Source of the DNA: Avibacterium volantium
GTDB lineage: Bacteria; Pseudomonadota; Gammaproteobacteria; Enterobacterales; Pasteurellaceae
Length of the DNA: 64,000 nt
Reading direction: 5' to 3'
Assembly (NCBI RefSeq): GCF_900635775.1
Contig: NZ_LR134167.1
Span: forward strand, 1,211,001-1,275,000
Position 1 is the stretch's first letter, and each line of letters begins with the position of its first letter. The position numbers and the translations under genes were made by a program. The notes beneath the pieces are model-generated. The model saw nothing but the letters and a program-made list of their open reading frames with translations. It was not told where the DNA came from and searched no databases. Of this stretch, positions 1 through 64,000 are shown in pieces.

Positions 1-1024
1 CATCTAATTCAGGATCGATATTGCCTTCGGCATCAAAACCGCGTGGACGTGATCCTGCAATCGGATAGATTTCTAATTGACGTGAATCTTGGCTATATTT
101 CAACGCACTTTCAGGGGAAGCGCCAAATAAGGTGAAATCTTCGTCCTGCATATAAAACATATAAGGGCTTGGGTTGTTCACTTTTAATTGGCGATAAGTG
201 GCAAGGCTGTTCGGACAAGCCAAAGAAAAACGGCGCGATGGCACGATTTGGAACACATCGCCAATATTGATATGATGTTTTAAGCGGCGAATAATGTCTT
301 TAAATGGTTCATCTTCAATGTTTACGCTCACTTCCGTGGAAGCCGATTGAATCGTTAAGTGCGGTTCAATTTTTTGTAATTTTTGCGTAATTTGCACCGC
401 ACTTTGTTCCGTGGCGGAAAGCGTATTTTGATTAAAACAGAAAGTTTGTAGCTGAGCCTGCTGGCGCTGGTGATCAAGAATCAATAAATTTTCTGCTAAA
501 TAGAAAACGTAATCAGGACAGCTTAAGCCATCATTGTGCAGCACAATATTTTCCATTGGGATAAAATTCGCCACTAAATCATAGGCAAATAATCCACCAA
601 GAAAAATTGGCGTTTCACTTGTTTTGTAAAGATCCGCTAAACAACGCAAACCGTCAAAAATTGTCGGCGCTTGTAATTTGCTGTCTTCATCTAAATTCGG
701 GTTAAGCGGCGCAAATTCTGCGATCATTTGCTTATCTTGGCGGGAAAGGCGCAGAGCAATCGGCTGCAATTTTTCTTGCACCAAAGGCAACAATGCCGCA
801 CCGTTTTCATTTAATGCAGTAAAGGTAACGCATTGCCCTAAGCAGCTGATTTTTAATGCGGCGTTAATTAATAGCAGGCTTTTTAAGCTATTTTTACTGC
901 TGATTTCTGCTGATTCAAGTAATAGCGTATTTTTTTGATCTTGGCACAGGGTAGCAAATACCGCAGTGGGATCGCTGTGATAAGCCACTTCTTGTGAAAA
1001 AACGTGGAGAAAAGGCGTTGTCAT
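1..1024 (-). CDS. trpE: Anthranilate synthase component I (N-terminal part, cut by window edge)
   Basis: Chorismate plus glutamine (with TrpG) gives anthranilate, the first committed step of tryptophan synthesis. I translated the minus strand from ATG at 1024-1022: it reads MTTPFLHVFSQEVAYHSDPT and stays open for about 341 codons to the window edge. The most diagnostic stretches are a VFQIVPSRRFSL-like segment and IAGSRPRGFDAEGN close to position 1, both matching the chorismate-binding half of TrpE rather than PabB. The C-terminal third, with the remaining active-site residues, lies outside the window. A TrpR-type operator overlaps its promoter 31 bp upstream, and there is no room for a leader peptide. 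The gene product is certain; completeness cannot be judged. Confidence 0.93.
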   Translation of the reverse strand, partial: MTTPFLHVFSQEVAYHSDPTAVFATLCQDQKNTLLLESAEISSKNSLKSLLLINAALKISCLGQCVTFTALNENGAALLPLVQEKLQPIALRLSRQDKQMIAEFAPLNPNLDEDSKLQAPTIFDGLRCLADLYKTSETPIFLGGLFAYDLVANFIPMENIVLHNDGLSCPDYVFYLAENLLILDHQRQQAQLQTFCFNQNTLSATEQSAVQITQKLQKIEPHLTIQSASTEVSVNIEDEPFKDIIRRLKHHINIGDVFQIVPSRRFSLACPNSLATYRQLKVNNPSPYMFYMQDEDFTLFGASPESALKYSQDSRQLEIYPIAGSRPRGFDAEGNIDPELD

Positions 1025-1054
1025 TGGAATTCCTTTTTTGCATAAAATAATTAT

Positions 1055-1088
1055 GCACTATTAAACTAGTACAAAAGGGGTTTGTCAA
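1055..1088 (-). promoter_or_regulatory. trpE promoter with overlapping TrpR operator
   Basis: On the minus strand TTGACA (1088-1083) is followed after exactly 17 bp by TTTAAT (1065-1060). The -10 lies inside the near-palindrome GTACTAGTTTAATAGTGC (1072-1055), which has the GTACTAG half-site of the TrpR operator. A 14-of-18 match recurs upstream of trpR at 11598-11615. The distance from operator to ATG is only about 30 bp, so transcription attenuation by a leader peptide is excluded at this site. Repression by tryptophan-loaded TrpR is inferred from family knowledge. Confidence 0.85.
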
Positions 1089-1149
1089 GGATTGTTTTTT
1101 CTCAAAAAGGAAATTTTAGCCAGAATGGCTTGTTTCATTGATTTTGCCA

Positions 1150-1196
1150 ATAAAAATAAAAAAATGTTGGTAAAGAATATTCCCCACCAACATTTT
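1150..1196 (-). terminator. Intrinsic terminator after fumC
   Basis: A perfect 10-bp stem (AAATGTTGGT at 1162-1171 against ACCAACATTT at 1186-1195) with a 14-nt loop is followed, reading the minus strand, by a T-rich run (1161-1150). It sits 28 bp beyond the fumC stop and ends the fumC transcript before the trpE promoter. Confidence 0.8.
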
Positions 1197-1223
1197 ACAT
1201 TTAGATGAATGCTAAAATTAGCT

Positions 1224-2618
1224 TTATTTCAAACTGCCCACCATATCTTCAGGACGAACCCATTCGTCAAATTGCTCTGGGGTAACCAAACCAAGATTAA
1301 TGGCTTCTTCTCTTAATGTTGTACCATTTTTATGCGCAGTTTTTGCGATTTTCGCTGCATTTTCATAACCGATATGGGTATTTAACGCCGTTACCAGCAT
1401 TAAGGAATTTTCAAGTTGTTGCTTAATGCGTGGGTGATTTGGTTCAATACCACTTGCGCAATGCTCATCGAACGATACACAAGCATCTGCCAATAATTGG
1501 GCAGATTGTAAGAAGTTGTACGCCATTACAGGTTTGAATACATTAAGTTGGAAATGCCCTTGCGAGCCAGCAAAGGAAATGGTTGTGTCGTTACCTAACA
1601 CTTGTGCGCAAACCATTGTGAGCGCTTCGCACTGCGTTGGGTTCACTTTGCCCGGCATAATGGAAGATCCTGGTTCATTTTCAGGAATTAAGATTTCACC
1701 AATGCCTGAGCGCGGGCCAGATGCCAATAAGCGAATATCGTTGGCAATTTTAAATAAGGATACCGCAAGCTGTTTTAATGCACCGTGGGTTTCCACAATG
1801 GCATCGTGGGTGGCGAGCGCTTCAAATTTGTTTTCTGCAGTGATAAATGGCAAGCCAGTGAATTTTGCAATGTATTCAGCCACTTTCACATCATAGCCTT
1901 TTGGCGTATTTAACCCAGTTCCTACTGCAGTTCCACCTAAAGCCAGTTGCGCAAGGTGTGGCAGGGTGTTTTTCAATGCACGCAAGCCGAAATCTAACTG
2001 TGCGGCATAAGCAGAAAATTCTTGCCCAAGAGTGAGTGGCGTGGCGTCCATTAAGTGAGTACGCCCGATTTTCACCACATCTTTAAAGGCTTCTGCTTTT
2101 GCTGCGAAGGTTTTTTGTAAGCGTTCAATGCAAGGAATGGTTACTTCCACCACTTTTTTATAGGCGGCAATGTGCATTGCAGTTGGATAAGTATCATTAG
2201 AAGATTGTGATTTATTCACATCATCATTTGGGTGAATAATGGATTTTTCCCCTAATTTTCCACCATTGATAACGTGCGCACGGTTAGCAATCACTTCATT
2301 TAGGTTCATATTGGATTGCGTGCCTGAACCCGTTTGCCAAATCACCAAAGGGAATTGATCGTCAAGTTTATGGGCTAAAATTTCATCGCAGGCTTGCGCG
2401 ATTAAATCGCGTTTTTCCACTGGCAACACGCCTAGCTCATTGTTTGCGTACGCAGCGGCTTTTTTCAAATAACCAAACGCCTCGATAATTTCGTGGGGCA
2501 TTGAAGCCGCAGGGCCAATTTTGAAATTATTGCGCGAACGTTCTGTTTGTGCTGCCCAGTATTTATCGGCTGGTACTTTCACTTCGCCCATAGTGTCTTT
2601 TTCAATACGAAATTCCAT
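1224..2618 (-). CDS. fumC: Class II fumarate hydratase
   Basis: Reversible hydration of fumarate to L-malate in the TCA cycle and in the reductive branch leading to fumarate respiration; a cytoplasmic, iron-free homotetramer. 464 residues, the usual class II length. The fumarase/aspartase signature [13 protein letters not shown] is present near residue 318, with the substrate-binding [10 protein letters not shown] (about 97-106) and SSNDTYPT (about 139-146) motifs. The start ATG at 2618 has GAGGTA ahead of it. A CRP-like site lies about 100 bp upstream. The gene stands alone, divergent from holC and ended by the hairpin at 1150-1196. Confidence 0.97.
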
Positions 2619-2663
2619 TCTAGTTACCTCAAATGATTGAATTAATAATAAGAAAACGCCTTG

Positions 2664-2736
2664 AGTTTAACACTTTGGGAGTAGGAATGGAACGTAAAGG
2701 GCAGGGCGAATTTTTTGTTTTGTGATATAGATCATA
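2664..2736 (-). promoter_or_regulatory. Putative fumC promoter with CRP site
   Basis: TGTGATATAGATCATA at 2721-2736 matches the CRP palindrome TGTGATCTAGATCACA at 14 of 16 positions. On the minus strand a TAAACT element at 2669-2664 could serve as the fumC -10. With a start near 2657 the CRP centre falls about 71 bp upstream, a typical class I activator position. The start site is my estimate. The site could alternatively act on the divergent holC promoter. Confidence 0.6.
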
Positions 2737-2860
2737 AAGAGCGGTAAGATTTTTTTGAATTTTTTGATAGCGCAAAAATTAATGTTTTCTATTTCGCGGA
2801 TTTTTCGTTAAAATTATACGTTTAAAAATTTGATTTCATACAGGCAAAAGACGCAGTTTT

Positions 2861-3304
2861 ATGGCAAAGCAAGCACAGTTTTACATTTTACAAAAAACAC
2901 AACCCAAAGTGCCATTGTCCGCAATGGAAACCTTGGCTTGTGATTTGGCTGCGCAAGCTTGGCGATTAGGCAAAAAAGTGCTAATTAGCTGCGAAAGTGA
3001 AGAACAAGCTTTTCGCCTTGACGAAGCCCTATGGGCAAGAGAGCCAGAAGAATTTGTGCCGCATAATTTATCGGGCGAAATCACCCAATATGCCACGCCC
3101 ATTGAAATTAGCTGGGCGGGAAAGCGTAACGCACAACGCCGTGATTTGTTAATTAATTTACAAGCTCAAGTGCCTGATTTCGTGGCAAGTTTTACCCAAG
3201 TGATCGATTTTGTTCCGAGCGATGAAGCACAAAAAGCCATTGCCCGTGAACGCTATAAACAATACCGCCAATTAGGCTGGCAACTTAGCACGGAACAAGC
3301 CTGA
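2861..3304 (+). CDS. holC: DNA polymerase III chi subunit
   Basis: Chi links the clamp-loader complex, through psi, to SSB-coated lagging-strand template. 147 residues, the usual size. The N-terminal AQFYILQ, the central ISCESEEQAFRLDEALW and the FVPHNLSGE segment are typical of HolC. The stop TGA overlaps the ATG of the next gene (TGATG at 3302-3306), indicating translational coupling. In many gammaproteobacteria holC directly precedes valS; here three small genes separate them, probably in one operon. A possible AT-rich promoter lies at about 2790-2825. Confidence 0.93.
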   Translation: MAKQAQFYILQKTQPKVPLSAMETLACDLAAQAWRLGKKVLISCESEEQAFRLDEALWAREPEEFVPHNLSGEITQYATPIEISWAGKRNAQRRDLLINLQAQVPDFVASFTQVIDFVPSDEAQKAIARERYKQYRQLGWQLSTEQA

Positions 3305-3738
3305 TGACGTGGAATGTGAAAACCTTTGCTGAACTCAGCACGGCAGAATTATTCGCCATTTACCAAGTTCGTACCGCTGTGTTTGTGGTGGAGCAACAAT
3401 GTGCTTATCAAGAAGTGGATCATTGGGATCAAAGTGCGGTGCATTTTTGGCAAGAATTTGACGGTAAAATCAGTGCTTATTGTCGAATAATTCCACAGGC
3501 TGACGGCATTCACATTGGCAGAGTGCTAATAGCAGAACAGGCCCGAGGCAAAGGCTTAGCCAAAGAATTAGTGCAACAAGCGTTGGCTTATTGCCAACAA
3601 CATTGGGCGGCTGAACCTGTGCTAATCCAAGCACAAACTTATTTGCAAAATTTCTACCGTACTTTTGGTTTCCAGCCCACTTCGGCAGAATATTTAGAAG
3701 ACGGCATACCGCATTTGGATATGGAATTGGTGCGTTGA
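3304..3738 (+). CDS. elaA: GNAT-family N-acetyltransferase, ElaA type
   Basis: A small acyl-CoA-dependent acetyltransferase of the ElaA group; its substrate is not known. 144 residues. The opening WNVKTFAELSTAELFAIYQVR and VFVVEQQCAYQEVDHWD (about 27-43) are the ElaA hallmark. The acetyl-CoA loop is read in IGRVLIAEQARGKGLAKEL (about 71-89), carrying the GNAT R/Q-x-x-G-x-G/A pattern as ARGKGLA. It overlaps the holC stop by one base and runs on to the small ORF at 3753, so it is probably translated from the holC transcript. Family assignment is firm; function is not. Confidence 0.88.
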   Translation: MTWNVKTFAELSTAELFAIYQVRTAVFVVEQQCAYQEVDHWDQSAVHFWQEFDGKISAYCRIIPQADGIHIGRVLIAEQARGKGLAKELVQQALAYCQQHWAAEPVLIQAQTYLQNFYRTFGFQPTSAEYLEDGIPHLDMELVR

Positions 3739-3752
3739 GTTGGGGAGATAAG

Positions 3753-3929
3753 ATGAAACCGATGACCAAAGAAGAAATTATCGAACAACAACGGCAATTA
3801 GCCATTCGCTTTAAGCCCTGGATGGAAGATAAGAAAAAACGTGAAATTCTCACTTTCCAGCGTCCTAATGGAAATATTGTTCAACATTATCCAGATGGAC
3901 ATGAAGAAGTGATTAAGTATGCAAAATAG
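3753..3929 (+). CDS. Small acidic/basic protein upstream of zeta-like kinase; possible antitoxin
   Basis: A 58-residue protein from ATG 3753, preceded by GGGGAG at 3742-3747, a strong ribosome site; the in-frame codon at 3735 has none. The N-terminal half (MTKEEIIEQQRQLAIRF) is probably helical and charged. The C-terminal half, with FQRPNGNIVQHYPDGHEE, looks like a compact beta hairpin. It overlaps the following kinase gene by 11 nt, the coupling expected of a toxin-antitoxin pair. I do not recognise a named family. Its role as antidote to the kinase is inferred only from position, size and overlap. Confidence 0.6.
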   Translation: MKPMTKEEIIEQQRQLAIRFKPWMEDKKKREILTFQRPNGNIVQHYPDGHEEVIKYAK

Positions 3930-4515
3930 TTTAGCCATTTTCTATTGTGGGACAAATGGTGCTGGAAAAAGTACCTTACGTTCTTTTAATCAGGATTCTG
4001 TTCAAGTAGTGATTGATTCTGATCATATTGCGATGGAACTTAATCCACAAAATCCTCGACGCGCAGATATAGAGGCGGGGAGAAAAGCGGTTGAATTATT
4101 TAAGTATGCACTTAAAAATCAGGTTTCGTTTTCAATGGAATCGACTCTTGCAGGAAAGTCTATTTTGCATCGTATGCAGCAAGCTAAATCAAAAGGGTTT
4201 TGCGTAAGATTAAATTATATCGGGGTCAATGATCCTGACATTAATGTGAAAAGGGTGCAGGCGAGAGTGGCTAATGGTGGACATTTTATTGATGAAGCTA
4301 CCATTCGTAAACGTTATGAAATAAGTCGGCAAAATTTAATTTTAGCATTACCTTTTTGCGATGAAGCATTTATTTATGATAATTCAGCGGAAATGCCGAT
4401 ACTTATTTTTCATCTTTCTAAATCGAAAATGATTACGCAATTTGAACAAGTATTACCTAGTTGGTGTGAAAATTTATTAGCAGAATTATTACAATCAAAT
4501 TTTAATTTAGTTTAG
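3919..4515 (+). CDS. Zeta-toxin-like P-loop kinase
   Basis: 198 residues. Walker A is GTNGAGKST at about residues 11-19, preceded by a short beta strand (LAIFYC). VVIDSDHIA and the MESTLAGKS segment, where the Ser/Thr-Glu-x-Thr of zeta kinases sits, resemble zeta toxins and the related 'predicted ABC-type ATPase' proteins. Zeta toxins phosphorylate UDP-N-acetylglucosamine; whether this one does is unknown. The basic segment [15 protein letters not shown] and EATIRKRYE may form the lid. It overlaps the 58-residue protein upstream and is followed 20 bp later by valS, so it is embedded in an essential-gene operon. It could be a chromosomal toxin or a domesticated housekeeping kinase. Confidence 0.75.
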
Positions 4516-4535
4516 TTAGAAACAGAGAAAAACCA

Positions 4536-7400
4536 ATGACACAAAAATTTGAAATGGCAGATCGTTTTGATCCTTCTGCCGTAGAACAAGCACTTTATAA
4601 ACACTGGGAAGAAGCGGGCTATTTTAAGCCGAATGAAAACCCAAATGCCCCAAGCTATTCTATTGCGATTCCACCGCCGAATGTAACGGGATCTTTGCAT
4701 ATGGGACACGCTTTCCAGCAAACCTTAATGGATACCCTGATCCGTTTCCACCGTATGGAGGGGGATAACACCCTCTGGCAGGCGGGGACTGACCACGCTG
4801 GGATCGCCACGCAAATGGTGGTGGAGCGTAAAATCGCAGCGGAAGAGGGCAAAACTCGCCACGATTACGGACGCGAAGCTTTTATCGAAAAAATTTGGGA
4901 TTGGAAAGCCTATTCAGGTGGCACAATCAGCCAGCAAATGCGCCGTTTGGGTAACTCGATTGACTGGGATCGTGAGCGTTTCACTATGGACGATGGGCTT
5001 TCTGATGCGGTGAAAGAAGTGTTTGTGCGTCTGCACGAACAGGGCTTGATTTATCGTGGTAAGCGTCTGGTAAACTGGGATCCAAAATTGCACACGGCAA
5101 TTTCCGATCTTGAAGTAGAAAATAAAGAAAGCAAGGGTTCGCTCTGGCATTTCCGCTATCCGTTAGCCAATGGCGAAAAAACGGCAGACGGCAAAGATTA
5201 TTTAGTGGTTGCCACTACTCGTCCTGAAACAATGTTGGGTGATACCGCGGTGGCAGTTCACCCAGAAGATGAGCGTTACCAATCTCTTATCGGAAAAACC
5301 GTGATTTTACCGTTAGCAAACCGTGAAATTCCGATTATCGCTGATGATTATGTGGATCGTGAGTTCGGTACTGGTGTGGTCAAAATCACCCCAGCACACG
5401 ATTTTAACGACTACGAAGTGGGCAGACGTCATCAATTACCAATGGTAAATGTAATGACGTTAAATGCGGATATTCGTGATGAGCCAGAAATCATCGGTGT
5501 GGACAATAAACCGTTAGCGGATTATGTGGCTGAAATTCCAGAAAAATATCGTGGAATGGAGCGTTTTGCAGCGCGTAAGCAAATCGTGGCGGATTTTGAT
5601 GCCTTAGGCTTATTGGAAGAAATTAAACCGCACGATTTGAAAGTGCCTTATGGCGATCGCGGTGGCGTGCCGATTGAGCCAATGCTTACGGATCAATGGT
5701 ATGTGAGCGTAAAACCATTGGCAGAAGTGGCGACCAAAGCGGTGGAAGATGGCGAAATCCAATTCGTACCAAAACAATATGAAAACCTCTATTTCTCTTG
5801 GATGCGTGATATTCAAGACTGGTGTATTTCTCGCCAACTTTGGTGGGGACATCGCATTCCTGCGTGGTATGACGCAGAGGGCAACATTTATGTGGCACGC
5901 AGTGAAGCTGAAGTGCGGTCAAAATATCACTTAAATTCTGACGTGAAACTGAAACAAGATGAAGACGTGCTAGACACTTGGTTCTCATCGGCGTTATGGA
6001 CATTCTCTACCCTTGGCTGGCCACAGCAAACAAAAGAGTTGAAAATGTTCCACCCAACAGATGTGTTAATCACAGGATTTGACATCATTTTCTTCTGGGT
6101 GGCACGAATGATTATGTTCACAATGCACTTCATCAAAGATGAAAATGGCAAACCGCAAGTGCCGTTCAAAACCGTGTATGTAACGGGCTTGATCCGTGAT
6201 GAAAACGGACAAAAAATGTCGAAATCAAAAGGCAACGTGCTTGATCCGATTGATATGATTGACGGCATCAGCCTTGATGATTTATTGGAAAAACGCACCG
6301 GCAATATGATGCAGCCGCAATTAGCGGAAAAGATTGCAAAAGCTACACGCAAAGAGTTTGCTAATGGCATTGCGGCTCACGGTACTGATGCCTTACGTTT
6401 CACCCTTGCAGCATTAGCCAGTAATGGGCGTGATATTAACTGGGATATGAAACGCTTAGAAGGCTATCGCAATTTCTGTAATAAGTTATGGAATGCAAGC
6501 CGTTTTGTTCTCACCAATGACAAATTGGATCTTTCAGAGGGTGAAGTGGAGTATAGCCTAGCGGATCGTTGGATCAATTCTGAGTTTAATCGTGCTGTGG
6601 AAGCGGTGCGTGCTGCATTCGCACAATATCGTTTTGATTTGGCGGCGAATGCTATTTACGAGTTCACTTGGGATCAGTTCTGTGACTGGTATTTGGAGCT
6701 CACTAAATCAGTATTTGCGCAAGGCAGTGCCGCACAAAAACGTGGCGCAAGCCGTACCTTAGTGCGTGTATTGGAAAAATTATTGCGTTTAGCACACCCA
6801 ATTATTCCATTTATTACCGAAGAAATTTGGCAAAAAGTGAAAGGTTTTGCGGGTGTGAGTGGCGATACCATTATGCTACAACCTTATCCGCAGTATGAGC
6901 CGAGCCAAATTGATGAGCAAGCTGAACAGCAAATTGATTGGTTGAAAGAAATCATTATCGCCGTGCGTAATATCCGTGCGGAATGTAACATCGCACCGAG
7001 CAAAGGCTTAGACGCATTATTACGCCATTTAACGCCAGAACAGCAACAAATTCTTGCCGATAACTGCACATTATTAGCAAGTATGGCGAAATTAGACAGC
7101 GTTGAAGTGTTAAATGATGGGGTAGAAGCGCCATTCTCAGTAACCAAATTGGTTGGCAACGCGGAACTTCTTATTCCAATGGCAGGCTTTATTGATAAAG
7201 CCACCGAGCTAGCACGCTTAACTAAAGAGCTAGAAAAACTCAACGGTGAAATTGCGCGTATTGAAAACAAATTGAGCAATGAAGCCTTTGTAGCGAAAGC
7301 CCCTGAGCAAGTGATTGCGAAAGAACGTCAAAAAATGCAAGGCTATCAAGAAGCGATTGCAAAAGTTCAAGCGCAATATCAGGCGATCGAAGCCCTTTAA
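4536..7400 (+). CDS. valS: Valyl-tRNA synthetase
   Basis: Charges tRNA-Val; class I synthetase, 954 residues, full length. The HIGH motif appears as HMGH in [15 protein letters not shown] (about 48-62) and KMSKS in [13 protein letters not shown] (about 555). The editing (CP1) domain lies between them with [17 protein letters not shown]. The C-terminal 60 residues ([20 protein letters not shown] onward) are the coiled-coil arm typical of ValRS. RBS AGAGAAAA-like, ATG 4536. It is the last gene of the holC operon and is closed by the hairpin at 7409-7442. Confidence 0.98.
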
Positions 7401-7408
7401 TTTCGAGC

Positions 7409-7442
7409 AAAAATATCCCTCTTTTCAGAGGGATATTTTTTT
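7409..7442 (+). terminator. Intrinsic terminator after valS
   Basis: An 11-bp perfect stem (AAATATCCCTC at 7411-7421, GAGGGATATTT at 7428-7438) with a 6-nt loop runs into a T7-rich tract. It lies 10 bp after the valS stop. Confidence 0.92.
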
Positions 7443-7450
7443 AAATAGTG

Positions 7451-7493
7451 TTTTCTAATTAGAAAAATATGCTTTAAAATAATCAATGATTAT
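7451..7493 (+). promoter_or_regulatory. pgsA promoter region with two perfect palindromes
   Basis: TTTTCTAATTAGAAAA (7451-7466) is a perfect 16-bp palindrome. ATAATCA-A-TGATTAT (7479-7493) is a perfect 7-1-7 palindrome. A plausible pgsA promoter, TTTTCT (7451-7456) and TAAAAT (7475-7480), overlaps both. AT-rich DNA gives some palindromes by chance, so regulation is only suggested. Confidence 0.4.
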
Positions 7494-7518
7494 CTATTTT
7501 CTGTGATTGTTACGCTCT

Positions 7519-8067
7519 ATGAAATTAAACTTCCCAACAATTCTGACCTTATTCCGTGTGGTGCTTATCCCATTTTTTGTCTTGGCGTTTTATCTCCCTT
7601 TTGCTTGGGCGCCATTTTTAACCACCGCGATCTTTTTTGTCGCTGCCGTTACAGACTGGTTTGATGGCTATTTGGCACGAAAATGGAATCAAAGCACGCC
7701 CTTTGGTGCATTTCTCGATCCCGTTGCAGACAAAGTGATGGTGGTTGCTGCACTGGTGTTAGTGGTGGAATATCAGCACAGTTTCTGGGTAACCTTGCCT
7801 GCGATAGTAATGATCTCAAGGGAAATCATCGTTTCCGCCTTGCGTGAATGGATGGCGGAAATCGGCAGCCGTAGCAAAGTAGCCGTGTCTTGGCTGGGCA
7901 AAGTGAAAACTGCTTCACAAATGCTGGCATTAGGCGGATTGCTATGGCGTTATAATGTTTTAATGGAAATTGCAGGCATCGTATTCTTATATATCGCTGC
8001 GATTTTAACCGTGTGGTCAATGCTACAATATCTCAAAGCCGCAAAAGATAATTTATTAGAAGAATAA
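7519..8067 (+). CDS. pgsA: CDP-diacylglycerol--glycerol-3-phosphate 3-phosphatidyltransferase
   Basis: Inner-membrane enzyme making phosphatidylglycerol phosphate, the precursor of phosphatidylglycerol and cardiolipin. I start it at ATG 7519, giving 182 residues beginning [14 protein letters not shown], which aligns with known PgsA starts; the TTG at 7507 adds four atypical residues. The CDP-alcohol phosphotransferase signature D-G-x2-A-R-x8-G-x3-D-x3-D is visible as [20 protein letters not shown] followed by LDPVADK (about 54-79). Four to five hydrophobic segments follow. It has its own terminator, built from an inverted uptake-sequence pair. Confidence 0.95.
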
Positions 8068-8081
8068 AATTCTCAAAAATT

Positions 8082-8126
8082 ACACCGCACTTGGGTTGAA
8101 TAGATAACTAAGTGCGGTGTTTTTTT
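8082..8126 (+). terminator. Terminator after pgsA built from inverted uptake sequences
   Basis: ACACCGCACTT (8082-8092) pairs perfectly with AAGTGCGGTGT (8110-8120), followed by seven Ts. Both arms contain the 9-bp uptake core. From here to the tRNA promoter (8127-8261) the sequence is AT-rich and I see no gene. Confidence 0.88.
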
Positions 8127-8261
8127 ATGAATTTTTTTGTGGAAGAGCCAAGCTAAAAATAATATCGAAGTGGAAATCATCAAGCTCTGCTTTCAAAATA
8201 AACGAATTTATAGAAAGTGAATTTTTTTTAGTCAATCAAACACAAAGTAAGAAATTTCTAT

Positions 8262-8289
8262 TTGACTAATCGGCGTAAATCCGTAAAAT
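8262..8289 (+). promoter_or_regulatory. Promoter of the tRNA-Gly/tRNA-Leu operon
   Basis: TTGACT (8262-8267), 16-bp spacer, TAAAAT (8284-8289), then a C-rich GCACCTC discriminator, as is common for stringently controlled stable-RNA promoters. The first tRNA starts 41 bp later. Confidence 0.75.
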
Positions 8290-8330
8290 GCACCTCGTTG
8301 TTTAGCAAGACCGAATGGTTAGCTAGGTAT

Positions 8331-8406
<76 letters not shown>

Positions 8407-8408
8407 AC

Positions 8409-8495
8409 GCCCGAGTGGTGAAATCGGTAGACACAAGGGATTTAAAATCCCTCGACTTTCGAGTCGTGGCGGTTCAAGTCCGCCCTCGGGCACCA
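8409..8495 (+). tRNA. tRNA-Leu (anticodon TAA)
   Basis: An 87-nt class II tRNA with a long variable arm (CTCGACTTTCGAGTCGT) and encoded CCA. Acceptor arms GCCCGAG and CTCGGGC pair. The anticodon stem AGGGA/TCCCT encloses TTTAAAA, placing TAA as anticodon (reads UUA, and UUG by wobble). Two bases separate it from tRNA-Gly, so both are one transcript. Confidence 0.97.
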
Positions 8496-8578
8496 TTTTA
8501 AAGCATAAGTAAATCAATAAGATAGTCGCCAAGAGCGGCTTTTTTTATATCTGAAAATCAAAGTTGGGACTTTCCCCT

Positions 8579-9742
8579 ATGTTGAAACTCACCCCTTTTC
8601 AATGGTCATCATTTAACTTTTTCGGTTTTTACTGTGCTTATGGCGTCATTGTGCCGTTTTTACCGATTTGGTTAGCACAGTATGGCTATGATGTGGAATT
8701 AATAGGCACATTGATTTCCCTTGGTTATCTGTGTCGTTTTGCCGGTGCTATTTTTTTTACTAAAAATGTTAGGCATCTTAATCAGTTGATTCCATTAAGT
8801 CGCCTTCTAACTTGGTTAAGTGTATTGGTGCTAATAGCGGTGAGTTGGGCGGTGCAATCATTGTGGTGGCTTATTCCTATTTTAGCGCTGTTTCATATGT
8901 TGAATGGCGGAATTATGCCTGTTTGCGATACCATTGCCACGAGTTGGCATCAGCAGTTAGGAATGGATTATGGCAAAAGCCGTTTATTTGGTTCGTTAGC
9001 TTTTATTGTTGGCTCTATTACAGCGGGCTATTTGCTTGGTTGGCTAGGAAAAAGTGCAATTATCGGCATTATTATTGGTTATTTAGTTTTTTGGGGGCTG
9101 GGGATTAGTTTAAATCCTACACAAAGATTTAATCAGCAGGAAAAACAAGAGGCTGCGGTAACAGCGAGTTATCGTGAATTATTGCGGAATCCAACGACAA
9201 TCAGAATGATTATTGCCACCGCCCTTATTCAGGGTTCACACGCAGCTTGTTATGCGTATGGCACGATTTATTGGTCTGCAAATGGTCTTAGCACTTCACA
9301 AATTAGTTGGCTGTGGAGTTTGGGGGTGGTAGCTGAAGTGGTATTTTTCTTCTTTTCTAAACGTTTCTTTAGAACTTGGCAAATACATTATTTGACCTTG
9401 TTTTCGGCATTAGCCGCAATCATTCGCTGGACAACCATTGCTTACACAACAGATTTTACGCTGCTGATCTTCGCCCAAATGCTACACGCATTCACTTATG
9501 CAATGGGGCATTTTGCGATGATTCGTTATATCACTTCTCAGCCAAGTGAAACGATTCCAAAATTACAAGGGCTATATTTTGCAAGCTCTAGTTGTATTAT
9601 GATGGCGCTTTTCACCTTTATTTCGGGATTGGTTTACCCAACTTCCGCACAAATGAGTTTTGTGCTGATGGCGATTTTTGTTCTACCTGCAATCTTCCTT
9701 GTACCGAAGAAATTTTCAAACCACCTAGAGGTGATTGAATAA
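8579..9742 (+). CDS. MFS carrier of the HcaT / PPP-permease type
   Basis: A 12-span major facilitator of the phenylpropionate/sugar-permease-like group (HcaT and relatives). Start chosen at ATG 8579 (MLKLTPFQWSSFNFF, 387 residues); the upstream TTG at 8564 would add residues unlike the family. Evidence for the family: FGFYCAYGVIVPFLPIWL in span 1, the DYGKSRLFGSLAFIVGS loop (about 133-149) which replaces the usual MFS motif A, and the central amphipathic linker (about 180-200). The substrate cannot be read from the sequence; HcaT-type annotation should not be taken as evidence for phenylpropionate use. It lies alone between the tRNAs and a hairpin terminator. Confidence 0.8.
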   Translation: MLKLTPFQWSSFNFFGFYCAYGVIVPFLPIWLAQYGYDVELIGTLISLGYLCRFAGAIFFTKNVRHLNQLIPLSRLLTWLSVLVLIAVSWAVQSLWWLIPILALFHMLNGGIMPVCDTIATSWHQQLGMDYGKSRLFGSLAFIVGSITAGYLLGWLGKSAIIGIIIGYLVFWGLGISLNPTQRFNQQEKQEAAVTASYRELLRNPTTIRMIIATALIQGSHAACYAYGTIYWSANGLSTSQISWLWSLGVVAEVVFFFFSKRFFRTWQIHYLTLFSALAAIIRWTTIAYTTDFTLLIFAQMLHAFTYAMGHFAMIRYITSQPSETIPKLQGLYFASSSCIMMALFTFISGLVYPTSAQMSFVLMAIFVLPAIFLVPKKFSNHLEVIE

Positions 9743-9747
9743 AAAAT

Positions 9748-9774
9748 AAGGCGATTTTTCATCGCCTTTAAAAA
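9748..9774 (+). terminator. Terminator between the MFS gene and ydfG
   Basis: AAGGCGAT (9748-9755) pairs with ATCGCCTT (9761-9768) across a 5-nt loop. A-rich on the left and T/A-rich on the right, so it can serve both convergent genes. Confidence 0.75.
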
Positions 9775-9796
9775 TTCCCAAAGTTTTCACCGCACT

Positions 9797-10549
9797 TTAG
9801 TTTTTATCTCTCACCACATTCAACGCCGAGAAACTTTGTGCTACGGGCATTATTTCAATGCGGTTGATATTAACGTGGGCCGGTTGTTGGTAGATCCATA
9901 GCACGGTGTTGGCGATGTCTATTGGCTCAATGGGTTGTACGTTGGCATAGACGCTGGCGGCTTTGCTGTCGTCGCCTTTGAAACGTACATTAGAAAACTC
10001 AGTGCCACCGTATAACCCCGGTTCTACATTGGTTACACGCACCTTCGTGCCAGCTAAATCAGCGCGTAAATTCAAGCTAAATTGTTCCACAAACGCCTTG
10101 GTTGCGCCGTAAACGTTGCCACCGGGGTAAGGATATGTGCCTGCGATTGAGCCTAAATTGATGATATGCCCTTGTTGGCGTTCCACCATTTGCGGTAGCA
10201 CTTTGCGGGTGAGATAGGTTAAGCCCACAATATTGGTATTGATCATTGTTAGCCAATCGTCAAAATTGGCTTGATGTGCAGGCTCTAAACCTAGCGCTAA
10301 ACCTGCGTTATTCACGAGCAAATCAATTTGTTGGAATGCTTCAGGAAGTTTGGAAAGTGCGCGATCAATTTCGCTTAAATTATTCATATCCATTTGTAAT
10401 GGAAAGAAATTTTCGCCTAACTCTGCTTGCAACTTTTCCAGTTTTTCTAAACGGCGAGCCGCGCCAATCACTTTGTATCCTGCTTTAATAAACACTTCGC
10501 ACATTGCTTTACCAAAGCCTGCCGATGCGCCTGTAATTAAAATCGCCAT
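9797..10549 (-). CDS. ydfG: Short-chain dehydrogenase, YdfG type (3-hydroxy acid / serine dehydrogenase)
   Basis: NADP-dependent oxidation of L-serine, L-allo-threonine and related 3-hydroxy acids, and malonic semialdehyde reduction, are known for YdfG. 250 residues, full length. The nucleotide-binding TGASAGFGKAM (about 6-16) is followed by the NADP-favouring ARRLEKL. NNAG is at about 83-86, and the catalytic triad is S-x12-Y-x3-K, seen as GSIAGTYPYPGGNVYGATKA (about 137-156). It is 12 bp from mtgA, so probably in the trpR-mtgA transcript. Closest relatives would be other Pasteurellaceae YdfG proteins; substrate is inferred. Confidence 0.88.
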   Translation of the reverse strand: MAILITGASAGFGKAMCEVFIKAGYKVIGAARRLEKLEKLQAELGENFFPLQMDMNNLSEIDRALSKLPEAFQQIDLLVNNAGLALGLEPAHQANFDDWLTMINTNIVGLTYLTRKVLPQMVERQQGHIINLGSIAGTYPYPGGNVYGATKAFVEQFSLNLRADLAGTKVRVTNVEPGLYGGTEFSNVRFKGDDSKAASVYANVQPIEPIDIANTVLWIYQQPAHVNINRIEIMPVAQSFSALNVVRDKN

Positions 10550-10561
10550 AATTCCCCCTAT

Positions 10562-11281
10562 CTAGTTTAGTTGAGTTAAATATCCCTTACCTAAGGCATT
10601 CATTTGTCGCATAATCCAACGTTGTTTTTTCTGCACAAACGCGCTGGGTTTATTTGCTTTAAATATGATTGGATTAGGCAGCACCGCAGCTAATAACGCC
10701 GCTTCTTGCTGATTCAGTTGTTTCGCCGATTTTTTAAAATAGGCTTGGCTAGCGGCTTCAACGCCAAAAATGCCATTACCAAATTCAGCAATGTTTAAAT
10801 AGACTTCTAAAATCCGTTTTTTTGACCAAAGCAGTTCTACCATTAAGGTGGTCGGTAATTCAATGCCCTTGCGTAGCCAGCTTTGTCCGTGCCATAGGTA
10901 TAAATTTTTTATGGTTTGCTGTGAGATAGTCGAGCCGCCCCGCACTTTTGTTGATTTTTTATTGTATTTCAATGCCTTATCGATAGCGTCCCAATCAATC
11001 CCGTGATGCTGAGCAAATTTTTGATCTTCGGCGGCGATAACGGCTAATTGCATTTGCCACGAAATTTTATCCAAGCTCACCCATTGATATTTAATGGGGT
11101 AACTTTCACCGTTTAAAAGATGACTCACTTTCTGCTGTGCCATATAGGAAGAAAATGGCACAGGCACAACACGAAATAGCAAAGTTATGCCTAAAAAAGC
11201 AGCAAACGCATAGAAAGAATAACGCAAGATTCTTTGTTTAATGCGCGGCAACCATTTTGGCTTTTTATTCTTTCTGCCCAT
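10562..11281 (-). CDS. mtgA: Monofunctional biosynthetic peptidoglycan transglycosylase
   Basis: Polymerises lipid II into glycan strands in the periplasm; GT51 family without a penicillin-binding domain. I start at ATG 11281 (239 residues), because the codon before it is TTG. One transmembrane anchor at about residues 18-38 (FYAFAAFLGITLLFRVVPV). Catalytic glutamate is in AAEDQKFAQHHGIDWDAI (about 84-101), and the second motif GGSTISQQTIKNLYLW is at about 116-131. The gene overlaps the end of trpR by 17 nt, suggesting coupled translation with a regulator of an unrelated pathway. Confidence 0.95.
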   Translation of the reverse strand: MGRKNKKPKWLPRIKQRILRYSFYAFAAFLGITLLFRVVPVPFSSYMAQQKVSHLLNGESYPIKYQWVSLDKISWQMQLAVIAAEDQKFAQHHGIDWDAIDKALKYNKKSTKVRGGSTISQQTIKNLYLWHGQSWLRKGIELPTTLMVELLWSKKRILEVYLNIAEFGNGIFGVEAASQAYFKKSAKQLNQQEAALLAAVLPNPIIFKANKPSAFVQKKQRWIMRQMNALGKGYLTQLN

Positions 11282-11567
11282 CAAGCTGTTCTTTTACCCA
11301 TTGCATAAACTCAGGTGGCATTGTTTTGATCATATTTGATCCCCTTGTAATGGTTGCCGCGCTGGTGTTCAGATTTTGTTGAATTTCGCGTTGTGAGCAA
11401 CGCTTATCTAATAACTGCGCTACAATTTGTAAACGCAAGCCCACCGCATCTCGTTCATCTGCGGTGAGTAGCAGCGTGAGTAATTCTTGTTCTTTATTTT
11501 GTGCAAACGCAGTGCGTAAAATCTCGATAAATGCCTGCCATTGATCCATATTTTTGCTCACATACAT
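11265..11567 (-). CDS. trpR: Trp operon repressor
   Basis: Tryptophan-activated dimeric repressor of trp genes. 100 residues. The core LLTADERDAVGLRLQIV and the HTH SQREIQQNLNTSAATITRGSNMIK (in two helices at about 58-82) match TrpR. RBS AGGAGAAAGCT precedes ATG 11567. An operator very similar to that at trpE lies 31 bp upstream, so autorepression is likely. The slt gene ends just upstream, an arrangement also seen in enterobacteria (slt-trpR). Together with trpE at the window start, the regulator and a target lie 10 kb apart. Confidence 0.95.
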   Translation of the reverse strand: MYVSKNMDQWQAFIEILRTAFAQNKEQELLTLLLTADERDAVGLRLQIVAQLLDKRCSQREIQQNLNTSAATITRGSNMIKTMPPEFMQWVKEQLDGQKE

Positions 11568-11597
11568 AGCTTTCTCCTAGGATTAAAACGTTTCACT

Positions 11598-11615
11598 GTG
11601 CTATTAAACTACTTC
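11598..11615 (-). promoter_or_regulatory. TrpR operator at trpR (autoregulation)
   Basis: GAAGTAGTTTAATAGCAC on the minus strand matches the trpE operator (1055-1072) at 14 of 18 positions, including the central TAGTTTAATAG. It lies between the slt stop and trpR. A promoter must start inside the end of slt; TATACT at about 11625 is a candidate -10. Confidence 0.7.
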
Positions 11616-11616
11616 A

Positions 11617-13818
11617 CTAGTATAATCTATTCTGTTCGGCTTGGGTAAATTTTTCTGCCTTTTCTCCTTGCAACAGCTGGTAATAATAATCGTAAGCTAG
11701 CACATTTTGCACATATCCACGGGTTTCATAAAACGGAATGGTGGCGATAAATTCTGCCATTGTGAGCTTGCCATTGGATTTTGCCAGCCAGCTATCAACA
11801 CGCCGTGCGCCTGCATTGTAAGCCGCAGCAATTAAAATGCGATTATTGCCATATTTTTCCGCAAGCTGATTAAGATGAGTTGTACCAAGCATAATATTAT
11901 CAATAGGATCAAACAGTTGGCTCTCTTTTTTATAAGGGAGTTGATCTTGCTCTGCGGTGAGCTTCGCCGTGCTTGGCAACAGTTGCATCAATCCACGTGC
12001 ATTAGCAGAAGAAGTTACATTTGCGCGCCACGCACTTTCTTGTCGAGCGATTGCCATAGCAAAAGTGCGGTGAATTTTTGCGTTATTTTTATTATTAATG
12101 AACAAATCAAACCACATTTGGTAAGCGTTAGGTAAACGTAAGGCAATATAATCCCACGCTTTCGCTTGAATCGTGGCTTCCACTTGTAAATCAGCCCACT
12201 GATTTTGCTCGGCATATTGGGCTAAGGCAAGTTTGCTTGTAAAATCCGAGCTATCTAACAATGCCCGCCATTCACGCTGAATATTGGCACGATCATTGAG
12301 TGCCTGTAACTCATTAATGCGCGCAAATTGCTTAGCATAACGCTGTAAAGGTTTTTCATTGGACGAGAAAGTTTTCATCGTAGGTTGATAATCCACGCCC
12401 AAACGCTGTGCTGCAAGCATTGGGTAAAATCCCCGTGCGTTTTGCTGCATTTGCTGCCAAATCTGTGTAGCTTGCGCGGTTTTGCCTTGCTGAAATAACA
12501 CTTCACCTTGCCAATATCGCCATTCATCTTTCTGTTTACCTTGTTCTGAAAGCAAATTTAACCAAGGTTGAATCTCCGCTTTTTCACGCAATGCCACACG
12601 AATACGGCGTTCAGTTTGTTTATCTTCTTTTAAGGTTTGCAGGGTTGCATCGCGCCATTGCTGAATGGGCGGATTTTCGCTATCAAAAAGCTGGCTAAGC
12701 AAGGCAGATTGCCAGCCTTGAGTTTGCGCGGGCGATAAATTAAAGCGAGCCGCCCATTGTTGTAATTGGGTAAAAGGGGCGCTGACATTGAGCTGATTTT
12801 CCGTAATGGTTTTAATAAAACGAGGCATTACGGCAAGCAAAATCTGTTTATTTTCATCATTGGCAGGCAAATTTTCTATATAAAAAGCGTTGCTTGGAGA
12901 AAGCAATAAACGCGGTGATTTCAATAAATTAGCCAGATTGGTCAGCCAAGTTTTTAATTCGGCATCTCGCGTAAGCGCTGCCAATTCGCTAATTAAGGCA
13001 CGATTATTTTTTTCTACGGCAAGCAGGGCGCGCTGTTTGATTAACTCTTCCGTAATCACGCTGTGATCGTAAGCTTGCTGGAAAATAGCTTGGCATTGCG
13101 TAGGTGAGCTATTTCCTGTGAGCCATAAGTCTTTGATTTTTATCGCAAGTGCGGTGTTTTTTTCTATAATTTTGTTTGCAGTCGCTTCAGGTTCTGTTTG
13201 TGATGAAGGTTGTTTTCCTTGCTGTTGTGCTGTCATCACAATGCAAGAGACGGTGCTATCTTTGGGCAAATCGTTCACATTGGCTAAAATCCCCTGCCAA
13301 TTTTGGGTATCGTATTGTTGTTGCAGCCAATAATTAGACAAATTCTTGAGCGTAAAATCAGGATATTTCTTCGCAAAATCAATAACTTCATCAAAAGACA
13401 AGGCGGCTTTTTTCGCGGTTAGAAATTGATGTTCCGCATAAGGTAAGAGCGGATAATCTTGCAGCTGAGCCAATAATCCTTTGGCTATATCTAGTGTGGT
13501 TTCACTTTGGGAAAGGGGTAAATATTGTTGCAGTTTGCGATAAATTTCTCGTTCGCGCGCCAGTTTTTGTTGGCTTACTAACAATGCTTTGGCAGCATCA
13601 TTATTTTCAGGGCTAACATTGTCTTTATTTCCATTTTGCCCTTCCGCGATATTTTGCTTTTCCGTTACATTTTGCGCTTGCTTTACATTTTCTGCCGCTT
13701 TTATTTCTGTATTTTGTGCGGTTGAATTCACTGCACGAGCTGGCTGCGCTGAATTTCCCCACACGAAAAGGGAAAGCGAAGATAAACTTAAGGCAAGCAA
13801 GGTTTGGGTAAATTTCAT
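11617..13818 (-). CDS. slt: Soluble lytic murein transglycosylase
   Basis: Periplasmic exo-lytic enzyme that cleaves glycan strands with formation of 1,6-anhydromuramic ends. 733 residues, slightly longer than E. coli Slt70 because of a low-complexity Asn/Gln-rich stretch after the signal peptide (about 25-75). Signal peptide MKFTQTLLALSLSSLSLFVWG. The middle is a long alpha-superhelical U-domain. The GH23 catalytic domain at the C-terminus has the glutamate in ARQESAWRANVTSSANARGL (about 590-609), then MQLLPSTA and the AAYNAGARRV motif (about 665-674). Separate promoter presumably at about 13830-13900. Confidence 0.93.
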   Translation of the reverse strand: MKFTQTLLALSLSSLSLFVWGNSAQPARAVNSTAQNTEIKAAENVKQAQNVTEKQNIAEGQNGNKDNVSPENNDAAKALLVSQQKLAREREIYRKLQQYLPLSQSETTLDIAKGLLAQLQDYPLLPYAEHQFLTAKKAALSFDEVIDFAKKYPDFTLKNLSNYWLQQQYDTQNWQGILANVNDLPKDSTVSCIVMTAQQQGKQPSSQTEPEATANKIIEKNTALAIKIKDLWLTGNSSPTQCQAIFQQAYDHSVITEELIKQRALLAVEKNNRALISELAALTRDAELKTWLTNLANLLKSPRLLLSPSNAFYIENLPANDENKQILLAVMPRFIKTITENQLNVSAPFTQLQQWAARFNLSPAQTQGWQSALLSQLFDSENPPIQQWRDATLQTLKEDKQTERRIRVALREKAEIQPWLNLLSEQGKQKDEWRYWQGEVLFQQGKTAQATQIWQQMQQNARGFYPMLAAQRLGVDYQPTMKTFSSNEKPLQRYAKQFARINELQALNDRANIQREWRALLDSSDFTSKLALAQYAEQNQWADLQVEATIQAKAWDYIALRLPNAYQMWFDLFINNKNNAKIHRTFAMAIARQESAWRANVTSSANARGLMQLLPSTAKLTAEQDQLPYKKESQLFDPIDNIMLGTTHLNQLAEKYGNNRILIAAAYNAGARRVDSWLAKSNGKLTMAEFIATIPFYETRGYVQNVLAYDYYYQLLQGEKAEKFTQAEQNRLY

Positions 13819-13919
13819 AACATTCCTTTTTATGGCACTTTTTAGATAGGATAAAAATTAGGTAAAAACCACCGCACTTTTGTGCTGTTGTAATGGTTAT
13901 TTTATAACTACACTTATAA

Positions 13920-13990
13920 ACAAAAGCCCGAATAAATCGGGCTTAAAATCTAACTGATTATTAGACCGCACTTCGCTAAAAAAGTGCGGT
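13920..13990 (-). terminator. Terminator after secF plus inverted uptake pair
   Basis: AAGCCCGA (13924-13931) pairs with TCGGGCTT (13937-13944); on the minus strand it runs into TTTTG, which fits termination of the secDF transcript. A second hairpin, ACCGCACTT (13965-13973) with AAGTGCGGT (13982-13990), is an inverted uptake-sequence pair between it and the secF stop. Confidence 0.75.
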
Positions 13991-14007
13991 GAAATTCTTC
14001 AACCTTT

Positions 14008-14976
14008 TTACGGCAATTCGTCAATATCGTCTTTATTCACTTTTTGAATCACCATATGTTCACGTCTTAAGCCGAGATCATAGGCGATACTAATAGCAAT
14101 ATAAATGGTGGAATAAGTACCAAAGCCGATACCGATTAAAAGCGCCAATGAGAAACTATGGATCGTAGGCCCACCAAACACAAATAGCGCGATCACCACG
14201 AAAAGCGTTGTGATCGATGTCATCAAGGTTCTTGATAGGGTTTGGGTGAGTGAAATATCAATAATATCCACGGTGTCAATACGGCGAATTTTACGGAAGT
14301 TTTCACGCACACGGTCAAATACCACGATACTATCGTTCAGTGAGTATCCCACCACCGATAAAATGGCTGCCACAAAGGTGAGATCCATTTCGATTTGGAA
14401 ATAAGAAAAGATCCCAAGAGTTACAATCACATCGTGCGCAAGGGCAATGATCCCCCCTGCTGCTAAACGCCATTCAAAGCGGAATGCAATGTAGGCAAGC
14501 AACATTAATAAGGTGATTAATGTCGCATAGATCGCGCCTTGGGTAAGTTCTTCACCCACATTTGGGCCAACAAATTCCACGCTGCGAATTTGGATATCAT
14601 TATCCAATTTGCTGAGCATTCCTTTGATTTGCGTGCCAATATCCGCGCCGCCAGCCGAAGCTGAAAGACGGATCATTACATCACGCACGCCACCTGTGGT
14701 TTGCACTAATGGGCTTTCGATACCATTTTCTTTTAAGGTGGCACGGATTTTTTCTAAATCAGCGGGTTGGGAAAAATGCGTATCCACCACCGTACCGCCA
14801 GTGAAATCCAAGCCCCAGTTAAAGCCTTTGGTTACAATGCTTGTAATACAAAGTGCGGTAACAATTAATGAGAAAATATAACCCACAAGGCGGTAGCGCA
14901 TAAATGGGATAAGCTTGAATGGCAAGATTACCCCTTTATATTCATTCACTTTTTTATCTTTTGTAAATAAGCTCAT
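14008..14976 (-). CDS. secF: Protein translocase subunit SecF
   Basis: Inner-membrane partner of SecD that uses proton motive force to complete preprotein export. I start at ATG 14976 (322 residues, MSLFTKDKKVNEYKGV), preceded by AAGGTGG; the ORF can be extended to 15006 but this would run into secD. Six membrane spans: the first at about 30-50, a periplasmic loop with FTGGTVVDTHFSQP, then five spans from about 140. RND-type segment VGYSLNDSIVVFDRVRENFR is at about 220-239. It begins 10 bp after the secD stop and is the last gene of the yajC-secD-secF operon. Confidence 0.96.
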   Translation of the reverse strand: MSLFTKDKKVNEYKGVILPFKLIPFMRYRLVGYIFSLIVTALCITSIVTKGFNWGLDFTGGTVVDTHFSQPADLEKIRATLKENGIESPLVQTTGGVRDVMIRLSASAGGADIGTQIKGMLSKLDNDIQIRSVEFVGPNVGEELTQGAIYATLITLLMLLAYIAFRFEWRLAAGGIIALAHDVIVTLGIFSYFQIEMDLTFVAAILSVVGYSLNDSIVVFDRVRENFRKIRRIDTVDIIDISLTQTLSRTLMTSITTLFVVIALFVFGGPTIHSFSLALLIGIGFGTYSTIYIAISIAYDLGLRREHMVIQKVNKDDIDELP

Positions 14977-14986
14977 CGTAACCACC

Positions 14987-16837
14987 TTAAATAGATAATT
15001 TCTCAACGCGTTTGCCGCCGTAAAGTAAATTTACCAGCATTCGAGTTCCTGTAATCGCAGTAAACATTGAGATCGCAACCCCTAATGAAAGGGTGATCGC
15101 AAAGCCTTTAATTGGCCCTGTTCCCACCGCATAAAGCACGATAGAAGTTAAAATTGTGGTTAAGTTAGCATCAAAAATACTGCTAAATGCCCCGCTATAG
15201 CCTTCATTAATGGCTTGTTGAATGGTGCGTCCGTTACGAATTTCTTCTTTAATCCGCTCAAAAATCAACACGTTCGCGTCCACAGACATTCCCACCGAAA
15301 GAATAATCCCCGCAATCCCCGGCATTGTGAGCGTTGCTCCCGGAATTAACGACATCAAACCAACAAGTAAAACCATATTGGCAAGCAGTGCCATACTTGC
15401 AAATAAGCCGAATACTTTATAGTAAATCAGCATAAACACCACAGTAATGGCTAAGCCCCAAAGCCCTGCTTGCAAGCCTTGTTCCACATTTTGCGCACCG
15501 AGTGATGGCCCAACGGTACGTTCTTCCACAATTTGGATTGGTGCTGTTAATGCGCCAGAACGTAATAACACAGAAAGATTAAGCGCTTCATTTGGGCTAT
15601 CAATCCCAGTGATTTGGAATTGGCTACCAAAACGGCCTTGAATGGTTGCAATATTGATCACTTCTTCGTGTTTAGCGAGAACGGTTTTGCCATTTTCATC
15701 TTTTTTGCCGCTGTCTTTATATTCAACATATAAAGTTGCCATTGGCTTTTTCAGATTCATTTTGGTGGTTTGCGACATCATATCGCCGCCTTCGCTATCC
15801 AAGGTTACACTTACTTGTGGCGTACCTGAATTTTGATCAACCCCTGATGACGCATTGACAATATGTTCCCCCCCTAATACCGCACGTTTGTACAGCACCA
15901 CAGGGCGACCATTACGATCAAATTTCACTTCAGAATCTGAAGGCACCATTCCACGCATTGCCGCATCAACATTGGCGTTTTGATTCACTAAACGAAACTC
16001 AAGGGTGGCTGTTGCGCCTAAAATTTCTTTTGCGCGTGAAGTATCTTGAACGCCCGGTAATTCCACCACAATACGCTCTGCGCCTTGGCGTTGAATCACG
16101 GGTTCAGAAACGCCTAATTCTTCCACACGGCGGCGTAAAATACTCAAGTTTTGCTCAATGGCGTGATCGCGCGCTTCATTTAACGCTGCATCAGATAAGG
16201 TTAAAGAAAGCGTGTTATTAGAAATTTCACGAATATCTAAATTGGGGTGCGCTTGACGCAATAAGCGCTGAACAGCTGAAAGCTGATCTGGATTTTTTAG
16301 GGTAACCACAGTGCTATGATTTTCCCCTGCGCGAATATTGGTATATTGATATTTCGCTTTACGCAATTCGCCCAATAAACCGTCTTGCAACTGCTCTTGA
16401 CGTTTAGCCAGCGCAGTATTCATATCCACTTCCATTAAAAAGCGTACACCACCACGCAAGTCCAAGCCCCATTTCATTGGTGAACCACCAATATCAGAAA
16501 GCCATTTTGGCGTAGCAGGCGCAAGGTTAAGCGCCACTGAATAGCCATTGCCTAATTTTTCGCTGATTTTATCTTTGGCAAGCAGCTGATCATCTGTGTT
16601 ATTAAAACGAGCAAGAATTGAACCGTTTTCTAATTTAATGGATTTTGTAGTGAGATGATTTTCGTTAAGAAGCGTTTGCACATTGCTAAGGGTTGTTGTG
16701 TTGGCTTCTTGTCCACGAGTTCCTGAAATTTGAACGGCAGGATCTTCACCGTAAAGATTTGGGAGAGAATATAAAACACCAATGGCGACCACAAGGGTCA
16801 CCATTATATTCTTCCATAAAGGGTAACGATTTAACAT
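14987..16837 (-). CDS. secD: Protein translocase subunit SecD
   Basis: 616 residues, full length. An N-terminal span (about 10-28), a large periplasmic P1 domain (about 30-440), and five C-terminal spans. The D1-type motif is MKWGLDLRGGVRFLMEV (about 121-137), and the SMSVDANVLIFERIKEE segment (about 520-536) holds the conserved Asp in the membrane. It lies 34 bp downstream of yajC and 10 bp upstream of secF, so the three genes form one unit, as in E. coli. The E. coli unit also contains tgt and queA upstream; here tgt is separated from yajC by a terminator and a new promoter. Confidence 0.97.
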   Translation of the reverse strand: MLNRYPLWKNIMVTLVVAIGVLYSLPNLYGEDPAVQISGTRGQEANTTTLSNVQTLLNENHLTTKSIKLENGSILARFNNTDDQLLAKDKISEKLGNGYSVALNLAPATPKWLSDIGGSPMKWGLDLRGGVRFLMEVDMNTALAKRQEQLQDGLLGELRKAKYQYTNIRAGENHSTVVTLKNPDQLSAVQRLLRQAHPNLDIREISNNTLSLTLSDAALNEARDHAIEQNLSILRRRVEELGVSEPVIQRQGAERIVVELPGVQDTSRAKEILGATATLEFRLVNQNANVDAAMRGMVPSDSEVKFDRNGRPVVLYKRAVLGGEHIVNASSGVDQNSGTPQVSVTLDSEGGDMMSQTTKMNLKKPMATLYVEYKDSGKKDENGKTVLAKHEEVINIATIQGRFGSQFQITGIDSPNEALNLSVLLRSGALTAPIQIVEERTVGPSLGAQNVEQGLQAGLWGLAITVVFMLIYYKVFGLFASMALLANMVLLVGLMSLIPGATLTMPGIAGIILSVGMSVDANVLIFERIKEEIRNGRTIQQAINEGYSGAFSSIFDANLTTILTSIVLYAVGTGPIKGFAITLSLGVAISMFTAITGTRMLVNLLYGGKRVEKLSI

Positions 16838-16871
16838 AACTTTCCAGTTCCCTTGCGGAAATAGTTAATAA

Positions 16872-17171
16872 TTAAAGGCTTTTTAATGAACCTTTTGGTA
16901 ACACAGAAACAATGAAATCACGTTTAATGGTAATTTCTGTGCTGTCATTTAAGGCAAGAACAACGTAATCGCTTTCTGCCCCAATTTTGGTGATTTTACC
17001 AATAATACCACCTGAAGTAAGAACTTCCGTGCCTTTCGCTAACTCAGCCATTAATTGCTTATGTGCTTTATTGCGTTTTGCTTGTGGACGATAAATCATA
17101 AAATAGAAAATCAATCCGAACAGAACGAAAATAAATAACATTGACATTGGGCTACCTTGTTGAGCTTCCAT
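16872..17171 (-). CDS. yajC: Sec translocon accessory protein YajC
   Basis: 99 residues, single-span protein that copurifies with SecDF. The span is at about 9-28 (MLFIFVLFGLIFYFMIYRPQ), and the YRPQAKRNKAHK motif follows directly. The cytosolic part has LTSGGIIGKITKI and DFIVSVLPKGSLKSL. Start ATG 17171 with AAGGATTAAAG upstream. First gene of the secDF transcript, with its promoter at 17212-17240. Confidence 0.95.
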   Translation of the reverse strand: MEAQQGSPMSMLFIFVLFGLIFYFMIYRPQAKRNKAHKQLMAELAKGTEVLTSGGIIGKITKIGAESDYVVLALNDSTEITIKRDFIVSVLPKGSLKSL

Positions 17172-17211
17172 CTTTAATCCTTTTTGTTAGTTAATGAAAA
17201 TGTAGGACGTT

Positions 17212-17240
17212 AAAATAGCACAAAAACCCTTTATTGACAA
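17212..17240 (-). promoter_or_regulatory. Promoter of yajC-secD-secF
   Basis: On the minus strand TTGTCA (17240-17235), 17 bp, TATTTT (17217-17212). It lies about 40 bp upstream of yajC and downstream of a terminator, separating secDF from tgt transcription. The remaining 17241-17331 holds two unpaired uptake-like cores and no gene. Confidence 0.65.
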
Positions 17241-17331
17241 AGCGCTTTTGTGAAAGTGCGGGGAGTTATGCAGGCGTTTTTGCCAAAAAACGGGCTGAAA
17301 AAGCACCGCACTTTCTCTTTCTTAGAAAAGA

Positions 17332-17357
17332 TAAAACCTGCCAAAATGCAGGTTTTA
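17332..17357 (-). terminator. Terminator after the hemerythrin-like gene
   Basis: TAAAACCTGC (17332-17341) pairs perfectly with GCAGGTTTTA (17348-17357). Reading the minus strand it is followed by ATCTTTTCT. It ends the queA-tgt-hemerythrin transcript. Confidence 0.8.
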
Positions 17358-17371
17358 CTTTATGCGTTAAT

Positions 17372-19106
<1,735 letters not shown>

Positions 19107-19123
19107 TTAATAGGCATTAGCGA

Positions 19124-20215
19124 TTAATCTAAGCCCGTTACATTAGGATTTTTCGTAATAAACATTGCATCGCCATAACTGAAAAAACGGTAGCCATTTT
19201 GTACCGCACTTTCATAGGCTTGCATCGTGTGCTTGTATCCTGCAAAGGCAGAAACCAGCATAATCAGCGTGCTTTCTGGCAAATGGAAATTGGTGATTAA
19301 GGCGTCTACCACAAGGAATTTTTTGCCTGGGTAAAGGAAGATGGACGTATCAGAAAAATACGGCGCAAGTAGTTGCCCACTCTGATTTTCTTGGCTAAAT
19401 AACGCCGCACTTTCAATGGAACGCACAGAAGTTGTTCCCACAGCAATCACACGCTTGCCGTTGGCTTTGGTGCGCAAAATGGCGTCCACCGTTTCCTGCG
19501 GTACTTCCACATATTCCGCGTGCATTTTGTGATCTTCAATATTTTCTACCCGCACAGGCTGGAATGTACCCGCGCCAACGTGCAAAGTAACAAAGGCAAA
19601 ATTCACGCCTTTTGCTTTCAGCTTTTCTAACAATTCATTATCAAAATGCAAGCCCGCAGTGGGTGCAGCCACTGCGCCCGGCACTTTGTTATAGACCGTT
19701 TGATAGCGCTCTTTATCGGCATCTTCATCGGGGCGATCAATATAAGGTGGCAGTGGCATATGGCCGATTTGTTGCAGCACATCTAAAAGTGCGGTGCTTT
19801 TTTCTGCCATTTCTAGCTCAAATAAAGTATCGTGGCGGGCTTTCATAATCATTTTAATGCCCTTGCCTTCGCCTAATTTATCTTCGCCGAGAAACAACTC
19901 TGCTCCTTCTTTCGGGGCTTTGGAAGAACGAATATGCGCGAGAAAACGATCTTCCGACAAAATTCGTTCCACCAACACTTCAATCTTACCGCCGCTAGCT
20001 TTGCGACCGTACATTCTCGCGGGGATCACGCGGGTATTATTAAAAATTAACAAATCCCCCTCGTTGATGAGATCCACCACATCGGCAAAAGTGCGGTGAA
20101 AAAGTTCACCATTTTCACCATTAAGCTGCAATAAACGGCTGGCAGTGCGATCTGCTTTGGGATAACGGGCAATTAATTCATCGGGTAAATCAAAATAAAA
20201 ATCTGAAACACGCAT
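19124..20215 (-). CDS. queA: S-adenosylmethionine:tRNA ribosyltransferase-isomerase
   Basis: Converts preQ1-tRNA to epoxyqueuosine-tRNA using the ribosyl moiety of SAM. 363 residues. Starts [19 protein letters not shown], a strict QueA opening. Other markers: [14 protein letters not shown] (about 54-67), [13 protein letters not shown] (about 179-191), [12 protein letters not shown] (about 211-222), and the C-terminal [19 protein letters not shown]. Cotranscribed with tgt. An AT-rich region (20216-20314) upstream holds its promoter, which I cannot place with confidence. Confidence 0.96.
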
Positions 20216-20314
20216 AATTCTTTTTATTAAAATAAGGGTAAACAGGGATTAGTTGGGGTAGTCTATTGAGATTTTGTGGATTGTACAAGGAAAATGTGAG
20301 AGTAGGGCATTTTT

Positions 20315-20347
20315 AGAAAACCAAAGGGCTGATTATTCAGCCCTTGG
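20315..20347 (-). terminator. Terminator after putP
   Basis: AAGGGCTGA (20324-20332) pairs with TCAGCCCTT (20337-20345) with a 4-nt loop. On the minus strand it is followed by TTTTCTAAAAA. It is 12 bp beyond the putP stop. Confidence 0.88.
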
Positions 20348-20358
20348 ATTTAAATTTA

Positions 20359-21858
20359 TTATCGTTGTTGATTGTAGCTTTTTTCTGCCTCATCAAATTT
20401 TTCAGCTACGTCTTTAGCAACCGGTGAGAAAATTGATGAGGTTAGGGTAACGAAAGAACAAGCTAGGAAGCCTGGGATAATTTCGTATAAGTTGGCGATG
20501 TCTTTCCAGTTTAGTGTGGTCATTAGCGGTTTCCACGCCACAACTGTTACTGCACCAGCTAACATTCCCCATAACGCGGCGTTGGAGGTGATGTTGCGGT
20601 TAAATAGGGAAAGGATCACCAATGGCCCAAATGATGCGCCAAAGCCAGCCCAGGCGTAGGATACTAAGCCCATTACTTTAGAATTCGGATCTTGTGCGAT
20701 GGCGATGGCTACAGTGGCGATGAGCAATACCATCACGCGGCCAACCCAAACTAATTCCGTACTTGAGGCATTTTTGCGTAAGAAACCGTGGTAGAAATCT
20801 TCGGTGATGGCGGCAGAACACATTAAGAATTGTGCCGATAAGGTACTCATAATCGCCGCTAAAATGGCGGATAGCACAATACCCACGATCCAAGGATTAA
20901 AAATGGCTTTGGAGATTTCAATAAACACCGATTCGGCGGAATCCAAAGCAATGCCTTTTACTTCAAAATAAGCCAAGCCGAAATACCCCACGGCACAAGC
21001 ACCACCTAAGCAGAGGATCATCCAAGTGATCCCAATTGTGCGGGCTTTATCGAGAGCTTGTACTGAACTGGCTGCCATAAAACGGGCTAGGATATGCGGC
21101 TGTCCGAAGTACCCTAATCCCCAAGAAAGAGCCGAAATCACGCCAATACCTGATACGTTGTAAAGCCAGTTGGAATAAGGGATTCCCGTTTGTTGTGATT
21201 TAGCTTCTAGGGCAAGGGTGATTTCTTCCCAGCTAATGTTGAGCAGTACGATGACAGGGGCGAGCAATAAAGCGAAAATCATCAATGAGGCTTGAATAGT
21301 ATCGCTCCAAGAAATCGCTAAATAGCCACCAATAAAGGTGTAAGCTATGGTTGCCACCGCACCAAAAATCAAGGCGGTAGTGTAATCAATGCCTAATAAG
21401 CTTTGGAATAATTTTGCCCCAGCTACCACACCAGATGCACAGTAAATGGTGAAGAAAAACAAGATCACTGAAGAAGAAAGAATTTTCAGCGATTTTGCTC
21501 GTTTCGGAAATCGCATTGCAAAATATTCAGGCAAGGTGAGCGCATTGCCATAGTGTTCCGTGAAAACCCGTAAACGCCCTGCCACAATGCGGTAATTTAG
21601 ATATGCCCCAACCGTTAGCCCCACGGCAATCCAGGCTTCTGACAAGCCAGTAAGGAAAATCGCACCGGGCAAGCCAAGTAGCAACCAACCAGACATATCT
21701 GATGCGCCCGTCGACATTGCGGTAACAAAGCTCCCCATTTTGCGGCCGCCTAAAATGTAATCGTTAAAATTTTTGGTGGAAATATAGGCGTAAATCCCAA
21801 TCCCTAAAATGATAACAAGATACAGTCCAAAAGCTGTGTAGATTTGATAATTCTGCAT
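20359..21858 (-). CDS. putP: Sodium/proline symporter
   Basis: SSS-family carrier importing proline with Na+. 499 residues, about 13 spans. Family markers are GGRKMGSFVTAMSTGASDMSGW (read in parts at about 37-58; the STGASDMSGW segment holds Na+ ligands), and the LGYFGQPHILARFMAA signature at about 225-240. It lies 17 bp after putA, so the transporter and the catabolic enzyme share a transcript, unlike the divergent put genes of enterobacteria. Confidence 0.95.
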   Translation of the reverse strand: MQNYQIYTAFGLYLVIILGIGIYAYISTKNFNDYILGGRKMGSFVTAMSTGASDMSGWLLLGLPGAIFLTGLSEAWIAVGLTVGAYLNYRIVAGRLRVFTEHYGNALTLPEYFAMRFPKRAKSLKILSSSVILFFFTIYCASGVVAGAKLFQSLLGIDYTTALIFGAVATIAYTFIGGYLAISWSDTIQASLMIFALLLAPVIVLLNISWEEITLALEAKSQQTGIPYSNWLYNVSGIGVISALSWGLGYFGQPHILARFMAASSVQALDKARTIGITWMILCLGGACAVGYFGLAYFEVKGIALDSAESVFIEISKAIFNPWIVGIVLSAILAAIMSTLSAQFLMCSAAITEDFYHGFLRKNASSTELVWVGRVMVLLIATVAIAIAQDPNSKVMGLVSYAWAGFGASFGPLVILSLFNRNITSNAALWGMLAGAVTVVAWKPLMTTLNWKDIANLYEIIPGFLACSFVTLTSSIFSPVAKDVAEKFDEAEKSYNQQR

Positions 21859-21875
21859 ACTTTCTCCCTATAAAA

Positions 21876-24800
21876 TTATTGTTCTTCAATGGCCATTAGG
21901 GTGGCGTTGCCCCCCGCGGCAGAAATATTCTCACTGCGTGAAAATTCGTTATATAGCAAGGTCAAATCCTGATTGACTGTCCAATCGTATAAACAGAAAA
22001 TCGCAGGATTATTCTGCGCAAAACGCTGGCGTGTTTGGGTATCGATCGGCGATACAAACACCGCTTTTTGCAAATGCTGTCCTTCTTTTAGGATTTGTAG
22101 ATGTGGTAATTGATAGCTCAACAGCGGATTATCTTTTTCTACAACAACATTAAATCCTGCTTGTTGTAACCGCTGATAAGCCGCAGTTAAACGAGCGTGG
22201 TCTTGACCGAGTAATAAAACAGAAGTGGTTTTATAATCAATGCTATTTAATTCCCCTGTAATACTAGGCAATACGTTGTTTTTTGCAAGTATAGATAAAT
22301 AATATTGTGATGTTTTGGTTAAACGTTGAACATAAAGCTCGCCGCCTGCTTTCGGCCCTGTGCCTGATAAGCCGTGTCCGCCGAAAGGTTGCACGCCAAC
22401 CACGGCTCCCACAATATTACGGTTAATGTAGAAATTGCCACATTCTAAATGCTGCTCTACAAAGGCAATATTTTTGTTGATACGGCTATGGCAGCCCCCT
22501 GTTAAAGCGTAGCCTTTAGTATTAATTTTTTGCAGATAATCGCCCAATTCCGCTTTTTTATAGCGAACAAAGTGCAGAATTGGCCCGAACATTTCGCGAT
22601 TAATTTGATCCAAAGAATCCACTTCATAAATGGCTGGTGCGACAAAATGCCCTGAAGTCGGGGAATCCAATTCAAAATATCGGCGAGAAAACGACCGCAC
22701 TTGTGTTTGGTAATTGATTAAGTTGGCTTTTGCTTCTTCATCGATCACGGGCCCAATATCCGTATTGAGTAGCTCTGGATTGCCAATCACTAATTCTTTC
22801 ATTGCTTCGGTGATCATTTGGTATAAACGATCCGCAATGTCTTCTTGCACTAATAAAATACGCAAGGCAGAACAGCGTTGGCCTGCGGAATCAAAAGCGG
22901 AACTGAGTACATCGGTAATCACTTGTTCTAATAAAGCGGAAGAATCTACCACCATTGTGTTTAAACCGCCGGTTTCAGCAATGAGCACGGGTTGATCTTC
23001 TCGTTGCACAAGCTGTTTATTGATTAAATGGGCTACTTCCGTTGAGCCAGTAAACATTACTGCATTAAAGGGTTGAGCCACTAACGCTGCACCTAAATCC
23101 CCAGCCCCTAAGGTGAGTTGCAAGGCTTCTTGTGGCACGCCTGCTTGATGTAATAATTTTACGGCATAATAAGCAATGAGCGAAGTTTGCTCGGCAGGTT
23201 TTGCAATCACATTATTGCCCGCTGCCAAGGCTGCAGCGATTTGCCCAGTGAAAATTGCCAGAGGGAAATTCCAAGGAGAAATACACAGCACGTTGCCTAG
23301 TGGTGGTGCGAGGGCTTTTTTGCTGTCTAATAAGCGGATTTGTTCCGCGTAATAACGCAAGAAATCCACCGCTTCACGCAGTTCCCCAATGGCATTGGGT
23401 AAGGTTTTTCCTGCTTCTTCAATGGCAAGACGTAGCAACAAGCCAGTATTTTCTTGATAAAAATCCGCCGCTCTTTCTAAAATTGTCGCACGTTCTTCCA
23501 CGGTTTTTTCTTGCCAAACACGAGATTGCAGCACATCAAACACCGCAGGCACATCATCTGGCGACATAAACGTGGAAGTTGGCAAAGATTGTGCCGTATC
23601 TGCTGGTTTGCGACCTTGATAACGTTGTGCTGCTTGCACAGGTACCGCACAAAGGGATTGCACGTCCGCATATTCTGCTTGATTTAATTGCTGTTGCAAT
23701 TCCGCCAGTTGGATTTCATCACTTAAATTAAAGCCTTGGGAATTACGGCGATGTGGGAAAAGATCCGCCGGTAATTTAATGGCTTTATTTGGTGCACCGT
23801 TAAAACGAGCAAATTTTTTCCACGGCGCTTCAATCAGTTCATTAACAGAAATATTGTTATCCACTAATTGATGCACGAAAGAGGAATTTGCGCCGTTTTC
23901 TAGCAATCTGCGTACAAGGTAGGCGAGTAGGGTTTCATAGGTTCCCACCGGCGCATACACCCGCACACGGCGATTAAATTGATGTTCACCAACCACATTA
24001 TCGTAAAGGGTTTCGCCCATTCCGTGCAGACATTGAAATTCAAATTCTTTGCCTTTACCCAGTTCCGCAATGGTGGCTAGGGTTTGCACATTATGGGTTG
24101 CAAATTGTGGATAAATGGCATCTTGTGCGTCTAATAATTTTTTCGCACAGCTAATATAAGAAATATCCGTATGCACTTTGCGTGTATAAACGGGGAAGCC
24201 TTGCACGCCTTCGGTTTGCGCCCATTTAATTTCGCTATCCCAATACGCGCCTTTCACCAAACGTACCATCATTTTGCGCTGATAACGGCGATTTAACGCA
24301 ATAATATAATCCAATACATAAGGACAGCGTTTTGAATAGGCCTGCACCACAAAGCCGATACCATTAAAGCCAGCAAGATCAGGATCTTGTAATAATTTTT
24401 CGAGCAGATCTAAAGAAATTTCAAGGCGTGCCATTTCTTCTGCATCAATGTTCAAACTAATGTTATATTGTTTTGCCAAAACAAAAAGCTGTTTTAAACG
24501 CGGATAGATTTCGCTCATTAAACGATCTTGTTGTGAACGAGAATAACGCGGGTGGATAGCCGATAATTTCACTGATACGCCATTTGCATCATATAAGGCT
24601 CGCCCTGCGGATTGTTTACCCACGGCGTGAATGGCGTCCACATAATCTTGCAAATATCTATCCGCATCTTCCATTGTCATTGCAGCTTCGCCGAGCATAT
24701 CAAAGGAAAAACAATAGCCCATTTTTTCTCTTGTCGTAATATTTTTTAGGGCTTTTTCCATTGTTTCACCAGTAACAAATTGCTCGCCTAAAATCCCCAT

Positions 24801-25316
24801 TGCTTTTTCAATAGCTTTTTTCATCACTGGTGCGGAAAGGCGAGAGAAACTTTTCATCAATGCAGAAGAAAGAGCTTCTTCATCTAAACTAGCGCTGATC
24901 TTATTGCCAAGCATTAAACCTAGGCTTGCGGCGTTGGTAAATAGCGAGCCTGATTTTTTCAAATGGGATTGCCAGTTACCCTGTTGAAGCTTATCGTTGA
25001 TTAAATCATAACGGGTTTGCGCATCGGGAATACGCAACAAGGCTTCCGCCAAGCACATCAAGGCAATGCCTTCATCACAGCCTAAAGAAAACTCGTGCAT
25101 CAAGGCATCAACGCCATAATGTTTCTGTTTTTTACTACGAATTTTGCCGATTAATTCTCGGGCGACTTGTTCAATGGAAGATTCTTGCTGTGGTGTGAAA
25201 TCTAAGGTTTGGACTAATTGACTTACTGCGGCTTGTTCAGGGCAATCATAATGCGCGCTGATAATTTTACGAAGTTCGGGTTCTACACTGGGGAGAGGAG
25301 AGTATTGGTAGTTCAT
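21876..25316 (-). CDS. putA: Bifunctional proline dehydrogenase / P5C dehydrogenase
   Basis: Oxidises proline to glutamate with electrons to FAD/quinone and NAD. I start at ATG 25316 (1146 residues), which has GGAG 9 bp upstream; the ATG at 25328 overlaps that site. The PRODH barrel spans about 80-510, with substrate-loop segments YSKRCPYVLDYI and LVKGAYWDSEIKWA and the VRVYAPVGTYETLLAYLVRRLLEN end. The aldehyde dehydrogenase half is at about 570-1040: AETGGLNTMVVDSSA (general-base Glu) and SAGQRCSALRIL (nucleophile Cys). The N-terminus has no ribbon-helix-helix domain, so it cannot repress its own operon as E. coli PutA does. The last 100 residues are a degenerate C-terminal domain. Confidence 0.96.
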   Translation of the reverse strand: MNYQYSPLPSVEPELRKIISAHYDCPEQAAVSQLVQTLDFTPQQESSIEQVARELIGKIRSKKQKHYGVDALMHEFSLGCDEGIALMCLAEALLRIPDAQTRYDLINDKLQQGNWQSHLKKSGSLFTNAASLGLMLGNKISASLDEEALSSALMKSFSRLSAPVMKKAIEKAMGILGEQFVTGETMEKALKNITTREKMGYCFSFDMLGEAAMTMEDADRYLQDYVDAIHAVGKQSAGRALYDANGVSVKLSAIHPRYSRSQQDRLMSEIYPRLKQLFVLAKQYNISLNIDAEEMARLEISLDLLEKLLQDPDLAGFNGIGFVVQAYSKRCPYVLDYIIALNRRYQRKMMVRLVKGAYWDSEIKWAQTEGVQGFPVYTRKVHTDISYISCAKKLLDAQDAIYPQFATHNVQTLATIAELGKGKEFEFQCLHGMGETLYDNVVGEHQFNRRVRVYAPVGTYETLLAYLVRRLLENGANSSFVHQLVDNNISVNELIEAPWKKFARFNGAPNKAIKLPADLFPHRRNSQGFNLSDEIQLAELQQQLNQAEYADVQSLCAVPVQAAQRYQGRKPADTAQSLPTSTFMSPDDVPAVFDVLQSRVWQEKTVEERATILERAADFYQENTGLLLRLAIEEAGKTLPNAIGELREAVDFLRYYAEQIRLLDSKKALAPPLGNVLCISPWNFPLAIFTGQIAAALAAGNNVIAKPAEQTSLIAYYAVKLLHQAGVPQEALQLTLGAGDLGAALVAQPFNAVMFTGSTEVAHLINKQLVQREDQPVLIAETGGLNTMVVDSSALLEQVITDVLSSAFDSAGQRCSALRILLVQEDIADRLYQMITEAMKELVIGNPELLNTDIGPVIDEEAKANLINYQTQVRSFSRRYFELDSPTSGHFVAPAIYEVDSLDQINREMFGPILHFVRYKKAELGDYLQKINTKGYALTGGCHSRINKNIAFVEQHLECGNFYINRNIVGAVVGVQPFGGHGLSGTGPKAGGELYVQRLTKTSQYYLSILAKNNVLPSITGELNSIDYKTTSVLLLGQDHARLTAAYQRLQQAGFNVVVEKDNPLLSYQLPHLQILKEGQHLQKAVFVSPIDTQTRQRFAQNNPAIFCLYDWTVNQDLTLLYNEFSRSENISAAGGNATLMAIEEQ

Positions 25317-25519
25317 AAGATGCTCCATATAAAATTTTGCTTTATTTGTTAATGGAATGTTAAGGATTGTAATGAAATTTTGAAAAGAGAAAATATGAAA
25401 TGTTGAGAAATGTGATGGAGTTCAAAAAATAGCCTTTAACATTGCAATATTATTTGCCCAGAAACACCATAAAACAAAAGTGCGGTGCTTTTTTGGGGAG
25501 TTTTTATGGAAATTAGGTG

Positions 25520-25580
25520 AAAAAAAAGCCCTTCAAAGAAGGGCTGAAAATATTTGGAGTCATACTTTTTAGGGTATGGC
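25520..25580 (-). ncRNA. Candidate small RNA or leader RNA upstream of putA
   Basis: A complete short transcription unit on the minus strand. A promoter (TTGCAA 25611-25606, 16 bp, TATAAT 25589-25584) is followed by a small 5' hairpin (CATAC and GTATG arms at 25578-25561) and about 15 nt of linker. A strong terminator follows: AGCCCTTC/GAAGGGCT, arms 25545-25538 and 25534-25527, then eight Ts. Predicted length is about 55-65 nt. No protein gene sits inside, apart from a 16-codon ATG frame (25563 to about 25513, MTPNIFSPSLKGFFFT) without a good ribosome site. It ends about 200 bp before putA. It could be a stand-alone sRNA or a prematurely terminated putA leader; I do not recognise a named family. 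Confidence 0.6.
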
Positions 25581-25583
25581 GGC

Positions 25584-25611
25584 ATTATACAAGGAAAAAT
25601 GTAATTTGCAA
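25584..25611 (-). promoter_or_regulatory. Strong promoter of the candidate small RNA
   Basis: TTGCAA (25611-25606) and a consensus TATAAT (25589-25584) with 16-bp spacing on the minus strand. It lies just downstream of the trhP terminator, so it is not needed for trhP. Confidence 0.75.
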
Positions 25612-25660
25612 CATTTTATTAACAAATCTGTAATAATTCATTAAAGTTTAAATCAAGCCA

Positions 25661-25687
25661 AGAAAAAGGCGAGCTAACTCGCTCGCC
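25661..25687 (-). terminator. Terminator after trhP
   Basis: GGCGAGC (25668-25674) pairs perfectly with GCTCGCC (25681-25687) with a 6-nt loop; TTTTTC follows on the minus strand. It begins 12 bp after the trhP stop. Confidence 0.88.
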
Positions 25688-25698
25688 AAGTGATGTGA

Positions 25699-27069
25699 TT
25701 ATTTGCTTTCTGCGTGCGGATTGCGCGTATTGGCGTTCACCAAGTTTCGCATTAGCAAGGCATAGTCTAAATCCAAATCTTCTGGTACATCTAAGAAAAC
25801 AAAATGTCCGTCCCCTAGCGCTGCTTCTACTTCTTCCCCTTTGCGATTTAGCATACGTTCAATTTTGAACACGATATTGCCTTTTGGTGTCATTAATTCC
25901 ACTTCGTCACCAAGTAAGAATTTATTTTTTACCGCCACTTCGGCCAAGCCCTCTTTACGCACACCGGTAAATTCGCCGACAAATTGCTGACGCTCAGAAA
26001 TGCTATAACCATAGTCGTAGTTTTGGTATTCATCGTGCGTATGGCGGCGTAAAAAGCCCTCGGTATAGCCACGGTGCGCAAGGCTTTCAAGGGTATCCAT
26101 TAAGCTTTCATCAAATGGTTTGCCTGCGGCGGCATCATCAATAGCTTTGCGGTAAACTTGTGCGGTTCTTGCGCAATAATAGAAAGATTTGGTGCGCCCT
26201 TCAATTTTTAGTGAATGAACCCCAATTTGTGTAAGTTTTTCAACGTGTTGCACGGCGCGTAGATCTTTTGAGTTCATAATATAAGTGCCGTGTTCGTCTT
26301 CAAAGGCAGACATTTTTTCTTCTGGACGCTGGCTTTCTGCAAGTAAGAAGACTTTGTCCGTGGTTTGTCCTTCGCCCAAGGTTGGCGCAACATTTTTCAC
26401 TGGGATTTCATTGCCAACAATGTTGCCCACTTCGTCTTCCTTGCCTTCTTCCACCGAATATTCCCAACGGCACGCATTGGTGCAAGTGCCTTGGTTTGGA
26501 TCGCGTTTGTTTATGTAACCTGAAAGCAAGCAACGCCCTGAATAAGCCATACATAACGCACCGTGGACGAAAATTTCAATTTCCATATCTGGCACTTGTT
26601 GGCGAATTTCAGCAATTTCATCAATCGAAAGTTCGCGGGATAAAATCACGCGGGTTAACCCCATTTGTTTCCAGAACTTCACCGTTGCCCAGTTCACTGC
26701 ATTGGCTTGCACCGAAAGGTGAATGTCAATGTCGGGGAAATGTTCACGCACAAGCATAATCAATCCTGGGTCAGACATAATTAAGGCATCGGGCTTCATT
26801 TCCACCACAGGCTGAAGATCTTTAATAAAGGTTTTTAATTTGGAGTTGTGCGGTGCAATATTCACCACCACATAGAATTTTTTGCCTAGCGCGTGCGCTT
26901 CGTCAATCCCAATTTTCAAATTGGCGTGGTTAAATTCATTGTTTCGCACACGCAAGCTATAACGTGGTTGCCCCGCGTACACCGCATCAGCCCCATAAGC
27001 AAAGGCATAACGCATATTTTTTAATGAGCCTGCTGGGGAAAGCAGTTCTGGTTTGAATGTGGTTGTCAT
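25699..27069 (-). CDS. trhP: Peptidase-U32-family tRNA hydroxylation protein (TrhP/YegQ)
   Basis: TrhP (YegQ) is needed for prephenate-dependent formation of 5-hydroxyuridine at position 34 of some tRNAs; the U32 'peptidase' label is historical. 456 residues. Starts with PELLSPAGSLKNMRYAFAYG. The cysteine motif typical of U32 proteins is seen in HGALCMAYSGRCLLSGY (about 169-185), NQGTCTNACRWEY (about 191-203) and later KIEGRTKSFYYCA. C-terminal YegQ domain with FTGVRKEG and LGDEVELMTPKGN. Promoter TTTACA-16-TACAAT is at 27161-27134. Function is by homology. Confidence 0.9.
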   Translation of the reverse strand: MTTTFKPELLSPAGSLKNMRYAFAYGADAVYAGQPRYSLRVRNNEFNHANLKIGIDEAHALGKKFYVVVNIAPHNSKLKTFIKDLQPVVEMKPDALIMSDPGLIMLVREHFPDIDIHLSVQANAVNWATVKFWKQMGLTRVILSRELSIDEIAEIRQQVPDMEIEIFVHGALCMAYSGRCLLSGYINKRDPNQGTCTNACRWEYSVEEGKEDEVGNIVGNEIPVKNVAPTLGEGQTTDKVFLLAESQRPEEKMSAFEDEHGTYIMNSKDLRAVQHVEKLTQIGVHSLKIEGRTKSFYYCARTAQVYRKAIDDAAAGKPFDESLMDTLESLAHRGYTEGFLRRHTHDEYQNYDYGYSISERQQFVGEFTGVRKEGLAEVAVKNKFLLGDEVELMTPKGNIVFKIERMLNRKGEEVEAALGDGHFVFLDVPEDLDLDYALLMRNLVNANTRNPHAESK

Positions 27070-27133
27070 AAATTTCTCTTTGTGTCTGATTACAAGTCAG
27101 GCATTCACTCAAGGTAAATGCGTAAAGGCGGTT

Positions 27134-27161
27134 ATTGTAGGGGGATTTTGCGATTTGTAAA
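27134..27161 (-). promoter_or_regulatory. trhP promoter
   Basis: TTTACA (27161-27156), 16 bp, TACAAT (27139-27134) on the minus strand, leaving a leader of about 55 nt that can form two short hairpins (GCATT/AATGC and CTGA/TCAG arms). Confidence 0.6.
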
Positions 27162-27174
27162 GTAAAGAGAGAAA

Positions 27175-27213
27175 AAGTGCGGTGGAAATTTTGTTAATTT
27201 TTTCACCGCACTT
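27175..27213 (-). terminator. Inverted uptake-sequence terminator after the DUF945 gene
   Basis: AAGTGCGGTG (27175-27184) pairs with CACCGCACTT (27204-27213). On the minus strand the downstream arm is followed by TTTTTCTCTC. It lies 12 bp from the stop of the 676-residue gene. Confidence 0.8.
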
Positions 27214-27224
27214 AATAAAGGCAA

Positions 27225-29255
27225 TTATTGTTGTTCTGGGGCTAAATTTTCCCCATTGGTTGGAGGGAATATTTCGCCATTAATCCAAGTTTGCTCCCCT
27301 TCTTTTTTTATTTCAATAGTGTAATTATCAGCATTTTCTTTTAAATAAGGATTAAGTTGCCCTTCAGGATTGACCCAATCATTAATTAATGACCACGAAG
27401 TTGAGTTTTTACCTTTCAATAAATTTTCTTTAAATAATTTATTAGCAAAGGCGAAAGAAAGATCAATGTTTGTATTTTTCCATTTTTCTAATAATAAAGC
27501 GAAAGATCTTTTATCTTTTTGATCTTCTAATATCCCTGATTTTAAGCTGAGTTTTCCTTCAAATGGGGTCAGCGATGTAGAAGGGTAGGTATCTATTTCA
27601 CCATTTATTTTTGCCTGTTCAATATTAATAGCAATATTTTTAATCGGCTGATAAATGATTAAGTCAGTATAATCATTGACACTAAGATATTTAGTGCAAG
27701 CTGCTTGATAGATAAGGTTATTACAAATATTTAAAGGAATAATTGAACCTACATTTGTTGCTGTAAATGGAAGGCTGATTTTCCCATTTTTTAATTGGAA
27801 CTGATCTTTTTTATTCACATAGCTTGCTAGGGCAAGCTCAATGTTCTCATTATCTTGCTTATCTTCAGAAACAACGCCACTTGCTCCGATTTCTATCCCT
27901 TTAAGTTCAATATTATCACCTAAAGCTAATTCATCTATTTTAAATAGCATCTCTTGGGATTGATTATAATCCTGTGAAAGCGTTTTTACGTGGGTAATAA
28001 AGGTATTTTTCTCTTTTTCTAATGAGGTATTTTCTTGTTCTTTTTCTGATGGTTTGATTTTTGAAAAAATCTGAATATTTGATTTTAACAATTCAAGTTG
28101 CGTGGCAAGATTAACATTTTTATTATTGCCTTTAAATTGTATGTCTTTGATTTTAAAAGGTTTGTTTTCTCCTTTGCTTTGGCTAGATTTTAATGCGAAA
28201 GCATAGCTGCTTTGTACTTGTGATAAGTCAGAAAAATTTCCTTTGAAGGAAGAAGAGAAGTTATCAAAAGAAACCTCTTTATCTTTTTCTTCATGTGCTA
28301 AGGTTAAATTTTCAAAATTAAAGCTGACTTCACTTTCTTTATTTTTAAATAGTAAGTCCAAAGACTGATTGATAATTTCCGCCGTGTTTAGCTCATTTTT
28401 ATTGTTGAGCAGGTGAAATAATTTTGCATAGCTAAGTTGATTTGGAATGTCTTTTTGAGCAAGTTGGAATGCTATATTTTTAAACTGAATTGTAGCGTGT
28501 TTAGGATTCTTATCTGTAATAGTTATCCCATCAGTGTTTATTTTAGTGCTTAAGTTGTAATTGCTGCCAGATAAAGATTTATCTAAATTATAATCTAATT
28601 TTTGTAGTTTGATATTTGTATTATCCCCATTTAAGAAATAAATATCACCGTCTTTAAGTTGAACGGATACATTTTCAATATCATATTGATTATCATCAAT
28701 AGGGATAAGCGTAGCACTCGCAGTTAAATCGTTAATTTTTGAGTTTGCATCATAATTAAAGCCAGATAAATGGCTTTGAATTTCCATTAGATGACTTTTA
28801 GGTTCAAAATTTAGCTCTATTACTAAAGATTGTGATTTGTTAGCGAGATCGCGAAATTGGGTATCAATATTTGATTGGAAATAATCCCCAATAACAGAAA
28901 ATTTACTGGTAATATTATTTTTATCAATAGTAACTTTAAAATTTTTATTTAATTCTTTTACAAAGCTTGGGATAAGGGCAGAATCTGCAAGCACCGCAAA
29001 AGGAAGTGCGGTGAGTTTTGTTTGAATAATTTCGCTAGACGTGTTGGATTCATCATTAGAGAGTTTGAGAACAAGTTCACGACTGAAGAAATTTTTCTTT
29101 TGCTCAACCACGTCCAACTGAAATTTATCTTGCAGTGAATAAGGGAATTTTTGCAGAATTTGATCAATTTTATGATTGGTGTAAATTTGCGCGCCTAAAG
29201 CTAATGTGGCAGCAATCAAGGATAGTGAACCAACAATTTTTACTTTTTTATTCAT
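27225..29255 (-). CDS. DUF945 (YdgA-like) exported protein, long form
   Basis: 676 residues with an N-terminal signal/anchor (about 7-24, VGSLSLIAATLALGAQIY) followed by NHKIDQILQKF. The rest is rich in beta-strand, Lys, Asn and Ser, and has no catalytic motif that I see. The organisation (hydrophobic N-terminus, then long AsmA/YdgA-like beta repeats such as NLTLAHEEKDKEVSFDNFSS) matches DUF945 proteins, whose function is unsettled (envelope-associated). It is transcribed divergently from metF; a second DUF945 gene lies on the other side of metF. Acidic C-terminal tail ending LAPEQQ. Low GC compared with metF. Confidence 0.7.
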   Translation of the reverse strand: MNKKVKIVGSLSLIAATLALGAQIYTNHKIDQILQKFPYSLQDKFQLDVVEQKKNFFSRELVLKLSNDESNTSSEIIQTKLTALPFAVLADSALIPSFVKELNKNFKVTIDKNNITSKFSVIGDYFQSNIDTQFRDLANKSQSLVIELNFEPKSHLMEIQSHLSGFNYDANSKINDLTASATLIPIDDNQYDIENVSVQLKDGDIYFLNGDNTNIKLQKLDYNLDKSLSGSNYNLSTKINTDGITITDKNPKHATIQFKNIAFQLAQKDIPNQLSYAKLFHLLNNKNELNTAEIINQSLDLLFKNKESEVSFNFENLTLAHEEKDKEVSFDNFSSSFKGNFSDLSQVQSSYAFALKSSQSKGENKPFKIKDIQFKGNNKNVNLATQLELLKSNIQIFSKIKPSEKEQENTSLEKEKNTFITHVKTLSQDYNQSQEMLFKIDELALGDNIELKGIEIGASGVVSEDKQDNENIELALASYVNKKDQFQLKNGKISLPFTATNVGSIIPLNICNNLIYQAACTKYLSVNDYTDLIIYQPIKNIAINIEQAKINGEIDTYPSTSLTPFEGKLSLKSGILEDQKDKRSFALLLEKWKNTNIDLSFAFANKLFKENLLKGKNSTSWSLINDWVNPEGQLNPYLKENADNYTIEIKKEGEQTWINGEIFPPTNGENLAPEQQ

Positions 29256-29353
29256 AGACTTTCCTAACTTTAGGGATTGATTTTTCAGAAGTATAGCGGA
29301 TTTATAAGCGAGCGATAAGAGCTTTGCTATGAATTTGTTTCATAAAATAATGA

Positions 29354-30325
<972 letters not shown>

Positions 30326-30337
30326 TCTCTCAAATTC

Positions 30338-30365
30338 AAATGGGGAGCAATCCCCATTTTTTGTT
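30338..30365 (+). terminator. Terminator after metF
   Basis: AAATGGGGA (30338-30346) pairs with TCCCCATTT (30351-30359) across GCAA, followed by TTTTTG. It is 12 bp past the stop. Confidence 0.9.
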
Positions 30366-30475
30366 TTCAAATAAAAATTTTTTAAAAAAGCACCGCACTT
30401 TATTTTCCTACTATTTTTTGCGATTTATGGCTAATTATGCTATTTTTCTGCAAATTTTATTTAAAAGGAAACGTA

Positions 30476-31852
30476 ATGAAAAAATCAGCTTTATCAATCG
30501 GATTAATCGCCATTCTGGGCGCTGCTTGGTGCGGCGGTGCGTGGTACACAGGAAAAATCGCCGAACAAAAATATATCGACTACATTCAATTAAGCAATCA
30601 GCATTTACAGCAATCTTTCGCTGATACTGGCTATTCCGTACAAATTAAAGATGCCGTTTTAGATCGTGGTTTTTTTAGCTCTGATGTACGTTATCAACTT
30701 GAAATAAAAAGCGAGGACTTAAACGGAACGATTCCTTTTGTGGGAAAAATTCACCACGGCCCTATCACTTTAAATGACTTTTCTTTTGCGCTATTTTCTG
30801 CGGATACAGAAGTAGAAAAAACGCAAGATACACAAGCCTATTTCACTGATAATGGCAAAAATCCATTAAGAACTGTAACAACAATGAGCTATGGTCAAGA
30901 GATTAAAGGAAAAGTTTATTCCGATGTGGCTCATAAGACTGCTGATCAAGTCGAAATGGCTTGGAATTTAGACGGAAAATTTGACGTTGATCAGCAGGGC
31001 TATGGAAAATCTGAAATTGATGTAAGTAAGTTTTCTTTAATTATTGATGATAAGGATCGTTTACTTATAGAAAACTTAAAAGGTAAAGGACACATTTTAC
31101 CAACGCAATGGAAAAATATTTATCAAGGTGATACAGATGTTTCAATTGAAAAAATATCCTTGCACAAAGCTGAAAATAACCTCAATCTTGTGTTAGATAA
31201 CATTGATATTGAAAATAAAATCAATGAAAAAAATGGCTTTATTGATACGAACTTTGATTATACTGTTAAAAATATCTTAGTTGATAATAAAGTGCTTACG
31301 GGATTAAAATTCAAAGGTGCAGTAAATCATATTTTAGGCGATGCGGTAAACCGCTTAAATGAACTTGATGAAAGTGATTTCAATAATGATAAGGTTCTTA
31401 GCCAAATACAAAAAGAAATTTTATCCAACCAACCTGTGCTAGATATTGATAAACTTGAGCTTTTCAATGATAAAGGCAAAGCCTTTGACGCTGAAGTAAA
31501 AATTGCTTTAAGCCAAGCGTTTCAGAGTGCATTAGAAAATGAAAAAGTTTTCGATGCTTTTGATAGCTTTAAAATCAGTGCGGAATCAGAGAAAAAAGCG
31601 TTAGTTCAATTTGTTAAAAATATCTTTGCAATAAACCCAAGAACACAACAGGTATCAGAGCAAGAAGTTGAAAATATAGTTGAGCAATATCTTACAGAAA
31701 TGGGAAGCAATAATTTTCTTATGTTAAAAGATGATAAAGCTAACTTTAAAATCTTGTTGGATAAAGATAAGCAAAAATTAATTTTTAACAATCAAGAAAT
31801 GTCAGAAAATGATATGAAAATGGCAATTATGCTATTGATGATGGCTTACTAA
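30476..31852 (+). CDS. DUF945 (YdgA-like) exported protein, short form
   Basis: 458 residues from ATG 30476, preceded by AAAGGAAACGTA. Signal/anchor at about 5-22 (ALSIGLIAILGAAWCGGAWY), then TGKIAEQKYIDYI. The segment VQIKDAVLDRGFFSSDVRYQ (about 54-73) is the typical YdgA/DUF945 motif 'x-Y-x-RGwFsS-x'. IHHGPITLNDFSFALFSA follows. The body is repetitive beta-strand and the C-terminus helical (NDMKMAIMLLMMAY). Envelope protein of unknown function, paralogous to the gene at 27225-29255. Own terminator at 31875. Confidence 0.8.
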   Translation: MKKSALSIGLIAILGAAWCGGAWYTGKIAEQKYIDYIQLSNQHLQQSFADTGYSVQIKDAVLDRGFFSSDVRYQLEIKSEDLNGTIPFVGKIHHGPITLNDFSFALFSADTEVEKTQDTQAYFTDNGKNPLRTVTTMSYGQEIKGKVYSDVAHKTADQVEMAWNLDGKFDVDQQGYGKSEIDVSKFSLIIDDKDRLLIENLKGKGHILPTQWKNIYQGDTDVSIEKISLHKAENNLNLVLDNIDIENKINEKNGFIDTNFDYTVKNILVDNKVLTGLKFKGAVNHILGDAVNRLNELDESDFNNDKVLSQIQKEILSNQPVLDIDKLELFNDKGKAFDAEVKIALSQAFQSALENEKVFDAFDSFKISAESEKKALVQFVKNIFAINPRTQQVSEQEVENIVEQYLTEMGSNNFLMLKDDKANFKILLDKDKQKLIFNNQEMSENDMKMAIMLLMMAY

Positions 31853-31874
31853 TATCATTTTAATTAACTTTCAA

Positions 31875-31903
31875 GCCACTTAACGAATAATTAAGTGGCT
31901 TTA
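31875..31903 (+). terminator. Terminator after the second DUF945 gene
   Basis: GCCACTTAA (31875-31883) pairs perfectly with TTAAGTGGC (31891-31899), followed by TTTATTTT. Confidence 0.82.
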
Positions 31904-31970
31904 TTTTCGGCAAAAATAACTTATCAAATTTGAATAAATTCTATTTTAAGAAAAATTCTTAATTTTTCCC

Positions 31971-31999
31971 TTGACAGTATGTTGAAATAACGTTAGAAA
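31971..31999 (+). promoter_or_regulatory. Promoter of pxpBCA
   Basis: TTGACA (31971-31976), 17 bp, TAGAAA (31994-31999). It is the only consensus -35 between the terminator and pxpB. The start codon follows 32 bp later. Confidence 0.6.
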
Positions 32000-32031
32000 A
32001 ATAACATCTCATTAACAAACGAGGGTTATGT

Positions 32032-32682
32032 ATGCTAACTTTTTCCTTAACCAGTGAACGCTCTCTTCTTTGTTCTTTACCACCGCCTGCAGAGCTACCA
32101 AAGCAACAACGTATTTGGCTTGTGGCGGAGCAAATGCGTCAGCAGCCCAATGTGCAAGAAGTGGTGGTAGGAATGAACAATTTCACCCTGTTTTATCATT
32201 TTGACACAAATCCCACCGCACTTGAGCAACAAGTCTTACATTATTGGCAGCAAAGCGAACAGCAAACAGAAACACGGCAAAGCCGATTAATCGAAATCCC
32301 TGTGCATTATGGTGGTGAATTTGGCGAAGATTTATTTGACGTAGCGAAATTTCATCACACCACGCCCGAAGAAATTATCCGCCGCCACACCGCGCCCACT
32401 TACACCGTTTTTATGATGGGCTTTCAACCGGGCTTTCCTTATTTAGGCGGTTTACCTGAGAATTTACATACGCCAAGACGAAAACAGCCAAGAACCAAAG
32501 TTCCCGCAGGTTCAGTGGGCATTGGTGGTAGCCAAACTGGCGTTTATCCATTCACTTCACCAGGTGGCTGGCAATTACTTGGCAGAACGGAAATGCCATT
32601 ATTTGATATTCGCCAAGAACCGCCGGTGTTGTTAATGGCTGGTGATAACGTAAAATTTGTGGCGGAGAGTATAACCCTATGA
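32032..32682 (+). CDS. pxpB: 5-oxoprolinase subunit PxpB (KipI-like)
   Basis: Part of the ATP-dependent PxpABC 5-oxoprolinase that opens pyroglutamate to glutamate; also known as KipI in Bacillus. 216 residues. Typical motifs: IEIPVHYGGEFGEDLF (about 83-98), the YTVFMMGFQPGFPYLGGLP core (about 124-142), and PRTKVPAGSVGIGGSQTGVY (about 154-173). GWQLLGRTEMPLFD completes the fold. Its stop overlaps the pxpC start (ATGA at 32679-32682). Confidence 0.94.
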   Translation: MLTFSLTSERSLLCSLPPPAELPKQQRIWLVAEQMRQQPNVQEVVVGMNNFTLFYHFDTNPTALEQQVLHYWQQSEQQTETRQSRLIEIPVHYGGEFGEDLFDVAKFHHTTPEEIIRRHTAPTYTVFMMGFQPGFPYLGGLPENLHTPRRKQPRTKVPAGSVGIGGSQTGVYPFTSPGGWQLLGRTEMPLFDIRQEPPVLLMAGDNVKFVAESITL

Positions 32683-33611
32683 TTTATATTGAAAATATGT
32701 ATGGCTTCGCCCATATCCAAGATTTAGGACGTTTTGGTTTTCGCAATTTTGGCATTGGACACGCAGGGGCAATGGACGCTTTAGCATTACAAGCAGGTAA
32801 CCTTTTACTGGAAAATGAGCCTGATACCCCTGCTATTGAAGCGACACTAGGCGGTTTTAGCCTAACTTTCGATTGTGATACTCCTTTTTGCTTCACCGGT
32901 GCATTATGTGAAGCCTACCTTGATGACCAGCCGATTTACGCTTATTGGCGATACACGGCAAAAGCACGCCAACGTTTAACGGTTAAACGGATCACAATGA
33001 GGAATTACCTTTATCTTTGTGTAGCAGGCGGTTTCAGTGTGCCGAAAGTGCTAGGTTCTTGCAGCACCGATCTCAAAGCTGGATTTGGTGGTTATCAAGG
33101 GCGATTATTGCGTGCTGGAGATAACATAGCCACAGGCAAACGCGACACATTCCTTTCTACGATCAGCATTGAACCTATTGATTTTACCAATAAAATTCAT
33201 CTCGTGCCGTCCTCCGAATTTGACCATTTCACCGCACAAAGTCAGCAAGTTTTCCAAAACCAGCCTTGGCGATTAGAAAAAAATAGCAGTCGAATGGGCT
33301 ATCGTTTTAGCGGAGAACAAAAACTTAATCTCACTCAACCATTGGAAATGCTTTCTTACGCCGCACCAATGGGAACGGTGCAAGTGCCACCAGACGGAAT
33401 GCCGATTATTTTAATGGCGGACACGCAAACTACGGGCGGTTATCCAAAAATAGCTTGTGTGATCGAAGCAGATCTCGGGCGTTTAGCACAAAATGCGTTA
33501 GAAAGTGCGGTGCATTTTTCTGTGATTTCTCATCAGGAAGCACGCGAACGTTATCAACAAAACCAAGATTATTTAGCTCGCATAAGGAGAAAAGTAAATG
33601 AAACACGTTGA
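32679..33611 (+). CDS. pxpC: 5-oxoprolinase subunit PxpC (KipA-like)
   Basis: 310 residues, biotin-dependent-carboxyltransferase-like fold. Marker segments are [21 protein letters not shown] (read at about 12-32, here with IQDLGR), [16 protein letters not shown] [17 protein letters not shown] (about 206-214), and the C-terminal [21 protein letters not shown] (in two parts, about 241-261). Couples ATP-driven chemistry with PxpB. It overlaps pxpA by 14 nt (33598-33611), so the three subunits are translationally coupled. Confidence 0.94.
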
Positions 33612-34338
33612 TTTAAATGTGGATTTAGCAGAGGGTTGCGGTAATGATCAACGCTTATTGCAGCTTGTTACTTCAGCCAATGTCGCTTGCGGTTTACACG
33701 CAGGGGATTTTAACGAAATGCGGAAAGCCATTCGTTGGGCAAAAGAGAACCAAGTACAAGTGGGTGCACACCCAAGTTTTCCTGATCGCGAAAATTTCGG
33801 TCGAACCAATATGCAACTGCCTGATGAAGAATTGAAAGCCTGCTTGCTCTATCAACTCGGTGCAATCAAAGCCCTTTGTGAAGCGGAAGCTGTGCCACTG
33901 GCTTATGTAAAACCGCACGGTGCGTTATATAACCAAGCAGCAAAAGACGAGGCACTTGCCACCCTGATCGCACAAACCCTAAAAGCCTTTGATCCTAAAC
34001 TGAAATTAATGGGCTTATCGGGCAGTTTAATGTTGCAAGTGGCGGAACAACAAGGCTTAGGGGTGATTTCAGAAGTCTTTGCTGATCGTCATTATCTTGC
34101 AGACGGCTCATTAGTGCCGCGAACCCGCCCTGATGCAATGGTAGAAAATGATGACGAAGCCATCAGCCAAGTTCTGCAAATGGTGCTACAAGGCACTGTG
34201 CCAAGCGTTGATGGCGTAGAAGTGCCAATCAAAGCCGATAGCATTTGCTTACACGGCGATGGTGAACACGCCATTTCTTTTGCTGAAAAAATTCGTCAGG
34301 CTTTGACGGAACATAATATTCAACTGAAATCACATTAA
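33598..34338 (+). CDS. pxpA: 5-oxoprolinase subunit PxpA (LamB/YcsF family)
   Basis: 246 residues; the subunit thought to hold the 5-oxoproline-opening site. Begins [19 protein letters not shown], the LamB/YcsF signature with early Asp/Glu, followed by [17 protein letters not shown] (about 26-42), [15 protein letters not shown] (about 56-70), [12 protein letters not shown] (about 105-116), and [12 protein letters not shown] (about 220-231). RBS AAGGAGAAA ahead of ATG 33598. The next gene, 42 bp on, is a carrier probably in the same operon. Confidence 0.95.
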
Positions 34339-34380
34339 ACATAACATCAATTAATAACAAAAAATATACAGGAGTATTTT

Positions 34381-35566
34381 ATGATTAAAAACCGCAGTGC
34401 ATTACTGGGGGCAGCGTTCTTAATGGCAACGTCAGCCATTGGCCCAGGCTTTTTAACGCAAACTGCCACGTTCACCCAAACCTTATTCGCCAGCTTTGGC
34501 TTTGTGATTTTACTTTCCATTTTGTTGGATATTGGGGCTCAGCTAAATATTTGGCGAATTGTCGCCGTATCGGAAAAAAAGGCACAAGACATTGCAAATG
34601 CGGTTTTACCCGGAGCGGGCTATTTTCTTGCCGTATTGATTGTTATGGGCGGGCTTGCTTTTAATATCGGTAATGTTGGCGGTGCGGGGTTAGGGCTAAA
34701 TATCCTAACCGGCTTGCCAGCAGAAACGGGGGGCGATTATCAGTGGTGCGATTGCTGTTGGTATTTTCTTGTTTAAAGAAGCAGGAAAAATAATGGATCG
34801 CTTTGCACAAGTGATGGGCTTTGTGATGATCGCACTGACCATTTATGTGGCATTGAATGCGAATCCGCCCGTTGCTGATGCAGTGGTACATACTTTTGTG
34901 CCAGAAAAATTAGATGTGATTGCGATTGTTACCCTTGTTGGTGGAACCGTTGGGGGGTACATCACCTTTGCAGGGGCGCATCGTCTATTAGATGCCGGAA
35001 TTACGGGCAAAGATTCGTTGAAAGAGGTGAGTAAAAGCTCTATTTCAGCCATTCTTATCGCCTCAATTATGCGTGTCGTGCTGTTCCTTGCGGTGCTTGG
35101 CGTGGTTTCTCAAGGGGTAAAACTTGATCCAGCTAACCCAGCAGCAACGCCATTTTCTCACGTTGCAGGAAATATCGGGTTGATTATTTTTGGAATTGTG
35201 ATTTGGGCAGCATCAATTACTTCTGTGATCGGCGCGGCTTACACCTCTGTGTCTTTCTTAACCACCTTCTCACCATTTATTGCTAAGCATAGAAATTGCT
35301 GGATTATTGTCTTTATTGTGATTTCTACCGCCGTACTTGCAACCATTGGAAAACCAGCACAAGTGCTTGTTTTTGTTGGAACATTAAATGGATTAATTCT
35401 TCCAATTTCACTCGGATTAATTTTACTTGCGGCACATCGTAGCAAAATTGTTGGGGACTACAAACACCCTGTTTGGATGACGGCAGCAGGGGCATTGGTG
35501 GTCATTTTAATGGCGGTGTTAAGCATTATGACTTTATCAAAATATATTGGTAATTTAATGGCTTAA
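34381..35566 (+). pseudogene. NRAMP-family carrier interrupted by a +1 frameshift in a G tract
   Basis: Two overlapping reading frames (34381-34776 and 34769-35566) together encode one NRAMP-like carrier of about 395 residues. The first begins MIKNRSALLGAAFLMATSAIGPGF, the NRAMP span-1 GPG motif, and goes out of frame after NILTGLPAETG. Removing one G from the run at 34728-34733 (six Gs) restores ...TGAIISGAIAVGIFLFKEAGK and the second frame. Second half: VGGYITFAGAHRLLDAG and later spans. The RBS is AGGAG. Location after pxpBCA suggests import linked to 5-oxoproline use, possibly not metal. It may be a true mutation, a switchable tract or a sequencing error. Confidence 0.85.
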
Positions 35567-35600
35567 TTATTTTTCTCCATAGAAAAAGTGCGGTGATTTG

Positions 35601-35655
35601 ATCTGCACCCCAAAAGTTGGACTAAACAACCAACTGATTAAGGTGCAGATTTTTT
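35601..35655 (+). terminator. Hairpin terminator at the IS left end
   Basis: An outer stem, ATCTGCACC (35601-35609) with GGTGCAGAT (35642-35650), encloses an inner stem, AGTTGG (35615-35620) with CCAACT (35630-35635), and is followed by TTTTT directly before the orfA ATG. It should stop transcription entering from outside. The same structure is at 57211-57260 in copy 2. Confidence 0.75.
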
Positions 35656-36165
35656 ATGACTAAATATACTCAACGTTTCAAACAACAAGTGCTCGACTTT
35701 TATCATCAAAATGGAAAAAACCGTTCGCTTACTCGCCAGTATTTTCAGCTTCCCCAAAGCACGTTAGCACGTTGGATTGCGAAATTTAATCATAATGGAA
35801 TCAATGGATTAGCTGTGTTAGGTAAAAAACGATATTATTCTGTTGAGTTTAAATTAAAGGTTATTCAAGCTATCAAAAAAGGCCAGTGCTCCGCTGAAGC
35901 CGCCTGCTTTCGCTTTGATATCCCCAGTTCAGGGATAATTAGTCAATGGTTGCAACGCTTTGAAAAACAAGGTATAGATGGGTTATTACTCAAACCTAAA
36001 GGTCGTCCAAGTATGAAACTCAACTCACCTAAAATGCCACCAACGCCCAAAACAGAAGAAGAACGCTTGCGTTACCGAATTTTGGAATTAGAAGCGGAGA
36101 ATGCAATGCTAAAAAAGTTGCAGGAACTCAACCAACAAAAAATGCAGAAAAAGCCGTCATCGTAA
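35656..36165 (+). CDS. IS150-group transposase OrfA
   Basis: 169 residues, DNA-binding component. Two HTH units: [20 protein letters not shown] (about 25-44) and [21 protein letters not shown] (in two parts, about 82-102). A C-terminal leucine-zipper-like segment ([21 protein letters not shown], about 136-156) serves for multimerisation. The slippery heptamer A-AAA-AAG at 36111-36117 lies within its last codons. The ATG follows the T tract of the end hairpin without a classic ribosome site. Confidence 0.93.
36111..36117 (+). promoter_or_regulatory. Programmed -1 frameshift site of the transposase
   Basis: A AAA AAG is in the right phase (zero-frame codons CTA AAA AAG). After a -1 slip the frame reads [18 protein letters not shown] and continues without a stop into OrfB. 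This is the standard route to the OrfAB transposase in this IS group. A downstream stimulatory structure was not resolved. Confidence 0.85.
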
Positions 36166-36188
36166 ATGCCTTACGCTCGCGTTTCCCG

Positions 36189-36983
36189 TTGGAATTGTTA
36201 CTCAGGCTAATCGGATTGGCACGCAGTTCGTTCTTTTATCATCTCAAGCCAAAGTCGGATAAAAATGTAGCGATTTCACAGAAAATAGAGGAAATTTATC
36301 GCAAAAATGACGAAAATTATGGTTATCGTCGAATTACCTTGGAATTAAGGAAATACTTGATTATCAACCACAAAAGGGTGCAAGCGATAATGCAACGTTT
36401 GGGGTTAAAAGGAAAAAGTAAGCAGAAAAAATATCGTTCTTACCAAGGCAAAGTGGGACAAATTGCCGATAATCTGTTGCAACGGGATTTTACGGCAACG
36501 ATGCCGAATGAGAAGTGGGTAACGGATATCACCGAGTTCAAATGTGCGGAAGGCAAAGTGTATTTATCACCGATTAAAGACTTGTTTAATAACGAAATTA
36601 TTGCTTATGATGTGGCGAGAAGTCCGAATTTTGAGCAGATAACCAGAATGTTGACCCAGGCGGTGAACCGATTAGCGGGGGAAAAACCGATACTGCATTC
36701 CGACCAAGGATGGCAGTATCAAATGATGGGTTATCAGGAGATATTGAAAAAACACGGTATTAAGCAAAGTATGTCGAGAAAAGGTAATTGCCTTGATAAT
36801 GGTGCGATGGAAAGCTTTTTCGGGCGATTGAAGACGGAATGTTACTTTGGCAAGCGGTTTGAAACCTTTGAACAGCTTGAAAAAGTGATTCACGAGTACA
36901 TTCATTACTACAACAATGAGCGTATTCAAGTGAAGCTCAAAGGACTAAGCCCTGTGGAATACAGAACTCAGTCCTTGAATTAA
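36189..36983 (+). CDS. IS150-group transposase OrfB (DDE integrase domain)
   Basis: 264 residues from the TTG at 36189, but it is probably made only as an OrfAB fusion through the slip at 36111-36117. N-terminal HTH_21-type region ([18 protein letters not shown], about 37-54). DDE residues: D in KWVTDITEF (about 115), D in [11 protein letters not shown] (about 177), and E in [15 protein letters not shown] (about 213). Ends with [20 protein letters not shown], typical of IS3 transposases. Intact in this copy, so copy 1 may be active. Confidence 0.94.
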
Positions 36984-37091
36984 ATTAGAATATAGTCTAA
37001 CTTTTTGGGGGCAGATCATTTTTTCACCGCACTTTTGTTTTTGTTGTATTTTTGTTTTTCTCTGCTTTTCATTTTTCACTGTTTTTCGTTT

Positions 37092-37874
37092 TTAGAATTT
37101 CTCTTTCCAATAACCAATCCATTCCTTCAACGCTTGCATATTAGCTGGCATTGCACTTGCTTGTGGGATAAAGTGCATTGGCGTTAAGCCATAACTTTCA
37201 GGCGTAACACCATTGCCTACACTTGCAGGAAGAACGCTAAACCCTTGTTTTTCAAATAGGAATTTAGCACGTTGCATATGCCATTGGTTGGTGACCAAAA
37301 TAATACGCTGAATATGCCCTTTTTCTAATAACGCCTTAGTAAATTGGGCATTTTCAATGGTGGTTTTCGCTTTTTCCTCTAACCATCGAGTTGGTGTATG
37401 GAAAAATTCTTGTAGCTCTTTTGCCATTATTTTGGCTTCAGAATTGCCATTAGGCGTCCCACCTGTAATCAAAATCGGCAGCTGAGTTTGTTGATGTAAA
37501 TAAGCCGCATAACGTAATCGTTCAAGGGGGATTGCTGGCACTGCAAGGCTGCCAAATAATTCGTTACTATCACGCAAACCGCCACCTAGCACCACAATTG
37601 CCTGCGCGGTTTTATAATCGGCAAGGCTGAGCGGTGTTTGTTTTGCTAGGCTATCTTGCAATTTTTGTGCAGTGTAAGGAATGCTGAACACATACAAAAT
37701 GACAATGCCTAAAAGACCGCAAGCAAAGCTCAGTTTTTTATATTGTTTCTTCGCAAAAAATAAAGAAAAAATCCATAAAATCAATACATTAAATGGTGGA
37801 AGAATGATGGCTGTAATAAGTTTGGTGAGTAAATACATAAATAATTTTGAGCTAGACAACTTGCCGCTTAGCAT
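37092..37874 (-). CDS. elyC: ElyC/SanA/YdcF-type envelope protein (DUF218), ElyC-like
   Basis: 260 residues from ATG 37874 (MLSGKLSSSKLFMYLL). The TTG at 37907 has no space for a ribosome site; a start at 37838 is also possible. Two N-terminal spans (about 20-40 and 45-70), then a DUF218 domain: AIVVLGGGLRDSNELFGSL (about 93-111), PILITGGTPNGNSEAKIMA (about 138-156), and TTIENAQFTKALL and VTNQWHMQRAKFLFEKQG toward the end. E. coli ElyC (259 residues) affects peptidoglycan assembly and undecaprenyl-phosphate metabolism. It converges with the NRAMP gene; copy 1 of the IS separates them. Confidence 0.85.
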   Translation of the reverse strand: MLSGKLSSSKLFMYLLTKLITAIILPPFNVLILWIFSLFFAKKQYKKLSFACGLLGIVILYVFSIPYTAQKLQDSLAKQTPLSLADYKTAQAIVVLGGGLRDSNELFGSLAVPAIPLERLRYAAYLHQQTQLPILITGGTPNGNSEAKIMAKELQEFFHTPTRWLEEKAKTTIENAQFTKALLEKGHIQRIILVTNQWHMQRAKFLFEKQGFSVLPASVGNGVTPESYGLTPMHFIPQASAMPANMQALKEWIGYWKEKF

Positions 37875-37912
37875 AAAGGGCTTGTAATCTTTTGTAAAGA
37901 TACTCAATCCTT

Positions 37913-37942
37913 TTGGAACTATGGGGCATTCTGTTTTAAAAT
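37913..37942 (+). promoter_or_regulatory. Possible promoter of the polysaccharide cluster
   Basis: TTGGAA (37913-37918) with TTAAAA/TAAAAT at 37936-37942 (17-18 bp apart), about 45 bp before the first gene. No JUMPstart-like element is seen. Confidence 0.45.
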
Positions 37943-37988
37943 AGCTCTTTTACGCTGATAAGCAGCTTTATAGGAAAGATGATTAACA

Positions 37989-38981
37989 ATGAACGAAATT
38001 TTAGTTTCCCTTAAACAAGATTTAAAGCAAATCCTTGATGTAATCGTGGATAAAAATGATGTGCTGTATTTTGATTATCCGCTCCATTTAAACGTGGGGG
38101 ATTTACTCATTTATGCGGGAACAGAAGCGTTTTTTCAGGATTATCAAATTAATATTCGGTTAAGACGTTGCTTACAAAGTTTCGATCTTGATGAAGTAAA
38201 AAAATATGTTAAACCCAACACCACCTTAGTATGCCACGGAGGCGGCAATTTTGGTGATCTCTACCCTGCCATTCAAGGAATGCGCGAAGCCTTGGTGCAA
38301 GCCTTTCCGAATAATCGCATCATTGTAATGCCACAAACTGCTTATTTTTCTAATCTCGAAGCGAAAGAAAAATCGGCAGCCATTTTTTCCGCCCATAAAG
38401 ACTGCTATTTATTTGCGCGCGATCAGGCAACTTATCAATTAATGAAAGATCAGTTTTCTGATAAGGTTTTTCTATCGCCTGATATGGCCCACCAACTTTA
38501 TGGTTCAGCATTATTAAAAAACCAAAGATCCAAAAAACAAAGTGCGGTGCAAAAATCGGCAGAAAAAAACTTATATTTTTTACGCAAGGACATTGAAGCA
38601 AGCCATTTGGAAAAAAATATCCAAGCCACATTACCAGAGAATGCCGAAATAAAAGATTGGGAAGATATTCTCACCACACAAGATAAATATTATGAACGTA
38701 TTTGTAGTGGATTAGCGAAAGTCGCGAATAAATTTCATCAGCCTTGGTTAAAAAATGTGGTCAATCATTTATGGTATCGCCACAGTTTGGCGGTGATTGA
38801 ACGCTGTAAAGGCATTTTCCAACACTATGATTTAGTGATAACAAGCCGATTGCACGGACATATTTTTTCTTGTCTGTTAGAAATCCCAAATGAAGTTTGT
38901 GATAATTCCTATGGTAAAAACTTAGGCTATTATCGCCAATGGACGCAAGGCCTTGATTTTGTGAAAGTTTATGAAGAATAA
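37989..38981 (+). CDS. Polysaccharide pyruvyltransferase-family protein
   Basis: 330 residues. The family fold is indicated by an N-terminal phosphate-binding-like segment YFDYPLHLNVGDLLIYAGTEAF (in parts at about 29-50), TLVCHGGGNFGDLYP (about 80-94), NRIIVMPQTAYFS (about 110-122), and VITSRLHGHIFSCLLEIP (about 286-303), the C-terminal R-L-H-x-H motif of the group. Some members transfer pyruvate from PEP; others act as sugar transferases, so the product cannot be fixed. It overlaps the flippase gene by 11 nt. Confidence 0.8.
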   Translation: MNEILVSLKQDLKQILDVIVDKNDVLYFDYPLHLNVGDLLIYAGTEAFFQDYQINIRLRRCLQSFDLDEVKKYVKPNTTLVCHGGGNFGDLYPAIQGMREALVQAFPNNRIIVMPQTAYFSNLEAKEKSAAIFSAHKDCYLFARDQATYQLMKDQFSDKVFLSPDMAHQLYGSALLKNQRSKKQSAVQKSAEKNLYFLRKDIEASHLEKNIQATLPENAEIKDWEDILTTQDKYYERICSGLAKVANKFHQPWLKNVVNHLWYRHSLAVIERCKGIFQHYDLVITSRLHGHIFSCLLEIPNEVCDNSYGKNLGYYRQWTQGLDFVKVYEE

Positions 38982-40152
38982 ATCCTTTGCAAAACTGTTG
39001 ATTACCACTTTCTTAACCACGGGACTCACAATGGTGAGTTCCTTTTTGCTTGCTCGTTTGCTTGCAGTTGAAGAACGTGGTGCATTACAACTTTTCATCA
39101 CGTCCGTAACCTATGTGGTAACCATTGCCACTGGCGGCGTTGGGTTTTCTCTCGCTCTTTGTATGCGAAATAACCAATATCATTATTGGCGTTACTATTT
39201 TTCTGCTTTTTTATTATTTTCGGTATTGGTATCCAGCCTTTCACTTTTATTATTTAATATTACGTCATTTCATTATTTATTTATTTTAAATGTTATTTTA
39301 ACGGCTATTTTTACGATTACTTTAGAAAAAAGTAAAATTGATGCCAATTTATCTATTTATCGCCTACTTTCTTTGCAGCAACCCATTTTAGCCGTGGGCT
39401 TATATGGCGGCTATTATTTTCTTTTTGGTGAACAACATTTAGAAAAAGTAGTTCAGCTCTTAACCATTTTAACTTGCATACAAGCTTTATTTGCGCTTTA
39501 TGCCCTTAGCAAAATAGAAAAACAGTTTAAGCAGAAAGCGGAAATAAAGAACATTGTACCGAATTATTTCTTCAAAAATTGGTTAAAACAAAACTTGCTA
39601 CAAACCTTTGGCGCAACAACGGTAAATTTAGATCGTTTTTTAATAGTCGCGTTAATGGGTAACTATACTTTAGGCTTATATACGGTTTGTATTGCCTTTG
39701 ATGCCTTACTTACTCGTATAATAAATATGCTGGTAGATTATTATTATTCAGGTTTACTCAATAATCTAAATCGTATCCGTGCAGTGCTAGGGCTTATTCT
39801 TTTAATGGGAATAAGTGCGGTGGTAATTGTGCCATTTTTAGCTGAACCTGTTATTCATTTATTTTTTGGTAATGCTTATATAGAAGTTGCTCCGGTATTA
39901 TTGTGGTTTATTATTAATTCATTATTAGCAGGGCTTTCTTGGTTATTATCACAAAATATGCTGATTTTAGGTAAGCAAGTATTATTATTTACACGCCAGA
40001 TTATTTCTATTCTTGTTTTAGTGGGATTGTTTTTTGCCTTCAAAAATCAAGGGTTATATGGGGTAGCTTATGCGTTAATAGGGGCAAGTTTAGTGAGATT
40101 AATGATTTCACTCATTTACTATTATAAATTCCCGATAAAGACGAATAACTAA
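38971..40152 (+). CDS. Oligosaccharide flippase (Wzx-like, MOP superfamily)
   Basis: 393 residues, about 10-12 hydrophobic spans. It starts KNKSFAKLLITTFLTTGLTM and continues SSFLLARLLAVEERGALQLF, the usual N-terminal pair of Wzx/LsgA-type exporters. It would move a lipid-linked oligosaccharide across the inner membrane. Very AT-rich (runs such as TTATTTATTTTA near 39270), typical of surface-polysaccharide DNA. It overlaps the pyruvyltransferase-like gene. Confidence 0.83.
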   Translation: MKNKSFAKLLITTFLTTGLTMVSSFLLARLLAVEERGALQLFITSVTYVVTIATGGVGFSLALCMRNNQYHYWRYYFSAFLLFSVLVSSLSLLLFNITSFHYLFILNVILTAIFTITLEKSKIDANLSIYRLLSLQQPILAVGLYGGYYFLFGEQHLEKVVQLLTILTCIQALFALYALSKIEKQFKQKAEIKNIVPNYFFKNWLKQNLLQTFGATTVNLDRFLIVALMGNYTLGLYTVCIAFDALLTRIINMLVDYYYSGLLNNLNRIRAVLGLILLMGISAVVIVPFLAEPVIHLFFGNAYIEVAPVLLWFIINSLLAGLSWLLSQNMLILGKQVLLFTRQIISILVLVGLFFAFKNQGLYGVAYALIGASLVRLMISLIYYYKFPIKTNN

Positions 40153-40167
40153 TTTAAGTTGGATAAA

Positions 40168-40941
40168 ATGAAAAAATTTCTTATTTCTTTAGATAAAGAT
40201 CATCAACGCCGAGAACTCTTTTTTGCTCAGCCAAACACACAAGATTTCACGCTATTTAGTGCAATTAATACGATGCAAGAAACTCCAGAAAATCTTACCG
40301 CACTTTATGATCAAGAAAAGTTTTCTGAGCGCTATGGACGAAAGGTTACCAAAGGGGAAATTGGCTGCACATTAAGCCATTTGGCAGTATATCGTTTAAT
40401 TGCCAATGATAAAAATATTCAAGACGATGAATATTGTTTAATTTGTGAAGATGATGCGTTGTTTAATCAAGATTTTCAACATCATTTAGATTGTTTACTC
40501 AAAGAAAATATTCAGGCAGATATTATTCTTATTGGCCAATCTAAAATTGATGATTTTAATCATTCTGAATTAGAAATTAACTATCCAACAACCTTTTCAT
40601 TTTTACGCAATAAGATTGCGGGATCTCCATTTTGCTACGCCTATCCTTATCGTAACTATTTTGCCGGCACGGTAGCCTATTTAATTAAAAAATCTGCGGT
40701 AAAAGCCTTTTTAGCTGAAGAAAAACCTTATTGGCTGGCAGATGATTATATTTTATTTGAAAATAAATTTGCTTTAGATACGCAAGTGGTTCGCCCTTTA
40801 TTGGCGATTGAAAATCCAAAATTAATGAGCAATTTAGAAAATGTGCGCGGCAGCATAACACATCATTTTTGGCAAAAGTTAATTAAATATCCATTAAAAA
40901 AATTACTTGCCATAACGCGTAACCTAAAAGGTGGAAAATAA
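40168..40941 (+). CDS. Glycosyltransferase family 25 (LOS-type)
   Basis: 257 residues from ATG 40168 ([17 protein letters not shown]), with AAGTTGGA as ribosome site; the TTG at 40159 is less likely. GT25 signature: [16 protein letters not shown] (about 61-76) and [15 protein letters not shown] (about 89-103, the acidic metal/nucleotide motif). In Pasteurellaceae and Neisseria such enzymes add galactose or glucose to lipooligosaccharide. I see no tetranucleotide repeat, so nothing suggests phase variation. It shares one base with the next gene. Confidence 0.88.
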
Positions 40942-42128
40942 TGTCTGCATTGGTCAATTTATTTTATCTTTATGATCCTTGGTTGTTCCATTTTTTCCGA
41001 ATGGCATTTTTTGTGGGGGGTATTTCACTCATTTACTTGGCTTATCAAGTAATAAAAAAACAACGCCCACAAGGTATTTTTATCCCGTTAGATAGCCTAA
41101 TCGTAATTATCGCCTTGATTGCTTTAAGTGCAATTCCAATGTTGGCACACCACACGCAAGATTATTCTGTATTATTGCAATATAGCAAAACCTTAATTTT
41201 ATTTATTTTTGCTATTGGAATTTATAATATTTTTTATTTTAATAACAATGGAAAAGCACTGCTTATTCGAGATTTAAAAATTGGTATTATGGTTCAATGG
41301 ATTGTCGGTGTAACGGCATTAATGGGCATTGGTTTTATGGCAGACCTTGCCCTTTCAACCAATATTGTATTGCCACGTTTTTATGGTTCAGAGCAAGAAT
41401 ATCGTTTATATAATATTACGTCATCAGCATTCTTCCAATTAAGCGCTTTTTACATTCTTTTATTACACTTTTTATTAGCTTACAACAAAGCACATAATCA
41501 ATTAAGTGCGGTGTATTTATTCTTAATTTTATGTATTGGATTAATTTCAGGCAGAACATTTTTACTACTTTCCATTGTTAGTATCGCCATTTATTTTAAA
41601 TGGAAATACTTACCTGCTTTAGGCTTATTTGGATTACTCTGTTTAGGTTTAGCCATTTATTATCCCAAAAATCCTTATGTCGCCCACGCATTAGAACCAT
41701 TGATTAATTTGATTAATCACCAAGGATTAAGTAGTTCATCAACAGACACATTAATGAAGCGTCATTTATTTATCCCAGAATTAAAACAAATATTATGGGG
41801 TGATGGGCGATATATTATGCCAAATGGAAAATATTATGGCTTAACAGACAGCGGTTTTTTACGCCAATTACTTTATGGTGGCATTGGTTATTTATCAGTT
41901 TGTTTTTTATTTACTGCTTATTTTGTACGTAAAGTAGCATTAAATTGGTTTAATGGAAGTTGGTTATTTACCTTATCCGCATTATTTATACTTTCTGTAT
42001 TAAATGTTAAAGCAGATACTTATGCGTTTCCTGGAATAATGCTAGTGTTGCTAATGTTATTATCCTTATTTGGCCAACAAGGGAAAAATCTCTTCTTATT
42101 TAGAAAAGAAGGAAAACAAAATGTTTAG
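40941..42128 (+). CDS. O-antigen-polymerase-like membrane protein (Wzy-like)
   Basis: 395 residues with about 10-11 hydrophobic segments and one larger hydrophilic loop at about 235-300 (NPYVAHALEPLINLINHQG and TLMKRHLFIPELKQILWGDG). This large loop near the C-terminus, and the place between a flippase and transferases, suggests a Wzy/Wzx-partner polymerase or ligase. No catalytic motif is diagnostic; family membership is inferred from topology and context. It overlaps the next transferase by 8 nt. Confidence 0.65.
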   Translation: MSALVNLFYLYDPWLFHFFRMAFFVGGISLIYLAYQVIKKQRPQGIFIPLDSLIVIIALIALSAIPMLAHHTQDYSVLLQYSKTLILFIFAIGIYNIFYFNNNGKALLIRDLKIGIMVQWIVGVTALMGIGFMADLALSTNIVLPRFYGSEQEYRLYNITSSAFFQLSAFYILLLHFLLAYNKAHNQLSAVYLFLILCIGLISGRTFLLLSIVSIAIYFKWKYLPALGLFGLLCLGLAIYYPKNPYVAHALEPLINLINHQGLSSSSTDTLMKRHLFIPELKQILWGDGRYIMPNGKYYGLTDSGFLRQLLYGGIGYLSVCFLFTAYFVRKVALNWFNGSWLFTLSALFILSVLNVKADTYAFPGIMLVLLMLLSLFGQQGKNLFLFRKEGKQNV

Positions 42129-43005
42129 TATTATTGTGCCATCTTATAATAGGCAAGCAGAAATCCCTGCGTTATTAGCGAGTTTAACGCAACAAAGTGA
42201 GCATAATTTTGAAGTCATTATTGTTGATGATTGCTCGAAAGAAAAAGTGGTGGTAGAAAAAGATTATCCTTTTCGTGTAACCGTTATTCGTAATGAGCAA
42301 AATCAAGGTGCGGCGGAAAGCCGTAATATTGGAGCAAGAAATGCAACGCAAGATTGGTTGTTATTTTTAGATGATGATGATCGTTTTGAAAAGTCGAAAT
42401 GTGAAATTTTAGCGCAGCAAATTACGCAAAATCCTGAAGTGAATTTTATTTATCACCCCGCAAAATGTGTAATGGTAAATGAAAATTTTAGCTATTTTAC
42501 TCACCCTTTTGCACAACAAAAAGATCTCACATTGGATAGTATTTTATTAGCCAATAAAATTGGTGGAATGCCGATGATTGGGATTAAGAAATCTTTCTTT
42601 TTAGCTTTAGGTGGGCTTTCAACGCAATTAAAATCTTTAGAAGATTATGAATTTGTATTAAAAGTAATTTCATCACCTGAATTAAAGCCACTCTATGTTG
42701 ATCAGGCTTTAACTGAATGTACTTTTCACACTCAACGTTCCAGTGTTTCAACCAATTTAACCAATACAGAACAAGCAATCGATTTTATTGAGAAGAATTA
42801 TGTTAAAACACCAATACAGCAAAAAAACTTTGCCCTAAATTCATTTTATATGCTCGCCTATCCATATATTATGAATTTATCGCGCAAAGCAGGAATTTAT
42901 TATTGGAAAATGTTTAAATTAAGCAAAAATATTAAACCGCTGATTATTGCGATCATCATTTTTATTTCACCGAAATTAGCTATTCATTTGAAAAGGTTCA
43001 TTTAA
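42121..43005 (+). CDS. Glycosyltransferase family 2
   Basis: 294 residues from ATG 42121 (MFSIIVPSYNRQAEIPAL). GT-A signature: FEVIIVDDCSKEK (about 30-42), NQGAAESRNIGARNATQDWL (about 61-80), and the DXD-like FLDDDDRFEKSK (about 83-94). The acceptor-domain motif EDYEFVLKVI is at about 177. The C-terminal 40 residues are hydrophobic/basic (IKPLIIAIIIFISPKLAIHL), likely membrane-associating. The last gene of the cluster starts on its final base. Confidence 0.9.
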   Translation: MFSIIVPSYNRQAEIPALLASLTQQSEHNFEVIIVDDCSKEKVVVEKDYPFRVTVIRNEQNQGAAESRNIGARNATQDWLLFLDDDDRFEKSKCEILAQQITQNPEVNFIYHPAKCVMVNENFSYFTHPFAQQKDLTLDSILLANKIGGMPMIGIKKSFFLALGGLSTQLKSLEDYEFVLKVISSPELKPLYVDQALTECTFHTQRSSVSTNLTNTEQAIDFIEKNYVKTPIQQKNFALNSFYMLAYPYIMNLSRKAGIYYWKMFKLSKNIKPLIIAIIIFISPKLAIHLKRFI

Positions 43006-43808
43006 TGAAGTTCTCAGTTTTAATGTCCTTATATATTAAGGAAAATCCACAATTCTTGCGTGAATGTTTAGAAAGTTTGCGCTCGCAAACCTTGCTCGCA
43101 GATGAAATTGTCTTAGTGTTTGACGGTGCCGTTACGTCCGAATTAGAAAGTGCGGTGCAAAATTTTGTAGAATTTTTACCGCTAAAATTAGTGAAGTTGC
43201 CAGTAAATCAAGGATTGGGCAAGGCGTTAAATGAGGGATTGTTGCATTGTGCCAACGAATGGGTTTTCCGTATGGATACCGATGATATTTGCGATCCGCA
43301 ACGTTTTGAAAAACAAGTAAATTTCATCAAGCAAAATCCTGAAACCATCATCTTTGGCGGACAAATTGCTGAATTTGGTGAGAATATGCAAGACATTGTG
43401 AGTTATCGCAATGTACCTACTCAACCTAAAGAAATTGTCGAGTTCACAAAAACGCGCAGCCCTTTCAATCATATGACCGTGGCTTATCAAAAATCTGCCG
43501 TACTCGCTGCTGGGGGTTATCAAGACATTCAGGAAGATTATTATTTATGGATTAACTTGGTGGCGAAATATCCGCAAAATGTAGCGAATTTGCCTGATAT
43601 TTTAGTGTATGCTCGCGTAGGCAATGGAATGGTTTCTCGCCGCCGTGGCTTAGCGCAAGCAAAATGTGAGTGGAATTTATTTAAACTCAAACGCAACGTT
43701 AAATTACAATCCTCGATTTCAGGATTTATTGTATTTTTATTGCGTGTTTTACCACGTTTATTACCTGTTTCATTATTAAAAATCATTTATAAGTTTTTAC
43801 GAAAATAA
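43005..43808 (+). CDS. Glycosyltransferase family 2, LsgF-like
   Basis: 267 residues, opening MKFSVLMSLYIKENPQFLRE, the pattern of small GT2 enzymes that end H. influenzae lsg-type LOS clusters and some capsule clusters. DEIVLVFDGAV is at about 34-44, GLGKALNEGLLHCANEWVFR at about 70-89, then the DXD as MDTDDICDPQRFE (about 90-102). QEDYYLWINLVA follows as acceptor motif. Hydrophobic C-terminus. It overlaps the previous gene by one base, so all six cluster genes form one unit. The sugar is unknown. Confidence 0.85.
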   Translation: MKFSVLMSLYIKENPQFLRECLESLRSQTLLADEIVLVFDGAVTSELESAVQNFVEFLPLKLVKLPVNQGLGKALNEGLLHCANEWVFRMDTDDICDPQRFEKQVNFIKQNPETIIFGGQIAEFGENMQDIVSYRNVPTQPKEIVEFTKTRSPFNHMTVAYQKSAVLAAGGYQDIQEDYYLWINLVAKYPQNVANLPDILVYARVGNGMVSRRRGLAQAKCEWNLFKLKRNVKLQSSISGFIVFLLRVLPRLLPVSLLKIIYKFLRK

Positions 43809-43834
43809 TATTTTATTTTTTTTTAAGGAAAGTT

Positions 43835-44926
43835 ATGTTTAACAAAAAATTAATTTTTACTTCATTATTTTCTGCGGTTTTATTATCTGCTTGCTCAAGT
43901 AGTCATTCTATTAAAGCAATAAGTGAAAATGCTCGATATAATAAACCTCGTACATTAAATAATTTTGATGATTATGTACAATTTTTAAAAGCCAAAGCCG
44001 CTGGACAAGGGGTTTCAAGTGCGGTGCTAAATGCACAACAAAATATTCAATATATTCCTAAAGCAGTGGCATTGGATAAACAACAAGCGGGGAAAATAAA
44101 AAAACGTAACCCGAATGAACCAAGAGTATTCAATCCTAATGGGGTAACGAATTATCTTAATCGCGTACTGACCACAAATAAGGTAAATGTTGCTGAACAA
44201 CGCTATTGGGAACAATTACCGCAATTAGAAAAGGCGAGCAAAAAATTTGGCGTACAAAAAGAATATTTAATGGCGCTATGGGGAATGGAAAGTAGCTTTG
44301 GTTATTATCAAGGTTATTATGATGTGCTTTCTGTATTAGCCACCCTTGCCTTTGATGGCCGCCGTGAGCCGTTATTTAGTAAAGAATTTATTGCCGCAAT
44401 GAAAATGTTAGAACGCGATCATATCCAGCGCCATAAAATGAAAGGCTCGTGGGCTGGCGCAATGGGGCAAACGCAATTTATGCCAAGTTCTTACCTGAGC
44501 TATGCGGCAGACGGTAATGGTGATGGTGAGAAAGATATTTGGAAAAATCACTATGATGTTTTTGCGTCTATCGCTCGTTATTTGCATACTGTCGGTTGGG
44601 ACGATAAATTGCCGTGGGGCGTGGAAGTGCGTTTAAATCAATATATTAGCCCAAGTTTAGCGGGCATTGAAAAGCACAAAGCGCGTTCACTGCAAGATTG
44701 GCAAGCTCAAGGCGTTGAACTTAAATCGTTCAACTCAGAAAGTACACAAAATCTCACCGCACTTTCCCACGCCAAATTATGGCTTGTGCAACCAGACGGT
44801 GAAAATGGTCGCGCTTTCTTAGTTTCAAACAACTTCCGCACCTTGCTTGATTGGAATCGTTCTAATTATTTTGCGGTCAGTATTGGAATGTTTACAGATC
44901 GGATTAGGGCGAGAGTGGGGGAGTAA
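43835..44926 (+). CDS. Lytic murein transglycosylase, MltB family lipoprotein
   Basis: 363 residues. Lipoprotein signal with lipobox LLSAC at about 16-20. The SLT_2/MltB domain: catalytic glutamate in LMALWGMESSFGYYQGYYDV (about 144-163), AGAMGQTQFMPSSYLSYAAD (about 208-227), and GDGEKDIWKNHYDVFASIARYL. C-terminal region lacks a peptidoglycan-binding domain that I recognise. Outer-membrane-anchored exo- or endolytic enzyme that cuts glycan strands. It follows the polysaccharide cluster by 26 bp but has a good AAGGAAAG ribosome site. Confidence 0.9.
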   Translation: MFNKKLIFTSLFSAVLLSACSSSHSIKAISENARYNKPRTLNNFDDYVQFLKAKAAGQGVSSAVLNAQQNIQYIPKAVALDKQQAGKIKKRNPNEPRVFNPNGVTNYLNRVLTTNKVNVAEQRYWEQLPQLEKASKKFGVQKEYLMALWGMESSFGYYQGYYDVLSVLATLAFDGRREPLFSKEFIAAMKMLERDHIQRHKMKGSWAGAMGQTQFMPSSYLSYAADGNGDGEKDIWKNHYDVFASIARYLHTVGWDDKLPWGVEVRLNQYISPSLAGIEKHKARSLQDWQAQGVELKSFNSESTQNLTALSHAKLWLVQPDGENGRAFLVSNNFRTLLDWNRSNYFAVSIGMFTDRIRARVGE

Positions 44927-44941
44927 GCTGCTTAAAATAGG

Positions 44942-44970
44942 TTGTAGCATTATGTGTTACAGAATATAAT
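44942..44970 (+). promoter_or_regulatory. higBA promoter and likely HigA operator
   Basis: TTGTAG (44942-44947), 17 bp, TATAAT (44965-44970). Between and over the -35 lies the inverted repeat TGTAGCA-TTATG-TGTTACA (44943-44961; 6 of 7 pairs), well placed for autorepression by HigA. Confidence 0.75.
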
Positions 44971-45000
44971 TTACTGCGAATTTGAGGCAGAGGATAATAA

Positions 45001-45279
45001 GTGATAATTTCATTTAATCATAAAGGGTTGGAAAAGTTCTATCGAACAGGTAATACATCTGGAATTATTGTAAATCATGCGAAAAAATTAGCAAGGATAC
45101 TAGATCAGCTAGACAGTGCTAAATTTCCTCAAGATATGAATATCCCCGGTTGGAATTTACATCCTCTCTCAGGTAATTTAGCTAATCATTGGAGCGTAAA
45201 AGTAAATGGGAATTGGCGAGTTACTTTTAGGTTGGAAAATGGTCATGCTGAAATTGTTGATTATCAAGATTATCACTAG
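45001..45279 (+). CDS. higB: HigB-type toxin (RelE superfamily mRNA interferase)
   Basis: 92 residues from GTG 45001, with GAGGATAA upstream. HigB markers: FNHKGLEKFYRTG at the N-terminus, LHPLSGNLANHWSVKVNGNW (about 53-72), then RVTFRLENGHAEIVDYQDYH at the end, which holds the RelE-fold catalytic residues. Ribosome-dependent mRNA cleavage is known for the family. The toxin-first order with antitoxin 6 bp downstream is the usual HigBA arrangement. Confidence 0.93.
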   Translation: MIISFNHKGLEKFYRTGNTSGIIVNHAKKLARILDQLDSAKFPQDMNIPGWNLHPLSGNLANHWSVKVNGNWRVTFRLENGHAEIVDYQDYH

Positions 45280-45285
45280 GAGATT

Positions 45286-45588
45286 ATGATGAATATGTAC
45301 TATCGCCCACATCCAGCAGAGGTCATTAAAGAGGATATTTTACCTGCACTAGGTTTAACTGTAACTGAGGCGGCGAAACAACTTGGGGTAAATAGAGTAA
45401 CCCTTTCTCGCTTGCTTAATGGAAAATCTTCTATTACGGCTGAAATGGCGCTTAGACTTCATATCTGGCTAGGAGAAAATAGCCCTACGCCAGAGAGTTG
45501 GCTACATAAGCAAGCAAATTATGATTTATGGGTCGCTGAGAGGAAAGGAACGAAATTCAATATTATTCCAGCCTATCAAACTATCTAA
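45286..45588 (+). CDS. higA: HigA-type antitoxin (XRE HTH)
   Basis: 100 residues from ATG 45286, with TAGGAG at 45277-45282 overlapping the toxin stop. The family opening is RPHPAEVIKEDILPALGLTV, and the HTH is TEAAKQLGVNRVTLSRLLNG (about 28-47). C-terminal LGENSPTPESWLHKQANYDLW is characteristic. It neutralises HigB and binds the palindrome at 44943-44961. Alternative starts 3 or 9 bp later cannot be excluded. Confidence 0.94.
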   Translation: MMNMYYRPHPAEVIKEDILPALGLTVTEAAKQLGVNRVTLSRLLNGKSSITAEMALRLHIWLGENSPTPESWLHKQANYDLWVAERKGTKFNIIPAYQTI

Positions 45589-45592
45589 AATC

Positions 45593-45626
45593 TCTCCTGA
45601 AGTGTGGTGCTTCAGGAGAATTTTTA
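45593..45626 (+). terminator. Terminator after higBA
   Basis: TCTCCTGAA (45593-45601) pairs perfectly with TTCAGGAGA (45611-45619) with a 9-nt loop, followed by ATTTTTAT. It also lies at the 3' end of the convergent DUF455 gene. Confidence 0.85.
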
Positions 45627-46502
45627 TCCCTTCATCGCCTTAATATGAGATTTTAACGTCTGTTCAATTTCATAAATCCAATCCAATTCAAATTGAGTGA
45701 AACCGGCTTGGATACGGGCATCGGTGTTGATTGCTCCTTTGAAAATAACAATGCGGTATTTACGCAATAAATCGCTGAAACATTGCATTGCGTCCAGCCC
45801 TCGTTTGGCAGAAAGGGCGTGATACCAATGATTGCCAATGGAAACGTGGCCGATTTCATCACGCAAAATAATATCGAGAATTTTCACCGCATCAAAATCT
45901 TTGCGCTGTGCGATTTTTTCTTGCATTACCGGTGTGGCGTCCAAGCCCCTTGCTTCTAAAACGCGTGGCACTAACGCCATTCGTTCCCAAATATCGTGTG
46001 CGGTGGCTTGTGCCATTTCCCATAATCCAGCGTGCGCTTCAAAATCGCCATATTCATAGCCTAAGGTTTTTAAGTGATTGTTTACTAAAGTAAAATGTGT
46101 GCTTTCTTCATACGCAACACGCAACCAATCACGGGCAAAGGCTAACCCTTCGCCTAATTCTTTTTCTGCTTCACGAGCAAATCGCCAAGCTGCATCTAAG
46201 CCTAAATTGATCGCATTAAATTCAATATGCGCAATGGCGTGCAAAGTAGCAGCATAGCCTTCTTGTGTGGCAAAAGAACGTTTTGGCACGGCGTGCGGTG
46301 CAACCAATCTTGGTTTATCAGGAAAGGCGGCGATTTCTTGATCTTTGCTTACTGTTGGGAAGTCCGCCAATTCAGCTTGCTCAATGCGAGGCAAAAGCTC
46401 GGTATATAGGGCATTTACTTGCTCACATTTTTTCGCAGGCTCTTTTTCTTGTAAGGCGTGCGTAACTTGATCCCAAAGTTGTGTCATTAAAAGTGCGGTC
46501 AT
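45624..46502 (-). CDS. DUF455 ferritin-like protein
   Basis: 292 residues; a probable diiron four-helix protein of unknown role. Metal-ligand pattern: LHAIAHIEFNAINLGLDAAW (about 87-106), YEESTHFTLVNNHLKTLGY (about 131-149), and ILRDEIGHVSIGNHWYHAL (about 212-230). PRLVAPHAVPKRSFATQEG before the first helix is typical of DUF455. MiaE and other diiron enzymes share the fold but not these motifs. Start ATG 46502 with AAGGAAAAA. It is 8 bp from tesB, so cotranscribed with it. Confidence 0.82.
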   Translation of the reverse strand: MTALLMTQLWDQVTHALQEKEPAKKCEQVNALYTELLPRIEQAELADFPTVSKDQEIAAFPDKPRLVAPHAVPKRSFATQEGYAATLHAIAHIEFNAINLGLDAAWRFAREAEKELGEGLAFARDWLRVAYEESTHFTLVNNHLKTLGYEYGDFEAHAGLWEMAQATAHDIWERMALVPRVLEARGLDATPVMQEKIAQRKDFDAVKILDIILRDEIGHVSIGNHWYHALSAKRGLDAMQCFSDLLRKYRIVIFKGAINTDARIQAGFTQFELDWIYEIEQTLKSHIKAMKG

Positions 46503-46510
46503 TTTTTTCC

Positions 46511-47374
46511 TTATTTTTCGCTAAATCGAATTAAACCTTCTTGCTGTGTGGTGGCAATTAAACGCCCTTGACGATCAAAAATTTGTCCCCGTGATAATCC
46601 CCTTGCACCAAAGGCGTTAGGGCTTTCAATGGCGTAGAGTAGCCAATCGTTAAGATCCCCAGCACGATGAAACCAAATAGAATGGTCGATAGTGGCTAAT
46701 TTCATTCCTGTTTCTAAGAAGCCTTTTTGATGTGGGTGAAGGGCAGTGAGTAGCGGATGAAAATCAGAAAAATACGCCAACAAACATTGCTGAATGACAC
46801 GATCTTGCGGCACTTCACCATTGGCTTTCACCCAAACATATTGCTCAGGCGGTAAGAGCGTGCCTTGAAAAGGATTATTTATATGTTGAGTACGAATATC
46901 AAAAGGGCGTTCGGCAGTAAATTTATCGCGAATTGGCTCTGGGATATATTGTGCCAATTTTTGCAATGCCACACTTTCAGCCATAAAGCTGTCTGGTTCG
47001 CCCACATTTGGCATTGAAGATTGGTGATCAAAGCCTGCTTCTTCCATTTGAAATGACGCGGTAATGTGGCAAATGGCTTGATTATGCTGAATGGCTTTCA
47101 CTCGCATTGCAGTGAAATGATGTCCTTCACGCAACACTTCCACATCATAAATAATCGGGTGCTGACTATCACCAGGGGCAAGAAAATAGGCGTGGCAAGA
47201 ATGCAACACGCGATCTTGCGGCGCAACTTGAATCGCCGCAGAAAGCGCTTGCGCCACCACTTGCCCACCAAACACTTGGCGCAAACCTAAATCTTGGCTT
47301 TGCCCACGAAAGAGAAAATCATCAAGCTGTTCTAGCTTAAGTAAATCAATAAGCTGGTTGAGTACCACAGACAT
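46511..47374 (-). CDS. tesB: Acyl-CoA thioesterase II
   Basis: 287 residues, double hotdog. Family markers: LFRGQSQDLGLRQVFGGQVV (read at about 22-41) then AQALSAA, LHSCHAYFLAPGDSQHPIIY (about 57-76), FTAMRVKAIQHNQAICHITASFQ near 88-110, and ATIDHSIWFHRAGDLNDWLLYA (catalytic Asp, about 227-248). The Asp/Thr/Gln triad is as in E. coli TesB. Hydrolyses medium/long acyl-CoA. First gene of a pair with the DUF455 gene. Confidence 0.95.
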   Translation of the reverse strand: MSVVLNQLIDLLKLEQLDDFLFRGQSQDLGLRQVFGGQVVAQALSAAIQVAPQDRVLHSCHAYFLAPGDSQHPIIYDVEVLREGHHFTAMRVKAIQHNQAICHITASFQMEEAGFDHQSSMPNVGEPDSFMAESVALQKLAQYIPEPIRDKFTAERPFDIRTQHINNPFQGTLLPPEQYVWVKANGEVPQDRVIQQCLLAYFSDFHPLLTALHPHQKGFLETGMKLATIDHSIWFHRAGDLNDWLLYAIESPNAFGARGLSRGQIFDRQGRLIATTQQEGLIRFSEK

Positions 47375-47501
47375 TTTATCTACCTTTTAATAAAAATAAG
47401 TGCGGTGTATTTTACGGGAATTTTCAATGGTAAGCTAATTTGAACAGGAGGTTTGGTAAGGTATTTGAGATAATCTATGAATTAACAAAGAGTGATAAAT
47501 C

Positions 47502-47541
47502 AAGTGTGGTGTAAAATTTTCCAAAAATTCACACCGCACTT
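47502..47541 (-). terminator. Uptake-sequence hairpin after xthA
   Basis: AAGTGTGGTGT (47502-47512, core with one change) pairs with ACACCGCACTT (47531-47541), leaving one G-T pair. Six bases past the xthA stop on the minus strand. The rest of 47375-47501 holds one uptake core (47399) and the tesB promoter region. Confidence 0.7.
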
Positions 47542-47547
47542 GTCATT

Positions 47548-48351
47548 TTATTCAAACACCGCCCAAATTGGCGCGTGATCGGAAGGTTTTTCCATCGCGC
47601 GAATATCCAACGCAATGCCTGTATCTGTGCAGCGTTCGATTAAATTATTGCTTGCCAAAATATGATCAATGCGTAAGCCGCGGTTATCATCAAAGCCTTT
47701 TGAGCGATAATCAAACCACGAGAATTTATCATTAACTGTCGGGTTTAAGTGGCGGAAAGTATCTGTTAAACCGTAGGCATATAAGCGGTTATACCATTCT
47801 CTTTCTTCAGGTAAGAACGAGCATTTTCCGGTACGCAACCAGCGTTTACGGCTTTCCTCACCAATGCCAATATCCAAATCACTCGGGCTGATATTCATAT
47901 CACCCATAATAATAATCGGATTGTCTTTATTGTGATCTTGCTCTAAATAGCGTTGCAAATCCGCATAGAATTTTTCTTTAGCAGGGAATTTTGTTTCGTG
48001 CTTGCGGCTTTCCCCTTGTGGAAAATAGCCGTTTATCACCGTGAGCAAACCAAATTCTGTTTCCATTTCCGCCATAATAATGCGTTTTTGTGCGTCCGCT
48101 TCATCTGTTGGGAAGCCTTTGTGAATAGCCTTTGGCGCTTGTTTCAATAAAAATGCCACGCCATAATGCCCTTTTTGCCCGTGGTGATAAACGTGATAAC
48201 CCAAGTGTTCCACCAACGCATAAGGGAAATCTTCATCTGCCACCTTTATTTCCTGCAATCCCAAAATATCGGGCTGATACTGTTCAATAATGGCTTCAAG
48301 CTGATGAGGTCTTGCTCGTAATCCATTGATATTAAAAGACATTACTTTCAT
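47548..48351 (-). CDS. xthA: Exodeoxyribonuclease III
   Basis: AP endonuclease and 3'-5' exonuclease of base-excision repair. 267 residues. Motifs: [16 protein letters not shown] at the start, [16 protein letters not shown] (about 28-43, metal Glu), [17 protein letters not shown] (about 106-122), [16 protein letters not shown] (about 147-162), [20 protein letters not shown] (about 211-230), and [11 protein letters not shown] at the end (catalytic His). Single gene. Confidence 0.97.
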
Positions 48352-48464
48352 TCAATACGTTCCTAATTGTTCATTTATAAAAATCAGACGGGCATTATAC
48401 TAAGGTTTGCAAGATTTCAAAAATGATAAAAAATTTCACCGTACTTTGTTTTGTCATTTATCTA

Positions 48465-48506
48465 TTGATTTATATCAGTAAATTGGCACACAAACTTCTT
48501 TATGAT
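48465..48506 (+). promoter_or_regulatory. FNR-dependent promoter of the LuxR/PBP regulator gene
   Basis: TTGAT-TTAT-ATCAG (48465-48478) matches the FNR palindrome TTGATNNNNATCAA at 9 of 10 fixed positions. A -10 element TATGAT lies at 48501-48506. With a start near 48513 the FNR centre (48471.5) is at about -41.5, the class II activator position. This indicates anaerobic activation of the downstream gene. Confidence 0.75.
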
Positions 48507-48539
48507 AATTCCATTTGCAAATAACAGATTAGGATAAAA

Positions 48540-50243
48540 ATGGAATTGACGCGGGCGTGCTTGGTTGATGAGCAAAAACAATTAATAGAGTGGGATAGTT
48601 GTGTAGGGAAAGCGTATTTTGAAATGCTGCCCCAGCTTATTGATTATGCTCAGGCTTTACTTTCTTCCAAGCGAGATAGCCTGTGTTTTTATTATCAAAC
48701 AGAAAATAATCAATGGCTTAATGTACGTTTACAACGTTATAAGCAGAGTTTTACCTTACTGACAGCCCAGCAAACTCAGTTGCCTTTTGAGCTGAGTAAG
48801 CGAGAAATTGAAATTCTCACCTTGCTCAGTAGTGGACTAAGCAATGTAGAAATTTCTCAACAGCTTTTTATTAGTGAACGTACTGTTGCCAAACACGTTG
48901 AGCATCTTTTTCAAAAAACAAAAATTGAAAATCGGACTAGCTTGGCGGTGTTTGCGGTAACTGAAAATCTGTGCTGTTTGCCAACGCCGGGTGATTTATC
49001 GCAATCTATTTTAGCAACGTATGAAATTGAAAGCCTTGCGAAAGGGGTAAAACTGCCGCAAAAAGCACCGCACTTTATTCATTCAACAATGACTTATCCA
49101 ATTACTATTGGCGTGCCTTATGTGGAACAAGGAATTGGTAAGCTAGATACGCAAGAATTATGCAACGGCTCACGATTAGCAGTGGAAATGATCAACCAAC
49201 AAGGTGGGATTAATGGGCGACAAGTGCGGTTAGAAACGGTAGGATTTTGCGTTGATGATCCGCAAAGTATCCATCAAGCATACCAACAATTATTAGATAA
49301 AGAAGTTGATGCGATTTCTGCGAGCTATGCCTGCTATTCTCCTGATTTACACGACTGGATTGCCAGTAAAGGGATTCCCTATATTCATCTTGCCACACAT
49401 AGTGATTTGGGCAAATCTCATCACAATCAGATAAAAAATATTTTTCAGGCGTGTGCCAGCGATATTAACTATGGGGCAGGGGTTGCACGTTTTATTCGAG
49501 CTTATCAATTCCATTATCCGCAAGTGATGAAAAATAAAAGGATTTTAGTGATTACAGTTAAATGGCAAAAAATCAATATAGGTATTGAAAATCTTATCTC
49601 TCAATTACGTCAGGAACATTGGCAGGTCGATGTTTTGACATTAGAAAAATCTCCACAAGTTTTTGATTATGCGATGAAACAAGTGTGCTATTTTGATCCC
49701 ACTTTAATCGTGTTTGCTTCTTATTTTGCGGAAGATATTTTGCAATTTTATCAATCTTTTATCCAAAATCCGATTAACGCGATTATTTATAGTATTTACG
49801 CACCTTCGGTATTTTTACCGCAAGAACAACAGTGTGAGGGCGTATTGTGGGCAAGTACCACAGGGCTGAGTATGACTTATGCAGGACGCAAATTTTGCCA
49901 AGATTATCAACGATTTTTTGATCATCAACCCAGTTATTCACAAGCGAGTGTCGCTTATGATCAAATTCAAATTCTTGCCAATGTTTGGCGACATAGCACT
50001 TCCCCAAGGGCGTTTAAAGAAGTCATTAATGGCATTCGTTCCTTAGCTTATACAGGGGTAAATGGCACTTACTATTTTGGTGGAGAAGTGCAAGCAGGGC
50101 TGACTTATCCTGATAACACCCAAGATCTTTCTATTAGCCAACCTCATTTACTTTTTCAGATTCAACAAGGAAAAAGCACGGTGATAGCACCTGACGTTTT
50201 TGCTGAATCTGTCTTTAAGTTGCCTCATTGGTTTCGGATTTAG
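48540..50243 (+). CDS. LuxR-type HTH fused to a type-1 periplasmic-binding-protein domain (one-component regulator)
   Basis: 567 residues without a signal peptide, so cytoplasmic. Residues 1-75 are a small unrecognised domain. The LuxR/GerE HTH is at about 84-140: LSKREIEILTLLSSGLSNVE, ISQQLFISERTVAKHVEHLF, then QKTKIENRTSL. From about 187 (YPITIGVPYVEQGIGKLDTQ) to the end runs a Leu/Ile/Val- or amide-binding-protein-like domain with GSRLAVEMINQQGGINGRQV (about 217-236) and AYDQIQILANVWR near 480. A binding-protein fold as intracellular sensor with a DNA-binding head is an uncommon arrangement. It directly precedes torY, in the same direction, and has an FNR-type promoter. It probably senses the substrate or a related small molecule; ligand and targets are inferred. 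Confidence 0.85.
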   Translation: MELTRACLVDEQKQLIEWDSCVGKAYFEMLPQLIDYAQALLSSKRDSLCFYYQTENNQWLNVRLQRYKQSFTLLTAQQTQLPFELSKREIEILTLLSSGLSNVEISQQLFISERTVAKHVEHLFQKTKIENRTSLAVFAVTENLCCLPTPGDLSQSILATYEIESLAKGVKLPQKAPHFIHSTMTYPITIGVPYVEQGIGKLDTQELCNGSRLAVEMINQQGGINGRQVRLETVGFCVDDPQSIHQAYQQLLDKEVDAISASYACYSPDLHDWIASKGIPYIHLATHSDLGKSHHNQIKNIFQACASDINYGAGVARFIRAYQFHYPQVMKNKRILVITVKWQKINIGIENLISQLRQEHWQVDVLTLEKSPQVFDYAMKQVCYFDPTLIVFASYFAEDILQFYQSFIQNPINAIIYSIYAPSVFLPQEQQCEGVLWASTTGLSMTYAGRKFCQDYQRFFDHQPSYSQASVAYDQIQILANVWRHSTSPRAFKEVINGIRSLAYTGVNGTYYFGGEVQAGLTYPDNTQDLSISQPHLLFQIQQGKSTVIAPDVFAESVFKLPHWFRI

Positions 50244-50272
50244 TTCCTTTCTTTTGCGATAAATCAAACTTT

Positions 50273-50309
50273 CTAATACTTATTAGGTAAATACGTAACT
50301 TTACGTATT
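50273..50309 (+). promoter_or_regulatory. Tandem palindromes upstream of torY (operator candidates)
   Basis: CTAATA-CT-TATTAG (50273-50286) and AATACGTAA-CT-TTACGTATT (50290-50309) are both perfect and share the CT centre. Their centres (50279.5 and 50299.5) are exactly 20 bp apart, about two helical turns. They would lie near -62 and -42 of the torY promoter. Likely binding sites for the LuxR-type regulator encoded just upstream (inference). Confidence 0.65.
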
Positions 50310-50335
50310 GAGATCCCCTATTCTAAATTTATAAT
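50308..50335 (+). promoter_or_regulatory. torY promoter
   Basis: TTGAGA (50308-50313), 16 bp, TATAAT (50330-50335). The -35 touches the right palindrome. The predicted start near 50342 leaves a leader of about 45 nt with GGGGGAG before ATG 50388. Confidence 0.7.
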
Positions 50336-50387
50336 CCCAACCATTATTTCTACCTATTTTGATGTATCTGTTTGATGTGGGGGAGCT

Positions 50388-51512
50388 ATGGCGAAATTGA
50401 ATAAGAAATTTGTATTAGGTGGTTTGTTTGGCATGTTGCTTGGTGTGGGCGTGTTTGCGGGAACGCAATATGCAATGAAAGCCACCAGCAGCACTGAATT
50501 TTGTGTGAGCTGCCATTCTATGGAAATTCCAAAGGAAGAATGGGAAGGAAGCGTACATTTTTCTAATCGCAAAGGTATTCGTGCGGAATGTGCAGATTGT
50601 CATATTCCGCAAGATTCCGCATTTCATTATGTGAAAACCAAGGTGATGGCGTTAAAAGATGTGTGGAATACTGTTGTGGTCGATAAATTGCCAGATCAAG
50701 AAGCCTATGAAACTCATCGTTTAGCAATGGCGAAACAGGTTTGGGCGGAGATGAAAGAAAACGATTCGGCTACTTGTAAAAGTTGTCATAGTGCTGAAGC
50801 AATGGTGCTTTCAGAGCAATCAGAAGCCGCGCAGAAAATGCATAAAATAGCACAGGAAACCAATCAAACGTGCATTGATTGCCATAAAGGCATTGTACAT
50901 TTTATGCCTGAAATGGACGTTGATAACCAAGAAGCCAGTGGTGAGTTAAGTAAACACGGTGGGGAGTTTAGCCCACAGGATAAAACCTTATATAGCCTCG
51001 CGATGAGTAATGTCAATATTGCTGATGGAGGCAGTATTCGCCTAATGCCTTATGCGGAATTAACCGATTGGAAAGCTTCGGGTGATCAAGTTTCAGCGAC
51101 GATCACAGGCTGGCAGCAAGCCGGGGCGGAAAGCATTCTTTATATGGATTTAGGTAAACGCATTATGGTGGCGTTATTGGAAGATGTGCCGCAAGATAAA
51201 ATGCAGGTGCTACGTTCTGTTTATGATGAAGTTACCGCTTCCGATTGGAAGGAAGTCCGTTTGCAAATTAATGCACCGAAATCTATTTTAACGGCAAATT
51301 TGACCGCACTTAATCAATTTGGTCACAATTTGAATGAAACCTATTGTAGCGGTTGCCACGCCGCAATTGGGGCAGATCATTACACCGCGAATCAATGGAT
51401 TGGTGTGGTGAACTCAATGAAAAATCGTACATCAATGTCAGCAGATGATGTCCGCACACTCACCATTTATTTACAACGTAATAGTAAGGATAAAGTGGGC
51501 GCATCACATTAA
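50388..51512 (+). CDS. torY: Pentahaem c-type cytochrome, TorY/TorC (NapC/NirT) family
   Basis: 374 residues. An N-terminal anchor (about 7-28, FVLGGLFGMLLGVGVFAGTQ), then five CXXCH haem sites: CVSCH and CADCH near 38 and 66, CKSCH near 129, CIDCH near 157, and CSGCH near 320. Four haems in the NapC-like part and one in a distal C-terminal domain is the TorC/TorY design. It takes electrons from menaquinol and passes them to the periplasmic reductase TorZ. The gap to torZ (248 bp) holds a Moco-riboswitch-like RNA, so the two genes may be expressed differently. Confidence 0.95.
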   Translation: MAKLNKKFVLGGLFGMLLGVGVFAGTQYAMKATSSTEFCVSCHSMEIPKEEWEGSVHFSNRKGIRAECADCHIPQDSAFHYVKTKVMALKDVWNTVVVDKLPDQEAYETHRLAMAKQVWAEMKENDSATCKSCHSAEAMVLSEQSEAAQKMHKIAQETNQTCIDCHKGIVHFMPEMDVDNQEASGELSKHGGEFSPQDKTLYSLAMSNVNIADGGSIRLMPYAELTDWKASGDQVSATITGWQQAGAESILYMDLGKRIMVALLEDVPQDKMQVLRSVYDEVTASDWKEVRLQINAPKSILTANLTALNQFGHNLNETYCSGCHAAIGADHYTANQWIGVVNSMKNRTSMSADDVRTLTIYLQRNSKDKVGASH

Positions 51513-51556
51513 TAGTTTCCATTTGGAATATCGCTAAAATTATTTAGCACTGGTTT

Positions 51557-51665
51557 GACACCGAGCTTGTGATCCTAAGTCGAAAGATATGGAAGCAATG
51601 CCTGCAACTTGATTGCACAATGGTATGGTTAGAAATGATTATGCCACTCGTTTTAGAAAGGTGTC
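51557..51665 (+). ncRNA. Molybdenum-cofactor (Moco) riboswitch-like RNA in the torZ leader
   Basis: P1 is formed by GACACC (51557-51562) and GGTGTC (51660-51665), followed inward by CGAG (51562-51565) with CTCG (51647-51650). Inside, GCAATGCCTGCAACTTGATTGC folds as an arm like the GCAAUGC...GAUUGC element of the Moco motif. A second arm, GGTAT/ATGCC around GGTTAGAAATGATT, matches the GAAGAAAUGA loop of the E. coli moaA aptamer, and TTTTAGAAAGGTGT matches its 3' end. Moco RNAs control molybdoenzyme and Moco-synthesis genes, and TorZ is a Moco enzyme, so context agrees. Compared by eye, not by covariance model. Confidence 0.85.
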
Positions 51666-51681
51666 GTAAGTTAAACTCATA

Positions 51682-51734
51682 GCATTTTATAAGTGCGGTG
51701 CAAATTTTCAGAATTTTCCCCAGATATAAAATGC
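51682..51734 (+). promoter_or_regulatory. Long hairpin between Moco RNA and torZ
   Basis: GCATTTTATA (51682-51691) pairs perfectly with TATAAAATGC (51725-51734); the loop carries an uptake core (51691-51699). There is no T tract, so it is not a classic terminator; it may be part of the expression platform upstream of the ribosome site TGAGGTGA. Confidence 0.5.
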
Positions 51735-51760
51735 CGTGGAAAGTCATACTGAGGTGAACA

Positions 51761-54232
51761 ATGAAAAAACAAGACAACATTAATGCAAGTCGCCGTGATT
51801 TCATTAAACATTCTTCATTAGGTCTTGCAGGAACATCTTTATCAGGTGGGGTAGTAGGATCGTTGGTATCTTCTAAAGCAGTGGCGGCAGAACAAAGTAC
51901 GGTGGTTACTGCGGCACACTGGGGGCCTTTAGGCGTAGTTGTGGAAGACGGTAAAGTGGTGAAGTCAGGCCCTGCGATTCCCGCACCTTTAACCAATGAA
52001 TTGCAATCTGTGGTTGCCGATCAGCTTTATAGCGAAACCCGTGTTAAATATCCAATGGTGCGTAAAGGCTATTTAGAAGGTAATAAAGATACCAGCTTGC
52101 GTGGACGTGATGAATGGGTGCGCGTATCTTGGGAGCAGGCGTTTGATCTTGTGGCAAAAGAGATAAAACGGGTGAGAGATAGCTATGGTGCAACAGGGAT
52201 CTATGCTGGCTCTTATGGCTGGTACAGCTCAGGCTCACTACACGCAGCACGTACCTTGCTACATCGTTACCTTAACGTAACGGGTGGTTTTGTTGGCTCA
52301 AAAGGGGATTATTCTACCGGGGCTGCACAAGTGATTATGCCGCACGTTTTAGGCACAATTGAAGTTTATGAGCAACAAACCAGCTGGGAAACCATTTTAG
52401 AAAGTTCAGAGATTGTTGTGTTATGGTCGGCAAATCCACTCACAACCTTACGCATTGCGTGGACATCTACGGATCAAGAGGGCTTAGCCTATTTCAAAAA
52501 ATTAAAAGAGAGCGGCAAACGCATTATCTGTATTGATCCTGTGCGTAGCGAAAGTTGCGAATTTTTAGGTGCTGAGTGGATCCCGATTAATACAGCAACT
52601 GACGTGCCACTAATGCTAGGGATTGCACATACCTTAGTGAGCGAAGACAAGCACGACAAAGCCTTCTTGAAAAAATACACCTCAGGCTACGATAAATTTG
52701 AAGAATATTTATTAGGCAAAACAGATGGGCAGCCAAAAGATGCCACTTGGGCAAGCAAATTAACTGGCGTACCAGTAGAGGTGATTAAGCAACTTGCCAA
52801 TGATTTTGTGACTAAACGCACAATGTTAATGGGCGGTTGGGGAATGCAACGCCAACGCCACGGTGAGCAAAGCCACTGGATGATGGTCACGCTAGCTTCT
52901 ATGCTTGGACAAATTGGTTTACCGGGCGGCGGCTTCGGCTTTAGTTATCACTATGCCAATGGTGGTGTGCCAACTGCAACAGGCGGAATTTTAGGTTCGA
53001 TCACCGCAAATCCAGCCGTACAAGCAGGGGAAAAAACGTGGCTTGATGAAACATCTAAAATGGCATTTCCTGTGGCACGGGTGGCAGATGCTTTACTTAA
53101 CCCCGGCAAAACGATTCAATATAATGGCACGGAAATTACCTATCCCGATATTAAATTAGTTTATTGGGCAGGTGGTAATCCATTTGTACATCATCAAGAT
53201 ACCAATACCTTAGTGAAAGCCTTCCATAAGCCAGATACCTTTATTGTGAATGAAGTAAACTGGACTCCAACGGCACGAATGGCTGATATTGTATTGCCTG
53301 TAACCACAAGTTATGAGCGTAACGACTTAACAATGTCAGGCGATTATTCAATGATGAATATCTACCCAATGAAACAAGTTGTGCCACCGCAATTTGAAGC
53401 GAAAAGTGATTATGACATCTTCACCGAATTAGCCAAGCGTGCTGGTGTGGAAGAACAATTCACCGAAAATAAATCGGAAATGGATTGGTTAAAAGGTTTC
53501 TACCAAACGGCATTTGATGCGGCACGTAAAAACCGTGTATTAATGCCTAAATTCGAGAAATTCTGGGAAGAAAATAAACCGATTACTTTCAAAGCCAATG
53601 AAAAAGCGAAAAAATGGGTGCGTTATGAAGAGTTCCGCAATGATCCGTTGTTGAATCCATTGGGTACACCATCAGGTAAAATTGAAATTTATTCTGATGT
53701 GGTAGCCAAAATGAATTATGACGATTGCAAAGGCTATCCAAGCTGGATGGAACCGGCAGAATTTGCTGGCAACACCACAGCAGAAGCACCTTTAGCTTTA
53801 GTTACGCCACACCCATATTATCGTTTGCACAGCCAGCTTGCACATACTTCATTACGTCAAAAATATGCCGTGAATGATCGCGAGCCAGTGTTGATTCATA
53901 AAGATGATGCGGCAACGCGTGGTATTGTTGATGGTGATATTGTGCGAATTTTCAATTCTCGCGGACAAGTGCTTGCCGGGGCTGTGGTTACTGATGGCAT
54001 TATCAAAGGCACGGTCGCCTTGCACGAAGGGGCTTGGTATGATCCTGCGAATCTTGGACAATCGGATAAACCATTGTGTAAAAATGGCTGCCCGAATGTG
54101 CTTACTCGCGATGAAGGCACGTCAAAACTTGCACAGGGTAACTCGCCAAATACTTGTATCGTACAAGTAGAAAAATTCACTGGCGAAGCACCAGCCGTAA
54201 CGGTGTTTAAACAACCGAAACAATCGGCGTAA
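51761..54232 (+). CDS. torZ: Periplasmic molybdoenzyme reductase TorZ/MtsZ type (S-/N-oxide reductase)
   Basis: 823 residues, DMSO-reductase family. Twin-arginine signal: NASRRDFIKHSSLGLAGTSL (about 8-27). No iron-sulfur cysteines, as in TorA/BisC/DorA enzymes. The Moco ligand serine and its surroundings are in GDYSTGAAQVIMPHVLGTIE (about 184-203). Other pterin contacts: WSANPLTTLRIAW, CIDPVRSE, GGWGMQRQRHGEQSHWMM (about 366-383) and NEVNWTPTARMADIVLPVTT. Known substrates of the H. influenzae protein include methionine sulfoxide and biotin/N-oxides; the substrate here is inferred. It pairs with TorY and is probably controlled by the Moco-type RNA upstream. Confidence 0.95.
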   Translation: MKKQDNINASRRDFIKHSSLGLAGTSLSGGVVGSLVSSKAVAAEQSTVVTAAHWGPLGVVVEDGKVVKSGPAIPAPLTNELQSVVADQLYSETRVKYPMVRKGYLEGNKDTSLRGRDEWVRVSWEQAFDLVAKEIKRVRDSYGATGIYAGSYGWYSSGSLHAARTLLHRYLNVTGGFVGSKGDYSTGAAQVIMPHVLGTIEVYEQQTSWETILESSEIVVLWSANPLTTLRIAWTSTDQEGLAYFKKLKESGKRIICIDPVRSESCEFLGAEWIPINTATDVPLMLGIAHTLVSEDKHDKAFLKKYTSGYDKFEEYLLGKTDGQPKDATWASKLTGVPVEVIKQLANDFVTKRTMLMGGWGMQRQRHGEQSHWMMVTLASMLGQIGLPGGGFGFSYHYANGGVPTATGGILGSITANPAVQAGEKTWLDETSKMAFPVARVADALLNPGKTIQYNGTEITYPDIKLVYWAGGNPFVHHQDTNTLVKAFHKPDTFIVNEVNWTPTARMADIVLPVTTSYERNDLTMSGDYSMMNIYPMKQVVPPQFEAKSDYDIFTELAKRAGVEEQFTENKSEMDWLKGFYQTAFDAARKNRVLMPKFEKFWEENKPITFKANEKAKKWVRYEEFRNDPLLNPLGTPSGKIEIYSDVVAKMNYDDCKGYPSWMEPAEFAGNTTAEAPLALVTPHPYYRLHSQLAHTSLRQKYAVNDREPVLIHKDDAATRGIVDGDIVRIFNSRGQVLAGAVVTDGIIKGTVALHEGAWYDPANLGQSDKPLCKNGCPNVLTRDEGTSKLAQGNSPNTCIVQVEKFTGEAPAVTVFKQPKQSA

Positions 54233-54360
54233 TTCCCCGGTAAACATAAAAAATCATTGAAAAGTGCGGTGGTTTTTGGTGAATTTTTTTAGATTAGCCA
54301 CAATGTTCTAGTCGTTATAACCTAAACTGGATCGTATCGTTTTGCTAATCTTCCAGAAAA

Positions 54361-54389
54361 ATAAAACTCAGTGATGAGCTGAGTTTTAT
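54361..54389. terminator. Hairpin between torZ and ycgL
   Basis: ATAAAACTCA (54361-54370) pairs perfectly with TGAGTTTTAT (54380-54389). It lies between convergent genes; the T run is inside the stem, so termination strength is uncertain. The rest of 54233-54360 contains one uptake core and no gene. Confidence 0.6.
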
Positions 54390-54394
54390 GCCGA

Positions 54395-54670
54395 CTAATG
54401 AAGAGCGGTACTTTTTTTATGAATTTCCAACAAATTTTCTTCTTTTTTTGGCATTTGTAGATAAAAGCCTTGTTGTTGGATTTTTTCTAGCACTTCTTGG
54501 TTATCTGCGTTGACGAGCGATTTTTCACCTTTAAGATTAAATAGCATCACAAAAATAGGCGTGCCGAAACTGTCGCGCAGGGTTTCGGGAATTGGGGAAA
54601 AATCATCGCGTTTGGCAATGTATAAATACATTCCTTCTTTTTTCTTACTTTTATAAATAGCGCAGAGCAT
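54395..54670 (-). CDS. ycgL: YcgL-domain protein
   Basis: 91 residues, a small conserved gammaproteobacterial protein of unknown function. Markers: [20 protein letters not shown] at the start, [20 protein letters not shown] (about 21-40), then [21 protein letters not shown] and QQGFYLQMP near the end. It lies 11 bp after dedA and is probably in its transcript. An uptake-like core lies at its 3' end. Confidence 0.9.
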
Positions 54671-54681
54671 AAGGCTTCCTA

Positions 54682-55287
54682 TTATCCAGCTTGTTTATTT
54701 TTGCGTGATTTTTTCCATTTCCACAATACAATCAGGGCCACTACGCCGATAATGGCGTAAATAACGAATTGCCCCTTGTGGATTTGCTCATTCAACCAAT
54801 CTAAATTACTTGCGCCAAAATGCCCTAAATAAACCCAAATTGGCACAGAAATTATGGCAGCCAAAAAATCAATCAGCACAAAACGGACAAAACTTACACG
54901 GCGGGTAATCCCTGAAACCATATAAATTGGCGCTCTTAAGCCGGGGAGAAAACGGGCGGTGAAAAGGACGCGATTACCATATTTATCAAATTGCGAACGC
55001 ACCATTTGTAAGCGTTTTAAGGTAAGCATTTTGCGAATTGGGCGGAAACGCAAGATTTTTACCCCATAAGCGCGGCCTAACCAATACATCGTGCTGTCGC
55101 CGATTAACACCCCCAACATACTCACCACTAACATAATATGCGGATTGGTATAGCCTAAGCCAGAAATGACGCCGCCTGACACAAGGGTAATATCTTCAGG
55201 AATTGGCACGCCGAAACCACAGATGATCAAAACAAACAAAACAGCAAAGTAGCCGTAGTCAGTAAAAAAGTTGATTAAAAATTCCAT
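54682..55287 (-). CDS. DedA-family membrane protein
   Basis: 201 residues, about five hydrophobic segments. The DedA/VTT signature is seen in [20 protein letters not shown] (about 23-42), then [17 protein letters not shown] (about 60-76), and [18 protein letters not shown] (about 112-129), with the conserved FxxR-x-x-P-G-x-R. The basic tail [12 protein letters not shown] is cytosolic. Members flip phospholipid or undecaprenyl-phosphate carriers; the specific cargo here is unknown. Confidence 0.92.
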
Positions 55288-55395
55288 ATCAAATCCGCAT
55301 TTAATTTGCCAGAATGGTTAAGTTCAAAATGCTGATTATTGTAACTTTTTTTGCGAAAATAGCCATTAAAAATATGGCAATAAGCAGATTTCTAT

Positions 55396-55424
55396 TTGCC
55401 TTAAGGTCGGGCATTGATTATAAT
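55396..55424 (+). promoter_or_regulatory. rplY promoter
   Basis: TTGCCT (55396-55401), 17 bp, consensus TATAAT (55419-55424). A leader of about 88 nt follows. Confidence 0.8.
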
Positions 55425-55430
55425 CTGCGG

Positions 55431-55519
55431 TCTCAAAGATTTCTTTGAGCTTGATTTTGTGAAATCGCTGGGTCGCCTGCGATTTTTTCGATTAACTTTT
55501 TATTAAAGAGAATACAATT
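55431..55519 (+). promoter_or_regulatory. rplY leader with alternative hairpins (attenuator-like)
   Basis: Hairpin I: CTCAAAGA (55432-55439) with TCTTTGAG (55442-55449). Hairpin II: AAATCGC (55462-55468) with GCGATTT (55479-55485) followed by U6 at 55483-55488, which is terminator-like. AAATC can instead pair with GATTT (55453-55457), excluding hairpin II. Autogenous control of rplY through its leader is known in gammaproteobacteria; the details here are inferred. Confidence 0.6.
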
Positions 55520-55807
55520 ATGTCATTCAAATTTAACGCTGAAGTGCGTACAGCGCAAGGTAAGGGTGCGAGCCGCCGCCTGCGTCATAATGGTCAAATT
55601 CCTGCAATCGTTTATGGTGGGAATGCAGAACCTGTTTCAATCATCTTAAACCACGATGAATTAAACAACGCTCAAGTACACGATTCTTTCTATTCAGACG
55701 TGATCACTTTAGTGATTGATGGTAAAGAAGTGGCTGTGAAAGTACAAGCAATGCAACGCCACCCATTCAAACCAAAATTAGTTCACATCGACTTCAAACG
55801 CGTTTAA
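55520..55807 (+). CDS. rplY: 50S ribosomal protein L25
   Basis: 95 residues, the short form without a CTC-type extension. Binds loop E of 5S rRNA. Opens [20 protein letters not shown], continuing [20 protein letters not shown] (about 24-43), and ends [21 protein letters not shown] (in two parts, about 75-95). GAGAATACAATT precedes the ATG. Its terminator stem (AAAAAAGCACC) is split from its partner by IS copy 2. Confidence 0.97.
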
Positions 55808-55876
55808 TTTTGCGTTGAATAAAAAAGCACCTTTTTGATCTGCCCCCAAAAAGTTAGACTATATTCTAATTTAATT

Positions 55877-56672
55877 TTAATTCAAGGACTGAGTTCTGTA
55901 TTCCACAGGGCTTAGTCCTTTGAGCTTCACTTGAATACGCTCATTGTTGTAGTAATGAATGTACTCGTGAATCACTTTTTCAAGCTGTTCAAAGGTTTTA
56001 AACCGCTTGCCAAAGTAACATTCCGTCTTCAATCGCCCGAAAAAGCTTTCCATCGCACCATTATCAAGGCAATTGCCTTTTCTCGACATACTTTGCGTAA
56101 TACCGTGTTTTTTCAATATCTCCTGATAACCCATCATTTGATACTGCCACCCTTGGTCGGAATGCAGTATCGGTTTTTCCCCCCGCTAATCGGTTCACCG
56201 CTTGGGTCAACATTCTGGTTATCTGCTCAAAATTCGGACTTCTCGCCACATCATAAGCAATAATTTCGTTATTAAACAAGTCTTTAATCGGCGATAAATA
56301 CACTTTGCCTTCCGCACATTTGAACTCGGTGATATCCGTTACCCACTTCTCATTCGGCATCGTTGCCGTAAAATCCCGTTGCAACAGATTATCGGCAGTG
56401 TGTCCCACTTTGCCTTGGTAAGAACAATATTTTTTCTGCTTACTTTTTCCTTTTAACCCCAAACGTTGCATTATCGCTTGCACCCTTTTGTGGTTGATAA
56501 TCAAGTATTTCCTTAATTCCAAGGTAATTCGACGATAACCATAATTTTCGTCATTTTTGCGATAAATTTCCTCTATTTTCTGTGAAATCGCTACATTTTT
56601 ATCCGACTTTGGCTTGAGATGATAAAAGAACGAACTGCGTGCCAATCCGATTAGCCTGAGTAACAATTCCAA
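55877..56672 (-). pseudogene. IS copy 2 OrfB, broken by a G-tract insertion
   Basis: Same protein as 36189-36983. Reading runs normally to [11 protein letters not shown], then shifts because the complement of 56179-56184 has six Gs where copy 1 has five. The second half ([20 protein letters not shown] onward) is in another frame. The second Asp of the DDE triad lies right at the shift, so no active enzyme is expected. Substitutions relative to copy 1 include R-to-C in KKYCSYQGKVG and Q-I to H-T shortly after. Confidence 0.9.
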
Positions 56673-56695
56673 CGGGAAATGCGAGCGTAAGGCAT

Positions 56696-57205
56696 TTACG
56701 ATGACGGCTTTTTCTGCATTTTTTGTTGGTTGAGTTCCTGCAACTTTTTTAGCATTGCATTCTCCGCTTCTAATTCCAAAATTCGGTAACGCAAGCGTTC
56801 TTCTTCTGTTTTGGGCGTTGGTGGCATTTTAGGTGAGTTGAGTTTCATACTTGGACGACCTTTAGGTTTGAGTAATAACCCATCTATACCTTGTTTTTCA
56901 AAGCGTTGCAACCATTGACTAATTATCCCTGAACTGGGGATATCAAAGCGAAAGCAGGCGGCTTCAGCGGAGCACTGGCCTTTTTTGATAGCTTGAATAA
57001 CCTTTAATTTAAACTCAACAGAATAATATCGTTTTTTACCTAACACAGCTAATCCATTGATTCCATTATGATTAAATTTCGCAATCCAACGTGCTAACGT
57101 TCTTTGGGGAAGCTGAAAATACTGGCGAGTAAGCGAACGGTTTTTTCCATTTTGATGATAAAAGTCGAGCACTTGTTGTTTGAAACGTTGAGTATATTTA
57201 GTCAT
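56696..57205 (-). CDS. IS copy 2 transposase OrfA
   Basis: 169 residues, identical in length to the OrfA of copy 1 and differing at LPQRTLARW (Ser to Arg at about 35). HTH and leucine-zipper segments are intact, and the slippery A-AAA-AAG is conserved near the end. It may still be made and could inhibit transposition of copy 1 by binding its ends, as reported for free OrfA proteins of other IS3 elements. Confidence 0.9.
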   Translation of the reverse strand: MTKYTQRFKQQVLDFYHQNGKNRSLTRQYFQLPQRTLARWIAKFNHNGINGLAVLGKKRYYSVEFKLKVIQAIKKGQCSAEAACFRFDIPSSGIISQWLQRFEKQGIDGLLLKPKGRPSMKLNSPKMPPTPKTEEERLRYRILELEAENAMLKKLQELNQQKMQKKPSS

Positions 57206-57291
57206 AAAAAATCTGCACCTTAATCAGTTGGTTGTTTAGTCCAACTTTTGGGGTGCAGATCATTTTAAGGTGCTTTTTTGTTATCTCTATT

Positions 57292-59469
57292 TTAGAACGC
57301 ATATTCAATTTTCGCCCAATAAGTGCGAGGCATTCCCATCAAAGCAAAACTGCGATCATATTTTCCGCGTTGTACTTGCCAATAATGTTTATTGAATAGA
57401 TTTTCTATCCCAACACGCAGAATAAGATCTTGGTTTTGGCGAATTTGGAAACGATATTTCGCGCCAAGATCCACTGTGGTATAAGATGGGAACTCATAGG
57501 TTTTTGCGTAATTTTGGTAGGATTTTCCATAATATTGCACCGCACTACTTAATAACAGATTTGGTGCGAAACTTGGCTCCCATTCTACGGCTGCTTTGGC
57601 AATAATGCGTGGGCTTGCCACTTGAGCGCCATTGATGATTTCTCCTGCATAGCTTGAGAAATCAATGAGATCGCCTTTGTTATAAGTGATGCCAAAACTT
57701 GGACGTAAACGGCCTTCAAGTAAGTTTGCATAAAGGTTAAATTCAATCCCACGATTGCGTTCTTTACCTTGTTCTTCCCCTGAAGTGCGGTGATATTTTG
57801 TGGCAAATTTTGCACTGATGATGCCGGGACGTGTGATTTGGTAAAGGCTAAGTGTGGTGGTGAAGGTTTCACTCCAGTTTTTTCTTGCGCCTAGCTCAAT
57901 TTGACGGCTTACACGCGGATCAGCCATTGTGCCATCTTCATCGACATAACCCGGTTCAAGATCTTCCAAATAATTTCCATAAAGGACAAAATTGGAATTT
58001 GGCACCCAAGCAAGGGTAAGCATTGGACTAAAGCGGTGCGCTTTGCCGTCCGTTTTAACAGATTTTTCTCCCGTTGTGGCGTTGGTTTGATAATTGGTTT
58101 GTTTGATCCATTGTAAGCGACCGCCTAAGGTTAAACGGATTTGATCGTCAAATAGCCCGAGCGTATCGGCTAAGGCAAGACTGTAAGATTTTAATTTTTG
58201 ATCCGTATTGCCTTGGGCTAAAGGTTTGAAGTTATCCACTTGAGCAAAGTGAGGGGCGTAGAGATTACCCCCAGAAAATGGTTTAAGCACAGGGCTTTGA
58301 TCGAAATCTCGTTCGCGTAGTACCGCATCAAAAGCCACATTCCAATTATGGCTTAATGTGCCAGTAAAATGATGGCCTTGTAATTTTAGATTTCCGCTTG
58401 TGGTACGAGTGATAAAGTCCATCGCACGCATTTGGCTAATTTTATAATCACCGTTAGGTTGAATATTAGTAGCAAGAATTTGCCCGAAATTGCCGTAATA
58501 ATTTGACGTCATATGCCCAATGCCGCCAGATAAAGTCATCTCATAAGGTAAGTCATAAGAAGCGGTGAGCATAATGGTTTGATCGCGCGTGGTTTGCCAT
58601 GACCAAGCGGGGATTAAATTGATCTCGCCATTTGGGGCTGCAGGTAAGGCATAAGTGAGATTTTGAATATCCTGTACCCTTGCACGTCCGCCGTGTGTGG
58701 CACGTTTGGCATAGAGATAATCCAAGGCAACACGCAATTTTTCACCACGATAATCGGCGGAAATGGCAAATTCTTTATTGCGTTCATCATAATGATCGCG
58801 TGCTGTATCACCATCACGGTAAAGTCCATTGATGCGAATGCCCCATTCTTTATTTGTCCCAAAGCGGCGACCAAAATCAAAAGATTCTTGTAAACGGGAA
58901 TCACTAAACCAAGCAAAACCAAGGCGATTAATGTCTTTATCGGTGGCGCGTTTGGTTTCAATATTGATTGAAGCACCTGATGACCCTTCGGGATCCATTC
59001 CTACCGTGGCAGTGGATGCGCCTTTAATCAGTTGGGCTGAGCTGACAGCAGCGGTCGGGGAATTGTAAGTGGAATATAATCCCGCTAAGCCGTTCAAACT
59101 AAATTGACGGGCATCTAATTGTAAACTACGCACATAAACGCCTTGCAAGGTGTTAGTTTCACCACCAAAATTCATTACAGAAGCATCGGTTTTTGCGATT
59201 GCATCAACAATATTGCGTGGTTGGTTATCTGCCAGTGCTTGTTCATCATAATTCACTACGGTGATCGGCGAAGTAAAGGCTAGTTGTTCGCCTAAAAGGC
59301 TTAAATTGACTTCTGATTTGAGCTTATTGGTGGCTTTGAATTTTTCTAATTCAGTAACCACATTGATTTCATCTAACGATTGATTCGTTTCAGCTAAAGC
59401 GGAAAAAGAAACCCCAAAGAAAAGTGCGGTGTAAATTGCGCTCAATTTTACAGGAATGGAATATTGCAT
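57292..59469 (-). CDS. TonB-dependent siderophore receptor
   Basis: 725 residues, outer membrane. Signal peptide about 1-26 (ending FSALAE). The plug domain spans about 45-170 with TSPITVVNYDEQALADNQPR, NIVDAIAKTDASV and the LIKGASTATVGMDPEGSSGA segment (about 152-171); then the 22-strand barrel, ending with PRTYWAKIEYAF (terminal aromatic). The pattern fits FhuE/FpvA/ferrichrome-type receptors. No TonB box stands out, but LDEINVVTE near residue 32 is a candidate. Fur-box promoter at 59551-59597. Ligand unknown. The gene ends next to IS copy 2. Confidence 0.92.
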   Translation of the reverse strand: MQYSIPVKLSAIYTALFFGVSFSALAETNQSLDEINVVTELEKFKATNKLKSEVNLSLLGEQLAFTSPITVVNYDEQALADNQPRNIVDAIAKTDASVMNFGGETNTLQGVYVRSLQLDARQFSLNGLAGLYSTYNSPTAAVSSAQLIKGASTATVGMDPEGSSGASINIETKRATDKDINRLGFAWFSDSRLQESFDFGRRFGTNKEWGIRINGLYRDGDTARDHYDERNKEFAISADYRGEKLRVALDYLYAKRATHGGRARVQDIQNLTYALPAAPNGEINLIPAWSWQTTRDQTIMLTASYDLPYEMTLSGGIGHMTSNYYGNFGQILATNIQPNGDYKISQMRAMDFITRTTSGNLKLQGHHFTGTLSHNWNVAFDAVLRERDFDQSPVLKPFSGGNLYAPHFAQVDNFKPLAQGNTDQKLKSYSLALADTLGLFDDQIRLTLGGRLQWIKQTNYQTNATTGEKSVKTDGKAHRFSPMLTLAWVPNSNFVLYGNYLEDLEPGYVDEDGTMADPRVSRQIELGARKNWSETFTTTLSLYQITRPGIISAKFATKYHRTSGEEQGKERNRGIEFNLYANLLEGRLRPSFGITYNKGDLIDFSSYAGEIINGAQVASPRIIAKAAVEWEPSFAPNLLLSSAVQYYGKSYQNYAKTYEFPSYTTVDLGAKYRFQIRQNQDLILRVGIENLFNKHYWQVQRGKYDRSFALMGMPRTYWAKIEYAF

Positions 59470-59550
59470 AAATTTCTCATTGATAATTTGTTGAACTTAT
59501 AAATAAAAGAAAAGCTCCTTTCCTTTCATTTGCCTATAAAAACAAGGGCG

Positions 59551-59597
59551 ATTATAGAGTAATTACATCGCTCCAATCAATGAGAATTATTCTTATT
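59551..59597 (-). promoter_or_regulatory. Fur-regulated promoter of the receptor gene
   Basis: AATGAGAATTATTCTTATT (59579-59597) is a 19-bp near-palindrome (16 of 19 positions symmetric) that resembles the Fur box. On the minus strand it precedes TATAAT (59556-59551), with TTGATT 18 bp upstream as -35. It overlaps the stop codon of the oxidoreductase gene. Confidence 0.8.
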
Positions 59598-60643
59598 TAC
59601 AAACTGATAGCCATTCGCATTCCTTTCTCCGCACTTTCATAGATCAACGCAATCAATTTCAGCACGTCAGTGGCTTGTTGGGCGGTAACTTGCAATGGGG
59701 CTTGTTCGCGGAGAGCGGCGTAGATGTTGTCGTAATAGGCTTGGTAGTTGCCGCGTTCGGTTTCAATGGGGCTGCGGATAACAATGCCGTTGATTTCGGT
59801 GTGCAGTAGTCCCCAGTCTTTTTCAGGCTCAGCGTTCCAATCGCCTTGTGGTTTTGTGCCTTTAAGCAATAAGGCTTCTTGGTTATCCATTGTGGCTTTG
59901 ATGTAGCTACCTTTCGTGCCTTGCAACATAATATAAGGGGCAGGTTCGCGGGCGCATTTGGTGGAAGATAGCACCACTTTTTTGTCCGCATAATAGAAAA
60001 TAATTTCAAAGTTATCTTCCGATTTTGCGCCTGCACGTTGTGCTTTCATATCCGCATAAAGTGCGGTGGGAATACCGAATAAATCTACGCAATGATCGAT
60101 CAAATGCACGCCTAAATCATAAACTAGCCCAGAGCCAAATTCGCCCGTTTCTTTCCACGCTTTGCTATTCGGTTTTTGGCTGAACCGTTCGTAACGCATT
60201 TCATAATGCACAATTTCGCCCAACATTTGATGTTCAAGCAGTTTTTTCACCGTTAAAGCACCGTTATCCCAACGGCGATTTTGGTAAACGGAAAGCATTA
60301 CATTATGCTGTTTGGCGAGTTTATCTAGCTCTTCTGCTTGCGCAGGGTAAACTGCAAGGGGCTTTTCTACGATGACATTTTTGTCTGCCAAAATAGCTTG
60401 TTTTGCCATTTCGTAATGGGTGAGATTAGGTGTGGTGATAATCACCAAGTCAATTTCTGGGCTGAGCAGTTGTTCAAACTGATGTACCACTTCAATATAA
60501 GGATAGGCCTGTTTCGCTTTTTCACTGTTGCGTTCAAACACTTTACGCACTTGAAAACGCGGATCGAGATCTAAAAAAGGCATATGAAAGGTTTTGGCGG
60601 ACATTCCAAAGCCTGCAATGGCGACATTAATGATTTTTTCCAT
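59597..60643 (-). CDS. Gfo/Idh/MocA-family oxidoreductase
   Basis: 348 residues, NAD(P)-dependent sugar-type dehydrogenase. N-terminal Rossmann motif VAIAGFGMSAKTFHMPFLDL (about 7-26), the family EKPLAVYPAQAEEL (about 92-105), and the C-terminal alpha/beta domain with FGSGLVYDLGVHLIDHCVDL (about 169-188; catalytic Lys of EKP and His of VHLIDH). It resembles the YdgJ/YhhX group, substrate unknown. It starts 10 bp after the MATE gene end and is probably cotranscribed with it; the receptor downstream has its own Fur promoter. Confidence 0.88.
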   Translation of the reverse strand: MEKIINVAIAGFGMSAKTFHMPFLDLDPRFQVRKVFERNSEKAKQAYPYIEVVHQFEQLLSPEIDLVIITTPNLTHYEMAKQAILADKNVIVEKPLAVYPAQAEELDKLAKQHNVMLSVYQNRRWDNGALTVKKLLEHQMLGEIVHYEMRYERFSQKPNSKAWKETGEFGSGLVYDLGVHLIDHCVDLFGIPTALYADMKAQRAGAKSEDNFEIIFYYADKKVVLSSTKCAREPAPYIMLQGTKGSYIKATMDNQEALLLKGTKPQGDWNAEPEKDWGLLHTEINGIVIRSPIETERGNYQAYYDNIYAALREQAPLQVTAQQATDVLKLIALIYESAEKGMRMAISL

Positions 60644-60652
60644 TTGATTTTC

Positions 60653-62047
60653 CTATTGAATTGCTTTTAACTTTTGTAAAATTTCTTGGTCAGGTAGAGC
60701 CTGAATTTTGCGAATACGTTGGATAAGCAGCACGGCGGCAACCGTTAAACTCACCACAAATCCCACCCAAAAACCTGCCGCACCAATGCTTGGCATTAAC
60801 CAATCGGTACGCGATAAAATATAGCCCAATGGCATTCCAATGCCCCAATAACAGAACATAGTGATGTATAAAATGGATTTAGTGTCTTTATAGCCACGCA
60901 ATGCCCCTGCGGTGATCACCTGAATGGTGTCAGAAAATTGGTATAAGGCAGAAATTAACAGCAAATGGCTGGCGATTAAAATCACGTCTTGATCTGAAAC
61001 GTAAATTTTAGGAATTTGTTGATTAAATAAAACCACAATGAGTGCGGTAAAACAGGCTAGGCTTAGCCCTACAGCAAGCGCTGAATAGAATACTGCTTTT
61101 GCTTGTTGTAATGAGCTTTCGCCCAAACGTTGCCCTACTAAAATGGTAGTTGCCATTCCTAAAGACATTGGCAACATAAAAATAAAGGAGCTGGTCGTTA
61201 GTGCAATTTGGTGGCTAGCGACTACTTCTGTACCAAGAGGTGAAAGTAAAAGGGAAGAAAGGGCGAATAATGCCACTTCGCAAAATAGTGCAATACCAAT
61301 AGGGAAGCCCAAGCCTAGCACTTTTTTTAAGGTGGAAAAGTCAGGTTTTTCAATGATTTTATCAAAAAGATGAATATCACGCTGACTGCGAGCTTGACGT
61401 GAATAGCTAATCATCATTAAGCACATTGCCCAGTTTACAATTGCTGTTGCAATGCCACAGCCCACCGCACCAAAGGCTGGCACGCCAAGTTTACCGTAAA
61501 TAAAAATATAATTAAGCGGAATATTAAGAAATAATCCCGCAAAGGTGATCAGCATTGTTGGCGCCGTTTTGGCGATGCCGTCATTTAAACAGCGAAAATT
61601 GATCATCAGCAAATAACCGGGTAAGCCCCACAGCATTGCGTGCAGATAATCAATGGTTATTTGTGCCAATCTTGGCTCCATTTTCATATGGCTGATGACA
61701 TAATCACTGTAATAAATAAACAAGCCAAGGGGAATACAGCTTAACACCACCACCCACATACCTTGTCGCACATAGTGAGCGATCCGCTGGCGTTGGCCTG
61801 AACCATTGAGATAAGAAATAATCGGCGGCAAGGCAAGCAGTAAACCGTGTCCTAATAAAATCAGCGGTAACCAAATGGACGCGCCCACCGAAATCGCCGC
61901 CATATCCGCAGCGCTGACGCGACCAGCCATAATGGTGTCCACAAAACCCATTGAATTTTGTGCCATTTGCGCCAGTAAAATGGGGAAGGCGATCGCCACC
62001 AATTTGCCCATTTCTTGGCGATGATGTTGAATGAAACTAAATAACAT
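60653..62047 (-). CDS. MATE-family multidrug/Na+ antiporter (NorM/HmrM-like)
   Basis: 464 residues, 12 spans. N-terminal [20 protein letters not shown] and [20 protein letters not shown] (about 12-51) are characteristic of the NorM branch; the second half repeats the pattern in [20 protein letters not shown] (about 236-255). Exports cationic drugs in exchange for Na+ or H+. It is divergent from riboflavin synthase with an 80-bp gap, the same neighbours as mdtK-ribC in E. coli. Confidence 0.93.
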
Positions 62048-62127
62048 AAAAATATCCGAATTTGTTATATACTATTGCAAGTTTTACCGAATTTACGGTG
62101 ATGATTTTTAAGATAAGAGAGCTAATT

Positions 62128-62742
62128 ATGTTTACAGGAATCGTGCAGGGCGTAGCCCAAATTCATTCTATTGATGAAAAAACGCATTTTAGAACACAGG
62201 TAGTTAAAATGCCACAGGAATTAACCGAAAATCTGGAAATTGGTGCGTCTGTGGCAAATAACGGGGTCTGCTTAACCGTAACCAAAATTGAAGGGGATCT
62301 CGTCAGCTTTGATTTAATGACGGAAACCCTACGCATCACCAATTTAGGCGAATTGTGCCAAGGGGATTGGGTGAACATTGAGCGAGCGATGAAAATGGGT
62401 GATGAAATCGGCGGACATATTTTGTCTGGCCACGTTTACACCACCGCCAAGGTTTCGCAACGCATTGTGTCAGAAAATAACTTGCAAATTTGGTTCGAGT
62501 TGCCTGATCCTGCCTTGATGAAATATATTCTCACTAAGGGATTTATCGCCATTGATGGCATCAGCCTGACTATTGGCGAAGTGAAAGGCAACGAGTTTTG
62601 CGTGAACCTTATTCCAGAAACCATTCATCGCACCTTGATCGGCAAGCGTGAAGTGGGGGATTTCGTGAATATTGAAATCGATCCACAAACACAAGCTATT
62701 GTGGATACGGTAGAACGCTATTTAGCCAGCCGTGGTGAATAA
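62128..62742 (+). CDS. ribE: Riboflavin synthase alpha subunit
   Basis: Dismutation of two 6,7-dimethyl-8-ribityllumazine molecules to riboflavin. I start at ATG 62128 (204 residues, [15 protein letters not shown]), the invariant N-terminus; upstream codons to 62062 are leader. Two internal repeats: [20 protein letters not shown] (about 37-56) and [20 protein letters not shown] (about 135-154). [12 protein letters not shown] links them. No FMN riboswitch is visible in the 80-bp leader. (The same gene is called ribC in E. coli.). Confidence 0.96.
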
Positions 62743-62761
62743 TGGCATAAAATGAAAAACT

Positions 62762-62806
62762 AAAGTGCGGTCGAAAATTACGAAATTTTTCACCGCACTT
62801 TTTTAA
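62762..62806 (+). terminator. Inverted uptake-sequence terminator after ribE
   Basis: AAAGTGCGGT (62762-62771, starting at the base after T62761) pairs with ACCGCACTTT (62792-62801), followed by TTTT. 20 bp after the stop. Confidence 0.85.
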
Positions 62807-62870
62807 TCGCATTCTGTGTTACGATGTGCAATATTCAGTAAACGGCACGCAACAGCGATATGGGGGCAAT

Positions 62871-63830
62871 ATGCAAAATGATTTTTGGAGTTCCGCGCTT
62901 TTTTCCATAAGCGTAACTTTACCGACCTTATTGTTGTTAATACTCGGCATCGGGCTGCGAAAACGCAAAATCATTGACGATAAATTCAGCCAGCAAGCCA
63001 CTAGCGTGGTGTTCAAAATCACCTTGCCCGCCTTACTCTTTCTTAACGTATTTAAAAACCCTATTGCTGAGCTGAATGAACAGTTGGTGATGATTTGGGC
63101 GTGCGTGCTGGGAACCTTGTTACTGTTCCTTTGTGCGGAAATTTTTGCCGCAAAATTTGTGCAAGAAAAGCGAGAACGTGGCACTTTCGTGCAAGGTGTT
63201 TATCGCGGAAATTGTAGTATTTTAGGGCTAGCATTCTGCCTTAATGCCTATGGTGATGCCGCATTAGTGCCAGCCACCATTTATGCGGCCACTACGGCGA
63301 TTATTTACAATGTGTTAGGCGTGATCACCTTAAGCCGCTCCCTTTCTGACGGCAAAGTGAATATTCCACGAATGATCTTAAATGTGGCAAAAAATCCCTT
63401 AATTATCAGCATAGTATTAGGCTTTTTAGCCAGTTATTTAAAATTGGCTATTCCTAAATTTATGCTTACCACAATCCAATATCTCGCCACAATGACCTTA
63501 CCGCTTGCGTTGATCTGTGCTGGTGTCAGCATTGAATTAAAAGCCTTGTATAAAATTTCAGGCATTTCTTTATGGGCAAGCATAGGGCGAGTGATTGTTG
63601 CACCGATTTTTATGGTGTTACTGGGCAAATTATTTGGCTTTAGCGGCGTGAATTTAGGTGTGATTTTCTTAATGAATGCCACCCCAATGGCGGCCGCGGC
63701 TTATGCAATGGTGCGTGGAATGGGGGGCAACGCCAACACCGCAGCGAACATTATTGGCATTACCACTTTCGCATCAATGTTTATCTCTGCCTTAGGCTTA
63801 ACCATTTTGCACCAAATGGGTTGGGTGTAA
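62871..63830 (+). CDS. AEC-family (auxin-efflux-carrier-like) transporter
   Basis: 319 residues from ATG 62871 (MQNDFWSSALFSISVT), with GGGGGCAAT upstream; a GTG at 62826 is less likely. Ten hydrophobic spans in two halves of five. FKITLPALLFLNVFKNPIAE (about 49-68), RGNCSILGLAFCLNAYGDAA (about 108-127), and NATPMAAAAYAMVRGMGGNA (about 277-296) fit the family. Members export carboxylates such as malate/lactate or auxin-like acids; no substrate can be given. Terminator at 63855. Confidence 0.88.
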   Translation: MQNDFWSSALFSISVTLPTLLLLILGIGLRKRKIIDDKFSQQATSVVFKITLPALLFLNVFKNPIAELNEQLVMIWACVLGTLLLFLCAEIFAAKFVQEKRERGTFVQGVYRGNCSILGLAFCLNAYGDAALVPATIYAATTAIIYNVLGVITLSRSLSDGKVNIPRMILNVAKNPLIISIVLGFLASYLKLAIPKFMLTTIQYLATMTLPLALICAGVSIELKALYKISGISLWASIGRVIVAPIFMVLLGKLFGFSGVNLGVIFLMNATPMAAAAYAMVRGMGGNANTAANIIGITTFASMFISALGLTILHQMGWV

Positions 63831-63854
63831 GCATAACGCTTAATAAAAAACAAA

Positions 63855-63880
63855 AGGGCGAAAATCTTCGCCCTAAAATT
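63855..63880. terminator. Terminator between the AEC carrier and the mutarotase gene
   Basis: AGGGCGAA (63855-63862) pairs with TTCGCCCT (63867-63874), loop AATC, followed by AAAATTTG; A-rich upstream. It serves the + strand gene and possibly the convergent one. Confidence 0.75.
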
Positions 63881-63900
63881 TGTTAAAAAAGCACCGCACT

Positions 63901-64000
63901 TTATGGGTTAAGCGAGATCTTCACCGCACAGCGTTCGCCTTGTTGGAGCGGTTGTGCAATTCTTGCAGTTTCCAAACAAACCATTGTTTTATAACCTGTT
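63901..64000 (-). CDS. C-terminal end of a YeaD-like D-hexose-6-phosphate mutarotase
   Basis: Minus strand, stop TAA at 63903-63901, cut by the window edge. The 32 visible residues read GYKTMVCLETARIAQPLQQG then ERCAVKISLNP. The 'MVCxE-x-A' segment followed by a PGE-like turn and a final beta strand is the end of aldose-1-epimerase-like YeaD proteins. An uptake core lies directly after the stop (63890s). Assignment rests on a short fragment. Confidence 0.6.
   Translation of the reverse strand, partial: TGYKTMVCLETARIAQPLQQGERCAVKISLNP

Follow-up and report, generated by a model that had tools for sequence, protein, structure and literature searches.

The gene upstream of torY in Avibacterium volantium encodes a 567-residue protein in which a LuxR/NarL-type DNA-binding domain is joined, in one chain, to a receptor domain of the kind used by transporters. 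Sequence comparison makes it quite likely that this protein is a cytoplasmic one-component activator dedicated to torYZ, which would bind a small ligand through its HAAT/AmiC-like domain and act in class II fashion at about −42 together with FNR. The features discussed below lie in a window of 64,000 nucleotides (contig NZ_LR134167.1), with the following coordinates.

48540–50243, plus strand: gene for the one-component regulator, 567 aa (PAS-like part, residues ~1–80; LuxR/NarL-type HTH, 85–139; HAAT/AmiC-type domain, 187–567)
48792–48956, plus strand: coding DNA of the GerE/LuxR HTH (residues 85–139), Pfam E 1.4e-17, recognition-helix motif RTVAKH
49098–50240, plus strand: coding DNA of the binding-protein domain (residues 187–567), Peripla_BP_6 match
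50254–50267, plus strand: FNR-like site TTGCGATAAATCAA, 8/10, centred at about −82
50273–50286: left palindrome CTAATACTTATTAG (CTAATA-CT-TATTAG), 6-bp arms, centre 50279.5, probably incidental
50290–50309: right palindrome AATACGTAACTTTACGTATT, the putative operator, centred at about −42 of torY
50308–50335, plus strand: predicted torY promoter, TTGAGA-N16-TATAAT, 11/12 consensus letters
50388–51512, plus strand: torY (mtsY-like), multihaem cytochrome, proposed target; Pfam Cytochrom_NNT, TIGR02162 (torC) 323.9 bits, below the cutoff of 478.2
51761–54232, plus strand: torZ (mtsZ-like), molybdopterin S/N-oxide reductase, proposed target; TIGR00509 above cutoff

A LuxR-type HTH fused to a transporter-type receptor

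Pfam assigned GerE (PF00196) to residues 85–139 (63.5 bits against a cutoff of 23.5) and Peripla_BP_6 to residues 187–515 (E 1.3e-16, above cutoff), in agreement with the initial annotation, which had read an HTH at about 84–140 and a binding-protein domain after about 187 from the translated sequence. The structure model of the HTH is confident and resembles NarL-type domains. For residues 187–567, fold comparison returned an AmiC-like fold, so that family search and structure comparison together describe a HAAT/AmiC-type domain. The N-terminus is less distinct: residues 1–84 gave no useful Pfam match, with no PAS match at E ≤ 10, and in the predicted model the order of strands and helices and an alignment with VqmA (rmsd 6.4) fit a PAS domain over residues ~1–80. 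Neither a receiver domain (Response_reg) nor a LacI-type HTH was matched in Pfam at E ≤ 0.1. As had been claimed at the outset, the protein has no export signal by hydropathy: nothing in it resembles a signal peptide or membrane segment, the highest 19-mer mean being 1.03 overall and 0.53 for 19-mers that start within residues 1–30. In the window no ABC permease or ATPase gene adjoins the regulator, its neighbours being exonuclease III, acyl-CoA thioesterase, torY and torZ.

Several public records label homologues “amino acid ABC transporter”, and on that reading the protein would bind substrate for a transporter, its HTH-like stretch being incidental. We see practically no chance of this, given the missing signal-peptide-like segment, the strength of the GerE match, the confident HTH model and the link to an operator described below. 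Transporter-protein names for family members are accordingly misleading.

Elsewhere in the window, a HigB-like toxin gene (PF05015) is followed by an HTH_3 antitoxin-like gene (45001–45588), and a short integrase-core ORF on the minus strand (rve_2, rve_3; 55877–56137), an apparent transposase remnant, lies just after the gene at 55520–55807.

The torY promoter region

Two perfect palindromes sharing a CT centre had been reported 20 bp apart at about −62 and −42 of a good torY promoter. Both are present. The right one reads AATACGTAA-CT-TTACGTATT, with 9-bp arms and its centre at 50299.5, exactly 20 bp from that of the left one; the positions of about −62 (left) and −42 (right) assume a transcript start 7 nt after the −10 box. 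The promoter is there too, although its match is weak on its own, because 0.6 such sites arise per shuffle. There are 32 gap-2 palindromes with arms of at least 6 bp in the window; the right palindrome alone among them reaches 9-bp arms, and the left and right palindromes form the sole gap-2 pair with centres within 30 bp of each other. Of the two, only the right one stands beyond chance, the size of the left one being frequent in the window. A search of 48300–50500 for an RNA element gave no Rfam match at gathering score.

The putative operator follows the regulator across Pasteurellaceae

The regulator is carried by 18 of 140 Pasteurellaceae genomes. Among the torY matches listed, 79 upstream sequences were compared, 17 from genomes with the regulator and 62 from genomes without it; four partial or broken torY matches (G070, G130, G044 and G014) were dropped beforehand, and TorC paralogues (31–37% identity) and NapC-like matches (40–43%) were set aside as members of other families. 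The best match to AATACGYAANNTTRCGTATT upstream of torY scored 15–18 of 18 in all 17 regulator-carrying genomes and at most 14 in all 62 others (Fisher p 1e-17, nominal because the genomes are related and kinship was ignored). Thirty single-base shuffles per promoter topped out at 13–16, with occasional shuffles reaching 15–16. Because the full motif had been derived from the same regulator-carrying promoters that were then scored, the core ATACG-N8-CGTAT was also tested alone: it matched at 9/10 or better in 15/17 promoters with the regulator and in 0/62 listed torY promoters without it (p 2.5e-14, nominal for the same reason), a comparison that lessens the circularity and does not remove it, since the alphaproteobacterial sites were picked for their resemblance.

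Fourteen of the 140 genomes contain the exact 20-base pattern, each a single time and always at torY (14/18 with the regulator, 0/122 without). A looser pattern, applied to the 17 regulator-carrying genomes with torY, found the torY site in 15 and none in G090 and G093, with one additional site in G048, before the unlinked regulator. By the strict patterns, comparison shows a single predicted operator per genome, at torY. A quick tree built from the 30 best torY proteins has regulator and operator states change jointly at least six times, with at least four of these changes forced by well supported branches. In G024 and G025, of the same genus and with torY proteins 99% identical, there is neither a regulator match nor an operator, and the −10 box and a 7-of-10 FNR-like site are kept.

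In 15 of the 18 genomes that carry it, the regulator shares its strand with torY and ends no more than 400 bp before it. The gap is about 2 kb in G083, and torY is on another contig in G048; in both, the operator stays with torY though the regulator is displaced. A further Avibacterium genome (G026; L019, L004) has a regulator with 11 in-frame stops and no torY orthologue that we could find, so here regulator and target appear to have been lost together. In one genome (G115, L033) the regulator frame breaks near the C-terminus, the match ending at residue 493; this genome has an open torY frame and the operator. Together these comparisons make a strong case that the right palindrome acts as the regulator's operator, and they back the initial proposal of a one-component regulator with a recruited transporter-type receptor.

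The left palindrome fared differently. It is perfect in only 1 of the 17 regulator-associated torY promoters, that of Avibacterium volantium itself, and one base off in G023, leaving the suggested dimeric activator on two sites 20 bp apart unsupported; conservation with the gene across Pasteurellaceae holds for the right palindrome only. Five of the seven Mannheimia-group (g28) genomes (G089, G091, G092, G094 and G095; L056, L058, L055, L048 and L050) have another inverted repeat, AACTC-N4-GAGTT, whose centre lies 17 bp upstream of the operator, and three of these promoters hold a second copy 23 bp downstream. These repeats differ in sequence from the left palindrome and do not match the operator.

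NarP sites are likewise 7-2-7 inverted heptamers, with the half-site TACYYMT, and a NarP-like protein is present in the Avibacterium volantium genome. NarP is the most plausible other owner of the palindrome. Fnr, ArcA and NarP sites have been predicted upstream of torYZ in three Pasteurellaceae (excerpt of Ravcheev 2007, PMC1805755). The distribution speaks strongly against it. A NarP-model match at E ≤ 1e-60 was found in 117/140 genomes (none above the curated cutoff), is absent from G031, G048, G049, G054 and G083, all of which carry the operator, and is present in 60 of the 62 listed torY-carrying genomes without the regulator, which nevertheless have no operator. The palindrome core also recurs in alphaproteobacteria, adjoining a related regulator. 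We regard ownership by another regulator as very improbable and rejected NarP.

Promoter geometry suggests a probable activator

The spacing around the operator is nearly fixed. A −10-like hexamer starts 20–22 bp past it in 17/17 promoters, with at least 5/6 consensus letters in 16, and an FNR-like site (at least 8/10) lies upstream, centre to centre, at 39/40 bp in 12/17 and at 49/50 bp in 4/17, giving two spacing classes one helical turn apart; only in G054 was no site found at either distance. Shuffled stretches reached an FNR-like score of at least 8 in 224/3400 trials. Among the listed torY promoters without the regulator, 59/62 hold an FNR-like site of at least 8/10 within 250 bp, a span so wide that chance matches are expected. 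The FNR-like site is a more widely kept partner of the operator than any second palindrome. Placing the operator at about −42 and FNR at about −82 or −92 corresponds to class II plus class I activation, and activation in concert with FNR appears likely from this arrangement. FNR control of mtsZ has been reported in Haemophilus influenzae (excerpt of PMC12345214).

The first two bases of the −35 hexamer (50308–50309) fall within the operator, which would also suit a repressor whose unliganded form blocks the −35 region until ligand releases it. The 20–22 bp spacing to the −10 box and the FNR-like site in positions one turn apart instead match a class II activator that has a co-activator bound upstream, and we judge repression unlikely; G024 and G025, which lack regulator and operator, fit either mode. 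For the activator, we infer DNA binding, dimerisation and ligand binding, the ligand perhaps being an S-/N-oxide or a linked metabolite, methionine sulfoxide for example. The C-terminal type-1 (HAAT/AmiC-like) domain would bind a small ligand in the cytoplasm, and its closure would alter the dimer that the PAS-like and LuxR-HTH parts form. This dimer would bind the 20-bp inverted repeat at about −42 and recruit RNA polymerase as a class II activator, with FNR 39/40 or 49/50 bp further upstream, and torYZ would be switched on when oxygen is low and ligand present.

Gene neighbourhoods and second copies

Two genomes, G049 and G054, contain a second regulator copy, which precedes torC-torA-torD (loci L005, L006, L034 and L035); TorA of this operon scores above the TIGR02164 cutoff (families were tested on L005, matching G054). 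The second copy in L005 has the recognition helix ERTIEKH, with E in place of A, and that of L006/L035 has one in-frame stop. The torC promoters beside the second copies keep the left half-site AATACGTA alone, and the AATACG half-site present before torCAD in G049 and G054 is missing ahead of torC in G048, which has no second copy. Operator-like sites also stand before the regulator in L008 and L013 (15/18) and before the second copy in L006 (9/10 core). General autoregulation was considered and set aside because seven other loci checked have no such site.

In Bibersteinia trehalosi, genes for MesX (PF08908) and a MesD-like methionine synthase (NF006589) are inserted between torY and torZ (L011:11289–13362), and torZ, thus split from torY, has its own operator-like site (L011:13496, score 16). 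MesD and MesX (DUF1852) make methionine without methyl-folate or cobalamin (excerpt of PMC7857596). Their presence within torYZ is a faint hint at methionine sulfoxide. A MoaA-like molybdenum-cofactor gene lies divergently upstream of the regulator in several genomes (L010:6645–7667, matching Mob_synth_C and Radical_SAM; by eye, similar ORFs in L007, L008, L009, L012 and L013), and it directly adjoins the regulator in L008, L009, L010 and L013. TorZ is itself a molybdenum enzyme.

A small family spanning two classes

A first protein search returned 49 proteins (clusters) at E ≤ 1e-3. An alignment search at E ≤ 1e-5 gave 63, comprising 49 family members (three covering at most 65% of the query) and 14 proteins that match the HTH alone. 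By these searches the regulator belongs to a small family, whose named members come from Pasteurellaceae (Avibacterium, Glaesserella, Mannheimia, Bibersteinia and Cricetibacter) and alphaproteobacteria (Rhizobium and Paracoccus; also Agrobacterium). In wider sampling, profile A1 matched four genomes among 394 from the order, each of them from Pasteurellaceae, and among 398 from the phylum only that of Avibacterium volantium; scoring took in at most three first-look candidates from each genome, and some members may have been missed. The regulator tree separates the Pasteurellaceae and alphaproteobacterial groups (100/100), with long-branch warnings for some rows; the broken copies (L004, L019, L006 and L035) and a duplicate (L001) were omitted from it, and L033 was kept. 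HTH residues 112–126 are 60–100% identical to the window protein in 18 relatives. The recognition-helix stretch is 67–80% identical between the window protein and five alpha-group sequences (two from Rhizobium and Paracoccus, three placed alongside by the tree), against 36–42% for the whole proteins.

The DNA site is conserved as well. Exact ATACG-N8-CGTAT, expected ~0.01 times per locus, is found in Rhizobium (L014, L016) and Agrobacterium (L150), just before an operon of a carbon-nitrogen hydrolase, a PuuE-like deacetylase and the regulator; the families were tested on L014, and the names for L150 are those of its annotation. The site is one base longer in two Paracoccus pantotrophus loci whose regulator is fragmented, and there it precedes an unannotated stretch whose start resembles, by eye, the same hydrolase.

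At loci L150, L151 and L152, on plasmids, the alphaproteobacterial relatives lie near hydantoinase/oxoprolinase genes, the Paracoccus pantotrophus copies being annotated in fragments; in L150 (Agrobacterium) carbon-nitrogen hydrolase, deacetylase and PucR-type regulator genes are also nearby. No ABC transporter parts are annotated near the regulator in L150–L152. The genes for a peptide-type ABC transporter, which has an SBP_bac_5 protein of its own, begin ~1.8 kb downstream in Rhizobium (L014), past an opposite-strand ORF and another ORF.

The initial annotation had counted homologues placed consistently away from torYZ with other conserved targets against its proposal. The alphaproteobacterial relatives, at an amide-type operon, are in part such a case; the link to torYZ stands in Pasteurellaceae.

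The nature of the ligand

Haemophilus influenzae MtsZ has lower KM values for DMSO and methionine sulfoxide than for TMAO (excerpt of PMC5122715), which makes these two the first ligand candidates. An S-/N-oxide remains a plausible ligand; the original suggestion of one is weakened because the alphaproteobacterial relatives keep nearly the same operator before a hydrolase/deacetylase operon. The receptor domain argues in the same direction: its pocket-type loops, chosen from general HAAT anatomy and not from coordinates, are nearly unchanged between 41 Pasteurellaceae-group and 4 alpha-group sequences, and the located relatives of the latter sit beside amide-hydrolysis genes. The second A1 protein search, which reaches only proteins sharing short words, turned up no free-standing transporter-type relative from which the ligand could be named.

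The regulator might then control torYZ and yet share its ligand class with the alphaproteobacterial relatives, sensing an amide, cyclic amide or amino-acid-like compound, and to this we give a little under an even chance. Besides the shared loops, the fold neighbours of the receptor domain bind amides, urea, branched-chain amino acids and L-pyroglutamate, and the genes around the regulator encode hydantoinase/oxoprolinase in Agrobacterium and Paracoccus and an amidase and deacetylase in Agrobacterium and Rhizobium. Such a ligand sits less well with the presence in G049 and G054 of separate regulator copies for two different S-/N-oxide reductase operons, torYZ and torCAD, with the strict patterns, which gave no site except at torY or before the regulator, and with several loop positions that do differ between the groups (H287, K292, Y395, I400 and Q475). 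A wider reading, which we hold tentatively and find somewhat less probable than the amide one, is that of an undescribed one-component family whose cytoplasmic receptor senses S-/N-oxides or free methionine sulfoxide, with an operator near-fixed from alpha- to gammaproteobacteria and targets exchanged: amide hydrolysis in the one, torYZ and then, after duplication, torCAD in the other. If true, this would be regulator rewiring with an unchanged DNA code.

Discussion

Each module of the proposed torYZ activator is already known. AmiC of Pseudomonas aeruginosa, titled an amide receptor/negative regulator in the PDB, is a separate protein that works through the antiterminator AmiR, whereas here receptor and DNA-binding domain share one chain. 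The PAS-LuxR one-component regulator VqmA is shorter (~217–227 residues), senses DPO and has no C-terminal binding-protein domain, judging from PDB titles and lengths. NarL and NarP share with our protein the NarL-type HTH and a 7-2-7-like inverted repeat; they differ in that no receiver domain is found here, in the half-site (TACGYAA against TACYYMT) and in distribution. The sugar regulators LacI/GalR, XylR (AraC) and AraR (GntR) also combine an HTH and a periplasmic-binding-protein fold in one chain, with other HTH families and sugar-type receptors in place of GerE and a HAAT receptor. Escherichia coli torCAD is controlled by the TorS/TorT/TorR phosphorelay, whose periplasmic sensor has a binding-protein fold; it likewise ties such a sensor to an S-/N-oxide reductase operon, where the protein described here is single and without an export signal. 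In the literature searched we found no description of this regulator type, and neither the combination nor its dedicated operator, its tie to S-/N-oxide reductases or its change of targets between classes; the search covered open literature, from which most subscription journals are absent.

With its transport-type amino-acid/amide receptor joined to a LuxR HTH, the protein is likely to be a direct DNA-binding switch. The near-identical operator before unrelated operons in Rhizobium/Agrobacterium and in Pasteurellaceae offers a clean natural case of regulator reassignment. For Pasteurellaceae, the protein is a candidate substrate-responsive regulator of torYZ/mtsYZ, beside FNR (excerpt of PMC12345214) and the predicted Fnr, ArcA and NarP inputs (excerpt of PMC1805755).
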